From the NCBI RefSeq assembly GCF_000708045.1, contig NZ_ANIE01000005.1, positions 186,001 through 250,000 on the forward strand: a DNA stretch of 64,000 nucleotides, given 5' to 3'. This DNA comes from Marinobacter nitratireducens (GTDB lineage Bacteria; Pseudomonadota; Gammaproteobacteria; Pseudomonadales; Oleiphilaceae). Positions 1 to 64,000 of this stretch are shown piece by piece. The notes below the pieces were generated by a model. The model did no database searches, was not told the origin of the DNA, and saw only the letters and a list, made by a program, of their open reading frames with translations. The first letter of the stretch is position 1; the number at the start of each line of letters is the position of its first letter. The translations under genes were made by a program, and so were the position numbers.

Positions 1-53
1 AGGCGGCAGCCCATCTGTCACCCCGGCAGGAGCTCCTTTGACCGGAGGAAAAC

Positions 54-1307
54 ATGCATATACTGGTTCTTGGCGCTGGCGTCGTCGGCATTACCACCGC
101 CTGGTTTCTGCAAAAACAGGGGCACCAGGTTACGGTGATCGACCGGCAGAACCTCGCAGGCGTTGAAACCAGTTACGCAAACGGTGGGCAGATTTCGGTA
201 TCCCACGCGGAGCCCTGGGCCAACCCGTCGGCGCCGCTCAAGGTTCTCAAATGGCTGACCCAACCCGATGCGCCCCTGCTGTTCCGCCCCAAGCTGGACC
301 CGGCCCAGTGGCGCTGGGCACTGTCTTTCCTCGGTGAGTGCACGTCGGCCAAGGCGGCGCACAACATTCGCCAGATGGTGAACCTCGGGACCTACAGTCG
401 TGACCAGTTGCAGGCTCTCAGGAAGGAAACCGGCCTTCAGTACGATCACCTTGAGAAAGGCATTCTGCATTTCTACACCAACCCGGCAGAATTTGACGGC
501 GCCAGAGAACCGACCCGAATCATGCAGGATCTCGGGTGTGACCGGCAGATCATTGATGCCAATCGGGCGGTAGAGTTGGAGCCCGCACTGAAACCGATCC
601 GGGACCGGATTGCCGGTGCGACCTACACCGCAGAGGACGAGTCCGGCGACGCCCGTAAGTTCACCCAGAACCTCGCGAAGCTCTGCGCCGAGGCTGGCGT
701 TGAGTTTCGATACGGTACGGAGGTCGTCGGTTTCGATCAGGCCGGAGACCGGATACTCGGGGTCAGAACAATCCATGAAGGGCACCACGAAACGCTGAGA
801 GCCGACTCCTACGTGCTCAGCCTGGGTAGCTTTAGTGCCATTCTCGCCCGCAAGATCGGGTTATTTCTGAACATCTATCCGGCCAAGGGCTATTCCATCA
901 CGGTGCCGGTCAGGAACGAAGAAGCGGCCTTCAATGTCAGCCTCACGGATGACGAGTATAAGCTGGTTTACTCTCGCCTGGGCGACCGCCTAAGGGTTGC
1001 GGGGACTGCTGAGCTCAGTGGCTACGGCAGGGAACTCGATATGACCCGGTGCCGGGCAATTGTGCGTCGCTCGGCGGAGGTGATGCCTGAGGCTGCCTAC
1101 TGGGATCAGGCCGAGTTCTGGACCGGTTTGCGGCCGGCGACACCGTCCAATGTGCCGTACATCGGGAAGAGCCATTTCGCCAACCTCTACCTGAATACCG
1201 GTCACGGTACATTGGGCTGGACCCATTCGTGCGGATCGGCCGCGGCGCTGGCCGACATTGTGTCAGGCCGTAAACCAGGCGTGGATTTCACCTTTACCGG
1301 CCTCTGA
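54..1307 (+). CDS. dadA: D-amino acid dehydrogenase small subunit
   Basis: This FAD-dependent enzyme oxidises D-amino acids (classically D-alanine) to 2-oxo acids and passes electrons to the respiratory chain at the inner membrane. The 417 residues begin with a Rossmann dinucleotide motif (GAGVVG, residues 7-12). The C-terminal GHGTLGWTHSCGSAAALADI stretch is typical of DadA, and the length fits the family (about 415-435). The start is supported by GGAGGA seven bases or so upstream. The gene ends in an intrinsic terminator before the phosphatase genes. Its usual partner, the alanine racemase dadX, is not visible and would have to lie upstream of the window or elsewhere. A glycine oxidase-like paralogue is less likely given the C-terminal signature. 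Confidence 0.93.
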   Translation: MHILVLGAGVVGITTAWFLQKQGHQVTVIDRQNLAGVETSYANGGQISVSHAEPWANPSAPLKVLKWLTQPDAPLLFRPKLDPAQWRWALSFLGECTSAKAAHNIRQMVNLGTYSRDQLQALRKETGLQYDHLEKGILHFYTNPAEFDGAREPTRIMQDLGCDRQIIDANRAVELEPALKPIRDRIAGATYTAEDESGDARKFTQNLAKLCAEAGVEFRYGTEVVGFDQAGDRILGVRTIHEGHHETLRADSYVLSLGSFSAILARKIGLFLNIYPAKGYSITVPVRNEEAAFNVSLTDDEYKLVYSRLGDRLRVAGTAELSGYGRELDMTRCRAIVRRSAEVMPEAAYWDQAEFWTGLRPATPSNVPYIGKSHFANLYLNTGHGTLGWTHSCGSAAALADIVSGRKPGVDFTFTGL

Positions 1308-1319
1308 CCCTGCCTTTTG

Positions 1320-1357
1320 AAACCGTGGTTCTTCTGGCCTGAAAAGCCACGGTTTTG
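1320..1357 (+). terminator. Rho-independent terminator after dadA
   Basis: AAACCGTGG (1320-1328) pairs with CCACGGTTT (1347-1355), followed by a short T tract. It separates dadA from the downstream Pho box and phosphatase genes. Confidence 0.65.
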
Positions 1358-1375
1358 TCATCTGAAGTACATAAA

Positions 1376-1393
1376 CTGTCCTCAACCTGTGAT
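1376..1393 (+). promoter_or_regulatory. Candidate Pho box (PhoB site) for the phosphatase pair
   Basis: Two heptamers, CTGTCCT (1376-1382) and CTGTGAT (1387-1393), are separated by exactly four bases. Each has one mismatch to the CTGTCAT half-site of the classical PhoB box, and the 11-bp periodicity is right. The site lies 59 bp upstream of the PhoD-type phosphatase start. A related heptamer pair (TTGTCAT at about 1355, AGTACAT 11 bp later) precedes it, so there may be tandem boxes. PhoB control is inferred. Confidence 0.6.
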
Positions 1394-1452
1394 CTCCATC
1401 ACGAAATTGCGGCCGCTGATTCGGGCCCTGAACAATAACTACGGAGAGCAGA

Positions 1453-3183
1453 ATGGACAGGCAACGCCGTGCAGTCGTTAAAGGACTTGCTGCTACGTCT
1501 TTTACTGCGCTGACCGCTTGTGGCGGCAGCAGTACTTCGAACACCGAAACCGGTATTTCAACGAACGATGCAGGTGTGGTTGCCGGCGACAACGCGAATG
1601 TCCCGCAGGTTGCCTTCAACCATGGGGTTGCATCCGGTGATCCCTTGAGCGATCGAGTCGTGCTCTGGACTCGGGTAACGCCAACCGCCACCTTGCCCAG
1701 GGATGTCGAGAGTGTTCCTGTGCGTGTCACTATCGCCAGAGATCGCGATATGACTGACAAAGTCGGGCAGCTGAGTGTAACCACCAGCCCTGAAAACGAC
1801 TTTTGTGTGAAGGTCGACGTGGCCGGCCTGAAGGCGAATACCTGGTATTACTATCAGTTTTCGGTTGGTAACCAGTCCTCACCCGTCGGTCGAACAAGAA
1901 CCTTTCCCGAAGCGTCTGTTTCCAGTGAACGTGCCCGCTTTGCGGTCGTGTCATGCTCCAACTACGCCTATGGCCTGTTTTCGGTGTACAAAGCCGTCAG
2001 CGAGCACAGCGACCTGGATTTTATCCTGCACCTGGGGGATTACATCTACGAGTACGGTGCTGGTGAGTATGGAGATTTTCCCGGTCGGGAACCACTTCCA
2101 GCCCATGAAATCATTGGACTGTCTGACTACCGTCAGCGTCATGCCCAGTACAAGTCGGACGAAAACCTGCAGGCGGTTCATCAGCAATTCCCGATGATCT
2201 GTATCTGGGATGACCATGAGTCAGCGAATGACAGTTACGTTGATGGGGCAGAAAACCATGACGAAGCGACGGAGGGGGCGTGGACCGATCGGAGGGCATC
2301 GGCGGTCAGAGCTTATTACGAATGGCTTCCCATTCGTGAAGGAAACACCGAGACCCGACATCTGTGGCGTAGGTTTCAGTTTGGCAACCTGATTGATCTC
2401 TTTATGCTGGACACTCGCCTGGAAGGCAGGAATGCCCAAGTCTCGTCGGCGGCTGATCCGGCACGATTCGATGCTGAACGCAGGATCATGAGTGCACAGC
2501 AGTTGGAATGGCTGACGGATGGACTTTCAACGTCAGTCGCTCACTGGCGCATGATCGGTCAGCAGGTCATGTTTGCTGAACTCAATATCCTTCGGGTTCT
2601 GGACGCTGCTCGGACTTTGGGAATGGAGGATGTATCCGCATTCAACGGACAGCTGCTGTCGCTGAATATGGATCAGTGGGACGGCTACGTTGCCGACCGT
2701 GAACGTGTGCTTCAGGCGCTGGCGGAAGGCGTCGGGAATACCGTTATTTTTACGGGTGACATTCACACCTCCTGGGCCAATGAGGTGTACGCCGATTCTG
2801 CAAACCTCGTCGAAAACGCGCTGGCAAGCCCGTTGGCAACAGAGTTTGTAACACCCTCGGTGACATCGCCCGGATTTCCTGAGGAGATTGCCGATCTTGC
2901 CGCCGCGGCGGTTCGTTTGGCCAACCCTCACATGAAGTATGTCGAACTCAAATCGCCAGGATTTATTCTGGTGGATGTTACCCGGGAGCGGACCCAGTCC
3001 GAGTTCTATTACGTTAGAAGCATCTCCAGCGCTGACAGCCTGGGCGACATCGACCCGGCCAAGACGAAGGTCGTCGGTATCGAGAGCGGTGGACGCGGGA
3101 TCTATGAGGATTACCCCGCATCCGAACCCAGAGCTGTCCGCACGGCACTGCTCAATCCTCCCGTGCGTCAAGTTGTCAGTTAA
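1453..3183 (+). CDS. phoD: PhoD-family alkaline phosphatase/phosphodiesterase
   Basis: This predicted exported metallophosphatase would release phosphate from phosphomonoesters or diesters outside the cytoplasm. The N-terminus carries a twin-arginine motif (RQRRAVVKG) and a lipobox-like LTAC at Cys23, so it may be a Tat-exported lipoprotein. The PhoD N-terminal domain is seen around residues 53-78 (HGVASGDPLSDRVVLWTR). Metal-binding motifs follow: HLGDYIYEYG near 192, WDDHES near 254 and GDIHTSW near 437. The length (576) fits the family. A GGAGA ribosome site precedes the ATG. The PhoX-like gene follows 12 bp downstream, making a two-gene operon behind a Pho box. Substrate preference cannot be read from sequence. 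Confidence 0.9.
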   Translation: MDRQRRAVVKGLAATSFTALTACGGSSTSNTETGISTNDAGVVAGDNANVPQVAFNHGVASGDPLSDRVVLWTRVTPTATLPRDVESVPVRVTIARDRDMTDKVGQLSVTTSPENDFCVKVDVAGLKANTWYYYQFSVGNQSSPVGRTRTFPEASVSSERARFAVVSCSNYAYGLFSVYKAVSEHSDLDFILHLGDYIYEYGAGEYGDFPGREPLPAHEIIGLSDYRQRHAQYKSDENLQAVHQQFPMICIWDDHESANDSYVDGAENHDEATEGAWTDRRASAVRAYYEWLPIREGNTETRHLWRRFQFGNLIDLFMLDTRLEGRNAQVSSAADPARFDAERRIMSAQQLEWLTDGLSTSVAHWRMIGQQVMFAELNILRVLDAARTLGMEDVSAFNGQLLSLNMDQWDGYVADRERVLQALAEGVGNTVIFTGDIHTSWANEVYADSANLVENALASPLATEFVTPSVTSPGFPEEIADLAAAAVRLANPHMKYVELKSPGFILVDVTRERTQSEFYYVRSISSADSLGDIDPAKTKVVGIESGGRGIYEDYPASEPRAVRTALLNPPVRQVVS

Positions 3184-3195
3184 GGAGTTGTATTC

Positions 3196-4623
3196 ATGTC
3201 TCATCCTTTTTTCCCCCAGGGTAACCGCTGGAAGCGTCGGGACGTTCTTCGGACCCTGTTCTTCACCGCCGGCGCTGTCGGCTCCGCTTCGTGGTTAAGC
3301 GGGTGTGGAGGTTCAGAGGGCGGAGGAGAATCTCTTCCAGCTGTTGGTGGGGGCGCTGACGTCACCCCTTCGCCAGACGACGTTGAAAAGCTCGTCGGTC
3401 GATTTCAGGACATTGGTCCATTGCGGGACGCGGATATACACGGTGTCCGGACGCCCGAGGGCTTTGCCACAAGGGTTGTAGCGATCAATAGCGAGCTACC
3501 ACAGCCAGATGGCATGGCAGTCAGCGGCCCTCAGACGGGTGGAATCGGCAATCGTCCCTGGCATATTTTTCCCGACGGAGCGGGCGTTGTGCCCCGGGAT
3601 AATGGGGGCTGGATCTACATCAGTAACAGTGAGGTGCCAGGCGCGGGTAGTATCGGATTTACGTTTCCACAGCTGAGTGGCCTGACCAACGTCATTGAGG
3701 AGTTTACCCCGGGACTGGCACAGGTGGGCACGCTTGTATTTGATCCTGACGGTACGATTGTGGATTCCTACACCATTCTCAGCGGAACGACCTTCAACTG
3801 CGCAGGGTGCGTCACCCCCTGGAAAACCTGGCTGTCCTGTGAAGAATTCCCAAACGGGCAGGTTTGGGAGTGTGATCCCTACCAGGCGGGAGATGGGGTT
3901 CCGAGGCCAACGCTGGGGTTCTTTTCCCACGAGGCCATTGCAATCGATCCTGGTGAGCGACTTCTGTACCTGACTGAAGACATGCCGGATGGCCGTTTCT
4001 ATCGATGGGTGCCAGACCCCGCCGACTGGCCGGAGGGAAGTGATCGCGCCGCTCTGCAGGCTGGGCGACTCCAGGTGCTCTGTGTAGGCGGTGAGGGCGT
4101 CGACGCGGCGCTTGACGCTCCGCAGCCGATTGAATGGATGGACGCATTGAACCCACATGAGCCCCAGGATCAAAACCGGTTGCAGCAATCCACCGCGTTT
4201 GATGGTGGAGAGGGCGTCTGGTTCTTCAAAGGCATTGTTTACTTCGCGACCAAGGGCGACAACAGAATCTGGGCTGTTGATACTGCGGCCCAGACTATCG
4301 AGGTCGTCTACGACCTGGCAACGGCTGAGGCCCCAAACGATATTCTCTCCGGTGTTGATAATCTGTTCGTGACCGATCAGGGGGATATTCTCGTCGCCGA
4401 GGACGGTGGTGATATGCAGGTGGTGGTGATACTACCGGATGGGACGTTGAAGCCGCTGTTGCAAATTGAAGGACAGGATGCTTCGGAAGTGGCGGGCATT
4501 GCGTTCTCTCCCGATGGGCAGAGGATGTACTTCACGTCCGATCGCGGTGGTCGAAACGGGTTTGGTGGTTTTACCAACGGGCTGGGAATGGTTTACGAGC
4601 TCATACTGCCTGACGATCTGTAA
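3196..4623 (+). CDS. PhoX-like phosphatase family protein (DUF839), Tat lipoprotein
   Basis: This belongs to the PhoX/DUF839 beta-propeller family, whose characterised members are calcium- and iron-dependent alkaline phosphatases. The signal region has KRRDVLR plus a lipobox LSGC (Cys37), consistent with Tat export and lipidation. Family signatures are visible: GCVTPWKTWLSCEE near 198-211, FSHEAIAIDP near 241 and LYLTEDMPDGRFYRW near 256-270. At 475 residues it is shorter than the best-studied PhoX enzymes (over 600), so activity is not assured. AAGGAG sits correctly upstream of the ATG. It is co-transcribed with the PhoD-type gene, which supports a role in phosphate scavenging. A second DUF839 protein occurs at 22596-24293. 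Confidence 0.85.
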   Translation: MSHPFFPQGNRWKRRDVLRTLFFTAGAVGSASWLSGCGGSEGGGESLPAVGGGADVTPSPDDVEKLVGRFQDIGPLRDADIHGVRTPEGFATRVVAINSELPQPDGMAVSGPQTGGIGNRPWHIFPDGAGVVPRDNGGWIYISNSEVPGAGSIGFTFPQLSGLTNVIEEFTPGLAQVGTLVFDPDGTIVDSYTILSGTTFNCAGCVTPWKTWLSCEEFPNGQVWECDPYQAGDGVPRPTLGFFSHEAIAIDPGERLLYLTEDMPDGRFYRWVPDPADWPEGSDRAALQAGRLQVLCVGGEGVDAALDAPQPIEWMDALNPHEPQDQNRLQQSTAFDGGEGVWFFKGIVYFATKGDNRIWAVDTAAQTIEVVYDLATAEAPNDILSGVDNLFVTDQGDILVAEDGGDMQVVVILPDGTLKPLLQIEGQDASEVAGIAFSPDGQRMYFTSDRGGRNGFGGFTNGLGMVYELILPDDL

Positions 4624-4636
4624 GCGGTCTGGCGTT

Positions 4637-4671
4637 GGCTAACGGGCCAGAGGGTTTATGGCCCGTTAGCC
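4637..4671. terminator. Bidirectional hairpin between convergent genes
   Basis: A perfect 12-bp inverted repeat, GGCTAACGGGCC (4637-4648) and GGCCCGTTAGCC (4660-4671), lies between the ends of the phosphatase operon and the acyl-CoA ligase gene. There is no strong T tract on either side, so termination may be inefficient or the hairpin may serve 3'-end stability. Confidence 0.6.
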
Positions 4672-4680
4672 GTAGCGGTA

Positions 4681-6327
4681 TTATTTCAGCTGGTCGCGAA
4701 TCAGCTTCTTGTTGATCTTGCCGACGCTGGTTTTTGGAATGTCGTCGACAAAGTTCATCTGCTCCGGAATCGCCCATTTGTTGATGTCACCTTTATCAAC
4801 AAACTGCTGGAGGTGCTTCTGGATGTCCTCCAGGCTGGCATCTTCACCCGGCTTGAGGGTGACCAGAGCGAACGGCCGCTCTCCCCACTTCTCGTCCGGT
4901 ACCCCGACCACGGCCGCACCAGCAACGGCCGGATGCTGGCTGATCAGGTTTTCCAGGTCCAGTGACGACAGCCACTCGCCACCCGTCTTGATGACATCCT
5001 TGATGCGGTCCTTGATGGTCAGGGTGTTGTCCGGCTCCATGCTGGCAACATCCCCTGTGTGCAGCCAGCCCCCTTCCCAGAGTTCCTCGCCTTTGGCTTT
5101 CTCCTTGAAGTAGCTCTGTGTTAGCCAGGGCGCGCGTGCAACGACTTCACCTTTGGCTTCGCCATCGTGGGGAACCGGGTTGCCGGACGGATCGACAATT
5201 TCAATTTCCACCATAGGTACCGCGATTCCGGTTTTTACTCTCAGGCTAGTCTGCTGTTCCAGAGGCAGCTCAAGGTCTTCCGGTTTCAAGTGCGTGGTGC
5301 TCAGTAGCGGACAGGTCTCCGACATGCCGTATCCGGTGTACATCCTGATGCCCAGCTTGGCGCCCGCATCACACAGGCCCTTGGTCAGTGCGCTGCCACC
5401 GATCAGAACGTGCCAGTTGCTGAGGTCTGCGGTTTTAATGGACTCTGTGGCCATCATCATTTGCATGATGGTTGGTACGCAGTGGGAGAAGGTCACGTTA
5501 TGAGTCTTCAGCAAGTCGACCAGTAGCTCGGGCTCATAGCGACCCGGGTACACCTGTTTGATGCCCATGAGCGTCGCTGCATAGGGGACGCCCCAGGCAT
5601 GAACGTGAAACATGGGGGTAACCGGCATGTAAACCGATGACGAGCGCAGCAGGGGCATCTCATCGTTGGCTGACAGCGAACCAGTCATACCCAGTGTATG
5701 CAGGACCAGTTGGCGATGGCTGAAGTAGACGCCCTTCGGATTTCCAGTGGTACCGGTGGTGTAGAACGTGGTGGCGACGCTGTTTTCGTCAAAGTCCGGG
5801 AAGTCGAAGGAAGTGGCAGCCTTACCCAGCAGCGCCTCGTACTCGCCTGTGCTATCCAGGCTGGTGTCCTTTGCTGAAGCGTCGTCAGTCAGTTGAATGT
5901 AGGTTTTAACGGTTTTGATCTCGTCGCGAACGCTTTCCAGAATTGGCAGGAAGTCATCGTGCACCAGTACTACGTCGTCTTCAGCGTGGTTCATGGTGTA
6001 AACGATCTGCTCTGGGGAGAGTCGAACATTCACGGTGTGCAGGATGGCACCGATCATGGGTATCGCAAAAAAGCATTCAAGGTAACGAGGTGTATCCCAG
6101 TCCATGACTGCGACGGTGTCGCCCGGTTGTACGCCCGCATCGGTCAGGGCATTGGCCAGACGATGGATACGCTCAACCAGATCTGAGTAGGTGTACTTGC
6201 TGCGATTGGCGTACACGATCTCCTGGTCCGGATTGTAGCGAGGCCCGGAAAGCAGCAGTTGCTTGATCAGAAGCGGGTACTGATAGGCATTGTCAGCCGG
6301 GGGGAGAATGCGGGTTTGTGCCATCAC
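4681..6327 (-). CDS. Fatty acid-CoA ligase, AlkK-like (AMP-forming)
   Basis: It activates medium- or long-chain fatty acids to acyl-CoA through an acyl-adenylate, feeding beta-oxidation. The 548 residues match the length of AlkK-type ligases. The adenylate-forming motifs are present: TTGTTGNPKG near 190-199, YGMSE near 341, the GWLHTGD motif near 421 and the KTGGEW hinge near 447. The closest recognisable relationship is to the medium-chain ligase of alkane-degradation clusters, which fits alkB elsewhere in the window. It is transcribed alone, about 150 bp after ppnP. The leader holds a palindrome and an RBS-overlapping hairpin (6334-6391), so expression may be regulated. Chain-length specificity is inferred. 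Confidence 0.88.
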   Translation of the reverse strand: MMAQTRILPPADNAYQYPLLIKQLLLSGPRYNPDQEIVYANRSKYTYSDLVERIHRLANALTDAGVQPGDTVAVMDWDTPRYLECFFAIPMIGAILHTVNVRLSPEQIVYTMNHAEDDVVLVHDDFLPILESVRDEIKTVKTYIQLTDDASAKDTSLDSTGEYEALLGKAATSFDFPDFDENSVATTFYTTGTTGNPKGVYFSHRQLVLHTLGMTGSLSANDEMPLLRSSSVYMPVTPMFHVHAWGVPYAATLMGIKQVYPGRYEPELLVDLLKTHNVTFSHCVPTIMQMMMATESIKTADLSNWHVLIGGSALTKGLCDAGAKLGIRMYTGYGMSETCPLLSTTHLKPEDLELPLEQQTSLRVKTGIAVPMVEIEIVDPSGNPVPHDGEAKGEVVARAPWLTQSYFKEKAKGEELWEGGWLHTGDVASMEPDNTLTIKDRIKDVIKTGGEWLSSLDLENLISQHPAVAGAAVVGVPDEKWGERPFALVTLKPGEDASLEDIQKHLQQFVDKGDINKWAIPEQMNFVDDIPKTSVGKINKKLIRDQLK

Positions 6328-6333
6328 GGTTTT

Positions 6334-6391
6334 CCTCTGTCTCGGTTGTTGATGTTATTGCGAGATACAGAGGTAAATCTGACACAGATTT
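6334..6391 (-). promoter_or_regulatory. Palindrome and RBS-sequestering hairpin upstream of the acyl-CoA ligase
   Basis: Two structures lie in the ligase leader. AAATCTG-ACA-CAGATTT (6375-6391) is a perfect 7-bp dyad of the kind bound by dimeric repressors. CCTCTGTCTCG (6334-6344) pairs with 6361-6373 with a two-base bulge. On the minus strand that hairpin includes the AGAGG ribosome site just upstream of the ATG. Both are seen directly; a regulatory role is inferred. Confidence 0.45.
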
Positions 6392-6479
6392 GTTGAAACG
6401 GGAACCTCGAATAGCGAAAAAATACAGAGCGAATCCGGGCTTATATTGAAAGCCTTGGACCGCTCTGCGAATCATGGTG

Positions 6480-6761
6480 TTATTCGTAGGTGCACAGGTA
6501 GGCGGTGTCGATATCGGTTTTTGCCTTGAAGCTGGCTTGGGCCGCGATGTCAAAACTCTCGCCTGAGCCATAGGTCATCCACTCATCCATGCCGGGGAGC
6601 AGAACGGTCAGTGCGCCGCTGATCACCGTCATGGTCTCTTTCTGGGTTGTGCCGAACTCGTACTCACCCGGGCTGATCACACCGACGGTTGCCGGCAGAG
6701 TCGCAGTCTGGAATGCGATGGACTTGGCGTTGCCGTCGAAGTATTCGTTGACTTTCAGCAT
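6480..6761 (-). CDS. ppnP: Pyrimidine/purine nucleoside phosphorylase PpnP
   Basis: This small cupin-fold enzyme (formerly YaiE/DUF1255) phosphorolyses several nucleosides to base and ribose 1-phosphate in the cytoplasm. The 93 residues starting MLKVNEYFDG match the family length and N-terminus. The conserved TATLPATVGVISPGEYEFGT and GSGESF stretches are present. The start at 6761 is preferred over an upstream in-frame codon because AGGAG lies just before it and the family begins with MLKVNEYF. It stands alone between the acyl-CoA ligase and the divergently placed end of the mnh operon. Confidence 0.92.
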   Translation of the reverse strand: MLKVNEYFDGNAKSIAFQTATLPATVGVISPGEYEFGTTQKETMTVISGALTVLLPGMDEWMTYGSGESFDIAAQASFKAKTDIDTAYLCTYE

Positions 6762-6869
6762 GCGTTCACGCTCCTGTAGAGGTTTGGGGCGCCTACTATA
6801 CGGCAATTTTCTTCAAGTCCAATGACAAATTTCACGACAGTGTGGAAGCCGTTGATTTCACTGGCTGAC

Positions 6870-7202
6870 TCACTGCTCCCAGGGTTGACCCTCGGTATTC
6901 TCGGCGGTTTTGACGCCAATGTGCATGGCGGCCTTGGCCAGGATGTTGGCGCTTACCGGCGCGGTCATGAACAGGAATACCGTGATCAGTATTTCCGATA
7001 TGCCGATGGATTCGCCCTGACTGCTGAAATAGATCACTGAACTCAGCATGATGGCGCCCACGCCAAGGGTAGTGGCTTTGGTAGGGCCGTGCAGTCGGGT
7101 AAAAAAATCAGGCAGCCGCGCCAGGCCAATGGCGCCAACCAAGGTAAAGGCACCGCCAAGCAGGAGCAGAAAGCAGATGGTGTATTCAGCGAGCTGGCTC
7201 AT
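6870..7202 (-). CDS. mnhG: Na+/H+ antiporter subunit G (Mrp/Mnh)
   Basis: This is the last gene of the six-gene Mrp-type antiporter operon. MnhG is a small membrane subunit required for the multi-subunit sodium(lithium)/proton exchange complex. Its 110 residues contain three hydrophobic segments (about 6-28, 42-62 and 68-88) and the family motif GLARLPDFFTRLHGPTKATT near 26-45. It lies 39 bp after mnhF, the largest gap in the operon. The C-terminus is hydrophilic and likely cytoplasmic. Nothing unusual is seen. Confidence 0.92.
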   Translation of the reverse strand: MSQLAEYTICFLLLLGGAFTLVGAIGLARLPDFFTRLHGPTKATTLGVGAIMLSSVIYFSSQGESIGISEILITVFLFMTAPVSANILAKAAMHIGVKTAENTEGQPWEQ

Positions 7203-7241
7203 GGGCGAGTTCCTCCAGATGGCTTTGTAAGTGGGCTGAGG

Positions 7242-7511
7242 TTATTCAATGACGCTCCCCCGTTTCAGGTATTTCGCCAACGCGACAGTGCCAACAAACC
7301 CCATCACGGCAATCAACAGGGCCGACTCCAGGTACATGCGGGTTCCCAGCGTAATGCCGAGAAGAATGATCAGGGCAATGGCATTAATGTACAGGGTATC
7401 CAGTGCCAGCACGCGATCCGGTGCGTCCGGACCTTTAATCAGGCGATAGACGTTAAGCAGGGCCGCGAGTGTCACCATGCCGATGGTGAGGTAGAGAACA
7501 GTGTCGATCAT
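7242..7511 (-). CDS. mnhF: Na+/H+ antiporter subunit F
   Basis: MnhF is an 89-residue membrane subunit of the Mrp antiporter with three transmembrane helices (about 3-24, 35-55 and 60-80). The motif RLIKGPDAPDRVLALDTL near 23-40 is the family signature. The start codon overlaps the mnhE stop by four bases (ATGA), which indicates translational coupling. Homologues have been linked to cholate and sodium efflux in other bacteria; here only the antiporter role is supported. Confidence 0.92.
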   Translation of the reverse strand: MIDTVLYLTIGMVTLAALLNVYRLIKGPDAPDRVLALDTLYINAIALIILLGITLGTRMYLESALLIAVMGFVGTVALAKYLKRGSVIE

Positions 7512-7996
7512 TGGAACATCTCCAGCAGCGGTTTCTCGTAACGAGTGCGGATGGCGTCGATGACTTCCTCGTCGCTGGCTGCATCCAGTGCATGAACCAG
7601 CAGGAGCTTGTTGTCGTCACTGATGTCGGCGCTCACGGTCCCCGGCGTCAACGAAATGGTGCTTGCCAGAATGCTGATGGCAAGGGGGTGCTCCAGCTCC
7701 AGTGGGTAGCATACAAATACCGGCCTTGGTTGGCGGGGGCTGAGAATCAGCTTCGCCACCTGAAAGCTGGCGACGATGATGTCTTTGATCACCCGGAGCA
7801 GATACGCAGGCATGCGCCACGGGCTGATGAAGGCCGGGCGCTCAGGCCAGAAACCATGGGTTATCTGGGGAATGGCCCAGGCCAGGACGATACCCATTAC
7901 CACGCTCCCGCCAGAGACACCCTCACTCAGGAGCTGCCAGGTGAGGAACAGGATCAGACTAAGCCATGGCTGGGGAAAACTGAGGCGATCCAGCAT
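7508..7996 (-). CDS. mnhE: Na+/H+ antiporter subunit E
   Basis: MnhE is a 162-residue subunit with an N-terminal membrane region (about residues 10-45) and a cytoplasmic C-terminal part. The segment TISLTPGTVSADISDDNKLLLVHALDA near 113-139 is the conserved family block. The gene overlaps mnhD by one base (TAATG) and mnhF by four bases. Subunits E, F and G are thought to form the accessory, possibly cation-translocating, part of the complex. Confidence 0.92.
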   Translation of the reverse strand: MLDRLSFPQPWLSLILFLTWQLLSEGVSGGSVVMGIVLAWAIPQITHGFWPERPAFISPWRMPAYLLRVIKDIIVASFQVAKLILSPRQPRPVFVCYPLELEHPLAISILASTISLTPGTVSADISDDNKLLLVHALDAASDEEVIDAIRTRYEKPLLEMFQ

Positions 7997-9513
7997 TATT
8001 TATCCTCCGACACGACCGGGGCTTCCAGAATCTGGAGGTAGCCGTCGGGATTGAAGAGTTGTGCCGCGGTTGCATCTGTATAGTCGCTGATCGGACCCGC
8101 CAGGGCGACGATAATCACGCTCAGGGCCACCAGGGCGCCGGCGGCGACGGAAACATTGCCTCCCAGCGGCTCTGGTTTTTCGATGTGGCCTTCCACGGTC
8201 CGCCAGAACACAATGCTACCGGCCCGGCTATAGGCAATCACGGTGAAAAAGCTGCCAATGAGGATGACGGACCAGAGCCAGGCCATTTCCGGACCCGGGG
8301 TAGTAGACTTCAGGATAAGCAGCTTGGCAAAGAAACCACTCAGCGGTGGTAAGCCCGCCGCTGCCACGGCTCCGATGAGGAAGAGCACACTCAGGAACGT
8401 CCGGTTACGCATTTTGGGCGCGGTGATGATCCTGTCACCCGCTGTACCACGCTGGTTGGCCACCAGTTCTGCCACCAGAAACAGGCCGGCGACCGTCCAT
8501 GTGGTACTGAGCAGGTAAAACAATGCTGCCGATATGCCGGCTTCTGAACCCAGCGCGATGGGCGCAAGTAATGTGCCGACGGAAATGATCACCTGCCACG
8601 CCACCAGTGTTTTCAGGTTGTCTGCACCCAGGGCTCCGATCACGCCCATAGTGAGGGTAATCAGGGCTAGTGGGAACAGCCAGTCCATACCCAGATTTGC
8701 CAGCTCGCCGGCATCGTCGCCGAAGACCAGCAGGTAAACCCGGAGAATGGCGTAGATGCCGACCTTCGTCATAACGGCAAACAGCGCTGCGACCGGCGCA
8801 GTGGCCTTGGCATAGGCCTTTGGCAGCCAGAAACACAGGGGAATCAGGGCCGCTTTCAGGGCGAACACCACCAGAAGCATCATGCCGCCGGCTTTCACCA
8901 GGTTCAGGCTTTCGCCTTGTATCCGGGGGATCTTGACGGCCAGGTCCGCCATGTTCAGGGTGCCTGTGACGCTGTAGATCATACCGACGCTGATCAGGAA
9001 CACGGCGGAGCCGATCAGGTTCAGAACCACATAGTGCAGCCCCGGAACCGTGCGGGCTGTTCCTCCGCCATGCATGAGCAGGCCATAAGAGGCAATCAGC
9101 AACACCTCGAAGGCAACGAACAGGTTAAACAGATCCCCGGTCAGGAAGGCGATGTTCAATCCCATCAGTTGGAACAGGAACAGCGCATGGAACTGCCGGT
9201 TGCCTTCATCAGCGCCGCCGATGGCGAACAGGTGGCAGAACAGGGCCAGAATCGCCGTCAGAATCAGCATCAGAGCGGCGAGGCGGTCCAGAACCAGCAC
9301 AATACCAAAGGGTGGCTGCCAGTTGCCGAAGGCATAAAGGCGATAGCCGTCATCGCTGGCAAGCACCAGCAGTACGATGGTTGAAACCAGCAACAGCACG
9401 GTGGTAGCGATGGCGATGGTACGTCGCAGGCTGATCGGAGCGTAGCCCATGAATACCTGCAATATGCCTCCGAGCAGCGGGATCAGGATAGGAGCGGTAA
9501 GCCAATGGTTCAT
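7996..9513 (-). CDS. mnhD: Na+/H+ antiporter subunit D
   Basis: MnhD is homologous to the proton-pumping NuoM/NuoN subunits of complex I and is a core proton-conducting subunit of the Mrp antiporter. The 505 residues are almost entirely hydrophobic, with about 14 predicted helices. The proton-antiporter M domain is visible: the helix around VFALKAALIPLCFWLPKAYAKA (near 214-235) contains the conserved Lys and the LPxAY motif. It overlaps mnhC by four bases upstream and mnhE by one base downstream. Confidence 0.94.
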   Translation of the reverse strand: MNHWLTAPILIPLLGGILQVFMGYAPISLRRTIAIATTVLLLVSTIVLLVLASDDGYRLYAFGNWQPPFGIVLVLDRLAALMLILTAILALFCHLFAIGGADEGNRQFHALFLFQLMGLNIAFLTGDLFNLFVAFEVLLIASYGLLMHGGGTARTVPGLHYVVLNLIGSAVFLISVGMIYSVTGTLNMADLAVKIPRIQGESLNLVKAGGMMLLVVFALKAALIPLCFWLPKAYAKATAPVAALFAVMTKVGIYAILRVYLLVFGDDAGELANLGMDWLFPLALITLTMGVIGALGADNLKTLVAWQVIISVGTLLAPIALGSEAGISAALFYLLSTTWTVAGLFLVAELVANQRGTAGDRIITAPKMRNRTFLSVLFLIGAVAAAGLPPLSGFFAKLLILKSTTPGPEMAWLWSVILIGSFFTVIAYSRAGSIVFWRTVEGHIEKPEPLGGNVSVAAGALVALSVIIVALAGPISDYTDATAAQLFNPDGYLQILEAPVVSEDK

Positions 9514-9881
9514 TTACCGGTAACCTCCTTTTCCCGGGTTAGCTGGGTTTCGTTGTCTTCCCCCTGGTGCCCATCGACATGGTCGTCATCGTTGTCTGCC
9601 AGGTTGCGCAGGGATAGAACGACCACAAACGCGGTCATGGCAAAACCGATCACAATGGCCGTCAGGACCAGTGCCTGTGGCAGCGGGTCGGAGTAGCTGG
9701 CGGTACTGCCGATGATGGGTTGGCCGCCTGTTGCCAGGCGTCCTGTGGAGAACAGGAAGAGGTTCACGGCATAGGACAGTAGTGTCAGACCCACCACAAC
9801 CGGAAAGGTCCGGGCGCGCAGCAGGAGGTAGACGCCGGACGATGTCAGTACGCCAATGGTCAATGCAAACAGAAGCTCCAT
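9510..9881 (-). CDS. mnhC: Na+/H+ antiporter subunit C
   Basis: MnhC is a 123-residue NuoK-like subunit with three helices. The motif LTLLSYAVNLFLFSTGR near 37-53 and the Asp-Pro-Leu-Pro-Gln-Ala-Leu-Val-Leu-Thr block near 87-97 are typical of the family. The start codon shares a base with the stop of the fused mnhA/B gene (TAATG). The C-terminal tail is rich in Asp, Glu and His and probably cytoplasmic. Confidence 0.93.
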   Translation of the reverse strand: MELLFALTIGVLTSSGVYLLLRARTFPVVVGLTLLSYAVNLFLFSTGRLATGGQPIIGSTASYSDPLPQALVLTAIVIGFAMTAFVVVLSLRNLADNDDDHVDGHQGEDNETQLTREKEVTGK

Positions 9882-12682
9882 TACGCCCCCTCCTTCTTGC
9901 TCTTGATGGCTGAGTGTGGCGATAGCCGGCCAATGCTCACCAGCGCAAGTAGCGTTGCACCAATGACGGTCAGGTACACTCCGAGGTCAAAGATCATGGC
10001 CGAAGCCACCTCGAACTTGCCGACGACGGGCCATGTGATATAGCCAAAGGTGGAGGTGAGGAACGGATAGTTGAAGGCCAGGCTACCGGCACCAGCGATA
10101 ACCGCGAACAACAGGCCCAGTCCAATCACATTGTGATACTTGAAGCGCACGCGGTCCTGGGTCCAGATCATGCCGCTGGCGATGTATTGGAGGATCAGGG
10201 CGACGGAGGTTATCAGGCCCGCAATAAAGCCGCCTCCGGGCAGGTTGTGGCCGCGCAGGAAGATGTAAACGGAGACCATAAGGGCCAGGGGCAACATCGG
10301 CCGGGCGATTAGCTTCAGCATGAGCGGGTGGCCGTCCCGGCTCCAGGCGTGACCCTGACCATCTCCGGGGGGCGGCGTCAGTGCCGTGTTTTTCAGCATG
10401 GCGTAGATGCCCAGTGCGGCGATTGCCAGTACGGTGATTTCGCCAAGCGTATCAAAGCCACGGAAATCCACCAGGATGACATTCACCACGTTGGTGCCAC
10501 CGCCGCCGGGTTTACTGTTTGCCAGGAAGAAGTCGGAGATCGACGTGAAAGGTTGCGTCAGCATGGCGAGGGTAACCAGCGTCATGCCTCCGCCGGCGAT
10601 CAGGGCAATGACCACGTCCCGGACTCTGCGAGGTGTGGTGGTTTCAATCGGTGTCCAGGACGGCATGTAGTAAAGCGCAAGCATCAGCAGGACAATGGTT
10701 ACGACCTCGACGGACAGTTGGGTCATAGCGAGGTCCGGTGCGGAAAAGCGGGCGAACGCCAGAGCGACCACCAGCCCGACGACGCTGAGCAGAATCAGGG
10801 CGTAGAATCGATCACGGTGAAATGCAGCGGTCGCCAACGCGCAGATACCAAGAACCGCAGCGGCAAGCCCTGTCGGCCAGTCTACCGGGCTCAGCCCGTT
10901 CTCACCGACGAAGATGCCGAGGTTTGCCAGAGGCACGAAGGAGACGGCAACAACGCTGATGACCAGCCAAAGGGCATAGCGCTGCAGTGAGCCGTTCTCA
11001 ATCCAGGCGGTGAGCGCCTGTGCTTTGGCGACCACTCGTGAGACCACGGCTTCGAAGACCGCTTTCTCATCTATTTCCTTGAACCGGGCGTGGAAATCGA
11101 AGAACCGCTGGCGCTGGCTGTACATTAGCAGGCCACCAAAAAACGCCACGAAACTCATCAGCAAGGGCAGATTGAATCCGTGGGCAATGGTCAGGTGGTA
11201 CTCCGGCACGTCGCCTCCCAGGGTTGCGGATGCAGCGGCATAGAGCAGTGGTCCGACGGAGACTGCCGGGAATATCCCCACCATGATGCAGGCGAAAGCC
11301 AGTATTTCCACCGGGATTTTCATGTACCGGGGCGGCTCATGGGGCGGGTAGATCGGGAGGTCTACCGGCTTGCCATTGAAGAAGACGTCGTGGATAAAGC
11401 GCGCCGAATAGGCCACCGCGAAGATACCGGCCAGAGTGGCGATCACCGGTGGCAACCAGGCCAGCAGGCCCGGCAGGTTCAGTTCCAGGGATTCGGCAAA
11501 GAACATCTCTTTGCTCAGGAACCCGTTGAGCAGCGGAACCCCCGCCATGGAAGACGCAGCAACCATGGCCAGCGTGGCAGTATGTGGCATGTAGCGCCAG
11601 AGACCGTTGATGCGGCGCATGTCCCGGGTGCCGGTCTCATGGTCAATGATGCCGGCTGCCATGAAGAGCGATGCCTTGAAGGTGGCGTGGTTGATTACAT
11701 GGAACACCGCCGCAACCGCCGCAAGCTTGGTCCCCATGCCGAACAGCAGGGTGATCAGGCCAAGGTGGCTGACGGTGGAGTGCGCGAGCAGTCCTTTCAG
11801 GTCATGTTTGAACATGGCGGTGTAGGCGCCCAGAAGCAGTGTCGCCATTCCGGTAAAGCTGACCATGTAGAACCACTGTTCAGTCCCTGCCAGGGCCGGG
11901 TACAGTCGGGCCATCAAGAACACCCCGGCTTTGACCATGGTCGCCGAGTGCAGGTAGGCGGAAACCGGCGTCGGGGCCTGCATGGCGTGTGGCAGCCAGA
12001 AATGGAAAGGGAACTGCGCCGATTTGGTGAAGGCGCCCAGCAAGACCAGGGTCAGTGCCACAGGATAGAGTGAATGGGCCTTGATGAGGTCGCCGGCGGC
12101 CAGCACGTCATCCAGCTCAAAGCTGCCGACGATGTTGCCGATCAGCAATATGCCGGCCAGCAAGGCCAGGCCACCGCCGCCGGTCACGGCAAGGGCCATA
12201 CGGGCGCCGCGGCGAGCGTCCTGCTTGTGGGTCCAGAAGCTGATGAGCAGGAACGAGGTCAGGCTTGTCAGTTCCCAGAAAATCATCATCAGCAGCAGGT
12301 TGCTGGAGAGAACGATGCCCAGCATGGAACCTTTGAAGCACAAAAGCAGAGCGTAAAACTTACCGACGTTTTCTTTCGCCTTGAGGTAATAGCGTGCATA
12401 GAGAATGATCAGCAAACCGATGATCAGAATCAGCAGGGCGAACAACAGAGAAAGGCCGTCGAGACGGAAACTGAGAGAAATTCCCAGCGCCGGCAGCCAT
12501 TCAAAGCTGTGCAGAACTACGCCTCCATCGGCCAGGGTTTGCCAATGGGGGAACAGTGCGGCCAGGGCAATCAGGGCGGGCACAGAAGACGCAATGGCAA
12601 TTGCCGTGCGGCCACCCTGCGCAAACAGGGGCGCGGCGATAGCACCCAGGAATGGCAGTAACACAACCAGCGGTAGCGACAT
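9881..12682 (-). CDS. mnhA: Na+/H+ antiporter subunit A/B fusion
   Basis: This is the largest Mrp subunit, a NuoL-like proton channel fused at its C-terminus to a MnhB domain. The 933 residues show the NuoL core at about 60-420, including the lysine-containing helix with FPFHFWLPHAMQAPTPVSAYLHSATMVKAG near 222-251. A central MnhA-specific region follows, then the B domain from about 785 (ARPMLPLALMVSVYIFLRGHNLPGGGF). The A-B fusion explains the absence of a separate mnhB and is known in Pseudomonas-type operons. AGAGG lies five to six bases before the ATG. The complex should support pH and sodium homeostasis in salt water. Confidence 0.94.
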   Translation of the reverse strand: MSLPLVVLLPFLGAIAAPLFAQGGRTAIAIASSVPALIALAALFPHWQTLADGGVVLHSFEWLPALGISLSFRLDGLSLLFALLILIIGLLIILYARYYLKAKENVGKFYALLLCFKGSMLGIVLSSNLLLMMIFWELTSLTSFLLISFWTHKQDARRGARMALAVTGGGGLALLAGILLIGNIVGSFELDDVLAAGDLIKAHSLYPVALTLVLLGAFTKSAQFPFHFWLPHAMQAPTPVSAYLHSATMVKAGVFLMARLYPALAGTEQWFYMVSFTGMATLLLGAYTAMFKHDLKGLLAHSTVSHLGLITLLFGMGTKLAAVAAVFHVINHATFKASLFMAAGIIDHETGTRDMRRINGLWRYMPHTATLAMVAASSMAGVPLLNGFLSKEMFFAESLELNLPGLLAWLPPVIATLAGIFAVAYSARFIHDVFFNGKPVDLPIYPPHEPPRYMKIPVEILAFACIMVGIFPAVSVGPLLYAAASATLGGDVPEYHLTIAHGFNLPLLMSFVAFFGGLLMYSQRQRFFDFHARFKEIDEKAVFEAVVSRVVAKAQALTAWIENGSLQRYALWLVISVVAVSFVPLANLGIFVGENGLSPVDWPTGLAAAVLGICALATAAFHRDRFYALILLSVVGLVVALAFARFSAPDLAMTQLSVEVVTIVLLMLALYYMPSWTPIETTTPRRVRDVVIALIAGGGMTLVTLAMLTQPFTSISDFFLANSKPGGGGTNVVNVILVDFRGFDTLGEITVLAIAALGIYAMLKNTALTPPPGDGQGHAWSRDGHPLMLKLIARPMLPLALMVSVYIFLRGHNLPGGGFIAGLITSVALILQYIASGMIWTQDRVRFKYHNVIGLGLLFAVIAGAGSLAFNYPFLTSTFGYITWPVVGKFEVASAMIFDLGVYLTVIGATLLALVSIGRLSPHSAIKSKKEGA

Positions 12683-15090
<2,408 letters not shown>

Positions 15091-15111
15091 AGTGGACCAA
15101 TATGGTACGTG

Positions 15112-15130
15112 GGTGACGCTTTTCGTCACC
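15112..15130. terminator. Short hairpin between convergent genes
   Basis: GGTGACG (15112-15118) pairs with CGTCACC (15124-15130) around a CTTTT loop, in the 43-bp gap between the convergent ends of fadH and a small gene. A T-rich tail is lacking, so it is only a possible terminator. Confidence 0.4.
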
Positions 15131-15133
15131 TGC

Positions 15134-15298
15134 TTACCGGATTGCTTTCAGGGCCTCTGAGATAGCCTGGGCTTCGGCTTCAAGCACCTGGCAGCGAAAA
15201 CTGTTGCCTTGCTGCGCAGCCTGAGCCAGCTGTTTCTGCTTCATGTCATACAGGCGGCTTAATATGTCGGCCTGGCTTTGTCTGATCGGTGCGTTCAT
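15134..15298 (-). CDS. Small hypothetical protein (54 aa)
   Basis: This is a 54-residue soluble protein starting MNAPIRQSQADILSRLYDMK. It is predicted to be mostly helical, with heptad-like hydrophobics in the first half and an Ala/Glu-rich second half (EAEAQAISEALKAIR). It has a single cysteine and no signal peptide. The start at 15298 is preferred because GGGGAGG lies directly upstream; an in-frame codon at 15331 lacks such a site. I do not recognise the family. It lies between fadH and a GlxA-type regulator gene, both of which are probably independent units. Confidence 0.6.
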   Translation of the reverse strand: MNAPIRQSQADILSRLYDMKQKQLAQAAQQGNSFRCQVLEAEAQAISEALKAIR

Positions 15299-15417
15299 GG
15301 CGAACCTCCCCACTTTTACACCTGTGTCCAAATTATTTACGCAAAGAGGTCAAAACTGGCCTTTTACTGTTAATCCAGCATATTCCATACCAGCGGCCAT
15401 CATGTAATCCGATCTGA

Positions 15418-16401
15418 CTATCGAAAGCGGGCTCTGTAGTCACTGGGGGACAGACCTGTGTGACGGCGTATGAGTCGTGAAAAGGAACTGACATCTTCGT
15501 AGCCGACGTCCCGGGTAATCGTCTCGATGGACGCGGTGGAGGACTCCAGCCGCCTCCGGGCTTCTTCTACCCTGAGGAGTTGCAGGTAGGTTGTGGGGGA
15601 GTCGCCGGTCGCCATTTTGAATCGGCGTATCAGCGAGCGAGCGCTCAGGCCGGCCTGGTCTGACATGTCGGTCAGGGTGATTTTCATCGTGTAATGCTGA
15701 TCCAGCCAATCCTGGAGTTTCAGAATGGCTTTGTCGCCATGGTATCTCCTGGCTTGCAGGGCGCTGTAGGGTGCCTGGCTGGTCCGGCCAGCGTCGATGA
15801 CAAACGCCTTGGCCAGTTGCCTCGCCACTTCCGGGCCAGCATGGCGTTCAACCAGATATATCCCCAGATCCCACCAGGCCATACCGCCCCCCGCACAGGC
15901 GATGGGGCCATCTACCGTAACCAGCTTCTCCGGGCGGCAGCGTACGGCCGGATAGCGAAGCTGGAACTGGTTGCTGAACCCCCAGTGAGTGGTCGCTTCC
16001 CGGCCGGCCAGTAGCCCGGCCTCGGCAAGCATGAAGGCGCCTGTGCAGTTGCTGGCAAGTTGCGAACCTTCACCGGCACGCTCTGATAGCCACGACACCA
16101 GCTCCCGGTTCTGTTCGAGCACTGGCAGTATCGGGCCGCCTATGGTGGGGACAATAATGAAATCGTCGGGGCCGAACGCCAGCCCGGGCTCGTCCCAGGC
16201 GCCATCGGCGAGCAGGGTTAGCCCGTTGATGCAGCGGCAAGGTGTTGCCCCTTGGGTCAGCAGCCGGGTCTTGAAATACGGGTGAGGGGTGTCGTTCTGG
16301 ATGCGGGCCCAGGTAACACCGGCTAACCGGAAAAGATCGACGATGCCGGTAATGGCGCTGGCCAGAGCGCCGTTGAATCCGATCACAAAAACGTTATGCA
16401 T
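15418..16401 (-). CDS. GlxA-type AraC family transcriptional regulator
   Basis: The 327 residues combine an N-terminal DJ-1/PfpI-like (class I glutamine amidotransferase) domain at about 1-185 with a C-terminal AraC double helix-turn-helix at about 220-325. The nucleophile-elbow region reads LASNCTGAFMLAEAGLL near 112-128, with a cysteine in the expected place. The second HTH ends ISTHTG-type, here RRHTGLSPSDYRARFR. The gene diverges from an acyl-CoA dehydrogenase/crotonase pair across 120 bp, so it may control that pair. Ligands of the family are often choline, carnitine or arginine derivatives, but none can be assigned here. Confidence 0.87.
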   Translation of the reverse strand: MHNVFVIGFNGALASAITGIVDLFRLAGVTWARIQNDTPHPYFKTRLLTQGATPCRCINGLTLLADGAWDEPGLAFGPDDFIIVPTIGGPILPVLEQNRELVSWLSERAGEGSQLASNCTGAFMLAEAGLLAGREATTHWGFSNQFQLRYPAVRCRPEKLVTVDGPIACAGGGMAWWDLGIYLVERHAGPEVARQLAKAFVIDAGRTSQAPYSALQARRYHGDKAILKLQDWLDQHYTMKITLTDMSDQAGLSARSLIRRFKMATGDSPTTYLQLLRVEEARRRLESSTASIETITRDVGYEDVSSFSRLIRRHTGLSPSDYRARFR

Positions 16402-16521
16402 AAACCGTCTTGGGTCCGCTGGGTGAGTAGATGGCGATATTCACCATGATTATGTCATATATGCCGGTTTTCTCATCCCGATTCCTGTGACACTCTTTGT
16501 AACATCAACAGGAGACCAATA

Positions 16522-18324
16522 ATGACCGATACCTTGATCGACCGCCGCGACCTGGCATTCCAGCTATACGATGTCCTTGATACCGAGAGCCTGACCGGGC
16601 GCGAACGCTTCAGCGAACACAGTCGTGACACGTTTGATGCGGTCATCGAAACCGCCGACAAGATGGCCAGGGAAAAGTTTGCAACCCACAACAGTGCAGC
16701 CGACAAAGACGAACCAAAGTTCGTTGATGGCAAGGTGGAGATGCTTCCTGAGGTTAAGGAAGCCTTTGATGCCTATGCTGAGGCCGGGTTTATCGCGGGC
16801 CGGTACGATTACGATCTGGGCGGCATGCAATTGCCGGAATCGGTCATGGCGGCCTGTAATGGTTTTTTCACCGCGGCCAACCCGGGTACGGCGGGCTATC
16901 CGTTCCTTACCACCGCAGCGGCAAACCTGATCCGGGTATTTGGAAATGAAAAGCAGAAGGCGACCTTCCTGCCCCACATGCTCTCTGGCCGGTTCACCGG
17001 CACCATGGCGCTGACTGAGCCCCACGCGGGGTCCTCGCTGGCCGATATCCGAACGTCAGCAACGCCGACAGACGACGGCCATTACCTCATCAAGGGAGCC
17101 AAGATCTACATCTCGGGCGGCGAGCAATCCCTTACCGAGAATATCGTTCATATGGTGCTTGCCAAGATCAAAGGCGCACCAGCCGGGGTGAAAGGGATTT
17201 CGTTGTTTGTGGTGCCCAAGTTCCTGGTTGATGACGAAGGCAACGCCACCGAACGCAACGGTGTCAGCCTCGCTGGGTTGATTCACAAACTGGGCTACCG
17301 GGGCACGACTTCCACCGCCCTGAGTTTTGGTGATGACGCACCCTGCCATGGTTATCTGGTAGGTGAGCCGCATCAGGGGCTGAAGTACATGTTCCAGATG
17401 ATGAACGAAGCCCGGGTGGGCGTGGGTTTTGGTGCCGCCGTGATTGGCTACCGCGGGTACATGCACAGCCTTGAATACGCAAAAGACCGCTTGCAGGGCC
17501 GCAAGCCATCGGAAAAGAACCCGGAAGCACCGCAGGTGCCGATCATCGACCACGCCGATGTGCGCCGTATGCTGCTTGCCCAGAAAGCCTACAGCGAGGG
17601 AGGCCTGGCGCTGTGTCTCTACGGTGCAAGGCTGATGGACGATCAGCACACCCATCCGGATGAACAGAAACGCCTGGAAGCCGGGAAGCTGCTTGACCTG
17701 TTGACCCCGGTCATCAAGGCCTGGCCCTCGGAATTCGGCCCCAAAGCCAACGATCTGGCCATTCAGGTTTATGGCGGTGCGGGTTACACCCGGGAGTATC
17801 CGGTGGAACAGTGCTGGCGGGATAACCGTCTCAACCCGATTCACGAGGGCACCAATGGCATCCAGGCCCTGGATCTGCTGGGGCGCAAGATCTGGCAGGA
17901 TCAGAGCCACGGCTTGCAGTTGCTGATGCAGGAAATGCAGGTGGATCTGCAGGCGGCCACCAGCGACCGCTGCCAGCAGTGGGCCCTTTCCCTGAGCGAA
18001 ACCCTTCAGCAGGCAGTGAAGGTTACCCAGAGCCTGGGTAAATCCCTGATGAGCGAGAATCCGGACAACGTTCTGGCAAATGCCTCCTGCTACCTCCATC
18101 TGTTCGGGCACATCATTGTGTCCTGGATGTGGCTGCGCCAGGCCAACGTTGCGGAAAAAGCACTGGCCGCCGCCAGCAACGACGATGACCGCAACTTCTA
18201 CCAGGGCAAGCTGCAAGCCGCCCAGTACTTCTTCCACTGGGAACTGCCGACCGTTGCTCAGGATCTGGTGCTGTTGAAGAACCAGGACGATACCTGCCTG
18301 AACATGAAAGCGGAGTGGTTCTGA
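16522..18324 (+). CDS. Acyl-CoA dehydrogenase (600 aa, FadE-like)
   Basis: This FAD enzyme catalyses the first oxidation of acyl-CoA in beta-oxidation. At 600 residues it belongs to the larger bacterial acyl-CoA dehydrogenases with an extra C-terminal domain, as in the pseudomonad FadE-like and DmdC groups. FAD and substrate motifs include MALTEPHAGSSLADIRTSA near 156-174, and the C-terminal flavin-binding region has YGGAGYTREYPVEQCWRDNR near 417-436. The ribosome site AGGAG sits eight bases before the ATG. The stop overlaps the ATG of the downstream crotonase by one base (TGATG), so the two are translationally coupled. Chain-length range is not determinable. Confidence 0.9.
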   Translation: MTDTLIDRRDLAFQLYDVLDTESLTGRERFSEHSRDTFDAVIETADKMAREKFATHNSAADKDEPKFVDGKVEMLPEVKEAFDAYAEAGFIAGRYDYDLGGMQLPESVMAACNGFFTAANPGTAGYPFLTTAAANLIRVFGNEKQKATFLPHMLSGRFTGTMALTEPHAGSSLADIRTSATPTDDGHYLIKGAKIYISGGEQSLTENIVHMVLAKIKGAPAGVKGISLFVVPKFLVDDEGNATERNGVSLAGLIHKLGYRGTTSTALSFGDDAPCHGYLVGEPHQGLKYMFQMMNEARVGVGFGAAVIGYRGYMHSLEYAKDRLQGRKPSEKNPEAPQVPIIDHADVRRMLLAQKAYSEGGLALCLYGARLMDDQHTHPDEQKRLEAGKLLDLLTPVIKAWPSEFGPKANDLAIQVYGGAGYTREYPVEQCWRDNRLNPIHEGTNGIQALDLLGRKIWQDQSHGLQLLMQEMQVDLQAATSDRCQQWALSLSETLQQAVKVTQSLGKSLMSENPDNVLANASCYLHLFGHIIVSWMWLRQANVAEKALAAASNDDDRNFYQGKLQAAQYFFHWELPTVAQDLVLLKNQDDTCLNMKAEWF

Positions 18325-19103
18325 TGGCTCTGGTTAACGTTGAAAAAAAGGGCCACATACTCCTCATTGGCCTCAATCGTCCGGACAAAATGAACGCCAT
18401 GAACCGGGCCATGTACCACGAAATCGCCGCTGCCTATTACCAGCTGGAGCATGACGACGACTTGCGTGTCGGACTGATGTATGCCGAGGGCGATCACTTC
18501 ACCAGCGGCCTGCAACTGGACGACTGGGCCGGCGTGTTCGCCAACGGAAAAGGCATTGAACCCGGAGACGGTGAACTTGATCCGTTCCACATAACCGGCC
18601 CCGGCCTGAGTAAGCCTGTGGTGTTCGCTGCCCAGGGCATCTGCTTCACCTGCGGCGTGGAGATGATGCTCAACACGGATATCCGGATCGCGGCCAAAGG
18701 CACGCGTTTCGCCCAGCTGGAAGTAAAACGCGGCATCTTTGCCTGCGGTGGCGCCACCATCCGGTTGCCTCGAGAGATTGGTTGGGGCAACGCCCAGCGC
18801 TACCTGCTCACCGGAGACGAGTGGACCGCAGAACAGGCCTACGATTGGGGCCTGGTCCAGGAGTTGGTTGAGCCGGGGGCACAATTTGATGTTGCGATGA
18901 CTATTGCCGAGAAAATTTCAAAAGCGGCGCCCCTTGGCGTTCGCGGAAGCCTTAAATCCTCAAAGATCTCTGTGAGTGAGGGGCAGGAGGCTGCAAAACA
19001 GAAGCTGTTTCCGGAGTTGCAGCCTGTAATGGCCAGTGAGGACGTCAAAGAGGGAATTCAGTCTTTCCTGGAAAGGCGGGACGCTGTTTTCAGAGGTAAA
19101 TGA
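18324..19103 (+). CDS. Crotonase/enoyl-CoA hydratase family protein
   Basis: This probable enoyl-CoA hydratase or isomerase works with the coupled dehydrogenase. The crotonase fold is shown by an oxyanion-hole segment (EGDHFTSGLQL near 54-64) and the second block CGVEMMLNTDIRIAAKG near 111-127. A third block, FAQLEVKRGIFACGGATIRL, follows near 130-149. Glutamates occur near both usual catalytic positions (VEMM and LEVK), so hydratase chemistry is possible. The start is placed at the ATG overlapping the upstream stop; a GTG nine bases earlier is also in frame. A terminator-like repeat element (19137-19244) follows. Confidence 0.85.
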   Translation: MALVNVEKKGHILLIGLNRPDKMNAMNRAMYHEIAAAYYQLEHDDDLRVGLMYAEGDHFTSGLQLDDWAGVFANGKGIEPGDGELDPFHITGPGLSKPVVFAAQGICFTCGVEMMLNTDIRIAAKGTRFAQLEVKRGIFACGGATIRLPREIGWGNAQRYLLTGDEWTAEQAYDWGLVQELVEPGAQFDVAMTIAEKISKAAPLGVRGSLKSSKISVSEGQEAAKQKLFPELQPVMASEDVKEGIQSFLERRDAVFRGK

Positions 19104-19136
19104 AACCGATGCAGGCGTTCACTCCAAACATCTGAT

Positions 19137-19244
19137 GCGCCCGACGCTCATGCTCCCCCAAGACTGTGTGCAGCAGGGAAGCTGCACACAAGCCTACATG
19201 GACGTATTCACGGCGTGTCTTGGGGGAGCATGAGTGTTGGGCGC
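19137..19244. repeat. Long-stem intergenic repeat, subtype II copy
   Basis: The left arm (19137-19163) is complementary to the right arm (19218-19244) over 27 positions. Two are G-T pairs (stable as G-U in RNA) and none is a true mismatch. The 54-nt core (19164-19217) contains its own perfect 10-bp hairpin, TGTGTGCAGC with GCTGCACACA. The core half AAGC-N2-ACATGGA-N-GT aligns with the minus-strand cores of the three elements at 58553, 58733 and 63609, so it is a diverged relative. It fills the gap between the convergent crotonase and alkB genes and could serve as a terminator for both. Confidence 0.8.
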
Positions 19245-19257
19245 TTGCACCTGTTCC

Positions 19258-20508
19258 TCAGGCTGCCTGCTCCCCGGACTCATCAGCATGGCGAGCCGCC
19301 ACCTCAGCCGCATAGTCGGCATACTTCGCCATCAGCTCTTCCTTGCGGTCCGGGTCCCAGTTGATCTTGCTCAGGTCGCCCTTGTAGTGATCAATCACCC
19401 GCTTGTCCATTTCCTCGTACCACCACTTGGGAACGTACGCCGGCAACAGCATAGAAGCGTATCCGCCGGGCAGTTGGGGCGCGTTCTCGAAGTGGCGCAG
19501 TGCCTGGAAACTCCGGGTCGGGTGAGCATGATGGTCCGAATGGCGCTGTAGCTGGTACAGGAACAGGTTGGTCACGATGTGATTGCTGTTCCAGCTGTGC
19601 TCCGGCTGAGTGCGCTCGTACTTGCCATTCTTGTCTTTCTGGCGCAGCAAGCCGTAATGCTCGATGTAGTTCACGCTCTCCAGCAAACTTGCGCCATAGA
19701 CCGCTTGCGCGGCCAGGAACGGCACAGCTCGGGGGCCGCACACCAGAGTGGTTGCGCCGAAGAAGCCAGCGCTCATGGCCCAGCCCTGCAGCAACTCATT
19801 GTCGAGACTCCAGAAGCCTTTACCCTTGCGGGCAAGCCTCGCCTTCTCAATCTTGATGGACGACTTGATCCCGCCAACCACCGTCCGGGGCAGGAACTTC
19901 CAGAAGCTCTCACCCATGCGGCTGCTTGCCGGGTCTTCGGGGGTTGCCACGCGCTTGTGATGACCAAAATTGTGCTCAACCACAAAGTGGGTGTAGCCGG
20001 TCGGCGCCAGCGCTGCCATGGCCATCAACTTATTCAGCTTGTTCGACTTGTGACCCAGCTCATGCGCGGTGTTGATGCCGACACCGTTAATGGCACCCAC
20101 GGTGAGTGTCAGTCCGATCTTGTCTTCCAGAGGCGTCTTTTTCCGGCTGGCCAACCAAGCGCCCATGAAGGTCATAGCATATTGGGTGGGAATGAAGGCC
20201 TTTACGATTCGCTCGTAGTACTTGTCCTGCTCCAGAGGCTTGACGGCCGACTCCGGCGGGTTGCTTTTGTCCTCGCCGATTGCACGATCCAGCGCCGGGA
20301 TGATGCCGTGAACCAGGGCCGGTCCGGTCCAGGCCAGGGCCTTGAGCTTCTTGGGCGCCAGTGCATACCCGGTCAGCGCCGCCAGGCCAATACCTGGAAG
20401 AGCCGGGCCCAGTAGCCACATATACCGTTTGGGGTCCTTCCAGTCCGTTTCAGGAGCCGATTGCTGTACCGACTGTGCAATGTTGGGATCGCGGGTCTTG
20501 GCATTCAT
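19258..20508 (-). CDS. alkB: Alkane 1-monooxygenase
   Basis: This integral-membrane non-heme diiron enzyme hydroxylates the terminal carbon of medium-chain n-alkanes, with electrons from rubredoxin. The 416 residues contain the histidine motifs HELGH (149-153), EHNFGHH (178-184), NYIEHYG (280-286) and LQRHSDHHA (321-329), which are the AlkB signatures. Several transmembrane segments lie before residue 150 and at 245-275. GGAG lies eight bases before the ATG. Rubredoxin and rubredoxin reductase genes are not adjacent and must be elsewhere. A candidate promoter lies at 20532-20567. Together with the acyl-CoA ligase at 4681 this supports alkane growth. Confidence 0.95.
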   Translation of the reverse strand: MNAKTRDPNIAQSVQQSAPETDWKDPKRYMWLLGPALPGIGLAALTGYALAPKKLKALAWTGPALVHGIIPALDRAIGEDKSNPPESAVKPLEQDKYYERIVKAFIPTQYAMTFMGAWLASRKKTPLEDKIGLTLTVGAINGVGINTAHELGHKSNKLNKLMAMAALAPTGYTHFVVEHNFGHHKRVATPEDPASSRMGESFWKFLPRTVVGGIKSSIKIEKARLARKGKGFWSLDNELLQGWAMSAGFFGATTLVCGPRAVPFLAAQAVYGASLLESVNYIEHYGLLRQKDKNGKYERTQPEHSWNSNHIVTNLFLYQLQRHSDHHAHPTRSFQALRHFENAPQLPGGYASMLLPAYVPKWWYEEMDKRVIDHYKGDLSKINWDPDRKEELMAKYADYAAEVAARHADESGEQAA

Positions 20509-20531
20509 CTCTTGTTCTCCGTTGCTGTGCC

Positions 20532-20567
20532 TGTCTAAAATTTATGTCGGACAATCTGGCAATGCAA
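20532..20567 (-). promoter_or_regulatory. Candidate alkB promoter with TGTCGGACA dyad
   Basis: On the minus strand, TTGCAT (20562-20567) and TAAATT (20539-20544) are 17 bp apart, giving a start near 20532 and a leader of about 24 nt. TGTCGGACA (20545-20553), a 4-1-4 palindrome, sits in the spacer next to the -10. It could be an operator. The hexamers are weak, so this is tentative. Confidence 0.35.
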
Positions 20568-20725
20568 CAAGTTATGGGTGGAATTAGGCGCGTTGGCACT
20601 AAATGACATGATTTCCCGGGTTGGCGAATCTCGCGATTTTGGACCAGACTTTCCATATCCGTGTGTTGAAGCGGCTCGGCATCAGTGGATAACAAGAAAA
20701 AACGCAAGCAGAAGGATCAATAGCC

Positions 20726-20983
20726 ATGACCGCCTCAAATCCGCCGGCCCGGACGGCTGACTGCCTGGTTCAGCGAATGCTGCGTGAGTACCTGATGTCA
20801 GGACGTTTGGCCGAGGTAATCTACCGCGATGGTGCGGGCCAGATCTGTACCGTGCATGATGTCATCCAGGACCTTTTCAGCCGGGCAGGAGAGGATTTCA
20901 TCCTCCTCGGCCGGGGTAACCTTGTGGGTATTGACCACGTGGTCATGATCGATGGCCGCCAACTCTCGGCCGGCGGGTGTTAA
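20726..20983 (+). CDS. Small hypothetical protein, possibly Rof/LSm-like (85 aa)
   Basis: The 85-residue soluble protein has no signal peptide. Its central part (GRLAEVIYRDGAGQICTVHD, residues 31-50) and the closing block LLGRGNLVGIDHVVMIDGRQL suggest a small beta-barrel. The strand-turn pattern loosely recalls Rho-binding antiterminators (Rof) and other LSm-like proteins, but this is a visual impression only. GAAGGA lies upstream of the ATG. It diverges from alkB across 217 bp and precedes a lipoprotein gene by 91 bp. Coding is likely but not proven. Confidence 0.55.
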   Translation: MTASNPPARTADCLVQRMLREYLMSGRLAEVIYRDGAGQICTVHDVIQDLFSRAGEDFILLGRGNLVGIDHVVMIDGRQLSAGGC

Positions 20984-21074
20984 CCAAAGGGTAATTTCCG
21001 GGTAATTGTATGTGTCGGGTGCCAGTCGTACCCTTGTGGCCGTCGTAAATACGGACCAACTGAGGGACATGGTT

Positions 21075-21368
21075 ATGAAAAAGCTCACATTAGGCACACT
21101 GGCATTTGTCATGGCATTGGGACTGGCCGCATGCAGTTCTGAAGAAAACGAAGGTGTGGATGTCGAGCAGGCCGCCGATAACGCCGGCGACATGATGGAT
21201 GATGCTGGCGATTCGATGGAAGAGACATACGAAGAGGCAACCGGCCAGGATGAGGGCGCACTGGGTGAGCTCCAGGAAGGGGCCGAAAATGCGATGGACG
21301 AAATGGAAGACGCGGCGGACGATGCCGGAGATTCCATGGAAGAAGGTTATGAGGAAATGACCCAGTAA
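21075..21368 (+). CDS. Acidic small lipoprotein (97 aa)
   Basis: A signal peptide with lipobox LAAC (Cys19) is followed by about 78 residues extremely rich in Asp, Glu, Ala, Gly and Met. DDAGDSMEETYEEATGQ near residues 44-60 is nearly repeated as DDAGDSMEEGYEEMTQ at the C-terminus, an internal duplication. The remainder is probably helical and extended on the periplasmic side of a membrane. The start at 21075 is preferred over one at 21069 because GAGG is better spaced. The function is unknown; the composition suggests a charged spacer or cation-binding lipoprotein. Confidence 0.75.
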   Translation: MKKLTLGTLAFVMALGLAACSSEENEGVDVEQAADNAGDMMDDAGDSMEETYEEATGQDEGALGELQEGAENAMDEMEDAADDAGDSMEEGYEEMTQ

Positions 21369-21410
21369 TAGCGGGCGAGTACCGGCAGGGATACCCTGCC
21401 GGTATTGCAG

Positions 21411-22382
21411 TTACTCCCTTGTGGTAGACGGTGTGTCTGCTTCCACTCTGACTGCAAACTCCCGTATTTCGGGGAAGGTGTTCAAGACCTGGTTTGTTAT
21501 CGTCGCGATGTATTGCTGGCTTTGAGCAATCGTGAACGTTCCGGGCAGAACCAGTGAACAGTCAACGAGGTAGTGGTTCCCCATTCGTCTGCTCCGTAGA
21601 CTGGCAACATTTTTCACGTCAGCAAACCCTTCAACCAGTGTAAGCAAACGAGAGCGTTTGTCGGGGGCCAGCGCAGTATCCACCAACTCCTTGATGTTAT
21701 CGGTCATCATCCCCAGACCGATTTTCCCAATGGCGAAGGCCACCGCGATTGCAGCCGCCAGATCCAGCCATTCAATACCCGTTGCCGCACCCACGATGGC
21801 CAAAAGCACGACGATGGATGAGATCGCATCTGTCCGGCTGTGCCACGCATTGGAGATGATCAGTTCCGACTTGATCTTTTCGCCCACAGATTTTGTGTAG
21901 CGGAACAGCCACTCTTTTACTGCAATGGAAATCAGCGCTGCCGCTATTGCCAGCCAGCCGGTCTCGATCTGCGAGCCGTCGGTCAAAAGTGTAAAGAGAC
22001 TATCCCAGACCATTCCCGCCGCAATCAGCATCAACAGGCACCCCATGAGGACAGTCCCGAGCGTTTCGAATCGTTCATGACCGTAGGGGTGATCATCGTC
22101 GGCTGGCTGGCGGGAGTAACGCATCATGACGATCACAAGAACATCCGTCATGGCGTCAGAAAACGAATGAATGCCGTCTGCGATCAACGCATGGCTGCCA
22201 CTCATAGCCCCAGCAACCACCTTGAGGCCGCCGAGGCCGATATCGATAGCCATCCCCAGCAGAGTGACCTGCACACCCTCGCGAGGCGTTGATCCGACGA
22301 TGTCCGTGGGCGCGCAATCCTTGAATTTGTCCGCTTCCCGCAATGCGTGCTGGTGGGACTGAGCATTGAAGACTTGTTGCAT
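21411..22382 (-). CDS. Cation diffusion facilitator family transporter
   Basis: This is a proton-coupled divalent cation exporter (zinc, iron, cobalt or manganese) of the inner membrane. Six helices are predicted between about residues 40 and 215, followed by a cytoplasmic domain. The family metal sites are seen: HSFSDAMTDV near 74-83, DDHPYGHERFETLG near 96-109 and HSRTD near 180-184. The 323-residue form starting MQQVFNAQSHQH is chosen; a TTG at 22433 is in frame but has no better ribosome site. The gene is convergent with the acidic lipoprotein. Metal specificity is not evident. Confidence 0.87.
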   Translation of the reverse strand: MQQVFNAQSHQHALREADKFKDCAPTDIVGSTPREGVQVTLLGMAIDIGLGGLKVVAGAMSGSHALIADGIHSFSDAMTDVLVIVMMRYSRQPADDDHPYGHERFETLGTVLMGCLLMLIAAGMVWDSLFTLLTDGSQIETGWLAIAAALISIAVKEWLFRYTKSVGEKIKSELIISNAWHSRTDAISSIVVLLAIVGAATGIEWLDLAAAIAVAFAIGKIGLGMMTDNIKELVDTALAPDKRSRLLTLVEGFADVKNVASLRSRRMGNHYLVDCSLVLPGTFTIAQSQQYIATITNQVLNTFPEIREFAVRVEADTPSTTRE

Positions 22383-22595
22383 GGCTGGGTCTTGCCTTGA
22401 GTTCTCACTTAATCCGTCACTATAACGGCGCAAATGTGACCGTTTTATTTCGCTTTCGGCGAGTTTGGGGCTTGTCTCGGAAAGGTCATCGTCTGTTCAT
22501 GAGGTCGAAACGGAGCTGAAACATAGTTTGGCCAGTCTAGGGGCTCCGAAAATCTCCTTAAAACTAACGCTTGGAAAAAGCAAAGGATGAGAGAC

Positions 22596-24293
22596 ATGTA
22601 CCAAAAGAACGGAAAGTCTGTGTTCAAACTGTCAGCGCTGGCGATGGCTGTCGCGGGCGTTGCTCTGGTGGCGGGCTGTTCTGACGACGATGACAACAAT
22701 AGCGCAGCATCCTCGTTTGACACAGATAGCCAGGCTCTGACTCGTATGGCAACGGTCCCCCTTGGAGCGGAGGTCACAGGCCTGTTTCTGACCGAAGAGG
22801 GCGATCTGTTCTTCAACGTTCAGCATCCGTCAGACAGCAACACAACCGCCGACGATAACGGCAACGTCTTCTCTGCTGCGGCAGTGGGTGTTGTTGAGGA
22901 CGCAGACCTTTCCGCTGATGGTTTCGGTTTCAACGCTCTGGCAGCGCCGAGCACCACTGAGGAAAAAGAGCTGGTACGCACGGCCGTCGGCTCCTACAAG
23001 GTGCTGGCTCAGAATGGTGATTCCTGGGCGGGGGCGCCCGTCGGTGGCATGGGCGCGATTGTCGCAACAGACGCTGCAAAGACCGTTATCAAGGTTTCCA
23101 ACGATCCTGACTTTAACGCCTTCGTGAGCACCGGTGCCGGAGAGGGTTACCTGTTTACCAACTGGGAAGACCGCCCGGGCGGTATGAGCCGGATGAAAGT
23201 CCGCAAGAACGACGCTGGCGAGTGGAATGTCGTTGATAACGACGTCATGATGATCGACTTCGGCGCTGTCGGCGGCACCTGGGTTAACTGCTTCGGTACA
23301 CTGTCTCCCTGGGGTAACCCGCTCACCTCTGAAGAACTCTACTTCGACAATACTTCAGACTGGAACAACCCCAACTACAACTACTTCTACCAGGCGGAAG
23401 ATCTCAAAACATACCTGGATGGCACCTTCCCGAACCCGTATGACTACGGCTACATCGTAGAAATCACCAACCCGACAGCGGCTACACCGACCCCGGTGAA
23501 AATGCATGCCATGGGACGTTTCTCCCACGAGAACTCGGTTGTTATGCCGGACGAAAAGACCGTTTACCTGAGCGACGATGGTACCGGTACGGTGTTCTTC
23601 AAGTTTGTGGCTGATACTGCTGGCGACCTGACGGCCGGTACTCTGTACGCCGCAAAAGCGACTCAGGATGCATCCTCCGATCCTGCGGTTGCCGGATTCG
23701 ATATCCAGTGGATCGAGTTGGCTCACGGTACCAACGCCGATATCGAAGGCTGGATCAGCGATTACGATGGCATCGACGAGACTGACTACGTCGATGGTCA
23801 GACCAGCTACATCTCCGATGCAGACGTTGCTGAATGGGCCGCCGGTAATGCTGCTGATGACCGTGTAGCGTTCCTCGAAACCCGCAAAGCCGCAGAAGCA
23901 CTGGGTGCAACGGCTGAATTCCGCAAGATGGAAGGTGTGAACATCAACCTGGAAAGCGCCAAGAATGGTTCAGTTCCATACGCTTACATGGCGATGTCCA
24001 GCTACGACAAAACCATGGCAGACGACATGGGTGATATCCAACTGGATGGCACCAATGGCTCGTGTGGCGTGGTCTACCAGATGAAGCTTGATGCGAGCTT
24101 TGATATTTCCCGCATGGAGCCCGTCATCGTTGGCGGTGCGTATGACGGTGCCGCGACAGCAAACCAGTGCGACGTAGACAACATCTCCAACCCGGACAAC
24201 CTCCTGGTTCTGAAAGATGGTCGTGTGGTGATCGGTGAAGATACCGGCAACCACGAAAACAACACGGTATGGCTGTTTGATCCGGAAGCCTGA
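22596..24293 (+). CDS. PhoX/DUF839 family lipoprotein
   Basis: This is a second member of the PhoX-like beta-propeller family, 565 residues long. The signal peptide ends in a lipobox VAGC followed by an Asp/Asn-rich linker. The family motifs read GTWVNCFGTLSPWGNPLTSEE near 228-248, HAMGRFSHENSVVMPDEKTVYLSDD near 302-326 and a C-terminal VIGEDTGNHENNTVW. The start at 22596 has AGGA correctly spaced; an ATG at 22587 is too close to it. In contrast to the pair at 1453-4623, no good Pho box is visible. A two-heme lipoprotein gene follows 72 bp downstream past a terminator. Its enzymatic activity is uncertain. Confidence 0.82.
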   Translation: MYQKNGKSVFKLSALAMAVAGVALVAGCSDDDDNNSAASSFDTDSQALTRMATVPLGAEVTGLFLTEEGDLFFNVQHPSDSNTTADDNGNVFSAAAVGVVEDADLSADGFGFNALAAPSTTEEKELVRTAVGSYKVLAQNGDSWAGAPVGGMGAIVATDAAKTVIKVSNDPDFNAFVSTGAGEGYLFTNWEDRPGGMSRMKVRKNDAGEWNVVDNDVMMIDFGAVGGTWVNCFGTLSPWGNPLTSEELYFDNTSDWNNPNYNYFYQAEDLKTYLDGTFPNPYDYGYIVEITNPTAATPTPVKMHAMGRFSHENSVVMPDEKTVYLSDDGTGTVFFKFVADTAGDLTAGTLYAAKATQDASSDPAVAGFDIQWIELAHGTNADIEGWISDYDGIDETDYVDGQTSYISDADVAEWAAGNAADDRVAFLETRKAAEALGATAEFRKMEGVNINLESAKNGSVPYAYMAMSSYDKTMADDMGDIQLDGTNGSCGVVYQMKLDASFDISRMEPVIVGGAYDGAATANQCDVDNISNPDNLLVLKDGRVVIGEDTGNHENNTVWLFDPEA

Positions 24294-24319
24294 TTGGGTA
24301 CCGGATAGATGCAACAAGT

Positions 24320-24348
24320 GGGGAAGCCGTGAGGCTTCCCCGTTTTCT
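24320..24348 (+). terminator. Intrinsic terminator or attenuator between the PhoX-like and diheme genes
   Basis: GGGGAAGCC (24320-24328) and GGCTTCCCC (24333-24341) form a 9-bp stem with a GTGA tetraloop, followed by GTTTTCT. It ends 17 bases before the next start codon, so it may reduce rather than abolish read-through. Confidence 0.7.
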
Positions 24349-24365
24349 ATTGAACGAGTAACGTC

Positions 24366-26003
24366 ATGAATCGCTCTATTTATTCTCTGGTTATTGGTGT
24401 CAGTGTATTGATGTCCGGGTGTGGCGGTAATAATGATCTGCCTTCCGTCGTCGTCCCGGATGACTATGTCTATGAAGGTCAGGAACCGGATCGGCCTGCC
24501 ATTGCTGCGGACACCCTCTACAACCGGGAAGCCGTTATCCCTCCTCAGTGCTACACCAAGACTGAGGGAGTGAATAACCCCTGTTACACCTGCCATCAGA
24601 CATACTCGGACCCGGATCGTCCCAATAGCATGTCCGACGGATTCCTGCAGGGAGACTACAACTTCTCTGAGCTGGGAACCCACAATCACTGGACAAACCT
24701 GTTCGTTGATCGGCGTGACGAGATTGCCGATATCAGCGATAGCGAAATCGAGAGTTACATAGACACGGATAATTACTCGGACTTTATTGAACGTCTGAAA
24801 GACGACGAGGAATGGTCCGGGCCAATACCGGAAATCCAGGACCTCGCCGAAGGGGCCGAGGCCTTTGACGAGCGAGGTCTCGCCCGGGATGGAAGTGGTT
24901 GGGTCGCCTTCAATTACAAGCCACTGCCAAGTACCTTCTGGCCGACCAACGGCTCGACCGATGACGTCATGATCCGCTTGCCCGAACCGTTTCGTGTTGC
25001 AGCATGCGGTACCGATACGGATGAATTTTCCCAGGATGTGTATTTTACCAACCTCGCACTGCTTGAAATGGCCATGGGGGACATGGACACGGTGTCGACA
25101 CCGCCGATTGACGAGAACAACGTCTGCGCGGATCTCAACCATGACGGCATGCTTGGAGAAGTCACCCGAATTCAGCGCAGGGAAAAGTATGTGGGCGGTG
25201 CTGCCGGAGAATCGGTTGAGAGAATGTCTTACCCCGAGGGGACACAGTTTATTCATACCGTTCGTTACGTGGGTATTGAAGGAGATGAGATTCGTCCGTC
25301 CCGACGCATGAAGGAAGTGCGCTACATGAAAAAAGTCACCTCGTATTCGGTGGCTGAGCTTTCATCTCTGTATGGCAACGAACACCAGGAAAAACTGGAC
25401 GGCAACCTTCCGGCATATTCCGATCACGGGGATAAAGGATTGAATAATGGCATGGGCTGGGAGGTGCTGGGCTTTATCGAAAACAGTCAGGGCGAACTCA
25501 GAAAACAGACTTATCAGGAACAGATGTTCTGTATGGGATGCCACGCGACGATCGGGACCACGATTGACCAGACGTTTGCGTTTCCGAGGAAGGTGGCAGG
25601 TGCTGAGGGGTGGGGCTACATCGATCTCCGGGGCATGCCAGACGCTCCCAGTCTTGGTCAGTTGAAAGGCGAAATTCTCGAATATCTTGAGCGTGCGGGT
25701 GGCGGCAATGAGTTCCGGGAGAATCCGGAAATGCGAGCGCGCTGGTTTAACGATGATGGCTCAGTCAAAGTAGACGATGTTGCCGCAGCAGATGTCTATA
25801 CCCTGATTGCCCCCAGCAAGGAGAGGGCGCTTGCCCTGAACAAAGCCTATAAAGTTATTGTTGAAGAAGAGAGCTACGTCTACGGGCGGGACGCGACGGT
25901 CGTGCCTGCTGTTAACGTCTACCGGGATGTTGACCCGGACGGCGTGCCGCCTCTTGAAAGTGCCAGCCGGGTTCAGAATCGGGATATCCGTCTGGACTGG
26001 TAA
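24366..26003 (+). CDS. Diheme c-type cytochrome-like lipoprotein, unrecognised family
   Basis: This 545-residue exported protein has a lipobox MSGC (Cys19) and two CXXCH motifs. CYTCH lies at about 77-81 and CMGCH about 300 residues later, near 392. It therefore probably binds two covalent c-type hemes on the periplasmic or outer-membrane side. Between and around the hemes are long acidic stretches and several conserved-looking aromatic segments (GWVAFNYKPLPSTFWPTNGS near 178-197). I do not recognise the family with confidence. It directly follows a PhoX-like lipoprotein gene, and a strong terminator follows it. An electron-transfer or redox-enzyme role is inferred from the hemes alone. Confidence 0.75.
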   Translation: MNRSIYSLVIGVSVLMSGCGGNNDLPSVVVPDDYVYEGQEPDRPAIAADTLYNREAVIPPQCYTKTEGVNNPCYTCHQTYSDPDRPNSMSDGFLQGDYNFSELGTHNHWTNLFVDRRDEIADISDSEIESYIDTDNYSDFIERLKDDEEWSGPIPEIQDLAEGAEAFDERGLARDGSGWVAFNYKPLPSTFWPTNGSTDDVMIRLPEPFRVAACGTDTDEFSQDVYFTNLALLEMAMGDMDTVSTPPIDENNVCADLNHDGMLGEVTRIQRREKYVGGAAGESVERMSYPEGTQFIHTVRYVGIEGDEIRPSRRMKEVRYMKKVTSYSVAELSSLYGNEHQEKLDGNLPAYSDHGDKGLNNGMGWEVLGFIENSQGELRKQTYQEQMFCMGCHATIGTTIDQTFAFPRKVAGAEGWGYIDLRGMPDAPSLGQLKGEILEYLERAGGGNEFRENPEMRARWFNDDGSVKVDDVAAADVYTLIAPSKERALALNKAYKVIVEEESYVYGRDATVVPAVNVYRDVDPDGVPPLESASRVQNRDIRLDW

Positions 26004-26043
26004 ACCGGGGCAGCCCGGTTATCCCTGGCCGGGCGCCATGATC

Positions 26044-26098
26044 AAACCGCACACCGTCCCTATTCTGTAACGGAATGGGTGAGGTTTGCGGTTTTTTT
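26044..26098 (+). terminator. Strong Rho-independent terminator
   Basis: AAACCGCA (26044-26051) pairs with TGCGGTTT (26087-26094), an inner stem CCCTATTC/GAATGGG continues it, and a run of seven T follows. It closes the PhoX-like/diheme unit. Confidence 0.8.
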
Positions 26099-26239
26099 GT
26101 TTCAGATCATTCCAATCCTGCCGATATAAGGAATAAATGCACTAAAGTATGAGTTAAGAACTCATGCGGATTCTTTACTCTCCCCAATAGCCTTGCGTTG
26201 AACGATGGTTGTACATAAAACAAGAATGATGAGGTTATT

Positions 26240-27880
26240 ATGGCTCTGCTTACTAGGGCGACGATTGTATGGGGGATTGCGAGTGCTGCCGCTGTTGCAC
26301 TTACATGCGGCTTGGTGGCACCGGTGCTAGGCCTTGATCCGGGCTCTCTGCTGATCGGGCTCGCCATTGGATTGATCGCTGCTGTTATCTTCTTCGTTGC
26401 CCGCGTTCTGGAGCCCGTGGAACGGAGTATCCGTGAACTCAATGACGGCTCTCTTCCGGAAGACCACCCGCTTCACAAGGAATGTCATCAGCTTCTGTCC
26501 GAGGCCAAAGCCGGCCGCGCGCTGGTCGAGAGCCTGTCGGGGAGTGCTGACCAGAACGCCATCTCCGCCGCCCAGGTATCCTATGCGGCTGACCAGCTGA
26601 AGTTGCGCCTTGACCGGCAAGTGGAAGAAACCGCTCAGATGGCGGAGTATGCCGGCGAGATTACCGAAACCGTCCGGGAGTCCTCAGAACAGGCCACGGA
26701 AGCTGCGACCATGGCGCACCAGGCCAGCGCAACCAGTGCAGAAGGTCGCCAGGCTCTCGTGGATGCGATTGAGCGTATTCGCATTGTGCATCAGCAGTCC
26801 GGCGAAAACCTTCGCCTGATTCAGGAACTGAATGAGAAATCCAACAAGATTCAGGGTGTAACCACCACCATTGAGGGCATCGCTGAGCAGACCAACCTGC
26901 TTGCCCTCAACGCTGCCATTGAAGCAGCCCGGGCAGGTGAGCAGGGGCGTGGATTCGCCGTGGTTGCAGATGAAGTGCGGCAGCTTGCGGGGCGAACCGC
27001 TCAGGCGACTGGCGAAGTGGCCGAGACTCTTCAGGAAGTTCGTTCCGACACCACTCTGATTGTTTCCCGGATTGAGGACCTTGCCCGCAGTGTCGAGGAA
27101 GGGCTGGTGTCCGTGGAGAGTGTGGGGGAGCGGCTCGATCAGATTCGTGATCAGTCCGATCGGGTACAGCAGCAGGTTGCCAGAATTGCCGAGATTGATC
27201 AGAGCAACGAACAAAGCCTGCAACAGGTCTTCTCTGCCATCGAAACCGTTCGCGATCAGATATCCGAGAGCGACTCCAGTGTTGCGTCCCTGGCCGAGCA
27301 GGCGGGCACGCAGATGGAGCTGGCAGAGAAAGCAAATGCGGCGTTTGCCCTGAACAGTGAGGCCAGTTACCACCGCTTCTTCTACGATCAGGCCAAAGCG
27401 GGAGCTGAGCAGATAGGCAAGCTTTTCGAGCGGGCCATCAGTGAGGGCAAACTCTCGGAGTCGGCGTTGTTCGACCGGAATCGTGAAGCAATCCCCAATA
27501 CTCATCCTCCAAAGTATGGAAGCCGATTCGACACCTTTACCGATCAGAATCTGCCCTCCATTCAAGAATCAATCAAGGATTCCCATTCTGCATTGGTGTT
27601 TGCCATTTCCTGCGCCCCGGACGGCTATGTGCCTACTCATAACCGGGAATTCGCCAATGCGCCCACGGGTAAACCGGAGGTCGATCTGGTGAAGAGCCGC
27701 AGCAAGCGTCTGTTCAATGACCGCACCGGTATTCGCTGTGGCACGCATACCGAGGATATGCTGTTGCAGACGTATCGCCGGGATACCGGTGAGATCATGC
27801 ATGACCTGTCGGTGCCGATCTACGTGAACGGAAAGCATTGGGGTGGGTTCCGCCTCGGATACCGTCCGGACAACCACTGA
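26240..27880 (+). CDS. Methyl-accepting chemotaxis protein with C-terminal sensor-like region
   Basis: This chemoreceptor would signal to CheA/CheW. Two N-terminal membrane helices (about 6-28 and 34-56) are separated by only a few residues, so there is essentially no periplasmic domain. The cytoplasmic signalling hairpin is clear, with the conserved tip [20 protein letters not shown] near 214-233. After the coiled coil, residues about 375-546 form an extra domain ([54 protein letters not shown]), probably Cache/PAS-like, placed at the C-terminus. Sensing is therefore likely cytoplasmic. GAGG precedes the ATG. The ligand is unknown. Confidence 0.88.
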
Positions 27881-27950
27881 TGTCCCGCTCTGGCGGCGAT
27901 TGTAAGCCTGTGTGTTAGACTTGGGCGAGATATTCGTAAGGAGAATCGCC

Positions 27951-28316
27951 TTGGCTGACCAGGACTACATCCCTGCCGATCCGGATCCGATGGCGCAACG
28001 CTCGGACTCCGCCCGAAACTTGGCCGTTGCCGTGTACATTCTGCAAGCGCTATCGTTCTTCGTCGGGGGGATCACGGGGTTGATCGGTGTGATCATCAAT
28101 TACGTCAAGTTGGATGATGTCCGGAACACGTGGATTGAGCGGCACTTCCGTTGGCAGATAAGAACGTTCTGGATTGGTCTGCTCTGGACCGTCATTGGTA
28201 TCGTGACCACGCCGCTGATCATTGGATGGTTCTTTCTGTTGGGGATCTCCATCTGGATCATCTATCGAATTGTGAAGGGCGCTCTGGCGCTCAACGAGGG
28301 CAAAGCACCGGTCTGA
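27951..28316 (+). CDS. DUF4870-like membrane protein
   Basis: The small integral membrane protein has three hydrophobic segments (residues about 28-52, 70-90 and 92-108). The pattern DDVRNTWIERHFRWQIRTFWIGLLW matches DUF4870/Tic20-like proteins of unknown function. I place the start at TTG 27951 because AAGGAG (27938-27943) sits seven bases upstream, giving 121 residues beginning MADQDYIPAD. An in-frame GTG at 27912 lacks such a site. The gene follows the chemoreceptor by 70 bp and is convergent with a small cysteine-motif gene. Confidence 0.75.
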   Translation: MADQDYIPADPDPMAQRSDSARNLAVAVYILQALSFFVGGITGLIGVIINYVKLDDVRNTWIERHFRWQIRTFWIGLLWTVIGIVTTPLIIGWFFLLGISIWIIYRIVKGALALNEGKAPV

Positions 28317-28328
28317 CTTGACCGGTGC

Positions 28329-28694
28329 TCAGCTCTGCTGAGATTCCCACTGTTCTACCTCGGCACATAATGCACAGCGTTCCTTCGGGCAAGTCGCCGT
28401 GTCGTGTATCTGTATGCCATAAAACTGCGTCGGCTGAAATCGGCGAACCGAACTGACATCCGTGTTCCCGAGGTATACCTGAAGCGCGACAAACGCCTCT
28501 TCTTCGCTGGCGAAGGGCCCCAGGTCATTGCTCTCCCGAGTGCGGATATACCATCCCTGTGGTGTTTTCAGAAAACGGTTCGATTTTACCGGGCCTGTCG
28601 GAATGTGGCCGGGATCGTCTCCCGGGCGTTTGGCAGTGTGGGCTCCGGTTATCGCCGTTCCACGGCCGATAGACCGCTTTACCTTTCTAATCAT
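28329..28694 (-). CDS. Small cysteine-motif protein (121 aa), paralogue of 31916-32206
   Basis: This is a soluble protein with no signal peptide. An N-terminal basic region is followed by RFLKTPQGWYIRTRESNDLGPFASEEEAFVAL (split here as two blocks, residues about 40-55 and 56-71). It ends in a tail QIHDTATCPKERCALCAEVE carrying C-X4-C-X2-C after a His-Asp pair. The same layout, GW(Y/F)-x2-TRE-x-SDLGPF then IHD-x3-C-x4-C-x-LCAE, recurs in the protein at 31916-32206, so the two are paralogues. The triple cysteine plus histidine could bind zinc or another metal. I do not know a function. It is convergent with the DUF4870-like gene. Confidence 0.65.
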   Translation of the reverse strand: MIRKVKRSIGRGTAITGAHTAKRPGDDPGHIPTGPVKSNRFLKTPQGWYIRTRESNDLGPFASEEEAFVALQVYLGNTDVSSVRRFQPTQFYGIQIHDTATCPKERCALCAEVEQWESQQS

Positions 28695-29087
28695 CAGGCG
28701 CGCTGTTCCCTCATGCGAATTGTGGTTCTCTCTGTATAACGTTAAAACCCGGCAATCGGTTGCATGGCCAGTTGTACCGGGGTGGCTGGTGCCACAATGT
28801 TATGAAATGTAAAAGCTTGGAGTTTGTGCCTGCTCTGCGGGAACTTTGAGCTATTTCAAGCGTGTAAAGATATGGCATTGCAACATTATGTAAATGCAGT
28901 GTTTTTCAGTTGCGGCCAGAGTCGTCTGTGCTACGTTTTAAATGCCTGCATCTGTATTTTGTGACGCAGATCAATGAAGTTTCGGCCAAGTGCATTCTAG
29001 CTAAATTGGCCTAATCTGAGAACTACTACAAGCGGTTATAAGCTTGTAGCTCGTGTGAGTGGAAGACAAAAAAAGGACTAACAAATC
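28695..29087. other. Intergenic region upstream of the OmpA-type gene
   Basis: These 393 bases hold no credible gene. Near the OmpA gene are two dyads: GGCCAA (28984-28989) with TTGGCC (29006-29011), and CTACAAGC (29026-29033) with GCTTGTAG (29042-29049), the latter in the probable leader. A CRP-like half-conserved site TGTGACGCAGATCAAT lies near 28961-28976. The stretch is AT-richer than its surroundings. Confidence 0.4.
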
Positions 29088-30155
29088 ATGAGCAGCAGGG
29101 CGCGACGACTGGTTGGGCAGTTATCGGCAGGGTGTCTGGTTTTTGCAGCAGCCGGACTTCAGGCAGATACCATTCAACACAACAGTGAATTTTCCCTTCT
29201 GGGCACCTACATCGTGCCCGACGACGAACGGACTGACGAGTATGGAACCGCCGTCAGAGCAACCTACGGTGTGCGTCTGGATGAATACTGGTGGCTGGAA
29301 CCTACATTTTTTTCCGGTGTGATTGAGACCGGCCGTACCGGCGTGACGGATTACTACCAGCAGGGACTGGGTGTCGATCTCGCCTACCGCCTGTTTGGCA
29401 ACTCGGATATCACGCCCTTCGGTCTGGCTGGTGTTGGCGTGTCGAGAAATGATGTTGCCAACAACACGTCCAATGAAATCGGTGGCTACGCCAATTTGGG
29501 GATCGGTCTGCTGACGGGGCCGGTGACAGATTCAGGTCTTCGACTCCGGGCAGAAGCCCGCTACCTCTATGACACTTTCGACGATGGTCTGTCGGATTTT
29601 CACCTGTCGCTCGGCGTCACCGTTCCAATCGGTGCGACTCGCCGACAGATTGTGGAAAAGGTGAAATACGTCGAGAAAGTCGTCGAGAAGGAGCGGGTTA
29701 TTGAGGCTGCCGATTCTGACAACGACGGCGTGGTGGATGGCGTCGATCAGTGCCCGAACACACTTGAGGGCTTGCAGGTCAATGCGGTTGGCTGTGTTGA
29801 AACCGACAAGGAGCAGAGCGTTGTGCTCCAGGGCGTCACCTTCGAGTTCAACTCTGATCGCCTGACTGCAAACGCACGGGACATTCTGGTCAAGGCCGCG
29901 GACGCGCTCAAGGGTCAGGAAGATCTGCAGGTTGAATTGGCGGGCCACACCGACAGTGTGGGTGGTGCTGACTACAACCAGAAACTATCACAGAAACGTG
30001 CGGAATCGGTTCGAAATTACCTGGTGGATCTGGGTGTTGCATCAGACCGTCTGGAAGCGAACGGCTATGGCGAATCCAAACCGGTTCGCAGTAATGACAC
30101 GGAAGAAGGCAGAGAGCGCAACCGGCGGGTTGAGTTCAACGTGATCTCGAAATGA
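29088..30155 (+). CDS. OmpA family outer-membrane porin with TSP3-like linker
   Basis: The 355-residue outer-membrane protein has a signal peptide (cleavage near LQA-DT, residue 26) and an N-terminal eight-strand-like beta-barrel to about 190. A charged hinge follows (VEKVKYVEKVVEKERVIEA), then one calcium-binding thrombospondin type 3-like motif, DSDNDGVVDGVDQCPNT, near 209-225. The C-terminal OmpA peptidoglycan-binding domain (about 245-355) shows ELAGHTDSVGGADYN and RNRRVEF. It is the classical OmpA/OprF layout and anchors the outer membrane to the wall. The gene encoding a TSP3-repeat lipoprotein starts 16 bases after the stop, so the two are probably co-expressed. Confidence 0.9.
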   Translation: MSSRARRLVGQLSAGCLVFAAAGLQADTIQHNSEFSLLGTYIVPDDERTDEYGTAVRATYGVRLDEYWWLEPTFFSGVIETGRTGVTDYYQQGLGVDLAYRLFGNSDITPFGLAGVGVSRNDVANNTSNEIGGYANLGIGLLTGPVTDSGLRLRAEARYLYDTFDDGLSDFHLSLGVTVPIGATRRQIVEKVKYVEKVVEKERVIEAADSDNDGVVDGVDQCPNTLEGLQVNAVGCVETDKEQSVVLQGVTFEFNSDRLTANARDILVKAADALKGQEDLQVELAGHTDSVGGADYNQKLSQKRAESVRNYLVDLGVASDRLEANGYGESKPVRSNDTEEGRERNRRVEFNVISK

Positions 30156-30171
30156 GATGGGAGAAGTCGCA

Positions 30172-31695
30172 ATGAACACAAACACAATAAAATGGTCTAT
30201 GGCGCTGTTGCTGGCGCTGGTTGTTGGGCTCACTGGTTGCCGATCAGATAGCGCCCCGGGCGGAACTTCAGGCGGCGGTGCCGTCGGCGGTGACACTCAG
30301 GTTTTCGATGAAGACGGTGATGGCATTCCCGATAATGAGGATTCCTGTCCGACAGTTGTCAATTCTGGCGTTGATGCGGACGCAGATGGCATTGACGATG
30401 CGTGTGACACTGACATCGGCTCGACGTCTGATGAGGACGGTGACGGTGTGCCTAACGGCGATGATAACTGCCCAACGGTTGCCAATGCTGATCAGGCAAA
30501 CAAGGATTCAGACCTTGTTGGGGATGCCTGTGACACCGACGCTGACGGTGATGGCGTTGCCGATAAGACTGACAACGGTGATGGCACCTTCAGTGCGATC
30601 GATCCAGCGAGCGGTGGCGACAACTGCCCACTGACACCGAACGAAAGTCAGTCTGACTTCGACAGCGATAACGTTGGCAACGCCTGTGACACCGATGCCG
30701 ATGGCGATGGTGTTGCTGATAAGACGGATAATGGTGATGGAACCTTCACCACTATCGACCCGGCTAGCGGCGGCGATAACTGCCCGCTCGTGGCGAATAA
30801 CAGTCAGGCAGATGCGGATGGCGACAATATCGGTGATGCCTGCGATACCGATAACGTAGCGGACAGCGACGGCGATGGCATCCCTGATTTCGAAAGCGAT
30901 GGCACCACGCCGCTCGACAACTGTCCGAATACGGTAAACCCCGACCAGGAAGACCTGGACGGTGACGGTGTTGGTGATGTGTGTGATGCAGACACTGACG
31001 GAGATGGTATTGACGATGAAAACCTGCTTGGGCAACCGAATGACAACTGCCCGCGCGTAGCCAACCCCGACCAGGCAGATTCTGATGGTGACGGTATCGG
31101 CGATGCCTGTGACCTGGTTGACGATGCCGCCTACGCCTGCGCTGTATCCGGTGAACAGTTCTCACCAATGCTTGCCAGTGACACCGATCTCAATGCCACA
31201 GCAACCGCCGATACGTCGGGTTGTTTGCTTGGACTCGGGCTGATCTGTGATGTGCAGAACGCCGGTAATGTCGTCGACGATGATCTGACGAACCAGGCCA
31301 CCATGCGAAATACCGATCTGTTGGGCCTCTCTACCGTGAAACTCCGCGTGGCGGCGACATCCGGTTTCGCATACCCTGCCTCCAATGCCGTGGGCATCGC
31401 ATTCAACGAGAGTCCGCAGTTGCTGCAGGCTGATCTTCTCGGCGGCGACCTGATCGTTCGTACGGTGCTGAATGGCGTGACCCAGGAAGAAAGTAACGGA
31501 GAGGGCATTCTGGACCTGGATCTTCTGGGTGCCTCCGGTGTGCTGGATGGCTCAGATACCAGTTTCCTGGTGTTCCAGACCGACAAGCGTTTTGACAGTG
31601 TTGAGGTGGAGTTTGCGCCGTCGCTGCTGTCATTGCTGAATGAAGTGAATGTGAATGCGGTATGTGCGAGCAAAACCGACGTGCCGTTGCTCTAA
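30172..31695 (+). CDS. Thrombospondin type 3 repeat lipoprotein
   Basis: The protein starts with a signal peptide and lipobox LTGC (Cys23), then a Gly-rich linker. Residues 46-315 consist of about seven calcium-binding TSP3 units (DxDxDGxxD followed by DNCPxxxNxxQ). Two 34-residue blocks, 121-154 and 173-206, are almost identical in protein. The C-terminal 190 residues form a separate, probably beta-rich domain with a disulfide-capable pair near Cys211-type positions. The start is the ATG at 30172, after GGGAG. It follows the OmpA-type gene in an operon and likely sits on the outer-membrane or cell surface as a calcium-stiffened stalk. The function of the C-terminal domain is unknown. Confidence 0.85.
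   Translation: MNTNTIKWSMALLLALVVGLTGCRSDSAPGGTSGGGAVGGDTQVFDEDGDGIPDNEDSCPTVVNSGVDADADGIDDACDTDIGSTSDEDGDGVPNGDDNCPTVANADQANKDSDLVGDACDTDADGDGVADKTDNGDGTFSAIDPASGGDNCPLTPNESQSDFDSDNVGNACDTDADGDGVADKTDNGDGTFTTIDPASGGDNCPLVANNSQADADGDNIGDACDTDNVADSDGDGIPDFESDGTTPLDNCPNTVNPDQEDLDGDGVGDVCDADTDGDGIDDENLLGQPNDNCPRVANPDQADSDGDGIGDACDLVDDAAYACAVSGEQFSPMLASDTDLNATATADTSGCLLGLGLICDVQNAGNVVDDDLTNQATMRNTDLLGLSTVKLRVAATSGFAYPASNAVGIAFNESPQLLQADLLGGDLIVRTVLNGVTQEESNGEGILDLDLLGASGVLDGSDTSFLVFQTDKRFDSVEVEFAPSLLSLLNEVNVNAVCASKTDVPLL
30532..30789 (+). repeat. Tandem coding repeat within the TSP3 lipoprotein
   Basis: Two blocks, 30532-30633 and 30688-30789, encode 34 residues that differ at only two positions (SA versus TT after GDGTF). 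The nucleotide copies differ at many third codon positions. The duplication is therefore not recent, and the protein sequence appears conserved by selection. Confidence 0.75.
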
Positions 31696-31733
31696 ACGCT
31701 CATATGCGGCCCCCCAGGGCCGCCCATAAACAT

Positions 31734-31765
31734 AAAAAAAGAGCCGCAATTGCGGCTCTTTTTTT
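31734..31765. terminator. Bidirectional Rho-independent terminator
   Basis: GAGCCGCAATTGCGGCTC (31741-31758) is a perfect palindrome with seven A before it and seven T after it. It can terminate both the TSP3 gene and the small genes converging from the right. Confidence 0.9.
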
Positions 31766-31781
31766 CTTTCCCTTCCCGCTT

Positions 31782-31916
31782 TCAAAGCGAACTTACAAAA
31801 TGCAATGCCGCCAGGCTGGCCGCGCAGAACAGAATCGCTCCAAAAACTCTCAGCCTGCGTTCTGGAGGGATCAGGCTGCAACGCTGGGGTTCGTAGGAAG
31901 ACTCTTGTCGCTTCAT
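31782..31916 (-). CDS. Small single-pass membrane protein (44 aa), translationally coupled
   Basis: This short gene begins at an ATG that shares bases with the stop of the upstream cysteine-motif gene (TAATG), a typical translational coupling arrangement. The product starts MKRQESSYEPQRCSLIPPER and then has one hydrophobic segment, VFGAILFCAASLAALHFV (residues about 24-41). The N-terminus is basic, so an N-in orientation is expected. It ends just before the bidirectional terminator at 31734-31765. The family is not recognised. Overlap with the stop, a plausible membrane helix and operon position support it being real; no independent ribosome site is needed if coupling operates. Confidence 0.6.
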   Translation of the reverse strand: MKRQESSYEPQRCSLIPPERRLRVFGAILFCAASLAALHFVSSL

Positions 31917-32206
31917 TAGCCCACAGCCTCCGCTGACCAGTGAATGGACAGTGTTTCGGCACAGAGACCGCAGTTATCTTTCAGGCAGTTCGATGAATCA
32001 TGGATGTGAATCTGCCGCAGGGGTTGGTCGCTGCGTCTGTTAACGCCCTTATAGGCCTTGATATGGCGGGTCAGTGCCTCTGAGGCCAGTGCCGGATTCG
32101 GGAAGGGGCCAAGGTCGGAGGCTTCTCTGGTCAGAGCGAACCAGCCGATGGGAGTCTCAATGAGGCGTGTCAGGTGTTCTTTGGGTATTGCCGTGTCTGT
32201 CGTCAT
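31916..32206 (-). CDS. Small cysteine-motif protein (96 aa), paralogue of 28329-28694
   Basis: This soluble protein has two recognisable parts. The first is a block IGWFALTREASDLGPFPNP near residues 19-37. The second is a metal-site-like tail IHIHDSSNCLKDNCGLCAE near 68-86, with C-X4-C-X2-C after a His-Asp pair. The protein at 28329 shares both parts in the same order. An upstream ATG in good context is used, with GGAGA about eight bases before it. The stop overlaps the start of a 44-residue membrane protein gene, suggesting joint function. Zinc or redox binding is a guess from the cysteines. Confidence 0.7.
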   Translation of the reverse strand: MTTDTAIPKEHLTRLIETPIGWFALTREASDLGPFPNPALASEALTRHIKAYKGVNRRSDQPLRQIHIHDSSNCLKDNCGLCAETLSIHWSAEAVG

Positions 32207-32343
32207 TTCTCCACCTTCGGTTAGAGAATACTACTGGTTACGAGACACTTCCCTGTTTGGTTTTGTTGTCGTCCACTAACTCGTACATTGGCGATAACGG
32301 AAAAGTTGAATAATGGTTCCGTCTTTGACGTGGCATTTGGGGC

Positions 32344-33660
32344 CTATTCGTCTGTAGTGACCTCCCTCAAACGAACGGCACTCACCATGCCCATTGCCCC
32401 CATCAGTCCGAGCACCAGGATAACGAAAATTTCGGAGAGGGTGGATAGCCAGGCGGTGAGGCCGCCGACCACGAGTAACAGGATGCCGATCACGGTGTTG
32501 CTGACGGCGGTGTAGTCCGTTCGCTTGTTGCCGCCGGCCATATCCACCAGATAGGTTTTCCGGCCCAACCGGACGCCGGCATGGGCGATGCCCAACACAA
32601 AGAAAGCGATCGGGTAGAACCAGGTACCACCGGCGTCGGTTCCCCATATCAGGGCGATTATTCCGACGACCAGACAGACCCCGCTGGCCATGGCCGCGCC
32701 CCGGATCATGACGCTCCGGCTTGAGGCATCGGCCATCCATCCCCAGAAGCTGGCGCTGAGGGAACTGGCCAGGCTGCTGGCGAGGAGGAACACGCCGAGC
32801 ATCCAACCCACATCGGACGCCTTCTGGGCCAAAACCACGAAATAGGGCGATGCGAGGGCGGAGCACAGAAGCAGGGCGCGGGTAATCACGAAGTGTCGGA
32901 AGGGCGCGTCGTTCTTTAACAGGGACAGGCTGTGGAAAGCCTGGCTCAGCGCATTGCTGCCGCCACCGGTTTCACCTTCGAACTCCTGCACACCCGCGAA
33001 CAACAGGCCGGCAATGATCCAGAGTCCACCCGCAAGAAGCAGAAGTACGGTATAAAACTCAAGTCCCGGGTCTCCCCTGTCCCAAAACAGGAGAGCGGTC
33101 ATGATCACGGTCAGTGTGCCGCCGATGGTCGTTGCCAGACCGGACAGCCGACCGCGCCGCGTTTTAGGAATGCATTTGCCCTGAACGTCTTTCATCGCCA
33201 CGGAGCAGAATCCTCGTGCCAGGGAGAAGGCGATCAGCGCGATGATAATTCCACTACCGGCCGCATACCCCTCAAGGAACCTGACACTTGCCGCCATCGC
33301 GACCACACTGGTGGCCTGGCCAACGCTGCCGAGAGTCCAGAACCACTTGCGAACGGCTTTGCGCCTGACCCAGGCCGCAATGACCATTTGCGGCACCATG
33401 GAGCCGGATTCGCGAATCGGTACCAGCCAGGCAACAAGGGCTGGTGCCCCCACGGCGCTCATCAGCCAGGCGAGAACCGTTTTCGGGCTGATCAGAAGGT
33501 CGCCTAGCTTGGTAAGAACATTGCTGGCCAGAATCAGGAAGAAATTGCGAGGCACTTCCCGGCAGGCTTCCTCAGGAATGTCCTTGCAGACCCGGGCGTC
33601 CTCCTCGTTGGCGACGAGGCTGTATAGCTGATCGATGGTGTCCCCACGGTTATCCGGCAA
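32344..33660 (-). CDS. MFS transporter
   Basis: This is a major facilitator superfamily permease with about 12 hydrophobic segments, preceded by about 40 hydrophilic residues (including VCKDIPEEACREVPRN). No substrate signature was recognised. I place the start at TTG 33660 because GGAGGG lies seven bases upstream; another TTG at 33690 is in frame but has a poorly spaced site. It is the last gene after the imelysin/DHOR/DUF1513 run, with a 74-bp gap, and may be co-transcribed with it. If so, a link to metal or siderophore transport would be expected, but that is inference. Confidence 0.8.
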   Translation of the reverse strand: MPDNRGDTIDQLYSLVANEEDARVCKDIPEEACREVPRNFFLILASNVLTKLGDLLISPKTVLAWLMSAVGAPALVAWLVPIRESGSMVPQMVIAAWVRRKAVRKWFWTLGSVGQATSVVAMAASVRFLEGYAAGSGIIIALIAFSLARGFCSVAMKDVQGKCIPKTRRGRLSGLATTIGGTLTVIMTALLFWDRGDPGLEFYTVLLLLAGGLWIIAGLLFAGVQEFEGETGGGSNALSQAFHSLSLLKNDAPFRHFVITRALLLCSALASPYFVVLAQKASDVGWMLGVFLLASSLASSLSASFWGWMADASSRSVMIRGAAMASGVCLVVGIIALIWGTDAGGTWFYPIAFFVLGIAHAGVRLGRKTYLVDMAGGNKRTDYTAVSNTVIGILLLVVGGLTAWLSTLSEIFVILVLGLMGAMGMVSAVRLREVTTDE

Positions 33661-33734
33661 GTTCCAACCCTCCACTGATTTGAGCGCCAAGGATAACAGC
33701 TGCTCCAGTGTTACTTAAGGGTGCAGGGGCCGGG

Positions 33735-34844
33735 CTACACCAGATGGTGGTCCCATTGGACCGGCAATTGGGCCAACTCTTCAGGCGTGTCTTTTGCGCC
33801 GAACCGCACGAGCTGTCCGCGACCCGATGACAGCATAAAATCACCGCCTTTCAGGGCGTGGACGCCGGCGCAGTCAGGGATGGCTGTACTGGAAATCAGT
33901 TTCCCCGTGCTTCCTTCGAAGATCACCGCTGTGCCGCCCACCGGTGATGCGGCTGCAACCAGATCATTCTCCGGGTGTGCCGCCACACTGGAAATGTAGT
34001 TGCCGAGCCCTTTCTGGGTTGCATCGTCGAAACGGATTTCCCGCAGTTTGCCGTCTTGCAGGCGAGCTAGAAGGGGCGGGTTCTCATAGAGGGGGCCCTG
34101 ATATTGGTACGCGGCATAAATCCGTCCGTCGCGATTCACGCTCACATGCCGGGTGCTTTGCTGATGGTGAGACGGTTTGAACCGGCCGACGATGGAGCCG
34201 GTGCGCCTGTTCATCAGAACCAGAGCCGGCTGCATGGTGTCCAGATTCAGTTTGATGCGGTCGTAATCCGGGTGAGTGAGAATGCCACCGAGGCCGATGA
34301 TCAGTGTTTCTCCATCCGGGTGGATTGTCAGCTCATGGGGTCCGATTCCGGCCAGTTCATATGTGTTCGACCGCTTGAACTCGTTTTCGGCATCGTAGAC
34401 CGCGATGATGCCTTCACCCTGTTCATAACGGCTGGCTGTTGCGTAGAGCCAGCGCCCGTCCGGTGAGAATATGCCGTGGCCGACAAAATGCTCGCCCTGA
34501 GCGGCCTGGACTCGGGCTTGCCTGCGGCCAGAGGTTCGATCAAAGACACAGAAAGACCAGCCAGGCCTGCGCTCGAAGAATACGACCTGCTTGCCTCCGG
34601 GACGGTTGCAGCCGCTGTGACACCGGGTTTCGACAGGGGATTGCCAGACCGGCTGGCCGGAACGATTGATGGCCTCAACGGCAAACGTGCCATCCGGCAG
34701 GGCAACGGCTGCGGTGTACTGTTCCGGGTGTCCTGAATTCATGTTCGGCAATAGGCTGCACCCTGTCAGGGTAGCTGCAACGGACGTTGCAGCGCCGGCT
34801 TTCAGAAGCGCCCGTCTGCTTAAATCGGGATACTGGTCACTCAT
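33735..34844 (-). CDS. DUF1513 domain protein, Tat-type lipoprotein
   Basis: The protein is predicted to be exported: SRRALLKAGAA is a twin-arginine motif and LTGC a lipobox (about Cys29). The remaining 330 residues look like a beta-propeller (repeated DG-x-W/I-YA and GPHELTIHPDGETLIIGLGG patterns), as expected for DUF1513. The start at ATG 34844 gives a compact signal; a TTG at 34862 overlaps the upstream imelysin stop by three bases and is also possible. Its place after two imelysins and a diheme oxidoreductase recurs in pseudomonad iron-regulated clusters. The molecular role is unknown. Confidence 0.85.
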   Translation of the reverse strand: MSDQYPDLSRRALLKAGAATSVAATLTGCSLLPNMNSGHPEQYTAAVALPDGTFAVEAINRSGQPVWQSPVETRCHSGCNRPGGKQVVFFERRPGWSFCVFDRTSGRRQARVQAAQGEHFVGHGIFSPDGRWLYATASRYEQGEGIIAVYDAENEFKRSNTYELAGIGPHELTIHPDGETLIIGLGGILTHPDYDRIKLNLDTMQPALVLMNRRTGSIVGRFKPSHHQQSTRHVSVNRDGRIYAAYQYQGPLYENPPLLARLQDGKLREIRFDDATQKGLGNYISSVAAHPENDLVAAASPVGGTAVIFEGSTGKLISSTAIPDCAGVHALKGGDFMLSSGRGQLVRFGAKDTPEELAQLPVQWDHHLV

Positions 34845-34858
34845 GGGTTCTCGCTCGC

Positions 34859-35899
34859 TCAATCGCCATCGCTTGAGTTGAATCCCCGGGCCACACCGAG
34901 CTCAACCGCTGCCTGGTCGGTTACCAGCACGACCAATTGCGAGACATCCACGTAAAGCCCCTGCAGTTGGGCGAAGGAATCGTCCTGTAGCATGACTTCC
35001 ATGGGCGCTCGCATCTCCGGGAAGTGCTCCAGAACCTCATCAAACTGGCGCTTGATTGACTGTGATAATGCCGGTTTGTCACTGTTATCGAGGAGCAGGG
35101 ACAGCCCGGGCAGGAAATACGTCCGTAGGCCATTAAGTGAGGCCTCGACGGCCATCAAGCTTGAGCCGCTGCGCCATGCGTCGGCGTCGTATTTCGAGCG
35201 CTTGCCATTACCTCGCATGCCCATGGGTTGAGCCAGACGACGCTCTTCGAGGATTTCGAGGCCCGCCATCCCTGCCTTTATGGTGGCGTCGCTGTACTGA
35301 TCGGTATCCAGGAAGTGCTCACGAAGTGATTGCCATTCCGATGAAAGCGTGTCGCTGTTTGCGGCGATGTGATCTGCCACCGCAACCAGAAGCTCACAGG
35401 TGTTGGTTGCCGGAAGCGCCTTGTCCGAGGCGTTCATCTGCTTGTCGTACAGCAGGTATTCGGCCATCGGGAAGCCCTGGACGGCGACACCAGATTGCGC
35501 CACCAGTTCTTGTGTAACGCCATCCTCTGACTTCACCAGGTATCGGGCTTTCTTGGCAATCAGGTTCTTCGGGTCCGGCCAGAACTGGAACTGCCAGGCA
35601 AGGTTGTTGTTCTCGACCGGGCCAAAGTCAACAAAGCGGACCTTCTGCCAGGCGAGAAACGCCCTCCGCCAGGCTTGTTCTGCGTTGCGGCGGGATGCCT
35701 GGTCGGGTGATTCGCAGTAGTTCTGTGCCGCCCTCGAGAAATCGGCAGCATTGGTGGCGAGTGACTGGTAACCTGCAAGAATCGCGTCGTGCCAGAGGTT
35801 TCTTGCCTGGCGATCAATGTCGAGGTCTGTATTCGCGCCGACAGCGGCAGATGCCAGTGCCAGTGTTGCGGCGCCGATCAGCTTCGTGAATTTGCGCAT
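34859..35899 (-). CDS. Imelysin family protein (peptidase M75-like), variant motif
   Basis: This periplasmic imelysin-fold protein has a Sec signal peptide (cleavage near VGA-NTD). The imelysin GxHxxE motif region reads VQGFPMAEYLLYDKQ near residues 142-156, so the histidine is replaced by proline while the glutamate is kept. Such variants probably do not bind metal in the same way as the paired imelysin at 37319-38614, whose motif is intact. The start follows GAGGGAGAG. The gene lies nine bases after the diheme oxidoreductase gene. Role in iron or copper handling is inferred from family and context. Confidence 0.85.
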   Translation of the reverse strand: MRKFTKLIGAATLALASAAVGANTDLDIDRQARNLWHDAILAGYQSLATNAADFSRAAQNYCESPDQASRRNAEQAWRRAFLAWQKVRFVDFGPVENNNLAWQFQFWPDPKNLIAKKARYLVKSEDGVTQELVAQSGVAVQGFPMAEYLLYDKQMNASDKALPATNTCELLVAVADHIAANSDTLSSEWQSLREHFLDTDQYSDATIKAGMAGLEILEERRLAQPMGMRGNGKRSKYDADAWRSGSSLMAVEASLNGLRTYFLPGLSLLLDNSDKPALSQSIKRQFDEVLEHFPEMRAPMEVMLQDDSFAQLQGLYVDVSQLVVLVTDQAAVELGVARGFNSSDGD

Positions 35900-35908
35900 G
35901 ACTCTCCC

Positions 35909-37312
35909 TCAGAGTGATTCCAGAAATTCGACCAGCGCTTTGCGCTCGGTCGTGCTCATGGCGCGGTACCTGTCCGCCGCTGGCTGGGCTTCACCGCCAT
36001 GCCAGAGGACGGCTTCTTCCAGCGTACGGGCACGGCCGTCGTGCAGGAAACCGGACTTGGGATTAACGATCTGTGCCATACCGATTCCCCACAGGGGCGG
36101 CGTGCGCCATTCATTACCATTGGCCAGAAATTCGTCGCGTCCGTCCGCCAGGGCCGGGCCCATATCGTGCAGCAGGAGATCGGTATAGGGCCAGATGGTC
36201 TGGTTGCTCAGGTCCGGACGGCCCTCGGATGTTCCGGTTTTATGGCGCGGGGTGTGGCACCCTGCACAGCCCAATTCATTGAACAGACGGGCGCCGTGCT
36301 GAACCGAGGTTGAGTCCATGTTCCGACGGGCTGGCACGGCGAGGCTCTTGGCATAGAAAGTGACGAAGTTGGACACCTTGTCACTGACCTCTGGCGAGCC
36401 GCCATTGGTGAAACGGTCGCACTCCTGCTCAGCGGTGCAGTCAGTGGCAGACTTAAGCGTTGAGGTCAGCCCCATGTCACCGGCGAAGGCACCCATACTT
36501 TGCTGGCGAACGTTGGGCTCTGCGGCTTTCCAGCCAAATCGCCCAGGCACGGTTTGATTACTGGCCAGATCCCAGACCAGGTTGAGCTTTCCGGAGATGC
36601 CGTCGCCATTATGGTCTTCGGGATCCGCGATGGCCCTAATGTCTTTGATGTCGATCGCTTCCAGCAGACCCATGCCGATCATCTGGGGGGCAACGCGAGG
36701 AGAGATCAGAAGATCCTCGGGCAGCGGCCCGTAGTTCGGGTTCTCGATTCGATATTGGGGCTTGCGCAGGGAAATCTCGGTACCATCGGCCAGGGTTTCT
36801 GTGATCGGCTCCCAGGTCAGAATCATGTCTGCTTCGGGTTTTGCAGCCGGTAACGCTGCTGTCTGTAGTTGGCTGCCATACACGGGCGCTGGCTTGAAAC
36901 CGTGCTTCTTGAGCAGGTCGGCGTCCTTTTCGGGATCTGCCGGCACGGCAAGGCGCAGGAACAGGGAAACCGGTGGTTCATCGACGCCCGGCGGGTGTCC
37001 CCGGCCATCCTTGATGTGACAACCCTGGCAGGAATTTGTGTTGAACAGCGGGCCAAGGCCGTCCCTGGCATCGGTACTGGCCGGCGCTTCAACCCATGGG
37101 TTACGGAAAAAGCTGTTGCCGACGCTGAAGTCCAGACGTTTGGTCATGGACAGGTTGCCCTGGGGGAGGGAGTAGGCATTGGTATCCGCCTGTTCGACCG
37201 TTCCGTCGCCGCCAGTTGCAGGGGTGGTCTGGACGGGATAACCCGCGTGGGTCTTTGCAAAAACGGGTGCGCTGGCAATCGCCAGGGCACCCAGAAAGGT
37301 AATTGATTTCAT
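35909..37312 (-). CDS. Di-heme oxidoreductase (DHOR/DUF1111) family c-type cytochrome
   Basis: This is a periplasmic two-heme protein of the MauG-like DHOR (thiol oxidoreductase) family. A cleavable signal peptide (SAPVFA-KTH) precedes two heme sites, CQGCH at about 96-100 and CAGCH near 350-354. Conserved blocks include NTNSCQGCHIKDGRGHPPG and DLLLHDMGPALADGRDEF. It sits between two imelysin genes with gaps of six and nine bases, so it is firmly in the operon. Proteins of this type appear beside imelysins in several proteobacteria, under Fur control where tested. A redox step in iron uptake is plausible but not shown. Confidence 0.9.
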   Translation of the reverse strand: MKSITFLGALAIASAPVFAKTHAGYPVQTTPATGGDGTVEQADTNAYSLPQGNLSMTKRLDFSVGNSFFRNPWVEAPASTDARDGLGPLFNTNSCQGCHIKDGRGHPPGVDEPPVSLFLRLAVPADPEKDADLLKKHGFKPAPVYGSQLQTAALPAAKPEADMILTWEPITETLADGTEISLRKPQYRIENPNYGPLPEDLLISPRVAPQMIGMGLLEAIDIKDIRAIADPEDHNGDGISGKLNLVWDLASNQTVPGRFGWKAAEPNVRQQSMGAFAGDMGLTSTLKSATDCTAEQECDRFTNGGSPEVSDKVSNFVTFYAKSLAVPARRNMDSTSVQHGARLFNELGCAGCHTPRHKTGTSEGRPDLSNQTIWPYTDLLLHDMGPALADGRDEFLANGNEWRTPPLWGIGMAQIVNPKSGFLHDGRARTLEEAVLWHGGEAQPAADRYRAMSTTERKALVEFLESL

Positions 37313-37318
37313 TTCGCC

Positions 37319-38614
37319 TCAGAAAGAGTGGCCAGCGTCGTCCGGAGACAGAGCCTCGATACCCAGTTCGCGGGCGGCCTGTTCGATGGAGCCGGTCTGT
37401 TCAACCAGAGCCATAATGGCGCCATTAACGATGGTTGCGCCTTCAGCATTGCCCGGTGCGATCATCATATCAAAAGGCATCGGATTCTTGCTGGCCTCGG
37501 CCTTGTCCTTCATCAAGCCCAGAGCTTGCATTGAGGCGACAAGTTGGGCATTGAGGCGAACATCCAGTTCCGGATCGACTTGCGCGACCAGATCGGACAG
37601 GGACGGCCCGCTTACTTCACTGCCGTCAACACGCTGGTATGTGCCGGTGTAGACATTCTGGATGCCCTGGCCATTGTAGTAATGGGAGTTGTGGGTGTTG
37701 TCGCTGAAGCAATCGTGTTCGTCCTCATAGGAATTGGCTTCCAATGCAACTTTCATGCGCTCGCCCGCCAGCTCGCCCAGAGACAGCGAGCCCATGCCAA
37801 ACAGCATTTTCTGAACAGCTTCGTTGGCATCGGCCGAGGTCAGCTTGGCGCGGTAGTTGCCGCTCTGACCCGGAGCCCATTGGTCTACCATCCACTCGAG
37901 ATCCGAAACAAGCAGGTCGGTGACCGCATCCAGATATTGTGCTCGACGGTCACAGTTTCCGTTGGTGCAGTCGGCGCCTTGGCCATAGTCCGTTGCCGGG
38001 CGCTCACCAGCACCACTCTCGAAACCGTGCAGGTCCTGGCCCCAGAGCAGGAATTCGGCGGCATGGTAGCCGGTTGCAACGTTCGCTTCGGAGCCACCGA
38101 TTTCGTTCAGGTCCGCTAAGAGGTCCGGGGTTAGGGTGGTGACGTCCAGGGTTTCACCGCCGATGTTGATGCGGTTGCTGGCAACAATGTTTGCGGTCGC
38201 ACCGGCGTTACCAAGCTCGTACTGATAATCGTCGGCTTTCACGTAGTCGATCAGGCCCTCGTCGAGGGGCCATGCGTTCAGTTGTCCTTCCCAGTCATCC
38301 ACCACCGTGTTGCCGAAGCGAAAAACTTCTGTTTGCTGGTAAGGAACGCGGGCAGCCAGCCAAGCCTTTTTGGCCGCCAGTAGGTTTGCTTCACTGGGGT
38401 TGGCGATCAGGCGATCGGTTGCTTCATCCAGTGCCTTGGCGGTGATTAGCGCATCTTCGTAGTTTGCATGCGCGAGATCCGCGTAATGTTCTACGACAGA
38501 GGCCTTGGTTGCAGGTTCAGAATTGTCGGAAGACCAGGGGGTGTTTGCGCAACCGGTTGTTGCTACAGCTGCAATCGTCAGCGCCAGCGGGGCTGGGCGG
38601 AACATGGCTTTCAT
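37319..38614 (-). CDS. Imelysin family lipoprotein (intact GxHxxE)
   Basis: This is the first gene of the iron-type operon. It encodes a 431-residue lipoprotein (lipobox TTGC, Cys22) with the imelysin motif intact as GYHAAEFLLWGQD near residues 188-200. The C-terminal half contains a second conserved region (GMGSLSLGELAGERM) and ends at LSPDDAGHSF. The start at 38614 follows GGAG, and an upstream extension would place non-conserved sequence before the signal. Fur-like boxes at 38651-38671 and 38739-38757 precede it. Imelysins of the IrpA/EfeM kind are iron-regulated; peptidase activity is doubtful for most members. Confidence 0.9.
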   Translation of the reverse strand: MKAMFRPAPLALTIAAVATTGCANTPWSSDNSEPATKASVVEHYADLAHANYEDALITAKALDEATDRLIANPSEANLLAAKKAWLAARVPYQQTEVFRFGNTVVDDWEGQLNAWPLDEGLIDYVKADDYQYELGNAGATANIVASNRINIGGETLDVTTLTPDLLADLNEIGGSEANVATGYHAAEFLLWGQDLHGFESGAGERPATDYGQGADCTNGNCDRRAQYLDAVTDLLVSDLEWMVDQWAPGQSGNYRAKLTSADANEAVQKMLFGMGSLSLGELAGERMKVALEANSYEDEHDCFSDNTHNSHYYNGQGIQNVYTGTYQRVDGSEVSGPSLSDLVAQVDPELDVRLNAQLVASMQALGLMKDKAEASKNPMPFDMMIAPGNAEGATIVNGAIMALVEQTGSIEQAARELGIEALSPDDAGHSF

Positions 38615-38650
38615 TATGCGCTCCGTTTCCAATGTTGATCCGTAATAGGA

Positions 38651-38671
38651 CGTATTATCGTTACGATTATG
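38651..38671 (-). promoter_or_regulatory. Fur-like box over the imelysin operon promoter
   Basis: The region contains the palindrome ATCGT-T-ACGAT (38657-38667). Read on the minus strand it agrees with the 19-bp Fur consensus at 12 positions by my count. A -10-like CATAAT on the minus strand (38666-38671) overlaps it, so a bound repressor would block the promoter. Confidence 0.45.
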
Positions 38672-38738
38672 TTGGCTAATTCCATGCAAAGCAAGGGGGC
38701 TTTCAAATTGCAGGGGCCAGCCGATGCTGATCATAAAT

Positions 38739-38757
38739 AACAATGAGAACCATTTGC
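38739..38757 (+). promoter_or_regulatory. Second Fur-like box, imelysin/rlmJ intergenic region
   Basis: AACAATGAGAACCATTTGC agrees with the Fur consensus at 13 of 19 positions by my count. It lies about 125 bp from the imelysin start and just upstream of a weak plus-strand promoter-like pair (TTGCAA near 38754, TAAGTT near 38776), so it may act on either side. Confidence 0.4.
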
Positions 38758-38946
38758 AAAAATGCGGTGGAATGCTAAGTTCTATCCAGGTCCCACTTAT
38801 ATCAATGGAGGAATGGCCATGAGTGGATCGGTTGTGCACCTGGCTGGCTCACCCAGACATATCTTCTCGGCCTGGCAGTCGCTGCGAAGGTCCGTGAAAC
38901 AGGAAGCCGCCCCCACTTGCACGAACAGGGCAGTGTCGGGCTTAAT

Positions 38947-38967
38947 GGCCCCCGGAAACCGGGAGCC
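38947..38967 (+). promoter_or_regulatory. Hairpin enclosing the rlmJ ribosome site; surrounding 358-bp gap
   Basis: CCCGG (38951-38955) pairs with CCGGG (38959-38963) around AAA, extended by GGC/GCC. The GGGAG ribosome site of rlmJ (38961-38965) is in the 3' arm, seven bases before the ATG. Translation may thus depend on opening the hairpin. The rest of the 358-bp gap 38615-38972 holds two Fur-like boxes and a doubtful reading frame from 38819 with its own GGAGG. Confidence 0.45.
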
Positions 38968-38972
38968 TGATC

Positions 38973-39812
38973 ATGCTGAGTTATCTACACGCCTTCCACG
39001 CCGGCAACTTTGCCGATGTCCAGAAACATACGACGCTGACACTGTCCCTGTCGATGATGCAGGCCAAGGCGTCGGGCATAGCCTGTTTTGATACGCATGC
39101 TGGCAGTGCCGTCTATGATCTTGAGAGTGACCGGGCGCGAAAGACCGGGGAGTCCGACCGTGGTATTCAAGCTCTGTTGGCCAGGAGGCCGGAGCTGGCC
39201 TGTGAGGACTGGAAGCCACTTCTGACATTGCTGAATGAATTGAATGCCGGCCGCGACCGTCTCAGGGTTTACCCGGGCTCGCCGGCCTGGTTCAGGCATT
39301 TCCTGCGGCCTGTGGATTCCCTGACCACGTTTGAGCTGCACCCTTCCGAGGGGGAGCAGCTGGCGGATTGGGCAACGGGTGCGGGCGTTCGAGCGGTCAA
39401 GGGGGATGGACTGCGGGGGCTGTTGAAACAGCTCCCGCCGAGTCAGCCCCGGTTGTTGACGCTGATCGATCCATCCTACGAAATCAAATCTGATTATGTC
39501 GCTGTGGCCGAAACCCTGCACAAGGCATGGCGAAAGTGCCGTCATGGCGTCTATCTTGTCTGGTATCCGATACTGACGAGCGGGCTCGAGCAGGCGCTAT
39601 TATCGGCCGTTCGGGAGTCGGGAATCGTCAAGGTATTGCGCAGTGAGGTCCATCTCAAGCAGCCTCCGGAGCGGGGCATGACCGGCTCTGGTATGCTGGT
39701 CGTCAACCCGCCTTGGGGCTTGGGTGAGAGATTGTTCTCCATGTTGGATGAGGTGTCCGGCCATGACTGCCTGAACCTGTCTCATCGGCTGGATTGGCTT
39801 GTCTCCGAATAG
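38973..39812 (+). CDS. rlmJ: 23S rRNA (adenine(2030)-N6)-methyltransferase
   Basis: RlmJ methylates A2030 of 23S rRNA using S-adenosylmethionine in the cytoplasm. The 279 residues start MLSYLHAFHAGNFADVQKH, which is the highly conserved family N-terminus. The catalytic motif (D/N)PPY-like reads LIDPSYEIKSDY near 163-174, and YPI near 195 lies in the expected position. The length is near the 280 of E. coli. A hairpin covers the ribosome site. It is followed after 34 bp by an unrecognised gene and then a channel and transporter gene on the same strand, possibly one transcript. Confidence 0.94.
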   Translation: MLSYLHAFHAGNFADVQKHTTLTLSLSMMQAKASGIACFDTHAGSAVYDLESDRARKTGESDRGIQALLARRPELACEDWKPLLTLLNELNAGRDRLRVYPGSPAWFRHFLRPVDSLTTFELHPSEGEQLADWATGAGVRAVKGDGLRGLLKQLPPSQPRLLTLIDPSYEIKSDYVAVAETLHKAWRKCRHGVYLVWYPILTSGLEQALLSAVRESGIVKVLRSEVHLKQPPERGMTGSGMLVVNPPWGLGERLFSMLDEVSGHDCLNLSHRLDWLVSE

Positions 39813-39846
39813 CCAGCCTGGTTCATGGACCGCAGGAGCATAGTGT

Positions 39847-41106
39847 TTGACTGAATCACAGAAGCCCGCTATCGAACCGTCGATCCTACCCGGCGGGCTG
39901 ATCGCGCCGGATCAATGGAAACTGCCTGAGACTTCCGTTCGCCGTTCCATGAAGGGTGGTGTAAGGCATCTTCTCGATCAACTGAGAGCCGGTATCTCGG
40001 TGGAAGAGGAGCCCTTTCGGAGCCTTGATGATCTGCCGCTGTTGTCTCCCTCCCGGCGTCAGCGTCTTGCTCCGGAGCCCGACTATTCCACACTTTCCGA
40101 AAGCATTCTGACAGACCTGGACGCCAGTAAATCCGAATCATCGGATCCGAGATCGGTCGCGTTTCTTGTGGCGCCCCCGTTTTCCGGTTTTCGTGAGGCG
40201 CTTGTCCGGGTGCCGATCGTTTCAGGTACCCGCGACAACGACGATTGTGAATGGCGGGTGCTGGCTCCGCCGGATTCACTGTTGATGGACGATGCTCGGG
40301 CTCGCCAGTGGTGGGACAAGCAGGACCTTTCACAGCCTTGGGTGATTCCGGAGCTGGCGGATTTCTGGCTGCGGCATACGTCCGGTCTGGCCTTGGTCCG
40401 GGAATTGTTGAGGCGGATATCGGCGGGAGAGGCAGGGCAGGGCATTGTCGGCTGTTCCAGCTGGTGTTGGCAGTTCTGGCAGAGCTATTGCCCGGATATG
40501 TATCTCTCCCCCCGCTGCCCAGCGCCCCTGGATGCGACGAGTCTTGGTCGTTGGCTTGAGGGGTTAGCCTGTCAGTCTGGCGACATGGTGTTGACCGCGC
40601 GAATGACCCATGACGGTCAGTATGTGTTGCCGCTTGATGATGGCAAGGACGGGCAAAAGCAGAAACACAGCGCCTTTCTGAGAGACCTTGCGGCTACGTC
40701 ACGAGGTATTCACGGGGTCGCGCTGGCGATCTGGCAACGATCGCTCAGGGCGAGGCCAGAAGATGACGCGGATCAGAAAGAAGAGGCTTCGAGAGAAGGA
40801 AACGGTCCCCATTGCTGGGTGGCGCCGCTGGAGCAACTGAGCTTTCCGATTATGCCCCAGAGCCAGGGGCGCTCCCTCGGTTTTGTTCTGCATGCGCTGC
40901 TGCTGCATGATGGCCTGGATGAGAACTCACTTACGCTGGTTACCGGGCTCTGGGAGCATGAGGTTGTGCATATCCTGGCGCGACTTTCGCGGGCCGATAT
41001 TGTGGTCAGATCTGAGTCCGCGCCGACCTGGCACGTGACCGCCCTGGGGTATCTGACGGTGCGGCGTCATCTGCAGAGCTGGGGGTTTCCCGTTGATGGT
41101 TTCTGA
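39847..41106 (+). CDS. Hypothetical protein, 419 aa, upstream of MscS gene
   Basis: I do not recognise this gene. It uses a TTG start eight bases after AGGAG, the only good ribosome site, and ends 11 bp before the mscS-type gene. The product is soluble, without signal peptide or membrane segments. Residues 1-60 are basic; a middle part has GIVGCSSWCWQFWQSYCPD near 199-217. An acidic charged insertion occurs near 308-323 (EDDADQKEEASREG). The C-terminal 70 residues (LTLVTGLWEHEVVHILARLSRADIVV) resemble a winged helix. No Walker A motif is seen, so a degenerate ATPase is only a possibility. Position suggests a link to membrane tension or envelope stress. Confidence 0.75.
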   Translation: MTESQKPAIEPSILPGGLIAPDQWKLPETSVRRSMKGGVRHLLDQLRAGISVEEEPFRSLDDLPLLSPSRRQRLAPEPDYSTLSESILTDLDASKSESSDPRSVAFLVAPPFSGFREALVRVPIVSGTRDNDDCEWRVLAPPDSLLMDDARARQWWDKQDLSQPWVIPELADFWLRHTSGLALVRELLRRISAGEAGQGIVGCSSWCWQFWQSYCPDMYLSPRCPAPLDATSLGRWLEGLACQSGDMVLTARMTHDGQYVLPLDDGKDGQKQKHSAFLRDLAATSRGIHGVALAIWQRSLRARPEDDADQKEEASREGNGPHCWVAPLEQLSFPIMPQSQGRSLGFVLHALLLHDGLDENSLTLVTGLWEHEVVHILARLSRADIVVRSESAPTWHVTALGYLTVRRHLQSWGFPVDGF

Positions 41107-41117
41107 AGGAGTTCGCC

Positions 41118-41921
41118 ATGGGTGATCTGGGCCTGAAGGAAGCGTTTGCCTCGATAACGTCCGGGGCGATTCTTAACGCTCTGCTGGTGGTGGTGGTCGC
41201 TTCGGCCATTATCGTTGCGATTCAGAAAGTGTTTCCGAAACTGGCGGGAAAGGTGGGTGGAAAGCCCCGGCTCTACCTGCTTGCACTCGTGCCGTTGCTG
41301 CGTTTGCTGATCATCGTGGTGACCATCGTTATCGTCGTGCCAATCCTGATTGAGCCAACGTTCGAGAATATGGTGGCCATCTTCGGTGCCTTGGGGCTGG
41401 CCATCGGCTTTGCACTGAAAGACTACGCGAATAGCCTGATTGCGGGCATTGTTACCCTGTATGAGATGCCGTATCGGCCCGGTGACTGGATTGAGGTCGA
41501 TGGCCAGTATGGCGAGGTGCGCTCGATAGGTGCCCGAACGGCGGAAATTCTCACGCCGGACGATTCGATTGTCATCATCCCCCACAGCAGGCTCTGGAAT
41601 GCGCTGATCTCCAATGGCAACGACGGCACCGATAACCTGATGTGTGTGGCGGAGTTTCATCTGAAGCCGGGTCATGACGTCAGCGCTGTGCTGAGCCTAC
41701 TTCGGGATGTCGCGTTCACTTGCCCAATGACCCGAACCTGGATGCCGGTATCCGTTGTTGCCGCCAACGAGCCCTGGGGGATGCGTTACAGGGTTAAAGC
41801 GTATCCACTCGAGCCACGGGATCAGTTCCGGTTTGTCACTGACCTGACCGCTCGGGGAGCCCGGGTACTTGCCGCAGAGGGTATCGGATTCACCCCTTAT
41901 GTCGTTCAAGGAGTGTCCTGA
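41118..41921 (+). CDS. Small-conductance mechanosensitive channel (MscS family)
   Basis: It is a heptameric osmotic safety valve of the inner membrane. Three helices are visible at about 17-37, 55-80 and 87-112. The pore-lining third helix GALGLAIGFALKDYANSLIAGIV and the following beta domain (PGDWIEVDGQYGEVRSIGARTAEILTPDDSIVIIPHSRLWN) match the family. At 267 residues it is a minimal MscS. GGAG precedes the ATG. The gene overlaps the downstream EamA transporter gene by one base. Together with the Mrp antiporter it fits life in variable salinity. Confidence 0.93.
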   Translation: MGDLGLKEAFASITSGAILNALLVVVVASAIIVAIQKVFPKLAGKVGGKPRLYLLALVPLLRLLIIVVTIVIVVPILIEPTFENMVAIFGALGLAIGFALKDYANSLIAGIVTLYEMPYRPGDWIEVDGQYGEVRSIGARTAEILTPDDSIVIIPHSRLWNALISNGNDGTDNLMCVAEFHLKPGHDVSAVLSLLRDVAFTCPMTRTWMPVSVVAANEPWGMRYRVKAYPLEPRDQFRFVTDLTARGARVLAAEGIGFTPYVVQGVS

Positions 41922-42829
41922 TGTCCAACCAGAAGCAGGCGATGCTGTTTGGCCTCGCCACCGTCCTGCTTTGGTCAACGGTTGCCACGGCCTTCAAGCT
42001 GGCATTGCGGGAGCTTGCCCCGGTGCAGATGCTGCTGATTGCGGTTGTCTCCTCGGTTGTTGTCATGGCGGCCATACTGATGGTGCAGGGTCGGTGGTCC
42101 ATGGTGTTCCAGTTGAGCCGTGGGCAATACGCCCAGTCGTTCGGTATGGGGCTGATCAATCCCTGTTTGTACTATTTCGTGCTGTTCGGGGCATTTGATC
42201 GTTTGCCGGCCCAGGAGGCTCAGCCCCTCAACTACACCTGGGCGCTGGTCCTGGCCTACCTGTCGGTGCCCTTTCTCGGGCAGCGTCTGCGCAAACTGGA
42301 CATTCTCGCGGGGCTGATCTGTTATGCCGGTGTGGTGGTGATTGCAACCCGCGGAGCTGTCACCTCCCTGAGTTTTTCCGATCCTCTCGGTGTCGGCCTG
42401 GCCCTTGGCAGCACCGTCATCTGGGCGTCCTACTGGATCATTGCGACGCGGGATACCCGGGATCCTGTGGTTGGGCTGTTTCTGAATTTCCTGTTTGGCC
42501 TGCCAGTTATTGCCCTGATCTGTTGGTGGACCGAAGGCCTTGAAGTGGGCTCGGGAACCGCCTTTGGCGCAGCGGTTTATGTCGGTGTGTTCGAAATGGG
42601 GGTTGCCTTTGTTCTGTGGTCCTACGCCATGAAAAAAGCCGAGAACACGTCAAAGGTCAGTAACCTGATTTTCATATCGCCGTTCCTGTCCCTGGTGTTT
42701 ATCTACTTTATTCTCGGCGAGCAGATTCTGGCTTCAACGTATGTGGGTCTGATTCTGATTATGGGCGGGCTCTGGTTGCAGCAGAAAAAAGTGCGACGCC
42801 GGCAGGAGGTCGTGGTTAGTGGCGGCTGA
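41921..42829 (+). CDS. DMT superfamily transporter (EamA family)
   Basis: The 302-residue membrane protein has ten predicted helices arranged as two EamA repeats (about 5-140 and 150-290). The first repeat ends with [29 protein letters not shown] and the second with [30 protein letters not shown], both typical of drug/metabolite exporters. It overlaps the MscS gene by one base upstream and the GIY-YIG gene by 11 bases downstream, so all three are coupled. Substrates of this family are often amino acids or nucleobases; none is indicated here. Confidence 0.9.
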
Positions 42830-43097
42830 CTGGTATCTCTATATCGTAAGGACGGCGCAGGGCGCTCTCTACACCGGTATAAGCACGGATGTGGCACGGC
42901 GTTTCAGTGAGCATCAGGCTGGTGCGCCGAAGGGTGCCCGAAGCCTCCGAGGCAAGGGCCCCCTGACGCTGGAATTCCAGACGGCGGCAGGGGATCGTCG
43001 ACAGGCCTCCAGATTGGAGTGGCGGGTCAAACAGTGGCCACGTTCCAGAAAGGAGGCGCTGTTGCGTGGGGAAATCAGTCTGTCAGACGAGATTTGA
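42819..43097 (+). CDS. GIY-YIG nuclease-superfamily protein (YhbQ-like)
   Basis: This 92-residue stand-alone GIY-YIG domain shows [20 protein letters not shown] near residues 5-24 and RRFSEHQ near 27-33. The Tyr-Arg pair and glutamate (LEWRVKQW) are in the usual places. Members are related to UPF0213/YhbQ, which can cut DNA, but a cellular role is unsettled. The GTG start at 42819 overlaps the transporter gene by 11 bases and follows AGGAGG. Its 3' end overlaps the convergent esterase gene by 23 bases, a compact arrangement. Confidence 0.88.
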
Positions 43098-43968
43098 TGT
43101 GAGTCCCGGCCGCCTCTAGTGCAGATGTTGATCGTTCGAGTTGGCCGGCGTGAACCTGAAAAACGTGCCACAGGCTGTTGTACACTTCCAGGCGAACGTC
43201 CACGTCGTCCCGGTTCGCGGTCTGGGCCAGACGCTCTGCATCATTGAGCAGAATCTCTTCGCTTCCAACCTGTATCAACAAGGGTGGTAGCTTTGCCAGG
43301 TCACCATAGACAGGCGAAATGTACGGCGTTGTCAGGGCATTGTCGGCAGCGTACAGCCGGGCTGCCTTTTCTGTCCATCTGGCCTGCAGGACGGGCTCTC
43401 GCTCGGGCTTGTAAAGGTTGGACTGGGTGAGATCTACCCACGGAGAGAATACGGTAAGGCTCGATGGCAGTTCCTGACCACTGTCTCTCAACTTCATCGC
43501 CAAAGCTATCGTAAGGCCTCCCCCTGCGGAATCACCGGCAACAGCAATGTGCTTCGGACTGTGTCCCTCGGCCAGCAGGGCACAGTAAACCGCTTCAGCG
43601 TCTTCGAGTGCTGCGGGGAACGGGTGTTCCGGTGCCAGGCGATAATCCGGTGTAATGATTTCGCAACCGGAGGCTTTGGCCAGGTGCCCGGTCAGCCCCC
43701 GGTGGGTCGTGCTGGAACCGATGATGTATCCTCCACCGTGAAGGTAAAGGATAACGCCCCGGGTACTCTTACCATTCTGGCATCGGGTAACGGGAACGCC
43801 GGCCAGCGAGTCGCTGGAAAACCGGGTTGCCTTCGGGGGAACGGAGCTGCGGTAGGCTTGGGCGATCAGGGTTCTCTGGAGTGATACCGGTATGGACGGG
43901 CTGAGCATTGGTCGCACGAGGCGCGTCATGGTCTGCCGAAGACCGGCTTCCAGAAGGTGTTGCAGCAT
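43075..43968 (-). CDS. Alpha/beta hydrolase, hormone-sensitive lipase (HSL) family esterase
   Basis: A predicted carboxylesterase of the HSL (GDSAG) group. The oxyanion-hole motif [10 protein letters not shown] lies near residues 77-86 and the nucleophile elbow GDSAGG near 147-152. An acid and a histidine ([11 protein letters not shown] near 270-280) complete the triad region. At 297 residues it has the family's usual length, with an amphipathic N-terminal cap. The start is the ATG at 43968 after AGAAC-type weak site. It is transcribed alone, converging on the GIY-YIG gene. Likely substrates are short-chain esters. Confidence 0.88.
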
Positions 43969-44047
43969 CTGTGTTCTCCCTACGTGATGGGTTAGGATTG
44001 GAGACCCATCAACTTATAAATCAATCATGACAGGCGTTTAACTCTAC

Positions 44048-45097
44048 GTGTACTGGAAAACAGATACCATAGAAATACCCGATTGGGACAGGCATTCGCT
44101 GCTGGAAAGGCTGGAACGCTTTGACCCCGGCCGCTCCGATGATCTTGGTAGTGAGATGATTGGCTATTGCCGGTTCTATGGACTGGATCTCTGGGTGGAG
44201 CATCCGGAGGTGTCGTACCATCAGGGCTACGTCGATGCTTCGGGGCATCAGGTGATGGTGCATTACTACCGCCTTCCGGAAAGTGCCGGCACACGGGGGA
44301 CGGTGTTTATTTTTCATGGTTATTTTGATCATGTTGGGCTTTACAGTCAGTTGATCGAGAAATGCCTGGGGGCTGGCTTCGATGTGCTGGCCTATGATCA
44401 GCCGGGGCATGGTCTGTCCAGCGGAACGCCGGCTGCAATTGGTAGTTTCCTGGAATATCAGGATGTACTGACGGAAGTGCTGGCCCAGGTCCAGGGCAAA
44501 GTGAGGGGCCCCTGGTTTGCGGTAGGTCAGAGTACGGGTGGCGCTATACTGATTGATTACCTGCTGTCGCATCAGCATTCGCAGGCGACATCAGACTTCC
44601 GTAACGTGGTGCTTCTGGCACCACTGGTAAGACCAGCGGGATGGCTTGGCGCGAAAATATTACATAGTGTTATGAAACCATTCATCACCCGCTGGCGTCG
44701 GGTATTTGGTGCAAACAGTGGTAATACCCGGTTTTTGCGGTTCCTGAGGGACCATGATCCTCTCCAGGCGAGGGCGGTTCATGTGGACTGGGTAAGTGCC
44801 TTGAGAAAATGGGTCCCCCATATCGAGTCTGCGCGGCCAGTGGATTTTCCGGTAACGGTGGTCCAGGGAGAAAAAGACCAGACTGTTGACTGGCAACACA
44901 ACCTCCGGATTATCCGGAACAAGTTTGCCTCGGTGGAGGAAGTGCGCATTCCTGATGGGCGCCATCATTTGGTGAATGAAGCACAGGATTTACAATCGAC
45001 GGTATTCAATACCATTATTGACACGTTCATGAATGCAGCAGTCAGCTCCCCGGAAAACGGAGCGTCTGTTAACAATCGGCACAGGAGAATGCTGTGA
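44048..45097 (+). CDS. Alpha/beta hydrolase, monoacylglycerol lipase-like
   Basis: This soluble serine hydrolase of 349 residues belongs to the Hydrolase_4 (serine aminopeptidase S33-like) group. VFIFHGYFDHVGLYSQLIEK near 91-110 and AYDQPGHGLSSG near 117-128 precede the nucleophile motif VGQSTGGA near 159-166. A late Asp and His (GEKDQTVDW, PDGRHHLVNE) complete the triad. It starts at GTG 44048 with only a weak ribosome site. Its stop overlaps the GTG of the OmpA lipoprotein gene by four bases (GTGA), indicating coupling. It may act on acylglycerols or similar lipids. Confidence 0.86.
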   Translation: MYWKTDTIEIPDWDRHSLLERLERFDPGRSDDLGSEMIGYCRFYGLDLWVEHPEVSYHQGYVDASGHQVMVHYYRLPESAGTRGTVFIFHGYFDHVGLYSQLIEKCLGAGFDVLAYDQPGHGLSSGTPAAIGSFLEYQDVLTEVLAQVQGKVRGPWFAVGQSTGGAILIDYLLSHQHSQATSDFRNVVLLAPLVRPAGWLGAKILHSVMKPFITRWRRVFGANSGNTRFLRFLRDHDPLQARAVHVDWVSALRKWVPHIESARPVDFPVTVVQGEKDQTVDWQHNLRIIRNKFASVEEVRIPDGRHHLVNEAQDLQSTVFNTIIDTFMNAAVSSPENGASVNNRHRRML

Positions 45098-45750
45098 AAA
45101 AGACTATTCTTGCGCTCACCATGGCTACCGTAACCCTCGGCGGCTGTATGACTTATGATCCGTACACCGGGGAGGAGAAAACCTCCAATGCTACCACCGG
45201 TAGTATTATTGGTGCCCTCGGCGGTGCGGCTATCGGTGCTGCGACGTCCAGTAAAAGTGACCGCGGTAAGGGCGCCCTGATCGGTGCCGCCAGTGGTGCA
45301 GCGATCGGTGGTGGTATCGGCTACTACATGGACAAGCAGGAAGCCGAGTTGCGTCGCAAGCTAGAGGGCACCGGTGTGCGTGTGGTCCGTAACGGCGACC
45401 AGATCGAGCTGGTCATGCCCGGCAATATCACTTTCGACCTGAACCAGGCATCTATCAAACCGTCGTTCACTGGCACTCTGGAATCCGTTGGCCTGGTACT
45501 TGCCGAATACGACAAGACCATCATCCAGATTGAAGGGCACACTGACAGCTCCGGCTCCCAGAGCTATAACCAGTTGCTGAGTGAGAAGCGTGCCGGTTCA
45601 GTGCGGGATTTCCTTCTTAACCAGGGAATCCAGGCAAACCGTACTCGTGCGGTTGGTTACGGCGAGCGGTACCCCATCGCTTCCAACGACACGGCCGCCG
45701 GGCGGGAGCAGAACCGTCGTGTTGAGCTGACTCTGGTACCAATGCAGTAA
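45094..45750 (+). CDS. OmpA family lipoprotein with glycine zipper (YiaD-like)
   Basis: The 218-residue outer-membrane lipoprotein has a lipobox LGGC (Cys18). A glycine-zipper region (GSIIGALGGAAIGAATSSK and GALIGAASGAAIGGGIGYYM) spans about residues 36-78. The OmpA C-terminal domain (about 100-218) has IEGHTDSSGSQSYN and the peptidoglycan-binding RNRRVEL-type end. This is the YiaD/PA-type layout. The GTG start overlaps the hydrolase gene stop and follows AGGAG. A strong terminator closes the unit. It should tie the outer membrane to peptidoglycan. Confidence 0.9.
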   Translation: MKKTILALTMATVTLGGCMTYDPYTGEEKTSNATTGSIIGALGGAAIGAATSSKSDRGKGALIGAASGAAIGGGIGYYMDKQEAELRRKLEGTGVRVVRNGDQIELVMPGNITFDLNQASIKPSFTGTLESVGLVLAEYDKTIIQIEGHTDSSGSQSYNQLLSEKRAGSVRDFLLNQGIQANRTRAVGYGERYPIASNDTAAGREQNRRVELTLVPMQ

Positions 45751-45769
45751 TTCTGGATATCGCTGCCAT

Positions 45770-45802
45770 AAAAAAACGCCGGGCAAGCCCCCGGCGTTTT
45801 TT
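45770..45802. terminator. Rho-independent terminator
   Basis: ACGCCGGG (45776-45783) pairs with CCCGGCGT (45790-45797), with six A before and six T after. It works in both directions for the OmpA lipoprotein gene and the convergent coiled-coil gene. Confidence 0.9.
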
Positions 45803-45842
45803 ATGGCTCGATTACTCCGTTTGAGAACGGGGCATCCCTGCC

Positions 45843-46127
45843 TCAGTTCGTATTACTGGGCAACCACTCCTCGATACGTTTTTTCAGGTCGTCGAGCTGG
45901 TCTTCCCCTGATGTCCTCAATTCGCCCAGTTTGGTTCGGGCCGTCTCGACCTGGTCCTCGAGAGACTGGATTTTCTCAGAGAACTCTTTTTCAATTTCGG
46001 CCTCGGCCTGATCGTCCTTGGCTTTTGCAATCTTCTGATCGGCCTCGGCCCGGAGCTGTTCGATCTGCTTGCTCCAGTGTTCGGTCTGGGTTTGCAGCTT
46101 GTTCAGTAGCGAATCTTTCAACGACAT
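45843..46127 (-). CDS. Small coiled-coil protein (94 aa)
   Basis: The 94 residues are highly charged and helical. Heptad repeats run through LLNKLQTQTEHWSKQIEQLRAEAD and IEKEFSEKIQSLEDQVETARTKLGELRTSG (each interrupted here for brevity), so a dimeric coiled coil is expected over residues about 5-85. There is no signal peptide and no cysteine. GGAGG lies upstream of the ATG at a good spacing. It converges on the terminator at 45770-45802. I do not recognise a specific family; similar short coiled-coil proteins are common and mostly uncharacterised. Confidence 0.75.
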   Translation of the reverse strand: MSLKDSLLNKLQTQTEHWSKQIEQLRAEADQKIAKAKDDQAEAEIEKEFSEKIQSLEDQVETARTKLGELRTSGEDQLDDLKKRIEEWLPSNTN

Positions 46128-46363
46128 ATAAACGCTCCTCCTGGTGATTGTTGCCTGTCTCTGGTTCAGATCTACACGTTACTACAATGGATGAAATACT
46201 CCCGTTGGCAAGGTGAGGGTGCAAAATCGGGAGTAAATGTCATTGTTGGCCCGTTATGCATGAAAATCGTTGGGTTCGTGCGAAACTTTTTACCTGTCTA
46301 CACGTTGTTCATTGAGGCTTCATTCAACACTCTTCAACCCTGAAGCCAAAAGGAGCAGAAAAC

Positions 46364-47638
46364 GTGAAAACAAAAACGCTTATTGCGAGCTGCTTAAGTG
46401 CCTGCCTTCTGTCGCCCCTCTCAGTGCAGGCTGGCCTGTTCGATGGTCTGTCGGAATCTGACACCACATCCGTCCAGGAATCCGCGCTGCAGCCCGGCGA
46501 TGTTATCGCGGGTCGCTATATCGTGACCTTGAGCGAAAACCTGCCTGCAATGATCGGTGTTTCTGGACTTCGGAATTCGGTGGAGGCTTTGCTGCAAGGT
46601 GTAGGCGGTGGTGGCATTATTCACTTGTACAAGACTGCCATGACTGGTGCCGCAGTCTCTTTGACTGATCAGCAAGCATTGATGCTGTCAGCTTTGCCGG
46701 GGGTCCTGGCTGTTGAGCCAGACCGGGTTCTGGGCACGAGCGCTCAACAGGCGAACGCAACCTGGGGGTTGGATCGCTCAGACCAGGCATTCCTGCCACT
46801 GGATTCCTCCTACGATTATCCGAATCAGGCCGGGGCCGGAGTCACGGTGTATGTCATCGATACCGGGCTTCGTTCCAGTCATGTCGAGTTTTCGGGGCGA
46901 GTTGGGCCGGGCAGGAATTTTGCCGGTTCCGGTTCTGGGCTTCTGGGAGGCCTGCTGCCGGGACTCTTTGGTGGCGGAGACGTTGATCCGGCCGACACTG
47001 ACGACTGCAATGGTCATGGTACTCATGTCGCGAGCACAGCGGTTGGGACGACCTACGGGATAGCCAAGTCCGCGTCTGTGGTTCCGGTGCGAGTACTGAA
47101 TTGCAGTGGAGCAGGAAGCAACGCTGATGTGATCGCTGGTGTTGACTGGGTAGCGGCCAATCATGCTGCACCGGCGGTGGCAAATATGTCGTTGGGCGGC
47201 GGCAATTCCAGCGCTCTGGATGACGCCGTTGAGGGTGCCATTGCGGAGGGTGTTGCATTTGTGGTGGCTGCCGGGAATTCAGACCAGGATGCCTGTAACG
47301 GGTCGCCCAATCGCGTGCCGGCTGCAATCACGGTTGGGAGTACAACAAGGGCGGATGACCGGTCTTCATTTTCCAACTATGGCGCATGCCTGGATCTGTT
47401 TGCGCCGGGTTCGGAGATTACCGGTGCCTGGATAGGGGACGACACAGATACCAACACGATCAGTGGTACCTCGATGGCCTCTCCCCACGTTGCCGGTGCT
47501 GCGGCTTTGCTTCTCGGGGCAAACCCGTCTCTGTCGCCGGAAGCCGTAGACGCTGGTCTGTCCGGGCTGGCCACGACCAACGTCCTGTCTGACATTGAGT
47601 CTGGTTCTCCGAACCGTCTATTGAGGGTGCCCGAGTAA
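46364..47638 (+). CDS. Secreted subtilisin-like serine protease (S8 family)
   Basis: This is a secreted protease of 424 residues starting at GTG, with AGGAG eight bases upstream. A signal peptide (to about SVQA, residue 23) is followed by an inhibitor I9-like prodomain (about 45-120: GRYIVTLSENLP through VLAVEPDRVL). The catalytic domain shows the triad: Asp in VYVIDTGLRSSHVEF near 165-170, His in NGHGTHVAS near 219 and Ser in GTSMASPHVAGAAALL near 371. A Gly/Leu-rich insertion (SGSGLLGGLLPGLFGGGD) sits between Asp and His, which is unusual. The protein ends soon after the domain, without a C-terminal sorting extension. Confidence 0.92.
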   Translation: MKTKTLIASCLSACLLSPLSVQAGLFDGLSESDTTSVQESALQPGDVIAGRYIVTLSENLPAMIGVSGLRNSVEALLQGVGGGGIIHLYKTAMTGAAVSLTDQQALMLSALPGVLAVEPDRVLGTSAQQANATWGLDRSDQAFLPLDSSYDYPNQAGAGVTVYVIDTGLRSSHVEFSGRVGPGRNFAGSGSGLLGGLLPGLFGGGDVDPADTDDCNGHGTHVASTAVGTTYGIAKSASVVPVRVLNCSGAGSNADVIAGVDWVAANHAAPAVANMSLGGGNSSALDDAVEGAIAEGVAFVVAAGNSDQDACNGSPNRVPAAITVGSTTRADDRSSFSNYGACLDLFAPGSEITGAWIGDDTDTNTISGTSMASPHVAGAAALLLGANPSLSPEAVDAGLSGLATTNVLSDIESGSPNRLLRVPE

Positions 47639-47652
47639 GCGACACAGGAATT

Positions 47653-47684
47653 AAAAAAGCCAGGACCGGGGTCCTGGCTTTTTT
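47653..47684. terminator. Bidirectional Rho-independent terminator
   Basis: GCCAGGAC and GTCCTGGC form a stem around CGGG at 47659-47678, flanked by six A and six T. It ends the protease gene on the plus strand and serA on the minus strand. Confidence 0.92.
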
Positions 47685-47700
47685 GTGTCTGCCCGTCGCC

Positions 47701-48930
47701 TCAGAACAGTACGCGGCAACGAATGGTGCCCTTGACCTGGAGCAGCTTCTCCAGCGCCAGTTCGCCATAGGCCTTGTCGACATCAACCACCACGTAGCCG
47801 ATATCTTCCTTGGTTTGCAGATACTGGCCACACACGTTGATGCCATTCTCTGAGAACACCTGGTTGATTTCGGACATTACGCCCGGCACGTTCTCGTGGA
47901 TGTGCAGCAGTCGGTGCTGGTTCGGGTGCGAAGGCAGTGCTACTTCCGGGAAGTTCACGGAAGAGACCGAGGTGCCGTTATCACTGTACATGGCCAGCTT
48001 TTCGGCGACTTCACGACCGATGTTTTCCTGCGCTTCCATGGTGGAGCCGCCGATGTGCGGCGTCAGGATGCAGTTGTCGAACTCACGCAGCGGAGAGACG
48101 AACTCTTCGTTGTTGGACTTGGGCTCGACCGGGAATACGTCCACAGCAGCGCCCAGCAACTTGCCAGAACCCAGCGCTTCGGCGAGGGCGTCAATATCGA
48201 CAACCGTGCCACGGGAGGCGTTCATCAGAATGCTGCCCGGCTTCATTTGGGCGAACTGCTCTGCCTTGAACATGTACTTGGTGGCAGGCGTTTCCGGAAC
48301 GTGCAGGGAAACTACGTCTGCCATGTTCAGCAGTTCCTGCATGGTGCCGACCTGTGTGGCGTTACCAATCGGCAGCTTGGAGACTACGTCGTAGAAATAG
48401 ACTTCCATGCCCAGGGCTTCGGCAAGCACGCTGAACTGGGTGCCGATGTTGCCATACCCGATAATGCCAAGCTTCTTGCCACGGATTTCGTAGCTGTCCT
48501 TGGCGGACTTGATCCACTCGCCCCGGTGCGCCTTGGCGTTCTTCTCAGGAATGCCACGCAGCAGCAGGATGGCCTGTGCCAGCACCAGTTCCGCAACGGA
48601 ACGGGTGTTGGAGAAGGGCGCGTTGAATACAGCGATACCGCGGCGAGTAGCTGCCTTCAGATCTACCTGATTGGTACCGATACAGAAGCAGCCCACAGCC
48701 ACCAGCTTCCTGGCGGATTCAAATACCTTCTCGGTCAACTGGGTACGGGACCGGATACCGACGAAGTGTGCGTCGGCAATCTTCTCGATCAGGTCTTCCT
48801 CGGCCAGTGAGTGAGTGAGGTACTCAATGTTGGTATAGCCTGCCGCATTCAGCGTATCAACCGCAGATTGATGAACACCTTCCAGCAGCAGGATCCGGAT
48901 TTTGCTCTTTTCAAGAGACGTATTTGACAT
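47701..48930 (-). CDS. serA: D-3-phosphoglycerate dehydrogenase
   Basis: SerA oxidises 3-phosphoglycerate to 3-phosphohydroxypyruvate with NAD+, the first step of serine synthesis. The 409 residues match the E. coli type (410). The NAD-binding motif LGIIGYGNIGTQFSVLAE is near 154-171, and the catalytic His region reads LTPHIGGSTMEAQ near 290-302. A C-terminal ACT domain (about 335-409) allows serine feedback. It diverges from a D-2-hydroxyglutarate dehydrogenase gene across 189 bp. This pairing is known in pseudomonads, where SerA also makes D-2-hydroxyglutarate from 2-oxoglutarate to regenerate NAD+. Confidence 0.96.
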   Translation of the reverse strand: MSNTSLEKSKIRILLLEGVHQSAVDTLNAAGYTNIEYLTHSLAEEDLIEKIADAHFVGIRSRTQLTEKVFESARKLVAVGCFCIGTNQVDLKAATRRGIAVFNAPFSNTRSVAELVLAQAILLLRGIPEKNAKAHRGEWIKSAKDSYEIRGKKLGIIGYGNIGTQFSVLAEALGMEVYFYDVVSKLPIGNATQVGTMQELLNMADVVSLHVPETPATKYMFKAEQFAQMKPGSILMNASRGTVVDIDALAEALGSGKLLGAAVDVFPVEPKSNNEEFVSPLREFDNCILTPHIGGSTMEAQENIGREVAEKLAMYSDNGTSVSSVNFPEVALPSHPNQHRLLHIHENVPGVMSEINQVFSENGINVCGQYLQTKEDIGYVVVDVDKAYGELALEKLLQVKGTIRCRVLF

Positions 48931-49119
48931 GGGCTTGCTTCCGAACCTTTCGTCACGTGAAACGACCCGTGGCCAGCGATCGTCAGGGCTGGCTCACAGA
49001 ACAGGGGCGGTATGATACCATAAACCCAGACTTTCACAGTGCACCGGTTTACTTGAGTCAATTCCGTGTGAATTCCGTATCACGTAACCGGCCCAACCCT
49101 GACGAGACAGACACATCCC

Positions 49120-50523
49120 ATGAATTCCGAACAGATCATTGCTGCCCTCAAAAACCTTCTGGCTACCGGTGACGCGCCGGGCAAGGTATTGACGGACCCG
49201 GACGACCTGGACACCTATGGCAAGGACTGGACCAAGATCTATCCGCCCAAGCCACTGGCCATCGCACTTCCAAAGACGACCGAACAGGTGCAGGCGCTGG
49301 TGCAATTTGCCAATGAACACCGGGTGGCCCTGGTTCCTTCCGGTGGCAGGACAGGGCTGAGTGCCGGTGCGGTCGCGGCAAATGGTGAAGTGGTCGTGGC
49401 GTTCGATAACATGAATCAGGTGCTCGATTTCAACGCCAGTGATCGTACCGTACGCTGTCAGGCCGGTGTGGTGACAGAACAGCTGCAGAATTTTGCCGAG
49501 GAGAATGGGCTGTATTACCCGGTGGACTTTGCCTCCGCGGGATCCAGCCAGCTCGGTGGTAACCTCTCTACCAATGCTGGTGGCATCAAGGTGATCCGAT
49601 ACGGTATGAGCCGGGACTGGGTTGCGGGCCTGAAAGTGGTGACCGGCAAGGGCGATATTCTCGACCTGAACAAGGATCTGGCCAAGAACAATACCGGCTA
49701 CGACCTGCGTCATCTCTTCATCGGTGCCGAGGGGACCCTGGGCTTTATTACCGAAGCCACCATGAAGCTGACGCGGCAGCCGGATGATTTGACCGTGCTG
49801 GTGCTGGGCCTGAATGATCTCACCAACACCATGGATGTGCTCGAAACCTTCCAGAAGAAGCTGGATCTGACCGCCTACGAGTTTTTCTCCCATCAGGCCA
49901 TGGGGCATGTGCTGGCTCATGGCCAGGTTCAGGCGCCGTTCGAGACCGAAGCGCCGTACTATGCACTGCTGGAATTTGAGGCAGTCTCCGATCAGGCGAT
50001 GGACGATGCCATGGCGCTGTTCGAGCAGTGCATGGAGAATGGGTGGGTGCTGGACGGTGTCATCAGTCAGAGCGAAACCCAGGCCCAGAACCTGTGGCAG
50101 CTTCGCGAGCGGATCTCCGAGTCCATTGCACCGAGAATACCCTACAAGAACGACATTTCCGTTGTTGTGTCCAAGGTACCTGGTTTCCTGCAGGAAATTG
50201 ATAACGTGGTCACCGAGCATTATCCGGACTTCGAAATAATCTGGTTCGGCCACATCGGTGACGGCAACCTGCACCTGAATATCCTCAAGCCCGAGGATAT
50301 GGCGAAGGAAGACTTCTTCGAGAAGTGCCAGCAGGTGAACAAGTGGGTCTTCGAAATTGTCGAGCGCTACCAGGGCAGTGTGTCCGCCGAGCATGGTGTC
50401 GGCATGACCAAGAAACCCTATCTGCAGTACACCCGCAGCGAGGCTGAAATTGCTTACCTCAAAGGCATCAAGCAGGTATTTGACCCTAACGGTGTCATGA
50501 ACCCGGGCAAGATTTTCGACTGA
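49120..50523 (+). CDS. FAD-linked D-2-hydroxyglutarate dehydrogenase-like oxidase
   Basis: This flavoenzyme of the GlcD/VAO family probably reoxidises D-2-hydroxyglutarate formed by SerA. The FAD-binding part (about 40-220) has PSGGRTGLSAGAVA near 72-85 and GGNLSTNAGGIKVIRYG near 146-162. The C-terminal FAD-oxidase domain has WFGHIGDGNLHLNI near 376-389, with metal-binding histidines, and SAEHGVGMTKK near 426-436. At 467 residues it is typical. It diverges from serA and overlaps the sirtuin gene by one base (TGATG). A D-lactate or glycolate role is less likely given the neighbour. Confidence 0.88.
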   Translation: MNSEQIIAALKNLLATGDAPGKVLTDPDDLDTYGKDWTKIYPPKPLAIALPKTTEQVQALVQFANEHRVALVPSGGRTGLSAGAVAANGEVVVAFDNMNQVLDFNASDRTVRCQAGVVTEQLQNFAEENGLYYPVDFASAGSSQLGGNLSTNAGGIKVIRYGMSRDWVAGLKVVTGKGDILDLNKDLAKNNTGYDLRHLFIGAEGTLGFITEATMKLTRQPDDLTVLVLGLNDLTNTMDVLETFQKKLDLTAYEFFSHQAMGHVLAHGQVQAPFETEAPYYALLEFEAVSDQAMDDAMALFEQCMENGWVLDGVISQSETQAQNLWQLRERISESIAPRIPYKNDISVVVSKVPGFLQEIDNVVTEHYPDFEIIWFGHIGDGNLHLNILKPEDMAKEDFFEKCQQVNKWVFEIVERYQGSVSAEHGVGMTKKPYLQYTRSEAEIAYLKGIKQVFDPNGVMNPGKIFD

Positions 50524-51197
50524 TGACGGACCATATCGTAGTGCTGACTGGCGCTGGCATCAGCGCCGAGAGCGGGCTCTCCACCTTTCGTGATAACGGC
50601 GGGTTGTGGGAGCAGCATAGCGTCTACGATGTGGCGACTCCGGAAGCTTTTGCCCGAAACCAGGAGCTGGTGCTGCGCTTTTACAATGAAAGGCGGCGTC
50701 AGCTTCAAGAAGCGGAGCCAAACCCGGCTCATCGGTTGCTGGCCAGCCTGGAGGAGCGCTTTCGGGTCACGGTGGTGACGCAGAATGTGGACAATCTGCA
50801 TGAGCGGGGTGGTTCCAGCAACGTGATCCACCTCCATGGTGAGCTGACCAAAGCCCGTAGCTCTGGCTACCCTGATCTTGTCTACGATATCGGGTACCGC
50901 GACATCAACCCCGGCGATACCTGCGAGCGCGGCGCCCAGCTGCGCCCTCATATTGTCTGGTTTGGCGAAGAGGTACCGATGCTTGCAGCCGCGGCGGATG
51001 TTGTGTCCACGGCCGATCACCTGCTGATTGTGGGTACGTCTTTGCAGGTGTATCCGGCGGCGGGGCTGGTTCACGAAGTGGGTCTCGATGTGCCAATCAC
51101 GGTGATTGATCCCGGAGAGCCGGCGTCTGTCTCCCGTGCCAACGTGATCCGGAAAGGGGCGTCTGAGGGCCTGGCGGACTGGATTGCGCAGCTTTGA
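50523..51197 (+). CDS. cobB: NAD-dependent protein deacylase (sirtuin, zinc site lost)
   Basis: CobB-type sirtuins remove acetyl or succinyl groups from lysines using NAD+. The 224 residues have GAGISAESGLSTFRDNGGLW near 9-28, TQNVDNLH near 86 and HLHGEL near 103. The YNER sequence (residues 57-60) corresponds to the Tyr-X2-Arg pair that favours succinyl-lysine. The usual CXXC pairs of the structural zinc site are missing: between HLHGEL and LRPHIVWFGE only one cysteine (DTCERG) remains. Zinc-less members exist among pseudomonads. The start overlaps the preceding stop, so it is coupled to the D-2-hydroxyglutarate dehydrogenase gene. Confidence 0.9.
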   Translation: MTDHIVVLTGAGISAESGLSTFRDNGGLWEQHSVYDVATPEAFARNQELVLRFYNERRRQLQEAEPNPAHRLLASLEERFRVTVVTQNVDNLHERGGSSNVIHLHGELTKARSSGYPDLVYDIGYRDINPGDTCERGAQLRPHIVWFGEEVPMLAAAADVVSTADHLLIVGTSLQVYPAAGLVHEVGLDVPITVIDPGEPASVSRANVIRKGASEGLADWIAQL

Positions 51198-51234
51198 AAA
51201 ACAGAGAGTTGACCGCTTGGGTCAACTCTCTGTT
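51196..51234 (-). terminator. Rho-independent terminator of the secreted protein gene
   Basis: A perfect 14-bp stem (51201-51214 with 51220-51233) has a five-base loop. On the minus strand it is followed by TTTTT, so it terminates the gene at 51260-52423. Plus-strand transcription of cobB would also meet the hairpin but lacks the T run. Confidence 0.85.
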
Positions 51235-51259
51235 CCTGTCTTATCCGTAAACTCCCGGT

Positions 51260-52423
51260 TTATTTTTTCTTCTTGCCATTGCCTCCGCCTTTGGTGCCGT
51301 CCGAAGAGCTCGGGCATGCTTTCGGTTGATGTAACTGGAAATTCCCGCCCTGAGTTAGTGTGAAGCTGGTGTTCGGGCCGGAATCACAGGCGATCGCGAA
51401 GGTGTCATCGCGCCCGGGTTCGCCATTATCCGCGACGGTAACCTTACACTCGCCACTGTCTTCATCAAGGAAGTACAGGATGCGGGTGGTCGGGGTGTCC
51501 CCCATCTCGTAGCCCGCAATCATACGGGTATTGATGTGGCTGCCTTGCTTGTCATTGAAGTTCAGACCTCCCTTGAGCTCTCCGTTGGGGAATATGCCGC
51601 CGTGGACCGTAGCGGTTACATTGTCGTGGCGGGCGCCACCGGTAATAAAGTCCGCCGCTGGCGGGCACTCACCGTCCGGGCCGGAGCCGCAGTCCAGGCC
51701 TCCACGGGCCTCGGAAATGATGACTTCGGCGACCGGGGCACCCAACAGGTTCAAGACTTCTACGTGTAATGCCCTGACCGTCATGCCGTAGTCGTCAGTG
51801 AACTGTTCGTTCACGGTAATTTGGGCGACGCCACTGAGTAGGCCGCTCAGGGGCATTGGCGGAATGACCTGATTGGGGGAGGTATCGAGATCGAGGATTT
51901 CCTGCCCGTTGACGTTGAGCTCGACGATGTCGGAGTAGCCTTTCAGGACTTCAGAGCCGTCCGTGCACAAGGCCGTTACGCCGGACTCGAGAACGCTGGC
52001 GCCAATGGTCAGCGGGATCCCGAGGCTTGATAGGTCCAGTTGCAGGCCCAGGGTCTGGGCCATAGAGTCCACCTGATTTCCGGAGCCCACGGTTGTGGCC
52101 TTCAGAACCGCTGCCTGCACGATGTCCTCATTAACTTCGATCAGGGATTCGTCCTTGCTGCCCCCGGTGGAATTAAGCTCTCCAGTGTCCGATATGATGA
52201 TGGGAGTGGATGTGCCCAGCAGATTCACTGTGACATCCAGCGCCTTGGCGCTGCCACGATAGGATGGCATCACAGAGGATTCCGAGGTTGTCGTCTGACC
52301 GCCCCCTCCGCCGCCTTTGCCATTTCCCTTGCCTGCGAGACTCTGGGATGCCAGAAACAGTCCCAAAGCCAAAATAACGATCAATCGTAACGAACGACCG
52401 ATCCTTGCCGTGCTGCTAATCAT
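51260..52423 (-). CDS. Secreted Gly/Lys-flanked hypothetical protein (387 aa)
   Basis: A signal peptide (to about SQSLA, residue 30) is followed by a Gly/Lys-rich stretch, GKGNGKGGGGGG. The very C-terminus mirrors this with KGGGNGKKKK. The middle 330 residues are beta-rich, with few basic residues and four to six cysteines (DCGSGPDGECPP near 243-254). A repeated theme, LNLLGAPVAEVIISEARGG and FITGGARHDN, recalls surface-anchored choice-of-anchor domains, but the family is not certain. AGGAGGG lies directly before the start. It is monocistronic with a strong terminator. An extracellular or matrix role is a guess from composition. Confidence 0.75.
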   Translation of the reverse strand: MISSTARIGRSLRLIVILALGLFLASQSLAGKGNGKGGGGGGQTTTSESSVMPSYRGSAKALDVTVNLLGTSTPIIISDTGELNSTGGSKDESLIEVNEDIVQAAVLKATTVGSGNQVDSMAQTLGLQLDLSSLGIPLTIGASVLESGVTALCTDGSEVLKGYSDIVELNVNGQEILDLDTSPNQVIPPMPLSGLLSGVAQITVNEQFTDDYGMTVRALHVEVLNLLGAPVAEVIISEARGGLDCGSGPDGECPPAADFITGGARHDNVTATVHGGIFPNGELKGGLNFNDKQGSHINTRMIAGYEMGDTPTTRILYFLDEDSGECKVTVADNGEPGRDDTFAIACDSGPNTSFTLTQGGNFQLHQPKACPSSSDGTKGGGNGKKKK

Positions 52424-52582
52424 GGTGCAAACCCTCCTGAATATTCGTCACAGCCTCCAGAACTGCAGTGAAAGGAGACGTATTTGAGTATGGAAGGGTC
52501 TACTGAATAGATAAAAGACTGTTTTCTGCTAAAAAGGCGGATTTGTGTTCAGGAAAGCATAATTAAATCAATTGGTTAGCAA

Positions 52583-53890
52583 TTATCCTCCGTGCAGATA
52601 CTTTTCCAGTTCCGCGCGGAATGCAGCTTGCACTCCCAGTCGTTTCAGCATCCAGTAATGGCCAGCAATCATGCGGTCAATGAAGATGCTCTCCACGGGA
52701 GGTTTGAATCGATCCAGATACTTGAAGACAGTGCTTGTTTTGGCCGCTACCTGTTTGTGTATCTCGGCGTCGGCAAAGTCATAGAATCCCTCCTGTTCAA
52801 ACGGCACGATCAAAATGTCTCGCCACATGGCGTAGTAGGCTTCGTCCACCGCAGGCTGGTTGCTGACGCGGGCTCCGAGATCGATCAGATACCGATCAAG
52901 GGCTTCGTAATCTTCGTCGAGCGCAGCATTCAGAGCATTGCGGTATGCCTCGACAATCTCCGGCTTCAGTTTCTTCACACAGCCGAAGTCGTACATGACG
53001 ATGGATCCATCGGGCCGATACGCGAAATTTCCGGCGTGTGGGTCACCGTGAATGCACTGAAAGCGGAACAGCTGATCCGCCATCAGTTCGAATATCCGGT
53101 GCCCGATCAGGTTGATGGTGTCCTGGTCATATCGGTCACTGCATACCTTGCTCACGTGATCGCCTTCAATTAGTTCCATCGTGAGCACGCGTCGGGTGGA
53201 GTGGTCAGGTATGACCCGGGGGATAAGAACCCATGGCTGGTCCTTGTGGAACTCGTGGAACATCCGGAGGTTGTTGGCCTCGTTTTCGTAATCCAATTCT
53301 TCTCTGAGCCGCTCCCGGATTTCGCCAAACAGCTGGTCGACCGATTCCTTCGGCATTTTCAGCAGCCCTCCGAGCTTGAGGGCCATTCGAAGCTGTTTCA
53401 GGTCGGAGTCGCAGGACTCATCGACCCCGGGGTACTGCACCTTAACGATCACATCCGTACCGTCGTGCAGCCGCCCGCGATGAACCTGTCCAATTGAAGC
53501 AGCCGCATAGGGCGTGTCCTGGAGATACTCGAACAGTTCGGGAATGGGCTTGCCCAGTTCTGACTCGATTTGCCCGACGATCACGTCGAACGGCATGGGA
53601 GGGGCTTCTTTCTGGAGTTTTTCCAGAGCTTCAGAGAACTCCTTGGGAAGGAAGTCCTGAGTCTGGGATGCGATCTGACCGACCTTCATGACGGCACCCT
53701 TGAGTTCGCCCAGGGTGTCTGCGATCTGGCCCGCCATTCGGGTGTAGCTCTCGCTCTGAGCGCCCTCGTCGTTTTCCGAGCGAAACATTCTGCGGGCTTT
53801 CTGGCCGGCATATTGCCCCGCGACGGAGGCCGTCATGCCCGCCAGCTTGAAAAATCGTCCACTGCGAGAAGTAACCGGTTTCTTAGCCAT
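52583..53890 (-). CDS. ABC1/UbiB family atypical kinase-like protein
   Basis: Members of the AarF/ABC1/UbiB family (ADCK in eukaryotes) are atypical kinases or ATPases linked to ubiquinone synthesis and lipid homeostasis. The 435 residues contain the KxGQ motif (KVGQIASQTQDFLP near 65-78) and the Ala-rich nucleotide loop YAAASIGQVHRGRL near 127-140. DPHAGNFAYRPDG near 282-294 and VMYDFG near 298-303 are the catalytic and metal sites. This resembles the shorter bacterial ABC1 group rather than UbiB proper, which has C-terminal membrane helices. The gene lies alone; no ubi genes are adjacent. Confidence 0.88.
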   Translation of the reverse strand: MAKKPVTSRSGRFFKLAGMTASVAGQYAGQKARRMFRSENDEGAQSESYTRMAGQIADTLGELKGAVMKVGQIASQTQDFLPKEFSEALEKLQKEAPPMPFDVIVGQIESELGKPIPELFEYLQDTPYAAASIGQVHRGRLHDGTDVIVKVQYPGVDESCDSDLKQLRMALKLGGLLKMPKESVDQLFGEIRERLREELDYENEANNLRMFHEFHKDQPWVLIPRVIPDHSTRRVLTMELIEGDHVSKVCSDRYDQDTINLIGHRIFELMADQLFRFQCIHGDPHAGNFAYRPDGSIVMYDFGCVKKLKPEIVEAYRNALNAALDEDYEALDRYLIDLGARVSNQPAVDEAYYAMWRDILIVPFEQEGFYDFADAEIHKQVAAKTSTVFKYLDRFKPPVESIFIDRMIAGHYWMLKRLGVQAAFRAELEKYLHGG

Positions 53891-53936
53891 GCCTGATGTA
53901 CGCTCTCACTGCCAGGAAGGATTGCCAGCAGACACG

Positions 53937-54599
53937 TTAAGCTACTTTCGTCTCCACGAAAAGCAGATCGTTCAGCTCTAGTGAGAGGGTCTGTCCGGAC
54001 TTGAGAGGACCAACGCCCTTTGGCGTTCCGGTGAGCACGACATCGCCCGGAAGCAGGGAAAAATGACAGCTCATATGTGCGATCAGCGGGACCACAGGGT
54101 TGAGCATATCACCGACATCTCCGGTCTGCTGCCGTTGTCCATCAATATCCAGGGTAAAATGTATGTTGTCCCGGGTAAACTTTTCGGCAGGAACGAACGG
54201 GGACAGCGGACAGGCCCCGTCGAAGGCTTTGGCTCGCTCCCACGGCTGCCCTTTGGATTTGAGCTGGCTCTGGACATCCCGGAGGGTCAGGTCCAGTGCC
54301 AGACCATAGCCCAGAATGGCCGCTTCCGCTTCGCTGGCTGAGGCATTGCTGAGGGGGCGTCCTATGAGCACAGCCAGTTCTGTTTCGAAGTGAACCTCAC
54401 CGCGGTCTTTAGGGACGTCCAGAGGCCGGGTAAGGTACACCGCTGATGTAGAGGGTTTGATGAACAACAGCGGCTCATCGGGGACAGGGTTGTTCAGCTC
54501 ACGGGCGTGCTCAGCGTAGTTACGGCCGATGCAGACGATCTTGCCAAGGGGGAGATGAACCGGTGTGCCGTCTTTCCAGTGATGTTGGTAATCCTGCAT
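53937..54599 (-). CDS. Fumarylacetoacetate hydrolase (FAH) family protein, YcgM-like
   Basis: The 220-residue enzyme belongs to the FAH fold used by acylpyruvases and hydratase-decarboxylases. The motif IVCIGRNYAEHARELNNPVPDEPLLF near 20-45 and the metal-binding acids in VHFETELAVLIGRPL near 69-83 are the family hallmarks. GDVVLTGTPKGVGPL near 191-205 closes it. The start at 54599 is chosen because GGAGGGGAG is directly upstream and the length equals that of E. coli YcgM (219). It lies 22 bases after apt, so it may be co-transcribed. The substrate is probably an acylpyruvate or oxaloacetate analogue. Confidence 0.88.
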   Translation of the reverse strand: MQDYQHHWKDGTPVHLPLGKIVCIGRNYAEHARELNNPVPDEPLLFIKPSTSAVYLTRPLDVPKDRGEVHFETELAVLIGRPLSNASASEAEAAILGYGLALDLTLRDVQSQLKSKGQPWERAKAFDGACPLSPFVPAEKFTRDNIHFTLDIDGQRQQTGDVGDMLNPVVPLIAHMSCHFSLLPGDVVLTGTPKGVGPLKSGQTLSLELNDLLFVETKVA

Positions 54600-54621
54600 C
54601 AATCTCCCCTCCAGCCGCTTT

Positions 54622-55164
54622 TTACTCGCCTTCAAACGAACAGACAGTATAAACCTCTAGCCCTTCATCCTGCAGCTTGCCTGATCCGCCCAGATCCGGG
54701 AGATCAATCATGGCCGCGACTTCCACTATATCGGCACCAATGCGACGAATCAGGCGCGAGGCCGCCAGCATGGTTCCGCCCGTTGCAATCAGATCGTCGA
54801 CGAGGACAACCTTGTCTCCGGGTTTGAAGGCATCTTTGTGGAGTTCGACTGAGGCTGTTCCGTATTCAAGCTCGTAATCCTCGACCAGCGTATCGAAGGG
54901 CAGCTTGCCCTTCTTGCGAACCAGGACCAGTGAAGCGTTCAGCTCGTAAGCGAGGGCAGAGCCAATGATAAATCCGCGGGCATCGACCGCTGCAACCGCA
55001 TCAATGTGCTGGCTATGGTAACGATGGACGAAGGCATCAATCAGCTTCCGGAAAGCGGTTTTATCCTGCAGGACGGTGGTGATGTCTCGGAAGGCAACGC
55101 CCGGTTTGGGCCAGTCGGGCACGGTGCGAATGGCTTTCTTGATATTCTCGGAGAAATAATCCAT
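54622..55164 (-). CDS. apt: Adenine phosphoribosyltransferase
   Basis: Apt salvages adenine by transferring ribose 5-phosphate from PRPP to give AMP. The 180 residues have the family N-terminus with [18 protein letters not shown] near 17-34 and the PRPP loop [17 protein letters not shown] near 118-134. A flexible-loop region [19 protein letters not shown] is near 84-102. It follows the purine permease gene by 29 bp on the same strand, making a purine uptake and salvage unit that may extend into the FAH-family gene. Confidence 0.95.
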
Positions 55165-55193
55165 GGCAGATCCGGATCGGCGCAGGGCGCGGC

Positions 55194-56492
55194 TTACGCC
55201 GCGTCCAGGAAGATGAATTTCAGGATGAAGATAACGGCAATAACGACCACGCTGGCGTTCAAATCAGACCAGCGGCCACTGAGAGCCTTGACGATGGCGT
55301 AGGTGATGAAGCCAAGGGCAATGCCGTTGGCGATGGAAAAGGTCAGCGGCATCATCAGCGCGGTGACCACCGCGGGTGCGGCATCGGTAATATCATCCCA
55401 ATCGACAAGCTTGAGGCCACTGGCCATCAGCACGGCTACATACAGCAGGGCCGGTGCGGTGGCATACGCCGGAATAATGCTGGCAATCGGAGACAGCAAC
55501 AGGCAGGCGAGAAACAGGGCAGCCACGACAACAGCCGTAAGACCGGTCCGGCCGCCGGCCGAAATACCGGCGGTCGATTCAATGTAACTGGTTGTTGTTG
55601 ATGTGCCGAGTGCCGCACCGGACATGGTGGCCACAGAGTCGGACATCAGAGCCCGGCCAAGACGGGGCAACTTGCCGTCCTTGTCCAGCAGTCCGCCACG
55701 CTGGGCCGCACCGATCAGGGTTCCGGAGGTATCGAACAGATCTACGAACAGGAACGCAAAAACAATGCTGATCATGCCAACGTTCAGGGCGCCGGCGATA
55801 TCCAGCTCAAGGAAAGTGGGAGCCAGGCTCGGTGGTGCTGCAATGAACCCATCGTATTCCACCATGCCCAGCGTCATAGCCACAGCCGTAACCGCGATGA
55901 TGCCGATCATCACCGCGCCGGTGATCTGGCGAAAGGAGAGCGCACAGATCAGCACAAAGCCACCGAAGAACAGCAAGCTCTCGGCGACTTTCAAGTCTCC
56001 AAGGCCAACGAGGGTGGCCGGATGATCGACAACGATGCCGGCATTCTTCAGGGCAATCAGTGCCAGGAAGAACCCGATGCCGGCGGAAATACCAAAGCGC
56101 AGGGACATGGGAATGCTGTTGATGATCCATTCCCGCACCTTGAAGATGCTGAGAAGAAAGAAAATCAGACCTGACAGGAAAACCGCACCCAATGCTACCT
56201 GCCAGCTGTAGCCCATGCTGCCAACGACAGTGAACGAGAAAAAGGCGTTCAGGCCCATGCCCGGTGCCAGGGCGATTGGGTAGTTTGCCCAAAGACCCAT
56301 GATCAGCGTGCCGATCGTTGCCGCAAGACAGGTGGCTACGAATACTGCACCAAAGTCCATGCCGGTGGCTGACAGGATGCTTGGGTTGACCACGATGATG
56401 TAGGCCATGGTCAGGAAGGTGGTAATACCCGCGACCACTTCTTTACGAACAGTGGTGCCGTGGGCCTGGAGTTGGAACAATCGCTCGAGCAT
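55194..56492 (-). CDS. NCS2 family purine permease (AzgA-like)
   Basis: This is a proton-coupled uptake system for purine bases such as adenine, guanine or hypoxanthine. The 432 residues have about 12-14 membrane segments. The family motifs [17 protein letters not shown] near 73-89 and [21 protein letters not shown] near 297-317 are clear. This corresponds to the guanine/hypoxanthine (GhxP/AdeP/PbuG) branch rather than xanthine/uracil permeases. The gene starts the permease-apt unit. No riboswitch was recognised in the 167-bp upstream gap. Confidence 0.92.
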
Positions 56493-56659
56493 GACGTGCC
56501 TGCCTTTCAGGGGTCAAAGTGTGAAAGTTTGGGAATCTGGACTGAACGGAATTCGAAATTGCGTGAAAAAACGGCAATGTTACCGGCTGACGGGCCTCAG
56601 GCCAAGGGATGATCCTTCGTTCAGTATTCGCCCAGGACTAGGGGAATACCGAACCTCGT

Positions 56660-57271
56660 TCAGCCATGATCCCGTTGCAGTCGGATATCAAACCGCACGG
56701 CAGCCATTCGGACAATCACGATGAATAGCAGTCCGATGGTCAACGGTACCGTTTCATTGTGGAAATACCACTGGGAGACAAAATACAGCCAGCAACCGGC
56801 GAATGAGATGGAGGCGTAGATGTGGTCTTTGCGAAAAATGTAGGGAACCTCATTGCACAGAGTATCCCTCAGAGCACCGCCGAAAGTGCCGGTCATCACG
56901 CCAAGTAGAGATGCGATGAACCAGGAGTGGCCCAGGTCCAGAGCCAACTGAGCGCCAAGGATCGAGAAAATGCCCAAGCCGATGGCGTCCGGGAATACGA
57001 TTCTTGATTCCCTGATCCGCTCGGCACGATGCCAGTAACTGAACACAAGAGCCATGCACAGAATCAGAATCGGCTGCTCCTGGTGTTTGATCCAGTACAG
57101 CGGATGGTTGTCCATCATCAGGTCTCGCAGAGTACCGCCGCCAAGTGCCGTGATAAATCCAATGGTGAAAACACCCACCGGGTCCATGTTCTTGGAGCGC
57201 GCCACAATCATGCCGGATATGGCAAAGGCGACAACGCCAATCATTTCAAGCAGGTAGATGATGTCGAACAT
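56660..57271 (-). CDS. TRIC-type cation channel family protein (UPF0126/YicG)
   Basis: The small membrane protein has seven hydrophobic segments arranged as two three-helix repeats. GVVAFAISGMIVARSKNMDPVG near 12-33 and GVMTGTFGGALRDTLCNEVP near 119-138 carry the paired GG-x-LRD motifs seen in prokaryotic TRIC channels. The start at 57271 gives MFDIIYLLEMIG; an in-frame codon 57 bases upstream would add a hydrophilic tail not typical of the family. It lies 167 bp upstream of the permease gene on the same strand, probably as an independent unit. Potassium or other monovalent ions are the expected substrates. Confidence 0.9.
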   Translation of the reverse strand: MFDIIYLLEMIGVVAFAISGMIVARSKNMDPVGVFTIGFITALGGGTLRDLMMDNHPLYWIKHQEQPILILCMALVFSYWHRAERIRESRIVFPDAIGLGIFSILGAQLALDLGHSWFIASLLGVMTGTFGGALRDTLCNEVPYIFRKDHIYASISFAGCWLYFVSQWYFHNETVPLTIGLLFIVIVRMAAVRFDIRLQRDHG

Positions 57272-57537
57272 GACGTGCTCTGGAGATTCAGTGAAAAAGG
57301 ATATGTCTGAGGCGCTGCCGGGCCCCACTCAGGTGCGCGAAGGATAGCGAAAAACGTTACCCAATTCATCTTTCCGATTGGTCAGCGCTCATGGGTTTAT
57401 GTGTTTTGTTGATCCGGTTCAGAGACTTCATAAACAACGCTAATAAAGTTCGATAAGAGAGGATGATTTGCTTCATGGTGAGCCAGCCGTTAGCGTCAAC
57501 GACATAGATCAAGAACAACGTTGATTCAGGAGAATCC

Positions 57538-58518
57538 ATGAAAGCAATCCTCTGCAAGGAATACGGTCCAGCGGAAAAGCTGGTCATTGACGAGATCGCC
57601 AGCCCGGAAGTGAAAGGGCGTGGTGTGAAAGTCCGGGTCAAGGCCGCCGGTCTTAACTTTCCAGACACCCTGATCATCGAGAACAAATACCAGTTCAAGC
57701 CACCGCTGCCTTTCTCCCCGGGTGGGGAAATGGCTGGTGAGGTTGTGGAAGTCGGTGAGAAAGTCACACGTTTCAAGCCGGGCGACCGGGTGGCGGGGCT
57801 GACCGGTTACGGCTCTTTTGCCGAGGAAGTTGTTGTCGCCGAGGACAACCTGCTGCCGGTTCCGGATGGCATGTCTGATGAGAAAGCCGCGGCGTTCACC
57901 ATGGTGTACGGCACCTCCTACCACGCTCTGAAACAACGGGCCAACATTCAGCCCGGTGAGACGCTGCTGGTGCTGGGCGCGAGTGGCGGTGTGGGCCTTG
58001 CGACGGTTGAACTGGGCAAAGCCATGGGTGCAAAGGTTATCGCTGCCGCAAGCTCCGCCGAGAAGCTGGAGGTTGCCAAAGCAGCCGGCGCCGATGAGGT
58101 GATCAACTATTCAGAGGAGTCCCTCAAAGAAGCGGCCAAAAAGCTGACCAAGGGTAAAGGCGTGGATGTCATCTACGATCCGGTCGGCGGGGACTTCACC
58201 GAGCAGGCACTGCGCGCCATGGGCTGGAACGGCCGCCACCTGATCGTTGGCTTTGCCGCCGGTGATATCCCCAAGGTTCCGGCAAACCTCACTCTGCTCA
58301 AGGGCTGTTCCGTGGTCGGTGTTTTCTGGGGCGATTTCACCCGTCGCGAGCCGGAAGTGAATGCCCAGAACATGATTGAGCTGATGCAGCTGTTCGCCGA
58401 AGGCAAAATTGATCCGAAGATCAGCCAGGTGTTCGAGTTTGACGAATACGTGGAGGCTTTGGGGGCCCTGACTGGCCGGACGGCTACCGGGAAGGTGGTG
58501 CTTAAGGTTGGTTCCTGA
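57538..58518 (+). CDS. NADPH:quinone oxidoreductase family protein (zinc-less MDR)
   Basis: The 326-residue enzyme is a medium-chain dehydrogenase/reductase of the zinc-free quinone oxidoreductase group. The N-terminal GroES-like domain has PGGEMAGEVVEVG near 61-73. The Rossmann fold shows VLGASGGVGLATVELGKAMGA near 146-166 and the NADP-type Ala-Ser-Ser near 174. No zinc-binding cysteines are seen. GGAG lies upstream of the ATG. In other bacteria similar proteins reduce quinones, enones or acryloyl-CoA-like compounds; the substrate is open. Two long-stem repeat elements follow its stop. Confidence 0.87.
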   Translation: MKAILCKEYGPAEKLVIDEIASPEVKGRGVKVRVKAAGLNFPDTLIIENKYQFKPPLPFSPGGEMAGEVVEVGEKVTRFKPGDRVAGLTGYGSFAEEVVVAEDNLLPVPDGMSDEKAAAFTMVYGTSYHALKQRANIQPGETLLVLGASGGVGLATVELGKAMGAKVIAAASSAEKLEVAKAAGADEVINYSEESLKEAAKKLTKGKGVDVIYDPVGGDFTEQALRAMGWNGRHLIVGFAAGDIPKVPANLTLLKGCSVVGVFWGDFTRREPEVNAQNMIELMQLFAEGKIDPKISQVFEFDEYVEALGALTGRTATGKVVLKVGS

Positions 58519-58552
58519 GTTTCTGGCTGCTTAGCCTGATAGGGCAGGGGCT

Positions 58553-58660
58553 GTGAGAGCGGGCGGCCCCTCCCAAAAACCGCTTCAAGCACGTCCGTGT
58601 GCGCTTGGCTCCGGCCATCCCTGGCCTCCGACATTTTTGGGAGGGGCCGCCCGCCCTCAC
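58553..58660. repeat. Long-stem intergenic repeat, subtype I, forward copy
   Basis: The left arm (58553-58579) and right arm (58634-58660) are complementary over 27 bases with one mismatch; the arms contain GGGCGGCCCCTCCC and its complement. The core (58580-58633) is 54 nt and starts CCGCTTCAAGCACG. In its small inner dyad CACGTCCGTGTG, the two A-T pairs of the other copies (CACATCCATGTG) become G-T pairs, so pairing would be kept in RNA. The left arm begins 35 bases after the quinone oxidoreductase stop. Confidence 0.85.
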
Positions 58661-58732
58661 GAGATTTAACTCCGGCAGGTGTCTCCAGGGAACGATGGGT
58701 TCTAGCGACTTTATCTGAGATGTCTGCTCGCG

Positions 58733-58834
58733 CTGTTGGTTGTTTCCGCCCAAAAATGTGCGGAGCCATGGATGGCGGAGCCCAAGCGCACATGGATGTG
58801 CTCGTAGCGGTTTTTGGGCGGAAACAACCAACAG
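58733..58834. repeat. Long-stem intergenic repeat, subtype I, inverted copy
   Basis: A perfect 24-bp inverted repeat (58733-58756 with 58811-58834, inner part TTTCCGCCCAAAAA) encloses a 54-nt core (58757-58810). Read on the minus strand the core matches the element at 63609-63722 at all but three positions, and the element at 58553 at most positions. The arms are unrelated to those of either. It faces the neighbouring copy head-on between two convergent genes. Confidence 0.85.
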
Positions 58835-58882
58835 TGCAGCCCCCATATACGGCAGGCCAGGAACAAGATAAAACTCCCAACG

Positions 58883-60712
58883 TCAGAAATTGACCTTCCC
58901 GGCATCAATGTCACCTACCAGCGAGTCGGTCAGCCGCGTGTAGCCGTCGGTTCGTGGCAGCCAGGCGTAGACCTCTTCATTGGGGCGTTCCAGTGAGTAA
59001 CCCAGTTTCTGGATATCCACCTTGCGGTACTTGAACGTACCCGTCTTCTCAATGGCATGGGTCACGCGCACGAAGACCGGGATTGCGTAGGGTGGCAAGT
59101 TGTCTTTCAGGTACGCGAACAGCTTGTTGATATCGAAGTTTTCCACATCGCCCTGAGGCACGAGGGTTACCATGCCCGCTTTGCCGTTGGTGTTTGGAAT
59201 CTCGATGCCGTAGACAATGGCTTCCTCGACCAAGCCGGAGCCATCGATGATGTTTTCCACTTCGGTCGTCGAGACGTTCTCGCCTTTCCAGCGGAAGGTG
59301 TCGCCCATGCGATCGACGAATTGCAGGTGGCGGCAGCCGATTTCGCGGAGCACGTCGCCGGTGTTGAACCAGGAGTCGCCTTTTTTGAAGCCATCCCGGA
59401 GGATCGATTTCTCGGTGGCTTCCTTCTGGGTGTAACCCTCAAAGGCCCACTTCTTGGTGATTTCGCCGATCAGCAGGCCGGGTTCGCCTTTGGTAACCTC
59501 TTCCATAAAGCCTTTATCGTTCCGGATCGGATCCCGGGTGCCCTCATGGAACTTCACCAGCTTGTACGGAGCAGTGGAGAACCCGACCGTGTTATCCATA
59601 TTGAAGAAGTTGCTAAAGCCGATGTTGCCCTCACTGGAAGCATACAGTTCGGCGACCTTTTCGATGCCAAAGCGTTCCTTGAACTCCTTCCAGATGGATG
59701 GGCGCAGGCCGTTGCCGATCATTTTGGTCAGGCTGTGGTTTCTGTCCTGATCGCTTGCAGGTTGGTTCAGCAGGTAGCGGCACAGTTCGCCCACGTATCC
59801 GAAGGTGGTGGCGTGGTAGCGTCGGATATCGTCCCAGAATGCGCTGGCGGAGAATTTCCGGCGGATAGCAATGGCAGAGCCACCGGCAAGTACCGAGCCC
59901 CAGCAGACAATAAGGGCGGTCGCATGGTAAAGGGGCAGGGTGCAATAGAGTACGTCGTCAGGTTCCATGGATAGTGACATCAAGCCAAAGCCGCCATAGG
60001 CCTTGATGAACTTTCGGTGTGACCCCGGGGCGGCTTTGGGAAGCCCGGTTGTGCCGGATGTGTAAATGTACACGGCGGTGTCGCCCATCCTGGGGGCATC
60101 ACTTAGCACCGGGTTTTCGCGGTTATAGGTGCTGACTGCCTGAGCCATGTTTAGGTAGCCCTCAGGCTCATCACCGAACACGGCCTGGGTATTTGCATCG
60201 GCAAAGAACAGGAACGGTGTCGCGTGTCCTGTCTTTATGTCATCACGGACATCATTGAAGGCGCTCAGGTGTTCTTCGCCAACGACTACCATGGCGGGTT
60301 CGATCAGGTTGATGCTGTGGGTGAGTACTTTGCCCTTTTGGGAGGTGTTGAGCATGGCGCAGGCCACGCCGAGCTTGGCAGCTCCGGCAACCACCGCAAG
60401 CAGTTCCGGACGGTTATCCAGAAGAACGGCGATGGCGTCGCCTTTCCTCAGCCCCTGGGCCTGAAGAAAACGGGCGATCTGGTTTGCCCAGCTGTTGAAC
60501 TCGCTCCAGCTCAGAGACCGGTCTTCATACATAATCGCCGGGCGCTGGCCATATTTTTCGGCGTTTTGCTCAATCAGCGTACCGAGCGTCAGTTCTTTGT
60601 TCTCGTTATCAACCGCATAGTAGTAGAAGCCCTTGGCAATGGAGGGTAGGCGCCGAAGCACGTCTGGGATGCTGCGGGCGATATCAAGGGCTGATACGTT
60701 GTTGTCACTCAT
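58883..60712 (-). CDS. atuH: Long-chain acyl-CoA synthetase, AtuH-like
   Basis: This FATP-type AMP-forming ligase probably activates terpenoic (citronellic, geranic) or long-chain acids. The 609 residues include the adenylate motif YIYTSGTTGLPKAAPGSHRK near 199-218, SEGNIGF near 349 and GDSWFNTGDVLREIG near 447-461. GRLVDRMGDTFRWKGENVST-type ending is seen as FVDRMGDTFRWKGENVSTTE near 467-486. The start at 60712 follows GGGAG. The order hydratase, biotin carboxylase, SDR, ligase on this strand equals atuE-F-G-H of Pseudomonas aeruginosa, which is why the terpene role is preferred to general fatty acid activation. Confidence 0.75.
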   Translation of the reverse strand: MSDNNVSALDIARSIPDVLRRLPSIAKGFYYYAVDNENKELTLGTLIEQNAEKYGQRPAIMYEDRSLSWSEFNSWANQIARFLQAQGLRKGDAIAVLLDNRPELLAVVAGAAKLGVACAMLNTSQKGKVLTHSINLIEPAMVVVGEEHLSAFNDVRDDIKTGHATPFLFFADANTQAVFGDEPEGYLNMAQAVSTYNRENPVLSDAPRMGDTAVYIYTSGTTGLPKAAPGSHRKFIKAYGGFGLMSLSMEPDDVLYCTLPLYHATALIVCWGSVLAGGSAIAIRRKFSASAFWDDIRRYHATTFGYVGELCRYLLNQPASDQDRNHSLTKMIGNGLRPSIWKEFKERFGIEKVAELYASSEGNIGFSNFFNMDNTVGFSTAPYKLVKFHEGTRDPIRNDKGFMEEVTKGEPGLLIGEITKKWAFEGYTQKEATEKSILRDGFKKGDSWFNTGDVLREIGCRHLQFVDRMGDTFRWKGENVSTTEVENIIDGSGLVEEAIVYGIEIPNTNGKAGMVTLVPQGDVENFDINKLFAYLKDNLPPYAIPVFVRVTHAIEKTGTFKYRKVDIQKLGYSLERPNEEVYAWLPRTDGYTRLTDSLVGDIDAGKVNF

Positions 60713-60781
60713 AGTTGCTCCCGTGGGCAATCGGATTTGTTGTCTGTGTATCCTGTCCCTTGCCCCGGAAACAACGGGGGC

Positions 60782-61609
60782 TTATTCCAGGAACAGATCC
60801 GGCATCAGGGATTTTTCACCCTGTTCATACCGGTAATGTTCGAAGTCGTCGATGCCTTCGGCCCTGAGCACGTCTTCATCGATCAGGTTTTCACCGCTTA
60901 GCTCGCTGGCGCTTTTGCCCAGGATGCTAACGGCGGCATCCGCCATAATCTCGGGTTTTCGCCCATGTGCCATCATTTGCGGGCCTCCGGCCTCGAATTC
61001 GATGGCCGATGTGGCGATCAACGTCTTTGGCCACAGCGTGTTGACGGCTATGCCGTAGCGTCTGAATTCTTCTGCCATGCCAATGCTCAACATTGTCATG
61101 GCGTATTTTGTCGTGGTGTATGGCCCATATTGGGCAAACCACTTCTTGTCCAGGTTCAGCGGTGGCGACAGGCTGAGAATATGGGCCTGTTCTGAGTCCT
61201 TCAGGTAAGGCAACGCCGCCTGGCTGCAGTTGAACACGGCCCGGGCATTGACCTGGTGCATCAGGTCGTAGCGACTGATCTTGAGATTTTCTACGCCCGT
61301 CAGCCGGATCGCGCCTGCGTTGTTCACCAGGGCGTCGATGCCTCCAAACTGGTCGGCTGCTTCGTCCATCCGTTGTCGGACTTGTTTCTCATCACGGACA
61401 TCCAGCACCAGCGGTAAGGCATTTCCCCCGGCGGCCTGTATCTCCTCCGCAACGGAGTGAATCGTGCCCGGCAGTTTGGGGTGTGGGGTATCGGATTTGG
61501 CCGCAACCACCACGTTGGCGCCTTGTCTGGCGCAAGCGATGGCAATGGCTCGGCCGATACCCCGGCTGGCACCGGTAATAAATACGGTTCGGTTGTTCAG
61601 TGTGTCCAT
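60782..61609 (-). CDS. atuG: Short-chain dehydrogenase/reductase, AtuG-like (HSDL2 type)
   Basis: The 275-residue SDR resembles HSDL2-type dehydrogenases and AtuG. The NAD(P) motif TGASRGIGRAIA lies at 12-23, with AAKSDTPHPKLPGTIHSVAEEI near 36-57 typical of this subgroup. NNAGAIRL near 95-102 and the active-site YTTTKYAMTMLS near 163-174 (Tyr-X3-Lys) follow. The usual catalytic serine position shows SLSPPLN near 146. In Atu pathways it is proposed to act on citronellol/geraniol or a later hydroxy-acyl step. The start shares a base with the atuF-like stop (ATGGACAC after the TGA overlap), so the two genes are coupled. Confidence 0.75.
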   Translation of the reverse strand: MDTLNNRTVFITGASRGIGRAIAIACARQGANVVVAAKSDTPHPKLPGTIHSVAEEIQAAGGNALPLVLDVRDEKQVRQRMDEAADQFGGIDALVNNAGAIRLTGVENLKISRYDLMHQVNARAVFNCSQAALPYLKDSEQAHILSLSPPLNLDKKWFAQYGPYTTTKYAMTMLSIGMAEEFRRYGIAVNTLWPKTLIATSAIEFEAGGPQMMAHGRKPEIMADAAVSILGKSASELSGENLIDEDVLRAEGIDDFEHYRYEQGEKSLMPDLFLE

Positions 61610-63576
61610 CAGGCGTTCTCCGGCTCGGCTGTCTCTGTCGCGGTTATCTCCACCAGGAGCTGGTTGCGATGCACCTGGTCACCACTCTTGACCAGCAGCT
61701 GCCCCACGATACCGTCGCGCTCGGCTTTGACTGGATGCTCCATCTTCATTGCCTCCAGTATGACCAGTGTATCGCCCTGTTTTACTGTCGCTCCGGGCTC
61801 GACCAGTACATCGATGACCGCGCCGTCCATGGTCGCCTGCACTCGGCCGCTACCGGCTCCCCCTGCGCCTTCAGGCGGCTGGTGGGTCACATCCTGAACA
61901 GTCCATGCCATGCCAGACGACTGCAAATATAGGTAATCGCCTGCTCGATGGTATTGGCAACGCTGACGAATGCCGTTGTCGATCATGCACAGCTGATCCG
62001 GCTCTGCTGAGATCACCTCGAGGCTGTGGGTTTGGTCTTCCGTACTGGCGGTCCAGCGGTTTCCGGTTCTGTTGAGCTTTACCTCGACCGTTTGTTCACC
62101 CGTCGACAGTTTGATGGGGGTGGTGGTGGACAGGGCATTGCCCCAGGCCGCTTGGCCTGAAATGCCATGATCAAGGATGCAGCCGGCGATGGCTAGCTCG
62201 CGGATGCCCGGCTTCATGGGATTGACGGAAGGGTCATCCCGGAAGTGCTGCTGGAGGAAGGCGGTGGTTGCCTCGCCTTTGCCGAATACGTCATTGCTGA
62301 TAATGCGGCTCAGGAAGTAACGGTTGGTGGTCACGCCAAAAATCGCGGTGTCATCAAGTGCGCGGACCAAGCGTCGGCGGGCTTCATCCCGATTGCTACC
62401 CCAGGCAATGACTTTGGCCAGCATGGGGTCGTAGTGTGGGGTGACATCGTCACCGGAGCGTACACCGGTATCAAAACGGATGCCGTCACCTGCGGCAGGG
62501 CTAAACTGATGCAGGGTACCGGTTTGCGGGGTGAATTCCATCGCCGGGTCTTCTGCGTACAGGCGTACTTCGATGGCGTGACCCTGAAGCTGGATCTGGT
62601 CCTGTGCAAGCGGCAGGGGCTGGCCTTCGGCGACTGCCAGCTGCCAGGCAACCAGATCCTGGCCGGTAATGAGCTCGGTCACCGGGTGTTCCACTTGCAG
62701 GCGGGTGTTCATTTCCAGGAAGTAGAAGTTCCGATCTTTATCGACGAGGAATTCGACGGTACCTGCACCTTCGTACTGGCAGGCGAGGGCGGCTTTGACA
62801 GCAGCCTCGCCCATGGCAGCCCGGAGCTCGGGTGTCACGAAGGGAGACGGTGCTTCCTCGACGACTTTCTGGTGCCTGCGCTGAACCGAGCAGTCTCTTT
62901 CGCCCAGATAAACGGCGTTGCCGTGGCGATCTGCGAAGACCTGGATCTCTACGTGTCTCGGCTCAATGACGGCTTTTTCAAGGATGAGCTCGTCATCGCC
63001 GAAAGCCTGTTTGGCTTCGGATCGGGCGCGCTTGATGTTGTCGGCCAGCTCGCTTTCGTTCTGCACCAGGCGCATGCCGCGACCGCCCCCGCCGGCGGAG
63101 GCTTTGATCATGAGAGGGTAACCAACATCGGCCGCGGCTGAGGTCAGTTCCTCATCGCTGGCGTTATTGCCCTCATAGCCGGGGACCACGGGAACGCCGG
63201 CTTCCTGCATGGCAATTTTGGAGCGACGTTTGCTGCCCATGAGTTCAATGGCCCCCGCGGGTGGACCGACAAATACCAGACCGGCAGCCTGGCAGGCCTC
63301 TGCAAATGCGGCGTTTTCCGAGAGGAATCCGTAACCGGGGTGGATGCAGTCTGCGCCAGTTTTTTGGGCGGCGTCGAGAATGGCTTCGGCATTGAGATAG
63401 GAGGCGGATACCTGGGCCGGTCCGATGCAGACAGCTTCATCGGCCATGTCTACATGCAGCGAATTGGCGTCTGCCTCGGAATAGACGGCGACGGTGCGGT
63501 AGCCCAGGGATTTTGCCGTGCGGATCACCCTGACGGCAATTTCGCCGCGGTTGGCTATAAGAAGTTTACTGAGCAT
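61609..63576 (-). CDS. atuF: Acyl-CoA carboxylase alpha subunit, AtuF-like (biotin carboxylase/BCCP)
   Basis: The 655 residues contain a biotin carboxylase (1-450) and a C-terminal biotinyl domain. ATP-grasp GGGGRGMRLV is near 162-171, and the biotin lysine in EAMKMEH is Lys611. With its beta subunit it would carboxylate geranyl-CoA (AtuCF) or methylcrotonyl-CoA (MCC). I favour AtuF because the next genes are an SDR and an acyl-CoA synthetase, as in the atu cluster, and not the HMG-CoA lyase of leucine clusters. The beta subunit is not in the window. Specificity cannot be proved from the alpha subunit alone. Confidence 0.75.
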   Translation of the reverse strand: MLSKLLIANRGEIAVRVIRTAKSLGYRTVAVYSEADANSLHVDMADEAVCIGPAQVSASYLNAEAILDAAQKTGADCIHPGYGFLSENAAFAEACQAAGLVFVGPPAGAIELMGSKRRSKIAMQEAGVPVVPGYEGNNASDEELTSAAADVGYPLMIKASAGGGGRGMRLVQNESELADNIKRARSEAKQAFGDDELILEKAVIEPRHVEIQVFADRHGNAVYLGERDCSVQRRHQKVVEEAPSPFVTPELRAAMGEAAVKAALACQYEGAGTVEFLVDKDRNFYFLEMNTRLQVEHPVTELITGQDLVAWQLAVAEGQPLPLAQDQIQLQGHAIEVRLYAEDPAMEFTPQTGTLHQFSPAAGDGIRFDTGVRSGDDVTPHYDPMLAKVIAWGSNRDEARRRLVRALDDTAIFGVTTNRYFLSRIISNDVFGKGEATTAFLQQHFRDDPSVNPMKPGIRELAIAGCILDHGISGQAAWGNALSTTTPIKLSTGEQTVEVKLNRTGNRWTASTEDQTHSLEVISAEPDQLCMIDNGIRQRCQYHRAGDYLYLQSSGMAWTVQDVTHQPPEGAGGAGSGRVQATMDGAVIDVLVEPGATVKQGDTLVILEAMKMEHPVKAERDGIVGQLLVKSGDQVHRNQLLVEITATETAEPENA

Positions 63577-63608
63577 GGTTATATCTCATTCTTGCATGGG
63601 AGTTAGCC

Positions 63609-63722
63609 GCAGGCGGACCGGATTCTTGGGTCAGAAAACCGCTACGAGCACATCCATGTGAGTTTGGGCTCCGCCATCCATGGCTCCTCACATTTTCTGA
63701 CCCAAGAATCCGGTCCGCCTGC
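63609..63722. repeat. Long-stem intergenic repeat, subtype I, within the atu operon
   Basis: A perfect 30-bp inverted repeat (63609-63638 with 63693-63722; inner part CTTGGGTCAGAAAA) encloses the conserved 54-nt core (63639-63692). It contains the dyads CACATCCATGTG and CCATCCATGG. It sits between two genes transcribed in the same direction, so RNA polymerase must cross it if they form one operon. Confidence 0.85.
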
Positions 63723-63729
63723 TCCGCAA

Positions 63730-64000
63730 TCAATGTTCTTCGCCTGCCCAGGCTGGCGGGCGCTTTTGCATGAATGCCAGGGTGCCTTCTGCGCCTTCAT
63801 CGCCTCGTATGGCTTTGGCAAATTTCTCCGCAGCGCTGTCCAGCAAACCGCTCATGGATTCGTGGCCAACGCGATGCAACAACGCTTTGGTTTCGGCGGT
63901 TGCCACAGGCGCGCACTGGCGGACCCGGTCGATGGCACGATCGATCTGTTCCCGGAGTTCACCGTCGGAACCGGCGGTCTGATGAACGATACCCAGACGG
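63730..64000 (-). CDS. atuE: Enoyl-CoA hydratase-like protein, AtuE-like (C-terminal part)
   Basis: Only the last 89 residues lie in the window; the gene runs off the right edge. The reading frame gives RLGIVHQTAGSDGELREQ and ends AFMQKRPPAWAGEEH, the KRPPxW ending typical of crotonase-family hydratases in carboxylase clusters (methylglutaconyl-CoA or isohexenylglutaconyl-CoA hydratase). The 153-bp gap to the carboxylase gene is filled by a long-stem repeat element. The gene order supports AtuE, but LiuC-type methylglutaconyl-CoA hydratase cannot be excluded from this fragment. Confidence 0.75.
   Translation of the reverse strand, partial: RLGIVHQTAGSDGELREQIDRAIDRVRQCAPVATAETKALLHRVGHESMSGLLDSAAEKFAKAIRGDEGAEGTLAFMQKRPPAWAGEEH

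Follow-up and report, generated by a model that had tools for sequence, protein, structure and literature searches.

A dispersed intergenic repeat of Marinobacter as a predicted CsrA-binding RNA module

The 64-kb stretch of Marinobacter nitratireducens DNA that was analysed (the window) carries at 19137-19244 one copy of an element present in tens of copies in the same genome (the home genome), in which a conserved core is enclosed by arms that vary between copies. The element is likely to be a dispersed RNA module, predicted from its sequence to bind CsrA, that spread at least sometimes as a miniature transposon (MITE). This reading is founded on the sequence, the structure obtained from covariation, the strand bias of the mismatches, the loop motif, the presence of a csrA gene and the target duplications found in Desulfopila.

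The copy between the presumed hydratase and alkane monooxygenase genes

The features of the copy, its neighbours and the other copies in the window are the following.

18315..19103, + strand: gene ending 33 nt before the element, product presumably enoyl-CoA hydratase-like
19137..19244, + strand: element copy, an inverted repeat whose + strand is the ANGGA strand
19137..19164, + strand: left arm of the outer stem (28 bp)
19165..19190, + strand: hairpin 1, perfect 10-bp stem, loop AGGGAA at 19175-19180 (first ANGGA site)
19192..19214, + strand: hairpin 2, GCC UAC, loop AUGGAC, GUA, UUCAC bulge, GGC; loop at 19198-19203 (second ANGGA site)
19217..19244, + strand: right arm of the outer stem, forming 26 Watson-Crick and 2 G-U pairs with the left arm
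19258..20508, - strand: convergent gene ending 13 nt beyond the element, product taken to be alkane 1-monooxygenase (alkB)-like
58553..58660, - strand: second copy, member of a close pair (model match G000:C5:244558-244655, -)
58730..58837, + strand: third copy, its partner in the close pair (model match G000:C5:244735-244832, +)
63609..63722, - strand: fourth copy, with a perfect 30-bp outer stem (model match G000:C5:249617-249714, -)

The inverted repeat at 19137-19244 is real, chance being excluded because of the folding energy of this copy and the inverted repeats found at core loci in comparison to control positions (see below). The + strand folds at -82.4 kcal/mol against a mean of -39.3 for shuffled sequences (z = -11.9), and the opposite strand folds well too (z = -11.3). 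The earlier note had given these coordinates, two G-T deviations in the stem and a perfect inner hairpin of 10 bp, and all three were borne out: 26 Watson-Crick and two G-T pairs join the arms, and 19165-19174 pairs with 19181-19190 without a fault. The stem had been described as having 27 positions; its span is the same, with arms of 28 and not 27 nt. These arms enclose a 52-nt core, and the 54 nt quoted for it include the innermost C-G pair of the stem. In the alignment the core of this copy is 2 nt shorter than in other copies, the difference lying in hairpin 1.

The inner hairpin had been regarded as an addition to the usual repeat. It is in fact the first of two ANGGA hairpins, built here of ordinary pairs, and no addition, since the same hairpin in 63 of the 71 home copies has its first departure from standard pairing, counting down from the first ANGGA loop, at an A opposite a G. 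That the core apparently consists of two hairpins with ANGGA loops of the CsrA type was missed by the earlier reader.

Folded alone, hairpin 1 of this copy reached -17.3 kcal/mol and hairpin 2, with its asymmetric bulge of about 5 nt, -3.2 kcal/mol. Within the full element the probability of the closing pair of hairpin 1 (19174-19181) was 0.998 and that of the hairpin 2 pairs only 0.10-0.27, the minimum-free-energy fold being devoid of hairpin 2. The helix of hairpin 2 is backed by pairing across copies (helices 4 and 5 of the covariation analysis).

No T run was found directly 3' of 19244, so the copy does not have the stem followed by a T run that marks an intrinsic terminator. This counts against a structural 3'-end element that works without CsrA, with the stem as a two-way terminator or exonuclease barrier and the core serving folding or another protein. 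Moreover, the stem alone leaves unexplained why there are two GGA loops at nearly fixed spacing with a free N separating A from GG. Such an element seems rather unlikely; the evidence from gene contexts that bears on it is given below.

The search of the whole 64-kb window against Rfam at gathering thresholds gave no match, CsrB, RsmY and RsmZ included. At 30306-31112 the window also contains DNA repeats (families D1-D3) that apparently encode acidic D-rich repeats.

Pairing, strand preference and loop motifs across copies

A core pattern of 20 bases with up to 2 mismatches was matched 32 times in the home genome and not once by the reversed control. Inverted repeats of 26-30 nt round the core (score 22-30) were present at 29 of the 30 core-pattern loci read with their DNA and the remaining locus scored 5, in comparison to 600 control positions with one score of 18 and all others of 9 or less. 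These 29 aligned home-genome copies were used to build a covariance model, which found 71 copies at E <= 0.01 in the home genome (3.89 Mb; 150 of 1020 candidates scored), a few of them with short or broken arms. The core length in this genome was 52-58 nt, with 54 nt in 34 of 71 copies. The outer stem there is 27-28 bp long and has a sharp end: a Watson-Crick pair is formed at stem position 27 in 85 % of home copies, at position 28 in 61 % and at position 29 in 25 %. The claim that the geometry is kept despite divergence therefore holds for the stem, whereas the core varies by a few nucleotides.

The middle of the outer stem shows almost no common sequence among the 29 aligned copies, yet its cells are paired in 99.2 % of cases, and changes on both sides were seen at 21 of the 22 pairs modelled there. 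In the analysis of stem covariation 96.9 % of cells were paired, and 312 double changes were counted versus 87.5 in shuffles. Together with the mismatches described next, these numbers strongly uphold the earlier note, which suggested that the arms and core diverge without loss of RNA pairing.

Mismatches were counted over 25 bp of the outer stem in each of the 71 home copies, in a register chosen by Watson-Crick pairs only. Of 1775 cells 120 were non-Watson-Crick and, as read on the ANGGA strand, 69 were G-U and 10 A-C (p = 5.5e-12); G-U outnumbered A-C in 39 elements and the reverse was true for 2. The 78 elements labelled as other genera, examined over 22 bp each, gave 47 G-U and 8 A-C (p = 8e-8). 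Strand-biased mutation from transcription does not explain the excess, because its sign was the same in every orientation to the neighbouring genes (G-U:A-C of 20:4 for sense, 12:4 for antisense, 29:2 for convergent and 7:0 for divergent home copies). On these sequence data selection seems to act on the RNA of the ANGGA strand, a reading that the G-U excess favours over DNA cruciforms, arm-to-arm copying and an RNA of the other strand.

Arm-to-arm copying could occur by template switching in replication, the pairing then being a mutational by-product. Such copying should give perfect palindromes, and G-U and A-C in equal numbers instead of the 69:10 and 47:8 observed, and the sharp end of the stem at 27-28 bp speaks against it as well. 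The mismatch asymmetry largely refutes template switching, which is a most improbable source of the pairing. It may supply some of the double changes: L084 and L085, two loci at the alkB site of congeners (alkB 88.5 % identical), have the outer 13 bp nearly unchanged and 7 pairs of the inner half changed on both sides, a cluster that could arise in one copying event.

At least two ANGGA motifs are present on the element strand of 68 of the 71 home cores and one in the other three, and the opposite strand has ANGGA in none of the 71 copies. In all 54 home copies whose cores contain only two such motifs, the spacing between them is 23-25 nt. A third ANGGA occurs further on in 14 of the 71 copies, where the sequence would allow one more hairpin. 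Outside the home genus, where 78 of 79 matches were refined, two motifs were found in 64 cores, three in 2, one in 11 and none in 1. On the 3' side of the ANGGA strand, a weak C-rich motif was noticed at about 32-35 nt from the core in the set of 71 home copies.

The copy at 19137-19244 had been set apart as a second subtype of the repeat, and further copies of this kind do exist. Seven or more contiguous pairs under the first ANGGA loop were found in six of the 71 home copies, 19137-19244 among them, with cores of 52-57 nt. The genus search, as counted by eye, gave at least 62 core-only matches to this copy in other congeners, 80-93 % identical.

Distribution, genomic position and mobility

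In the genus sample matches were present in 60 of 61 genomes, from 3 to at least 67 per genome, and the congener G048 had no element match. In the order sample, home genus included, where 14 candidates were scored in each genome, 111 of 293 genomes had matches at E <= 1e-5, and these came from 53 of the 118 genera. In the class sample, with 11 candidates scored in each genome, 64 of 369 genomes had matches at E <= 1e-6. The 80 named core-pattern loci among those listed comprised 54 from Marinobacter and 26 from outside it; of these 26 the covariance model supported 15 of 17 (not L180 and L187) and then 1 of 9 (L241). Halomonas, Saccharospirillum, Idiomarina, Sedimenticola and Desulfopila are among the non-Marinobacter sources of model-supported loci. 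Carriage by phages was considered and rejected: 34 viral contigs matched the core pattern, and these matches are ascribed to chance because the covariance model supported none of the 34.

Gene contexts were assigned with a simple codon-based gene finder trained on the window. By this method the neighbours are tandem genes for 36 of the 71 home copies, convergent genes for 23 and divergent genes for 9, and 3 copies were unplaced. Of the 36 tandem copies, 27 have their modelled start 11-60 nt past the upstream stop codon, a position that suits the structural 3'-end element introduced above, as does the location of 23 of the 68 placed copies between convergent genes. The convergent enrichment is not significant when compared with the 10 of 55 gene pairs of the window (p = 0.066). 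The tandem copies showed no strand bias relative to the upstream gene (22 sense, 14 antisense, p = 0.24), which counts against the reading as a CsrA-binding module at gene ends since an obligatory 3'-UTR element should be biased.

Copies also occur in close pairs. Nine pairs within 300 nt were found in the home genome, including that at 58553-58837 of the window, and in all nine the left copy is on the minus and the right one on the plus strand. Another 12 close pairs recognised by eye in other genomes were all minus-then-plus too, three of these loci being from one genus and maybe non-independent. An RNA reading through such a pair would carry an antisense core and then a sense core.

To follow the conservation of the copy at 19137-19244, the alkB site was read at the 30 best of the loci that matched in the genus sample. 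Of the 30, 20 retain an intact inverted repeat around a core of this type, 17 in the same orientation and 3 reversed; among the 22 loci with an adjoining hydratase gene, 18 retain it. Among the 10 loci without an intact element, an insertion of about 90 nt splits the core of L104 (G027) and L106 (G022) at the hairpin 2 loop, a 40-bp gap with a plain hairpin was present in L107 and L108, terminator-like hairpins were seen in L088, L090 and L093, and nothing obvious in L103, L109 and L110. In L104 the GGA of hairpin 1 was seen to be lost as well. A plain terminator-like hairpin in place of the element at an orthologous site (L107, L108, L088 and L090) is a further point in favour of the structural 3'-end element.

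Loci L089, L092 and L097, from three species, had identical 26-bp arms despite alkB differing by 10-15 %, and more distant pairs differed mostly by double changes. The stems of L089 and L100 were distinguished by 7 double changes, 1 one-sided change and no broken pair, those of L082 and L083 by 5 double changes and 4 broken pairs.

Evidence for mobility came from Desulfopila sp. IMCC35006 (G709), which has at least 106 element matches. Both end motifs were recognised in 46 of the 50 copies read, with a length of 167-171 nt end to end and inverted ends near CTGATTACC...GGTAATCAG (L374, L377, L380, L382-L421). Flanking direct repeats with a score of at least 7 were present in 40 of these 46 copies, as opposed to 2.4 % of 2000 mismatched flank pairs, and correspond to target duplications of about 10 bp, mostly AT-rich. 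The inverted ends and target duplications make the element the interior of a MITE in Desulfopila. The copy at L380 is seemingly inserted into another copy. In Idiomarina (G710), the similar copies L362 and L364 share longer outer inverted repeats beyond the usual stem, namely GGCAGGTTGTTCACTTGT and near its complement.

In the home genome none of 66 copies had a direct or inverted flank match of score 10 or more, so the hallmarks of a MITE were not detected there; presumably the home copies are older insertions by transposition whose ends have since decayed. The Desulfopila ends, the duplications and copy number, as well as match counts that range from 0 to at least 67 within one genus, would all suit a purely selfish miniature transposon, whose palindrome and core serve transposition as a DNA hairpin or transposase site at no benefit to the cell. 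Such an element should not prefer G-U over A-C, which points to one RNA strand and not to DNA pairing. It also fits poorly with the intact element at the alkB site of 20 of 30 congener loci, with arms kept identical in three species while alkB diverged, and with a home genome in which no ends are visible. On balance a purely selfish transposon is improbable, more so than the structural 3'-end element. A wider and more tentative proposal is that in many Gammaproteobacteria and some Desulfobacterota CsrA-docking RNAs were repeatedly placed behind genes by miniature transposons, which would thereby have built a genome-wide CsrA reservoir sized by the number of host genes being transcribed, and that lineages tune Csr by gain and loss of copies.

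The CsrA reading and comparison with known systems

SELEX with CsrA gave the consensus RUACARGGAUGU, in which AC pairs with GU to close what is usually a loop of six nt (PMC7652899). For RsmE the proposed high-affinity site is an ANGGAX hexaloop that sits directly on a stem and has variable N and X (PMC4005645). Hairpin 2 reads ACANGGAYGU in 28 of the 29 aligned copies and fits the SELEX consensus apart from the R position, where its N is often U or C. In most copies both hairpins fit the consensus of an ANGGAX hexaloop on a stem, so that the hexaloops come in pairs.

The home genome has one csrA gene, encoding an intact protein. In the class sample, among genomes at least 90 % complete, csrA was found in 53 of 54 with the element versus 227 of 260 without it (p = 0.015), and among all 369 genomes in 59 of 64 versus 254 of 305 (p = 0.08); genome handles were matched by eye and kinship is ignored in both p values. 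G538 (98 % complete) has 7 element matches but no csrA match, and the same combination was met in the less complete G351, G412, G443 and G684.

From these data we infer that the elements are transcribed and bind CsrA. The ANGGA strand (+ at 19137-19244) would give a structured RNA module, which would fold, in transcripts that extend across the 3' end of a gene next to it, into a 27-28-bp stem with a three-way junction on top and two short ANGGAX-hexaloop hairpins. A CsrA dimer would be expected to grip both hexaloops, mostly 23-25 nt apart, with one in each of its RNA pockets. The long stem would present the hexaloop pair and probably also mark or protect the RNA end, and its sequence would be free as long as pairing holds, hence arms that differ round a conserved core. 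Dozens of copies per genome would jointly form a reservoir of CsrA-binding sites, spread over the genome and linked to the output of many genes, and in this way the elements may affect CsrA activity or RNA ends. The module would spread as the interior of a miniature transposon, as seen in Desulfopila, and later copies would age and lose their ends. Several points stand against a CsrA module: the weakness of hairpin 2 in the context of 19137-19244, a copy that RF01731 leaves unmatched at E <= 10, the genome G048 without the element, and the home genome without terminal repeats or target duplications.

RF01731, the TwoAYGGAY RNA, is the closest of the known families compared. It gave 39 full-length matches in the home genome, 25 of them with E < 0.01 and the best at 41.6 bits; none of the 39 reached the gathering threshold of 43 bits, so the element is not a member of RF01731. 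The copy at 19137-19244 gave no match at E <= 10, and the lax search also produced a below-cut-off match in 1 of 14 control genomes. According to the available part of Weinberg 2010 (PMC2864571), TwoAYGGAY is probably an RNA, probably not cis-regulatory, and was found in human gut, Gammaproteobacteria and Clostridiales. Binding of CsrA by TwoAYGGAY was proposed, without a test there, in the accessible text of Gardner and Eldai 2015 (PMC4333381), and the available text on Rfam 15 (PMC11701678) places the family among those with improved covariation.

Both RNAs have an outer stem around two hairpins, whose loops, of the broad type A-Y/N-GGA-Y, follow one another in the same order, and the A-G opposition of the first stem recurs here in 63 of 71 copies. 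The counterparts of the AYGGAY loops would be the ANGGA motifs, of which 68 of 71 home cores have at least two, but the second position is often A or G as in AGGGAA of hairpin 1 at 19137-19244, which has 10 straight pairs in place of the tandem G-A pairs typical of RF01731. The external stem of TwoAYGGAY was described in the accessible text of PMC4333381 as not well conserved, whereas that of the element is 27-28 bp long with strong covariation; this would explain the apparently poor conservation of the TwoAYGGAY stem, in which the pairing is kept and the sequence is not. High copy number, 3'-intergenic position and mobility are, relative to the available descriptions of TwoAYGGAY, further features of the element. 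From sequence and structure it is best called a related, diverged variant of TwoAYGGAY and, if the CsrA reading is right, would work like it.

In the open-licence literature no description of such elements as dispersed CsrA-binding repeats was found, and the accessible parts of PMC9788540, PMC4383904 and PMC12889724 contain nothing on such elements. As far as the searches of that literature show, what is new is the strand bias seen in the external stem, the MITE form, the high number of copies and, for one subtype, the presence of a third motif.

Other candidates were tried and rejected. Matches of the element to microRNAs and other eukaryotic Rfam families were below cut-off and result from the long hairpin alone, and integron attC sites and REP/RAYT elements were discounted on structural grounds, the ends being variable.

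The sponge RNAs CsrB, RsmY and RsmZ likewise have hairpins with GGA loops expected to bind CsrA, but they are dedicated genes with many sites, whereas the element has 2-3 sites on one long stem and tens of dispersed copies. CsrA is a global regulator whose titration is usually ascribed to a few dedicated small RNAs; should it be bound by tens of intergenic copies as well, the accounting of free CsrA in these bacteria changes. Bacterial MITEs resemble the Desulfopila form in their inverted ends and target duplications, with a length of 167-171 nt and at least 106 copies there, but the interior of the element is an RNA structure with a strand-specific mismatch bias in its relatives, and its ends are undetectable in the home genome. 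A transposable RNA carrying the binding site of a regulator would show how fast a network can be rewired. The CsrA reading would give a likely function to this family of repeats, which otherwise resembles junk palindromes. With REP/REPIN and ERIC-type palindromes the element has in common a short palindromic form, an intergenic position and tens of copies. Conservation falls on the palindrome itself in REPs, but on the loop region in the element, whose palindrome is free.
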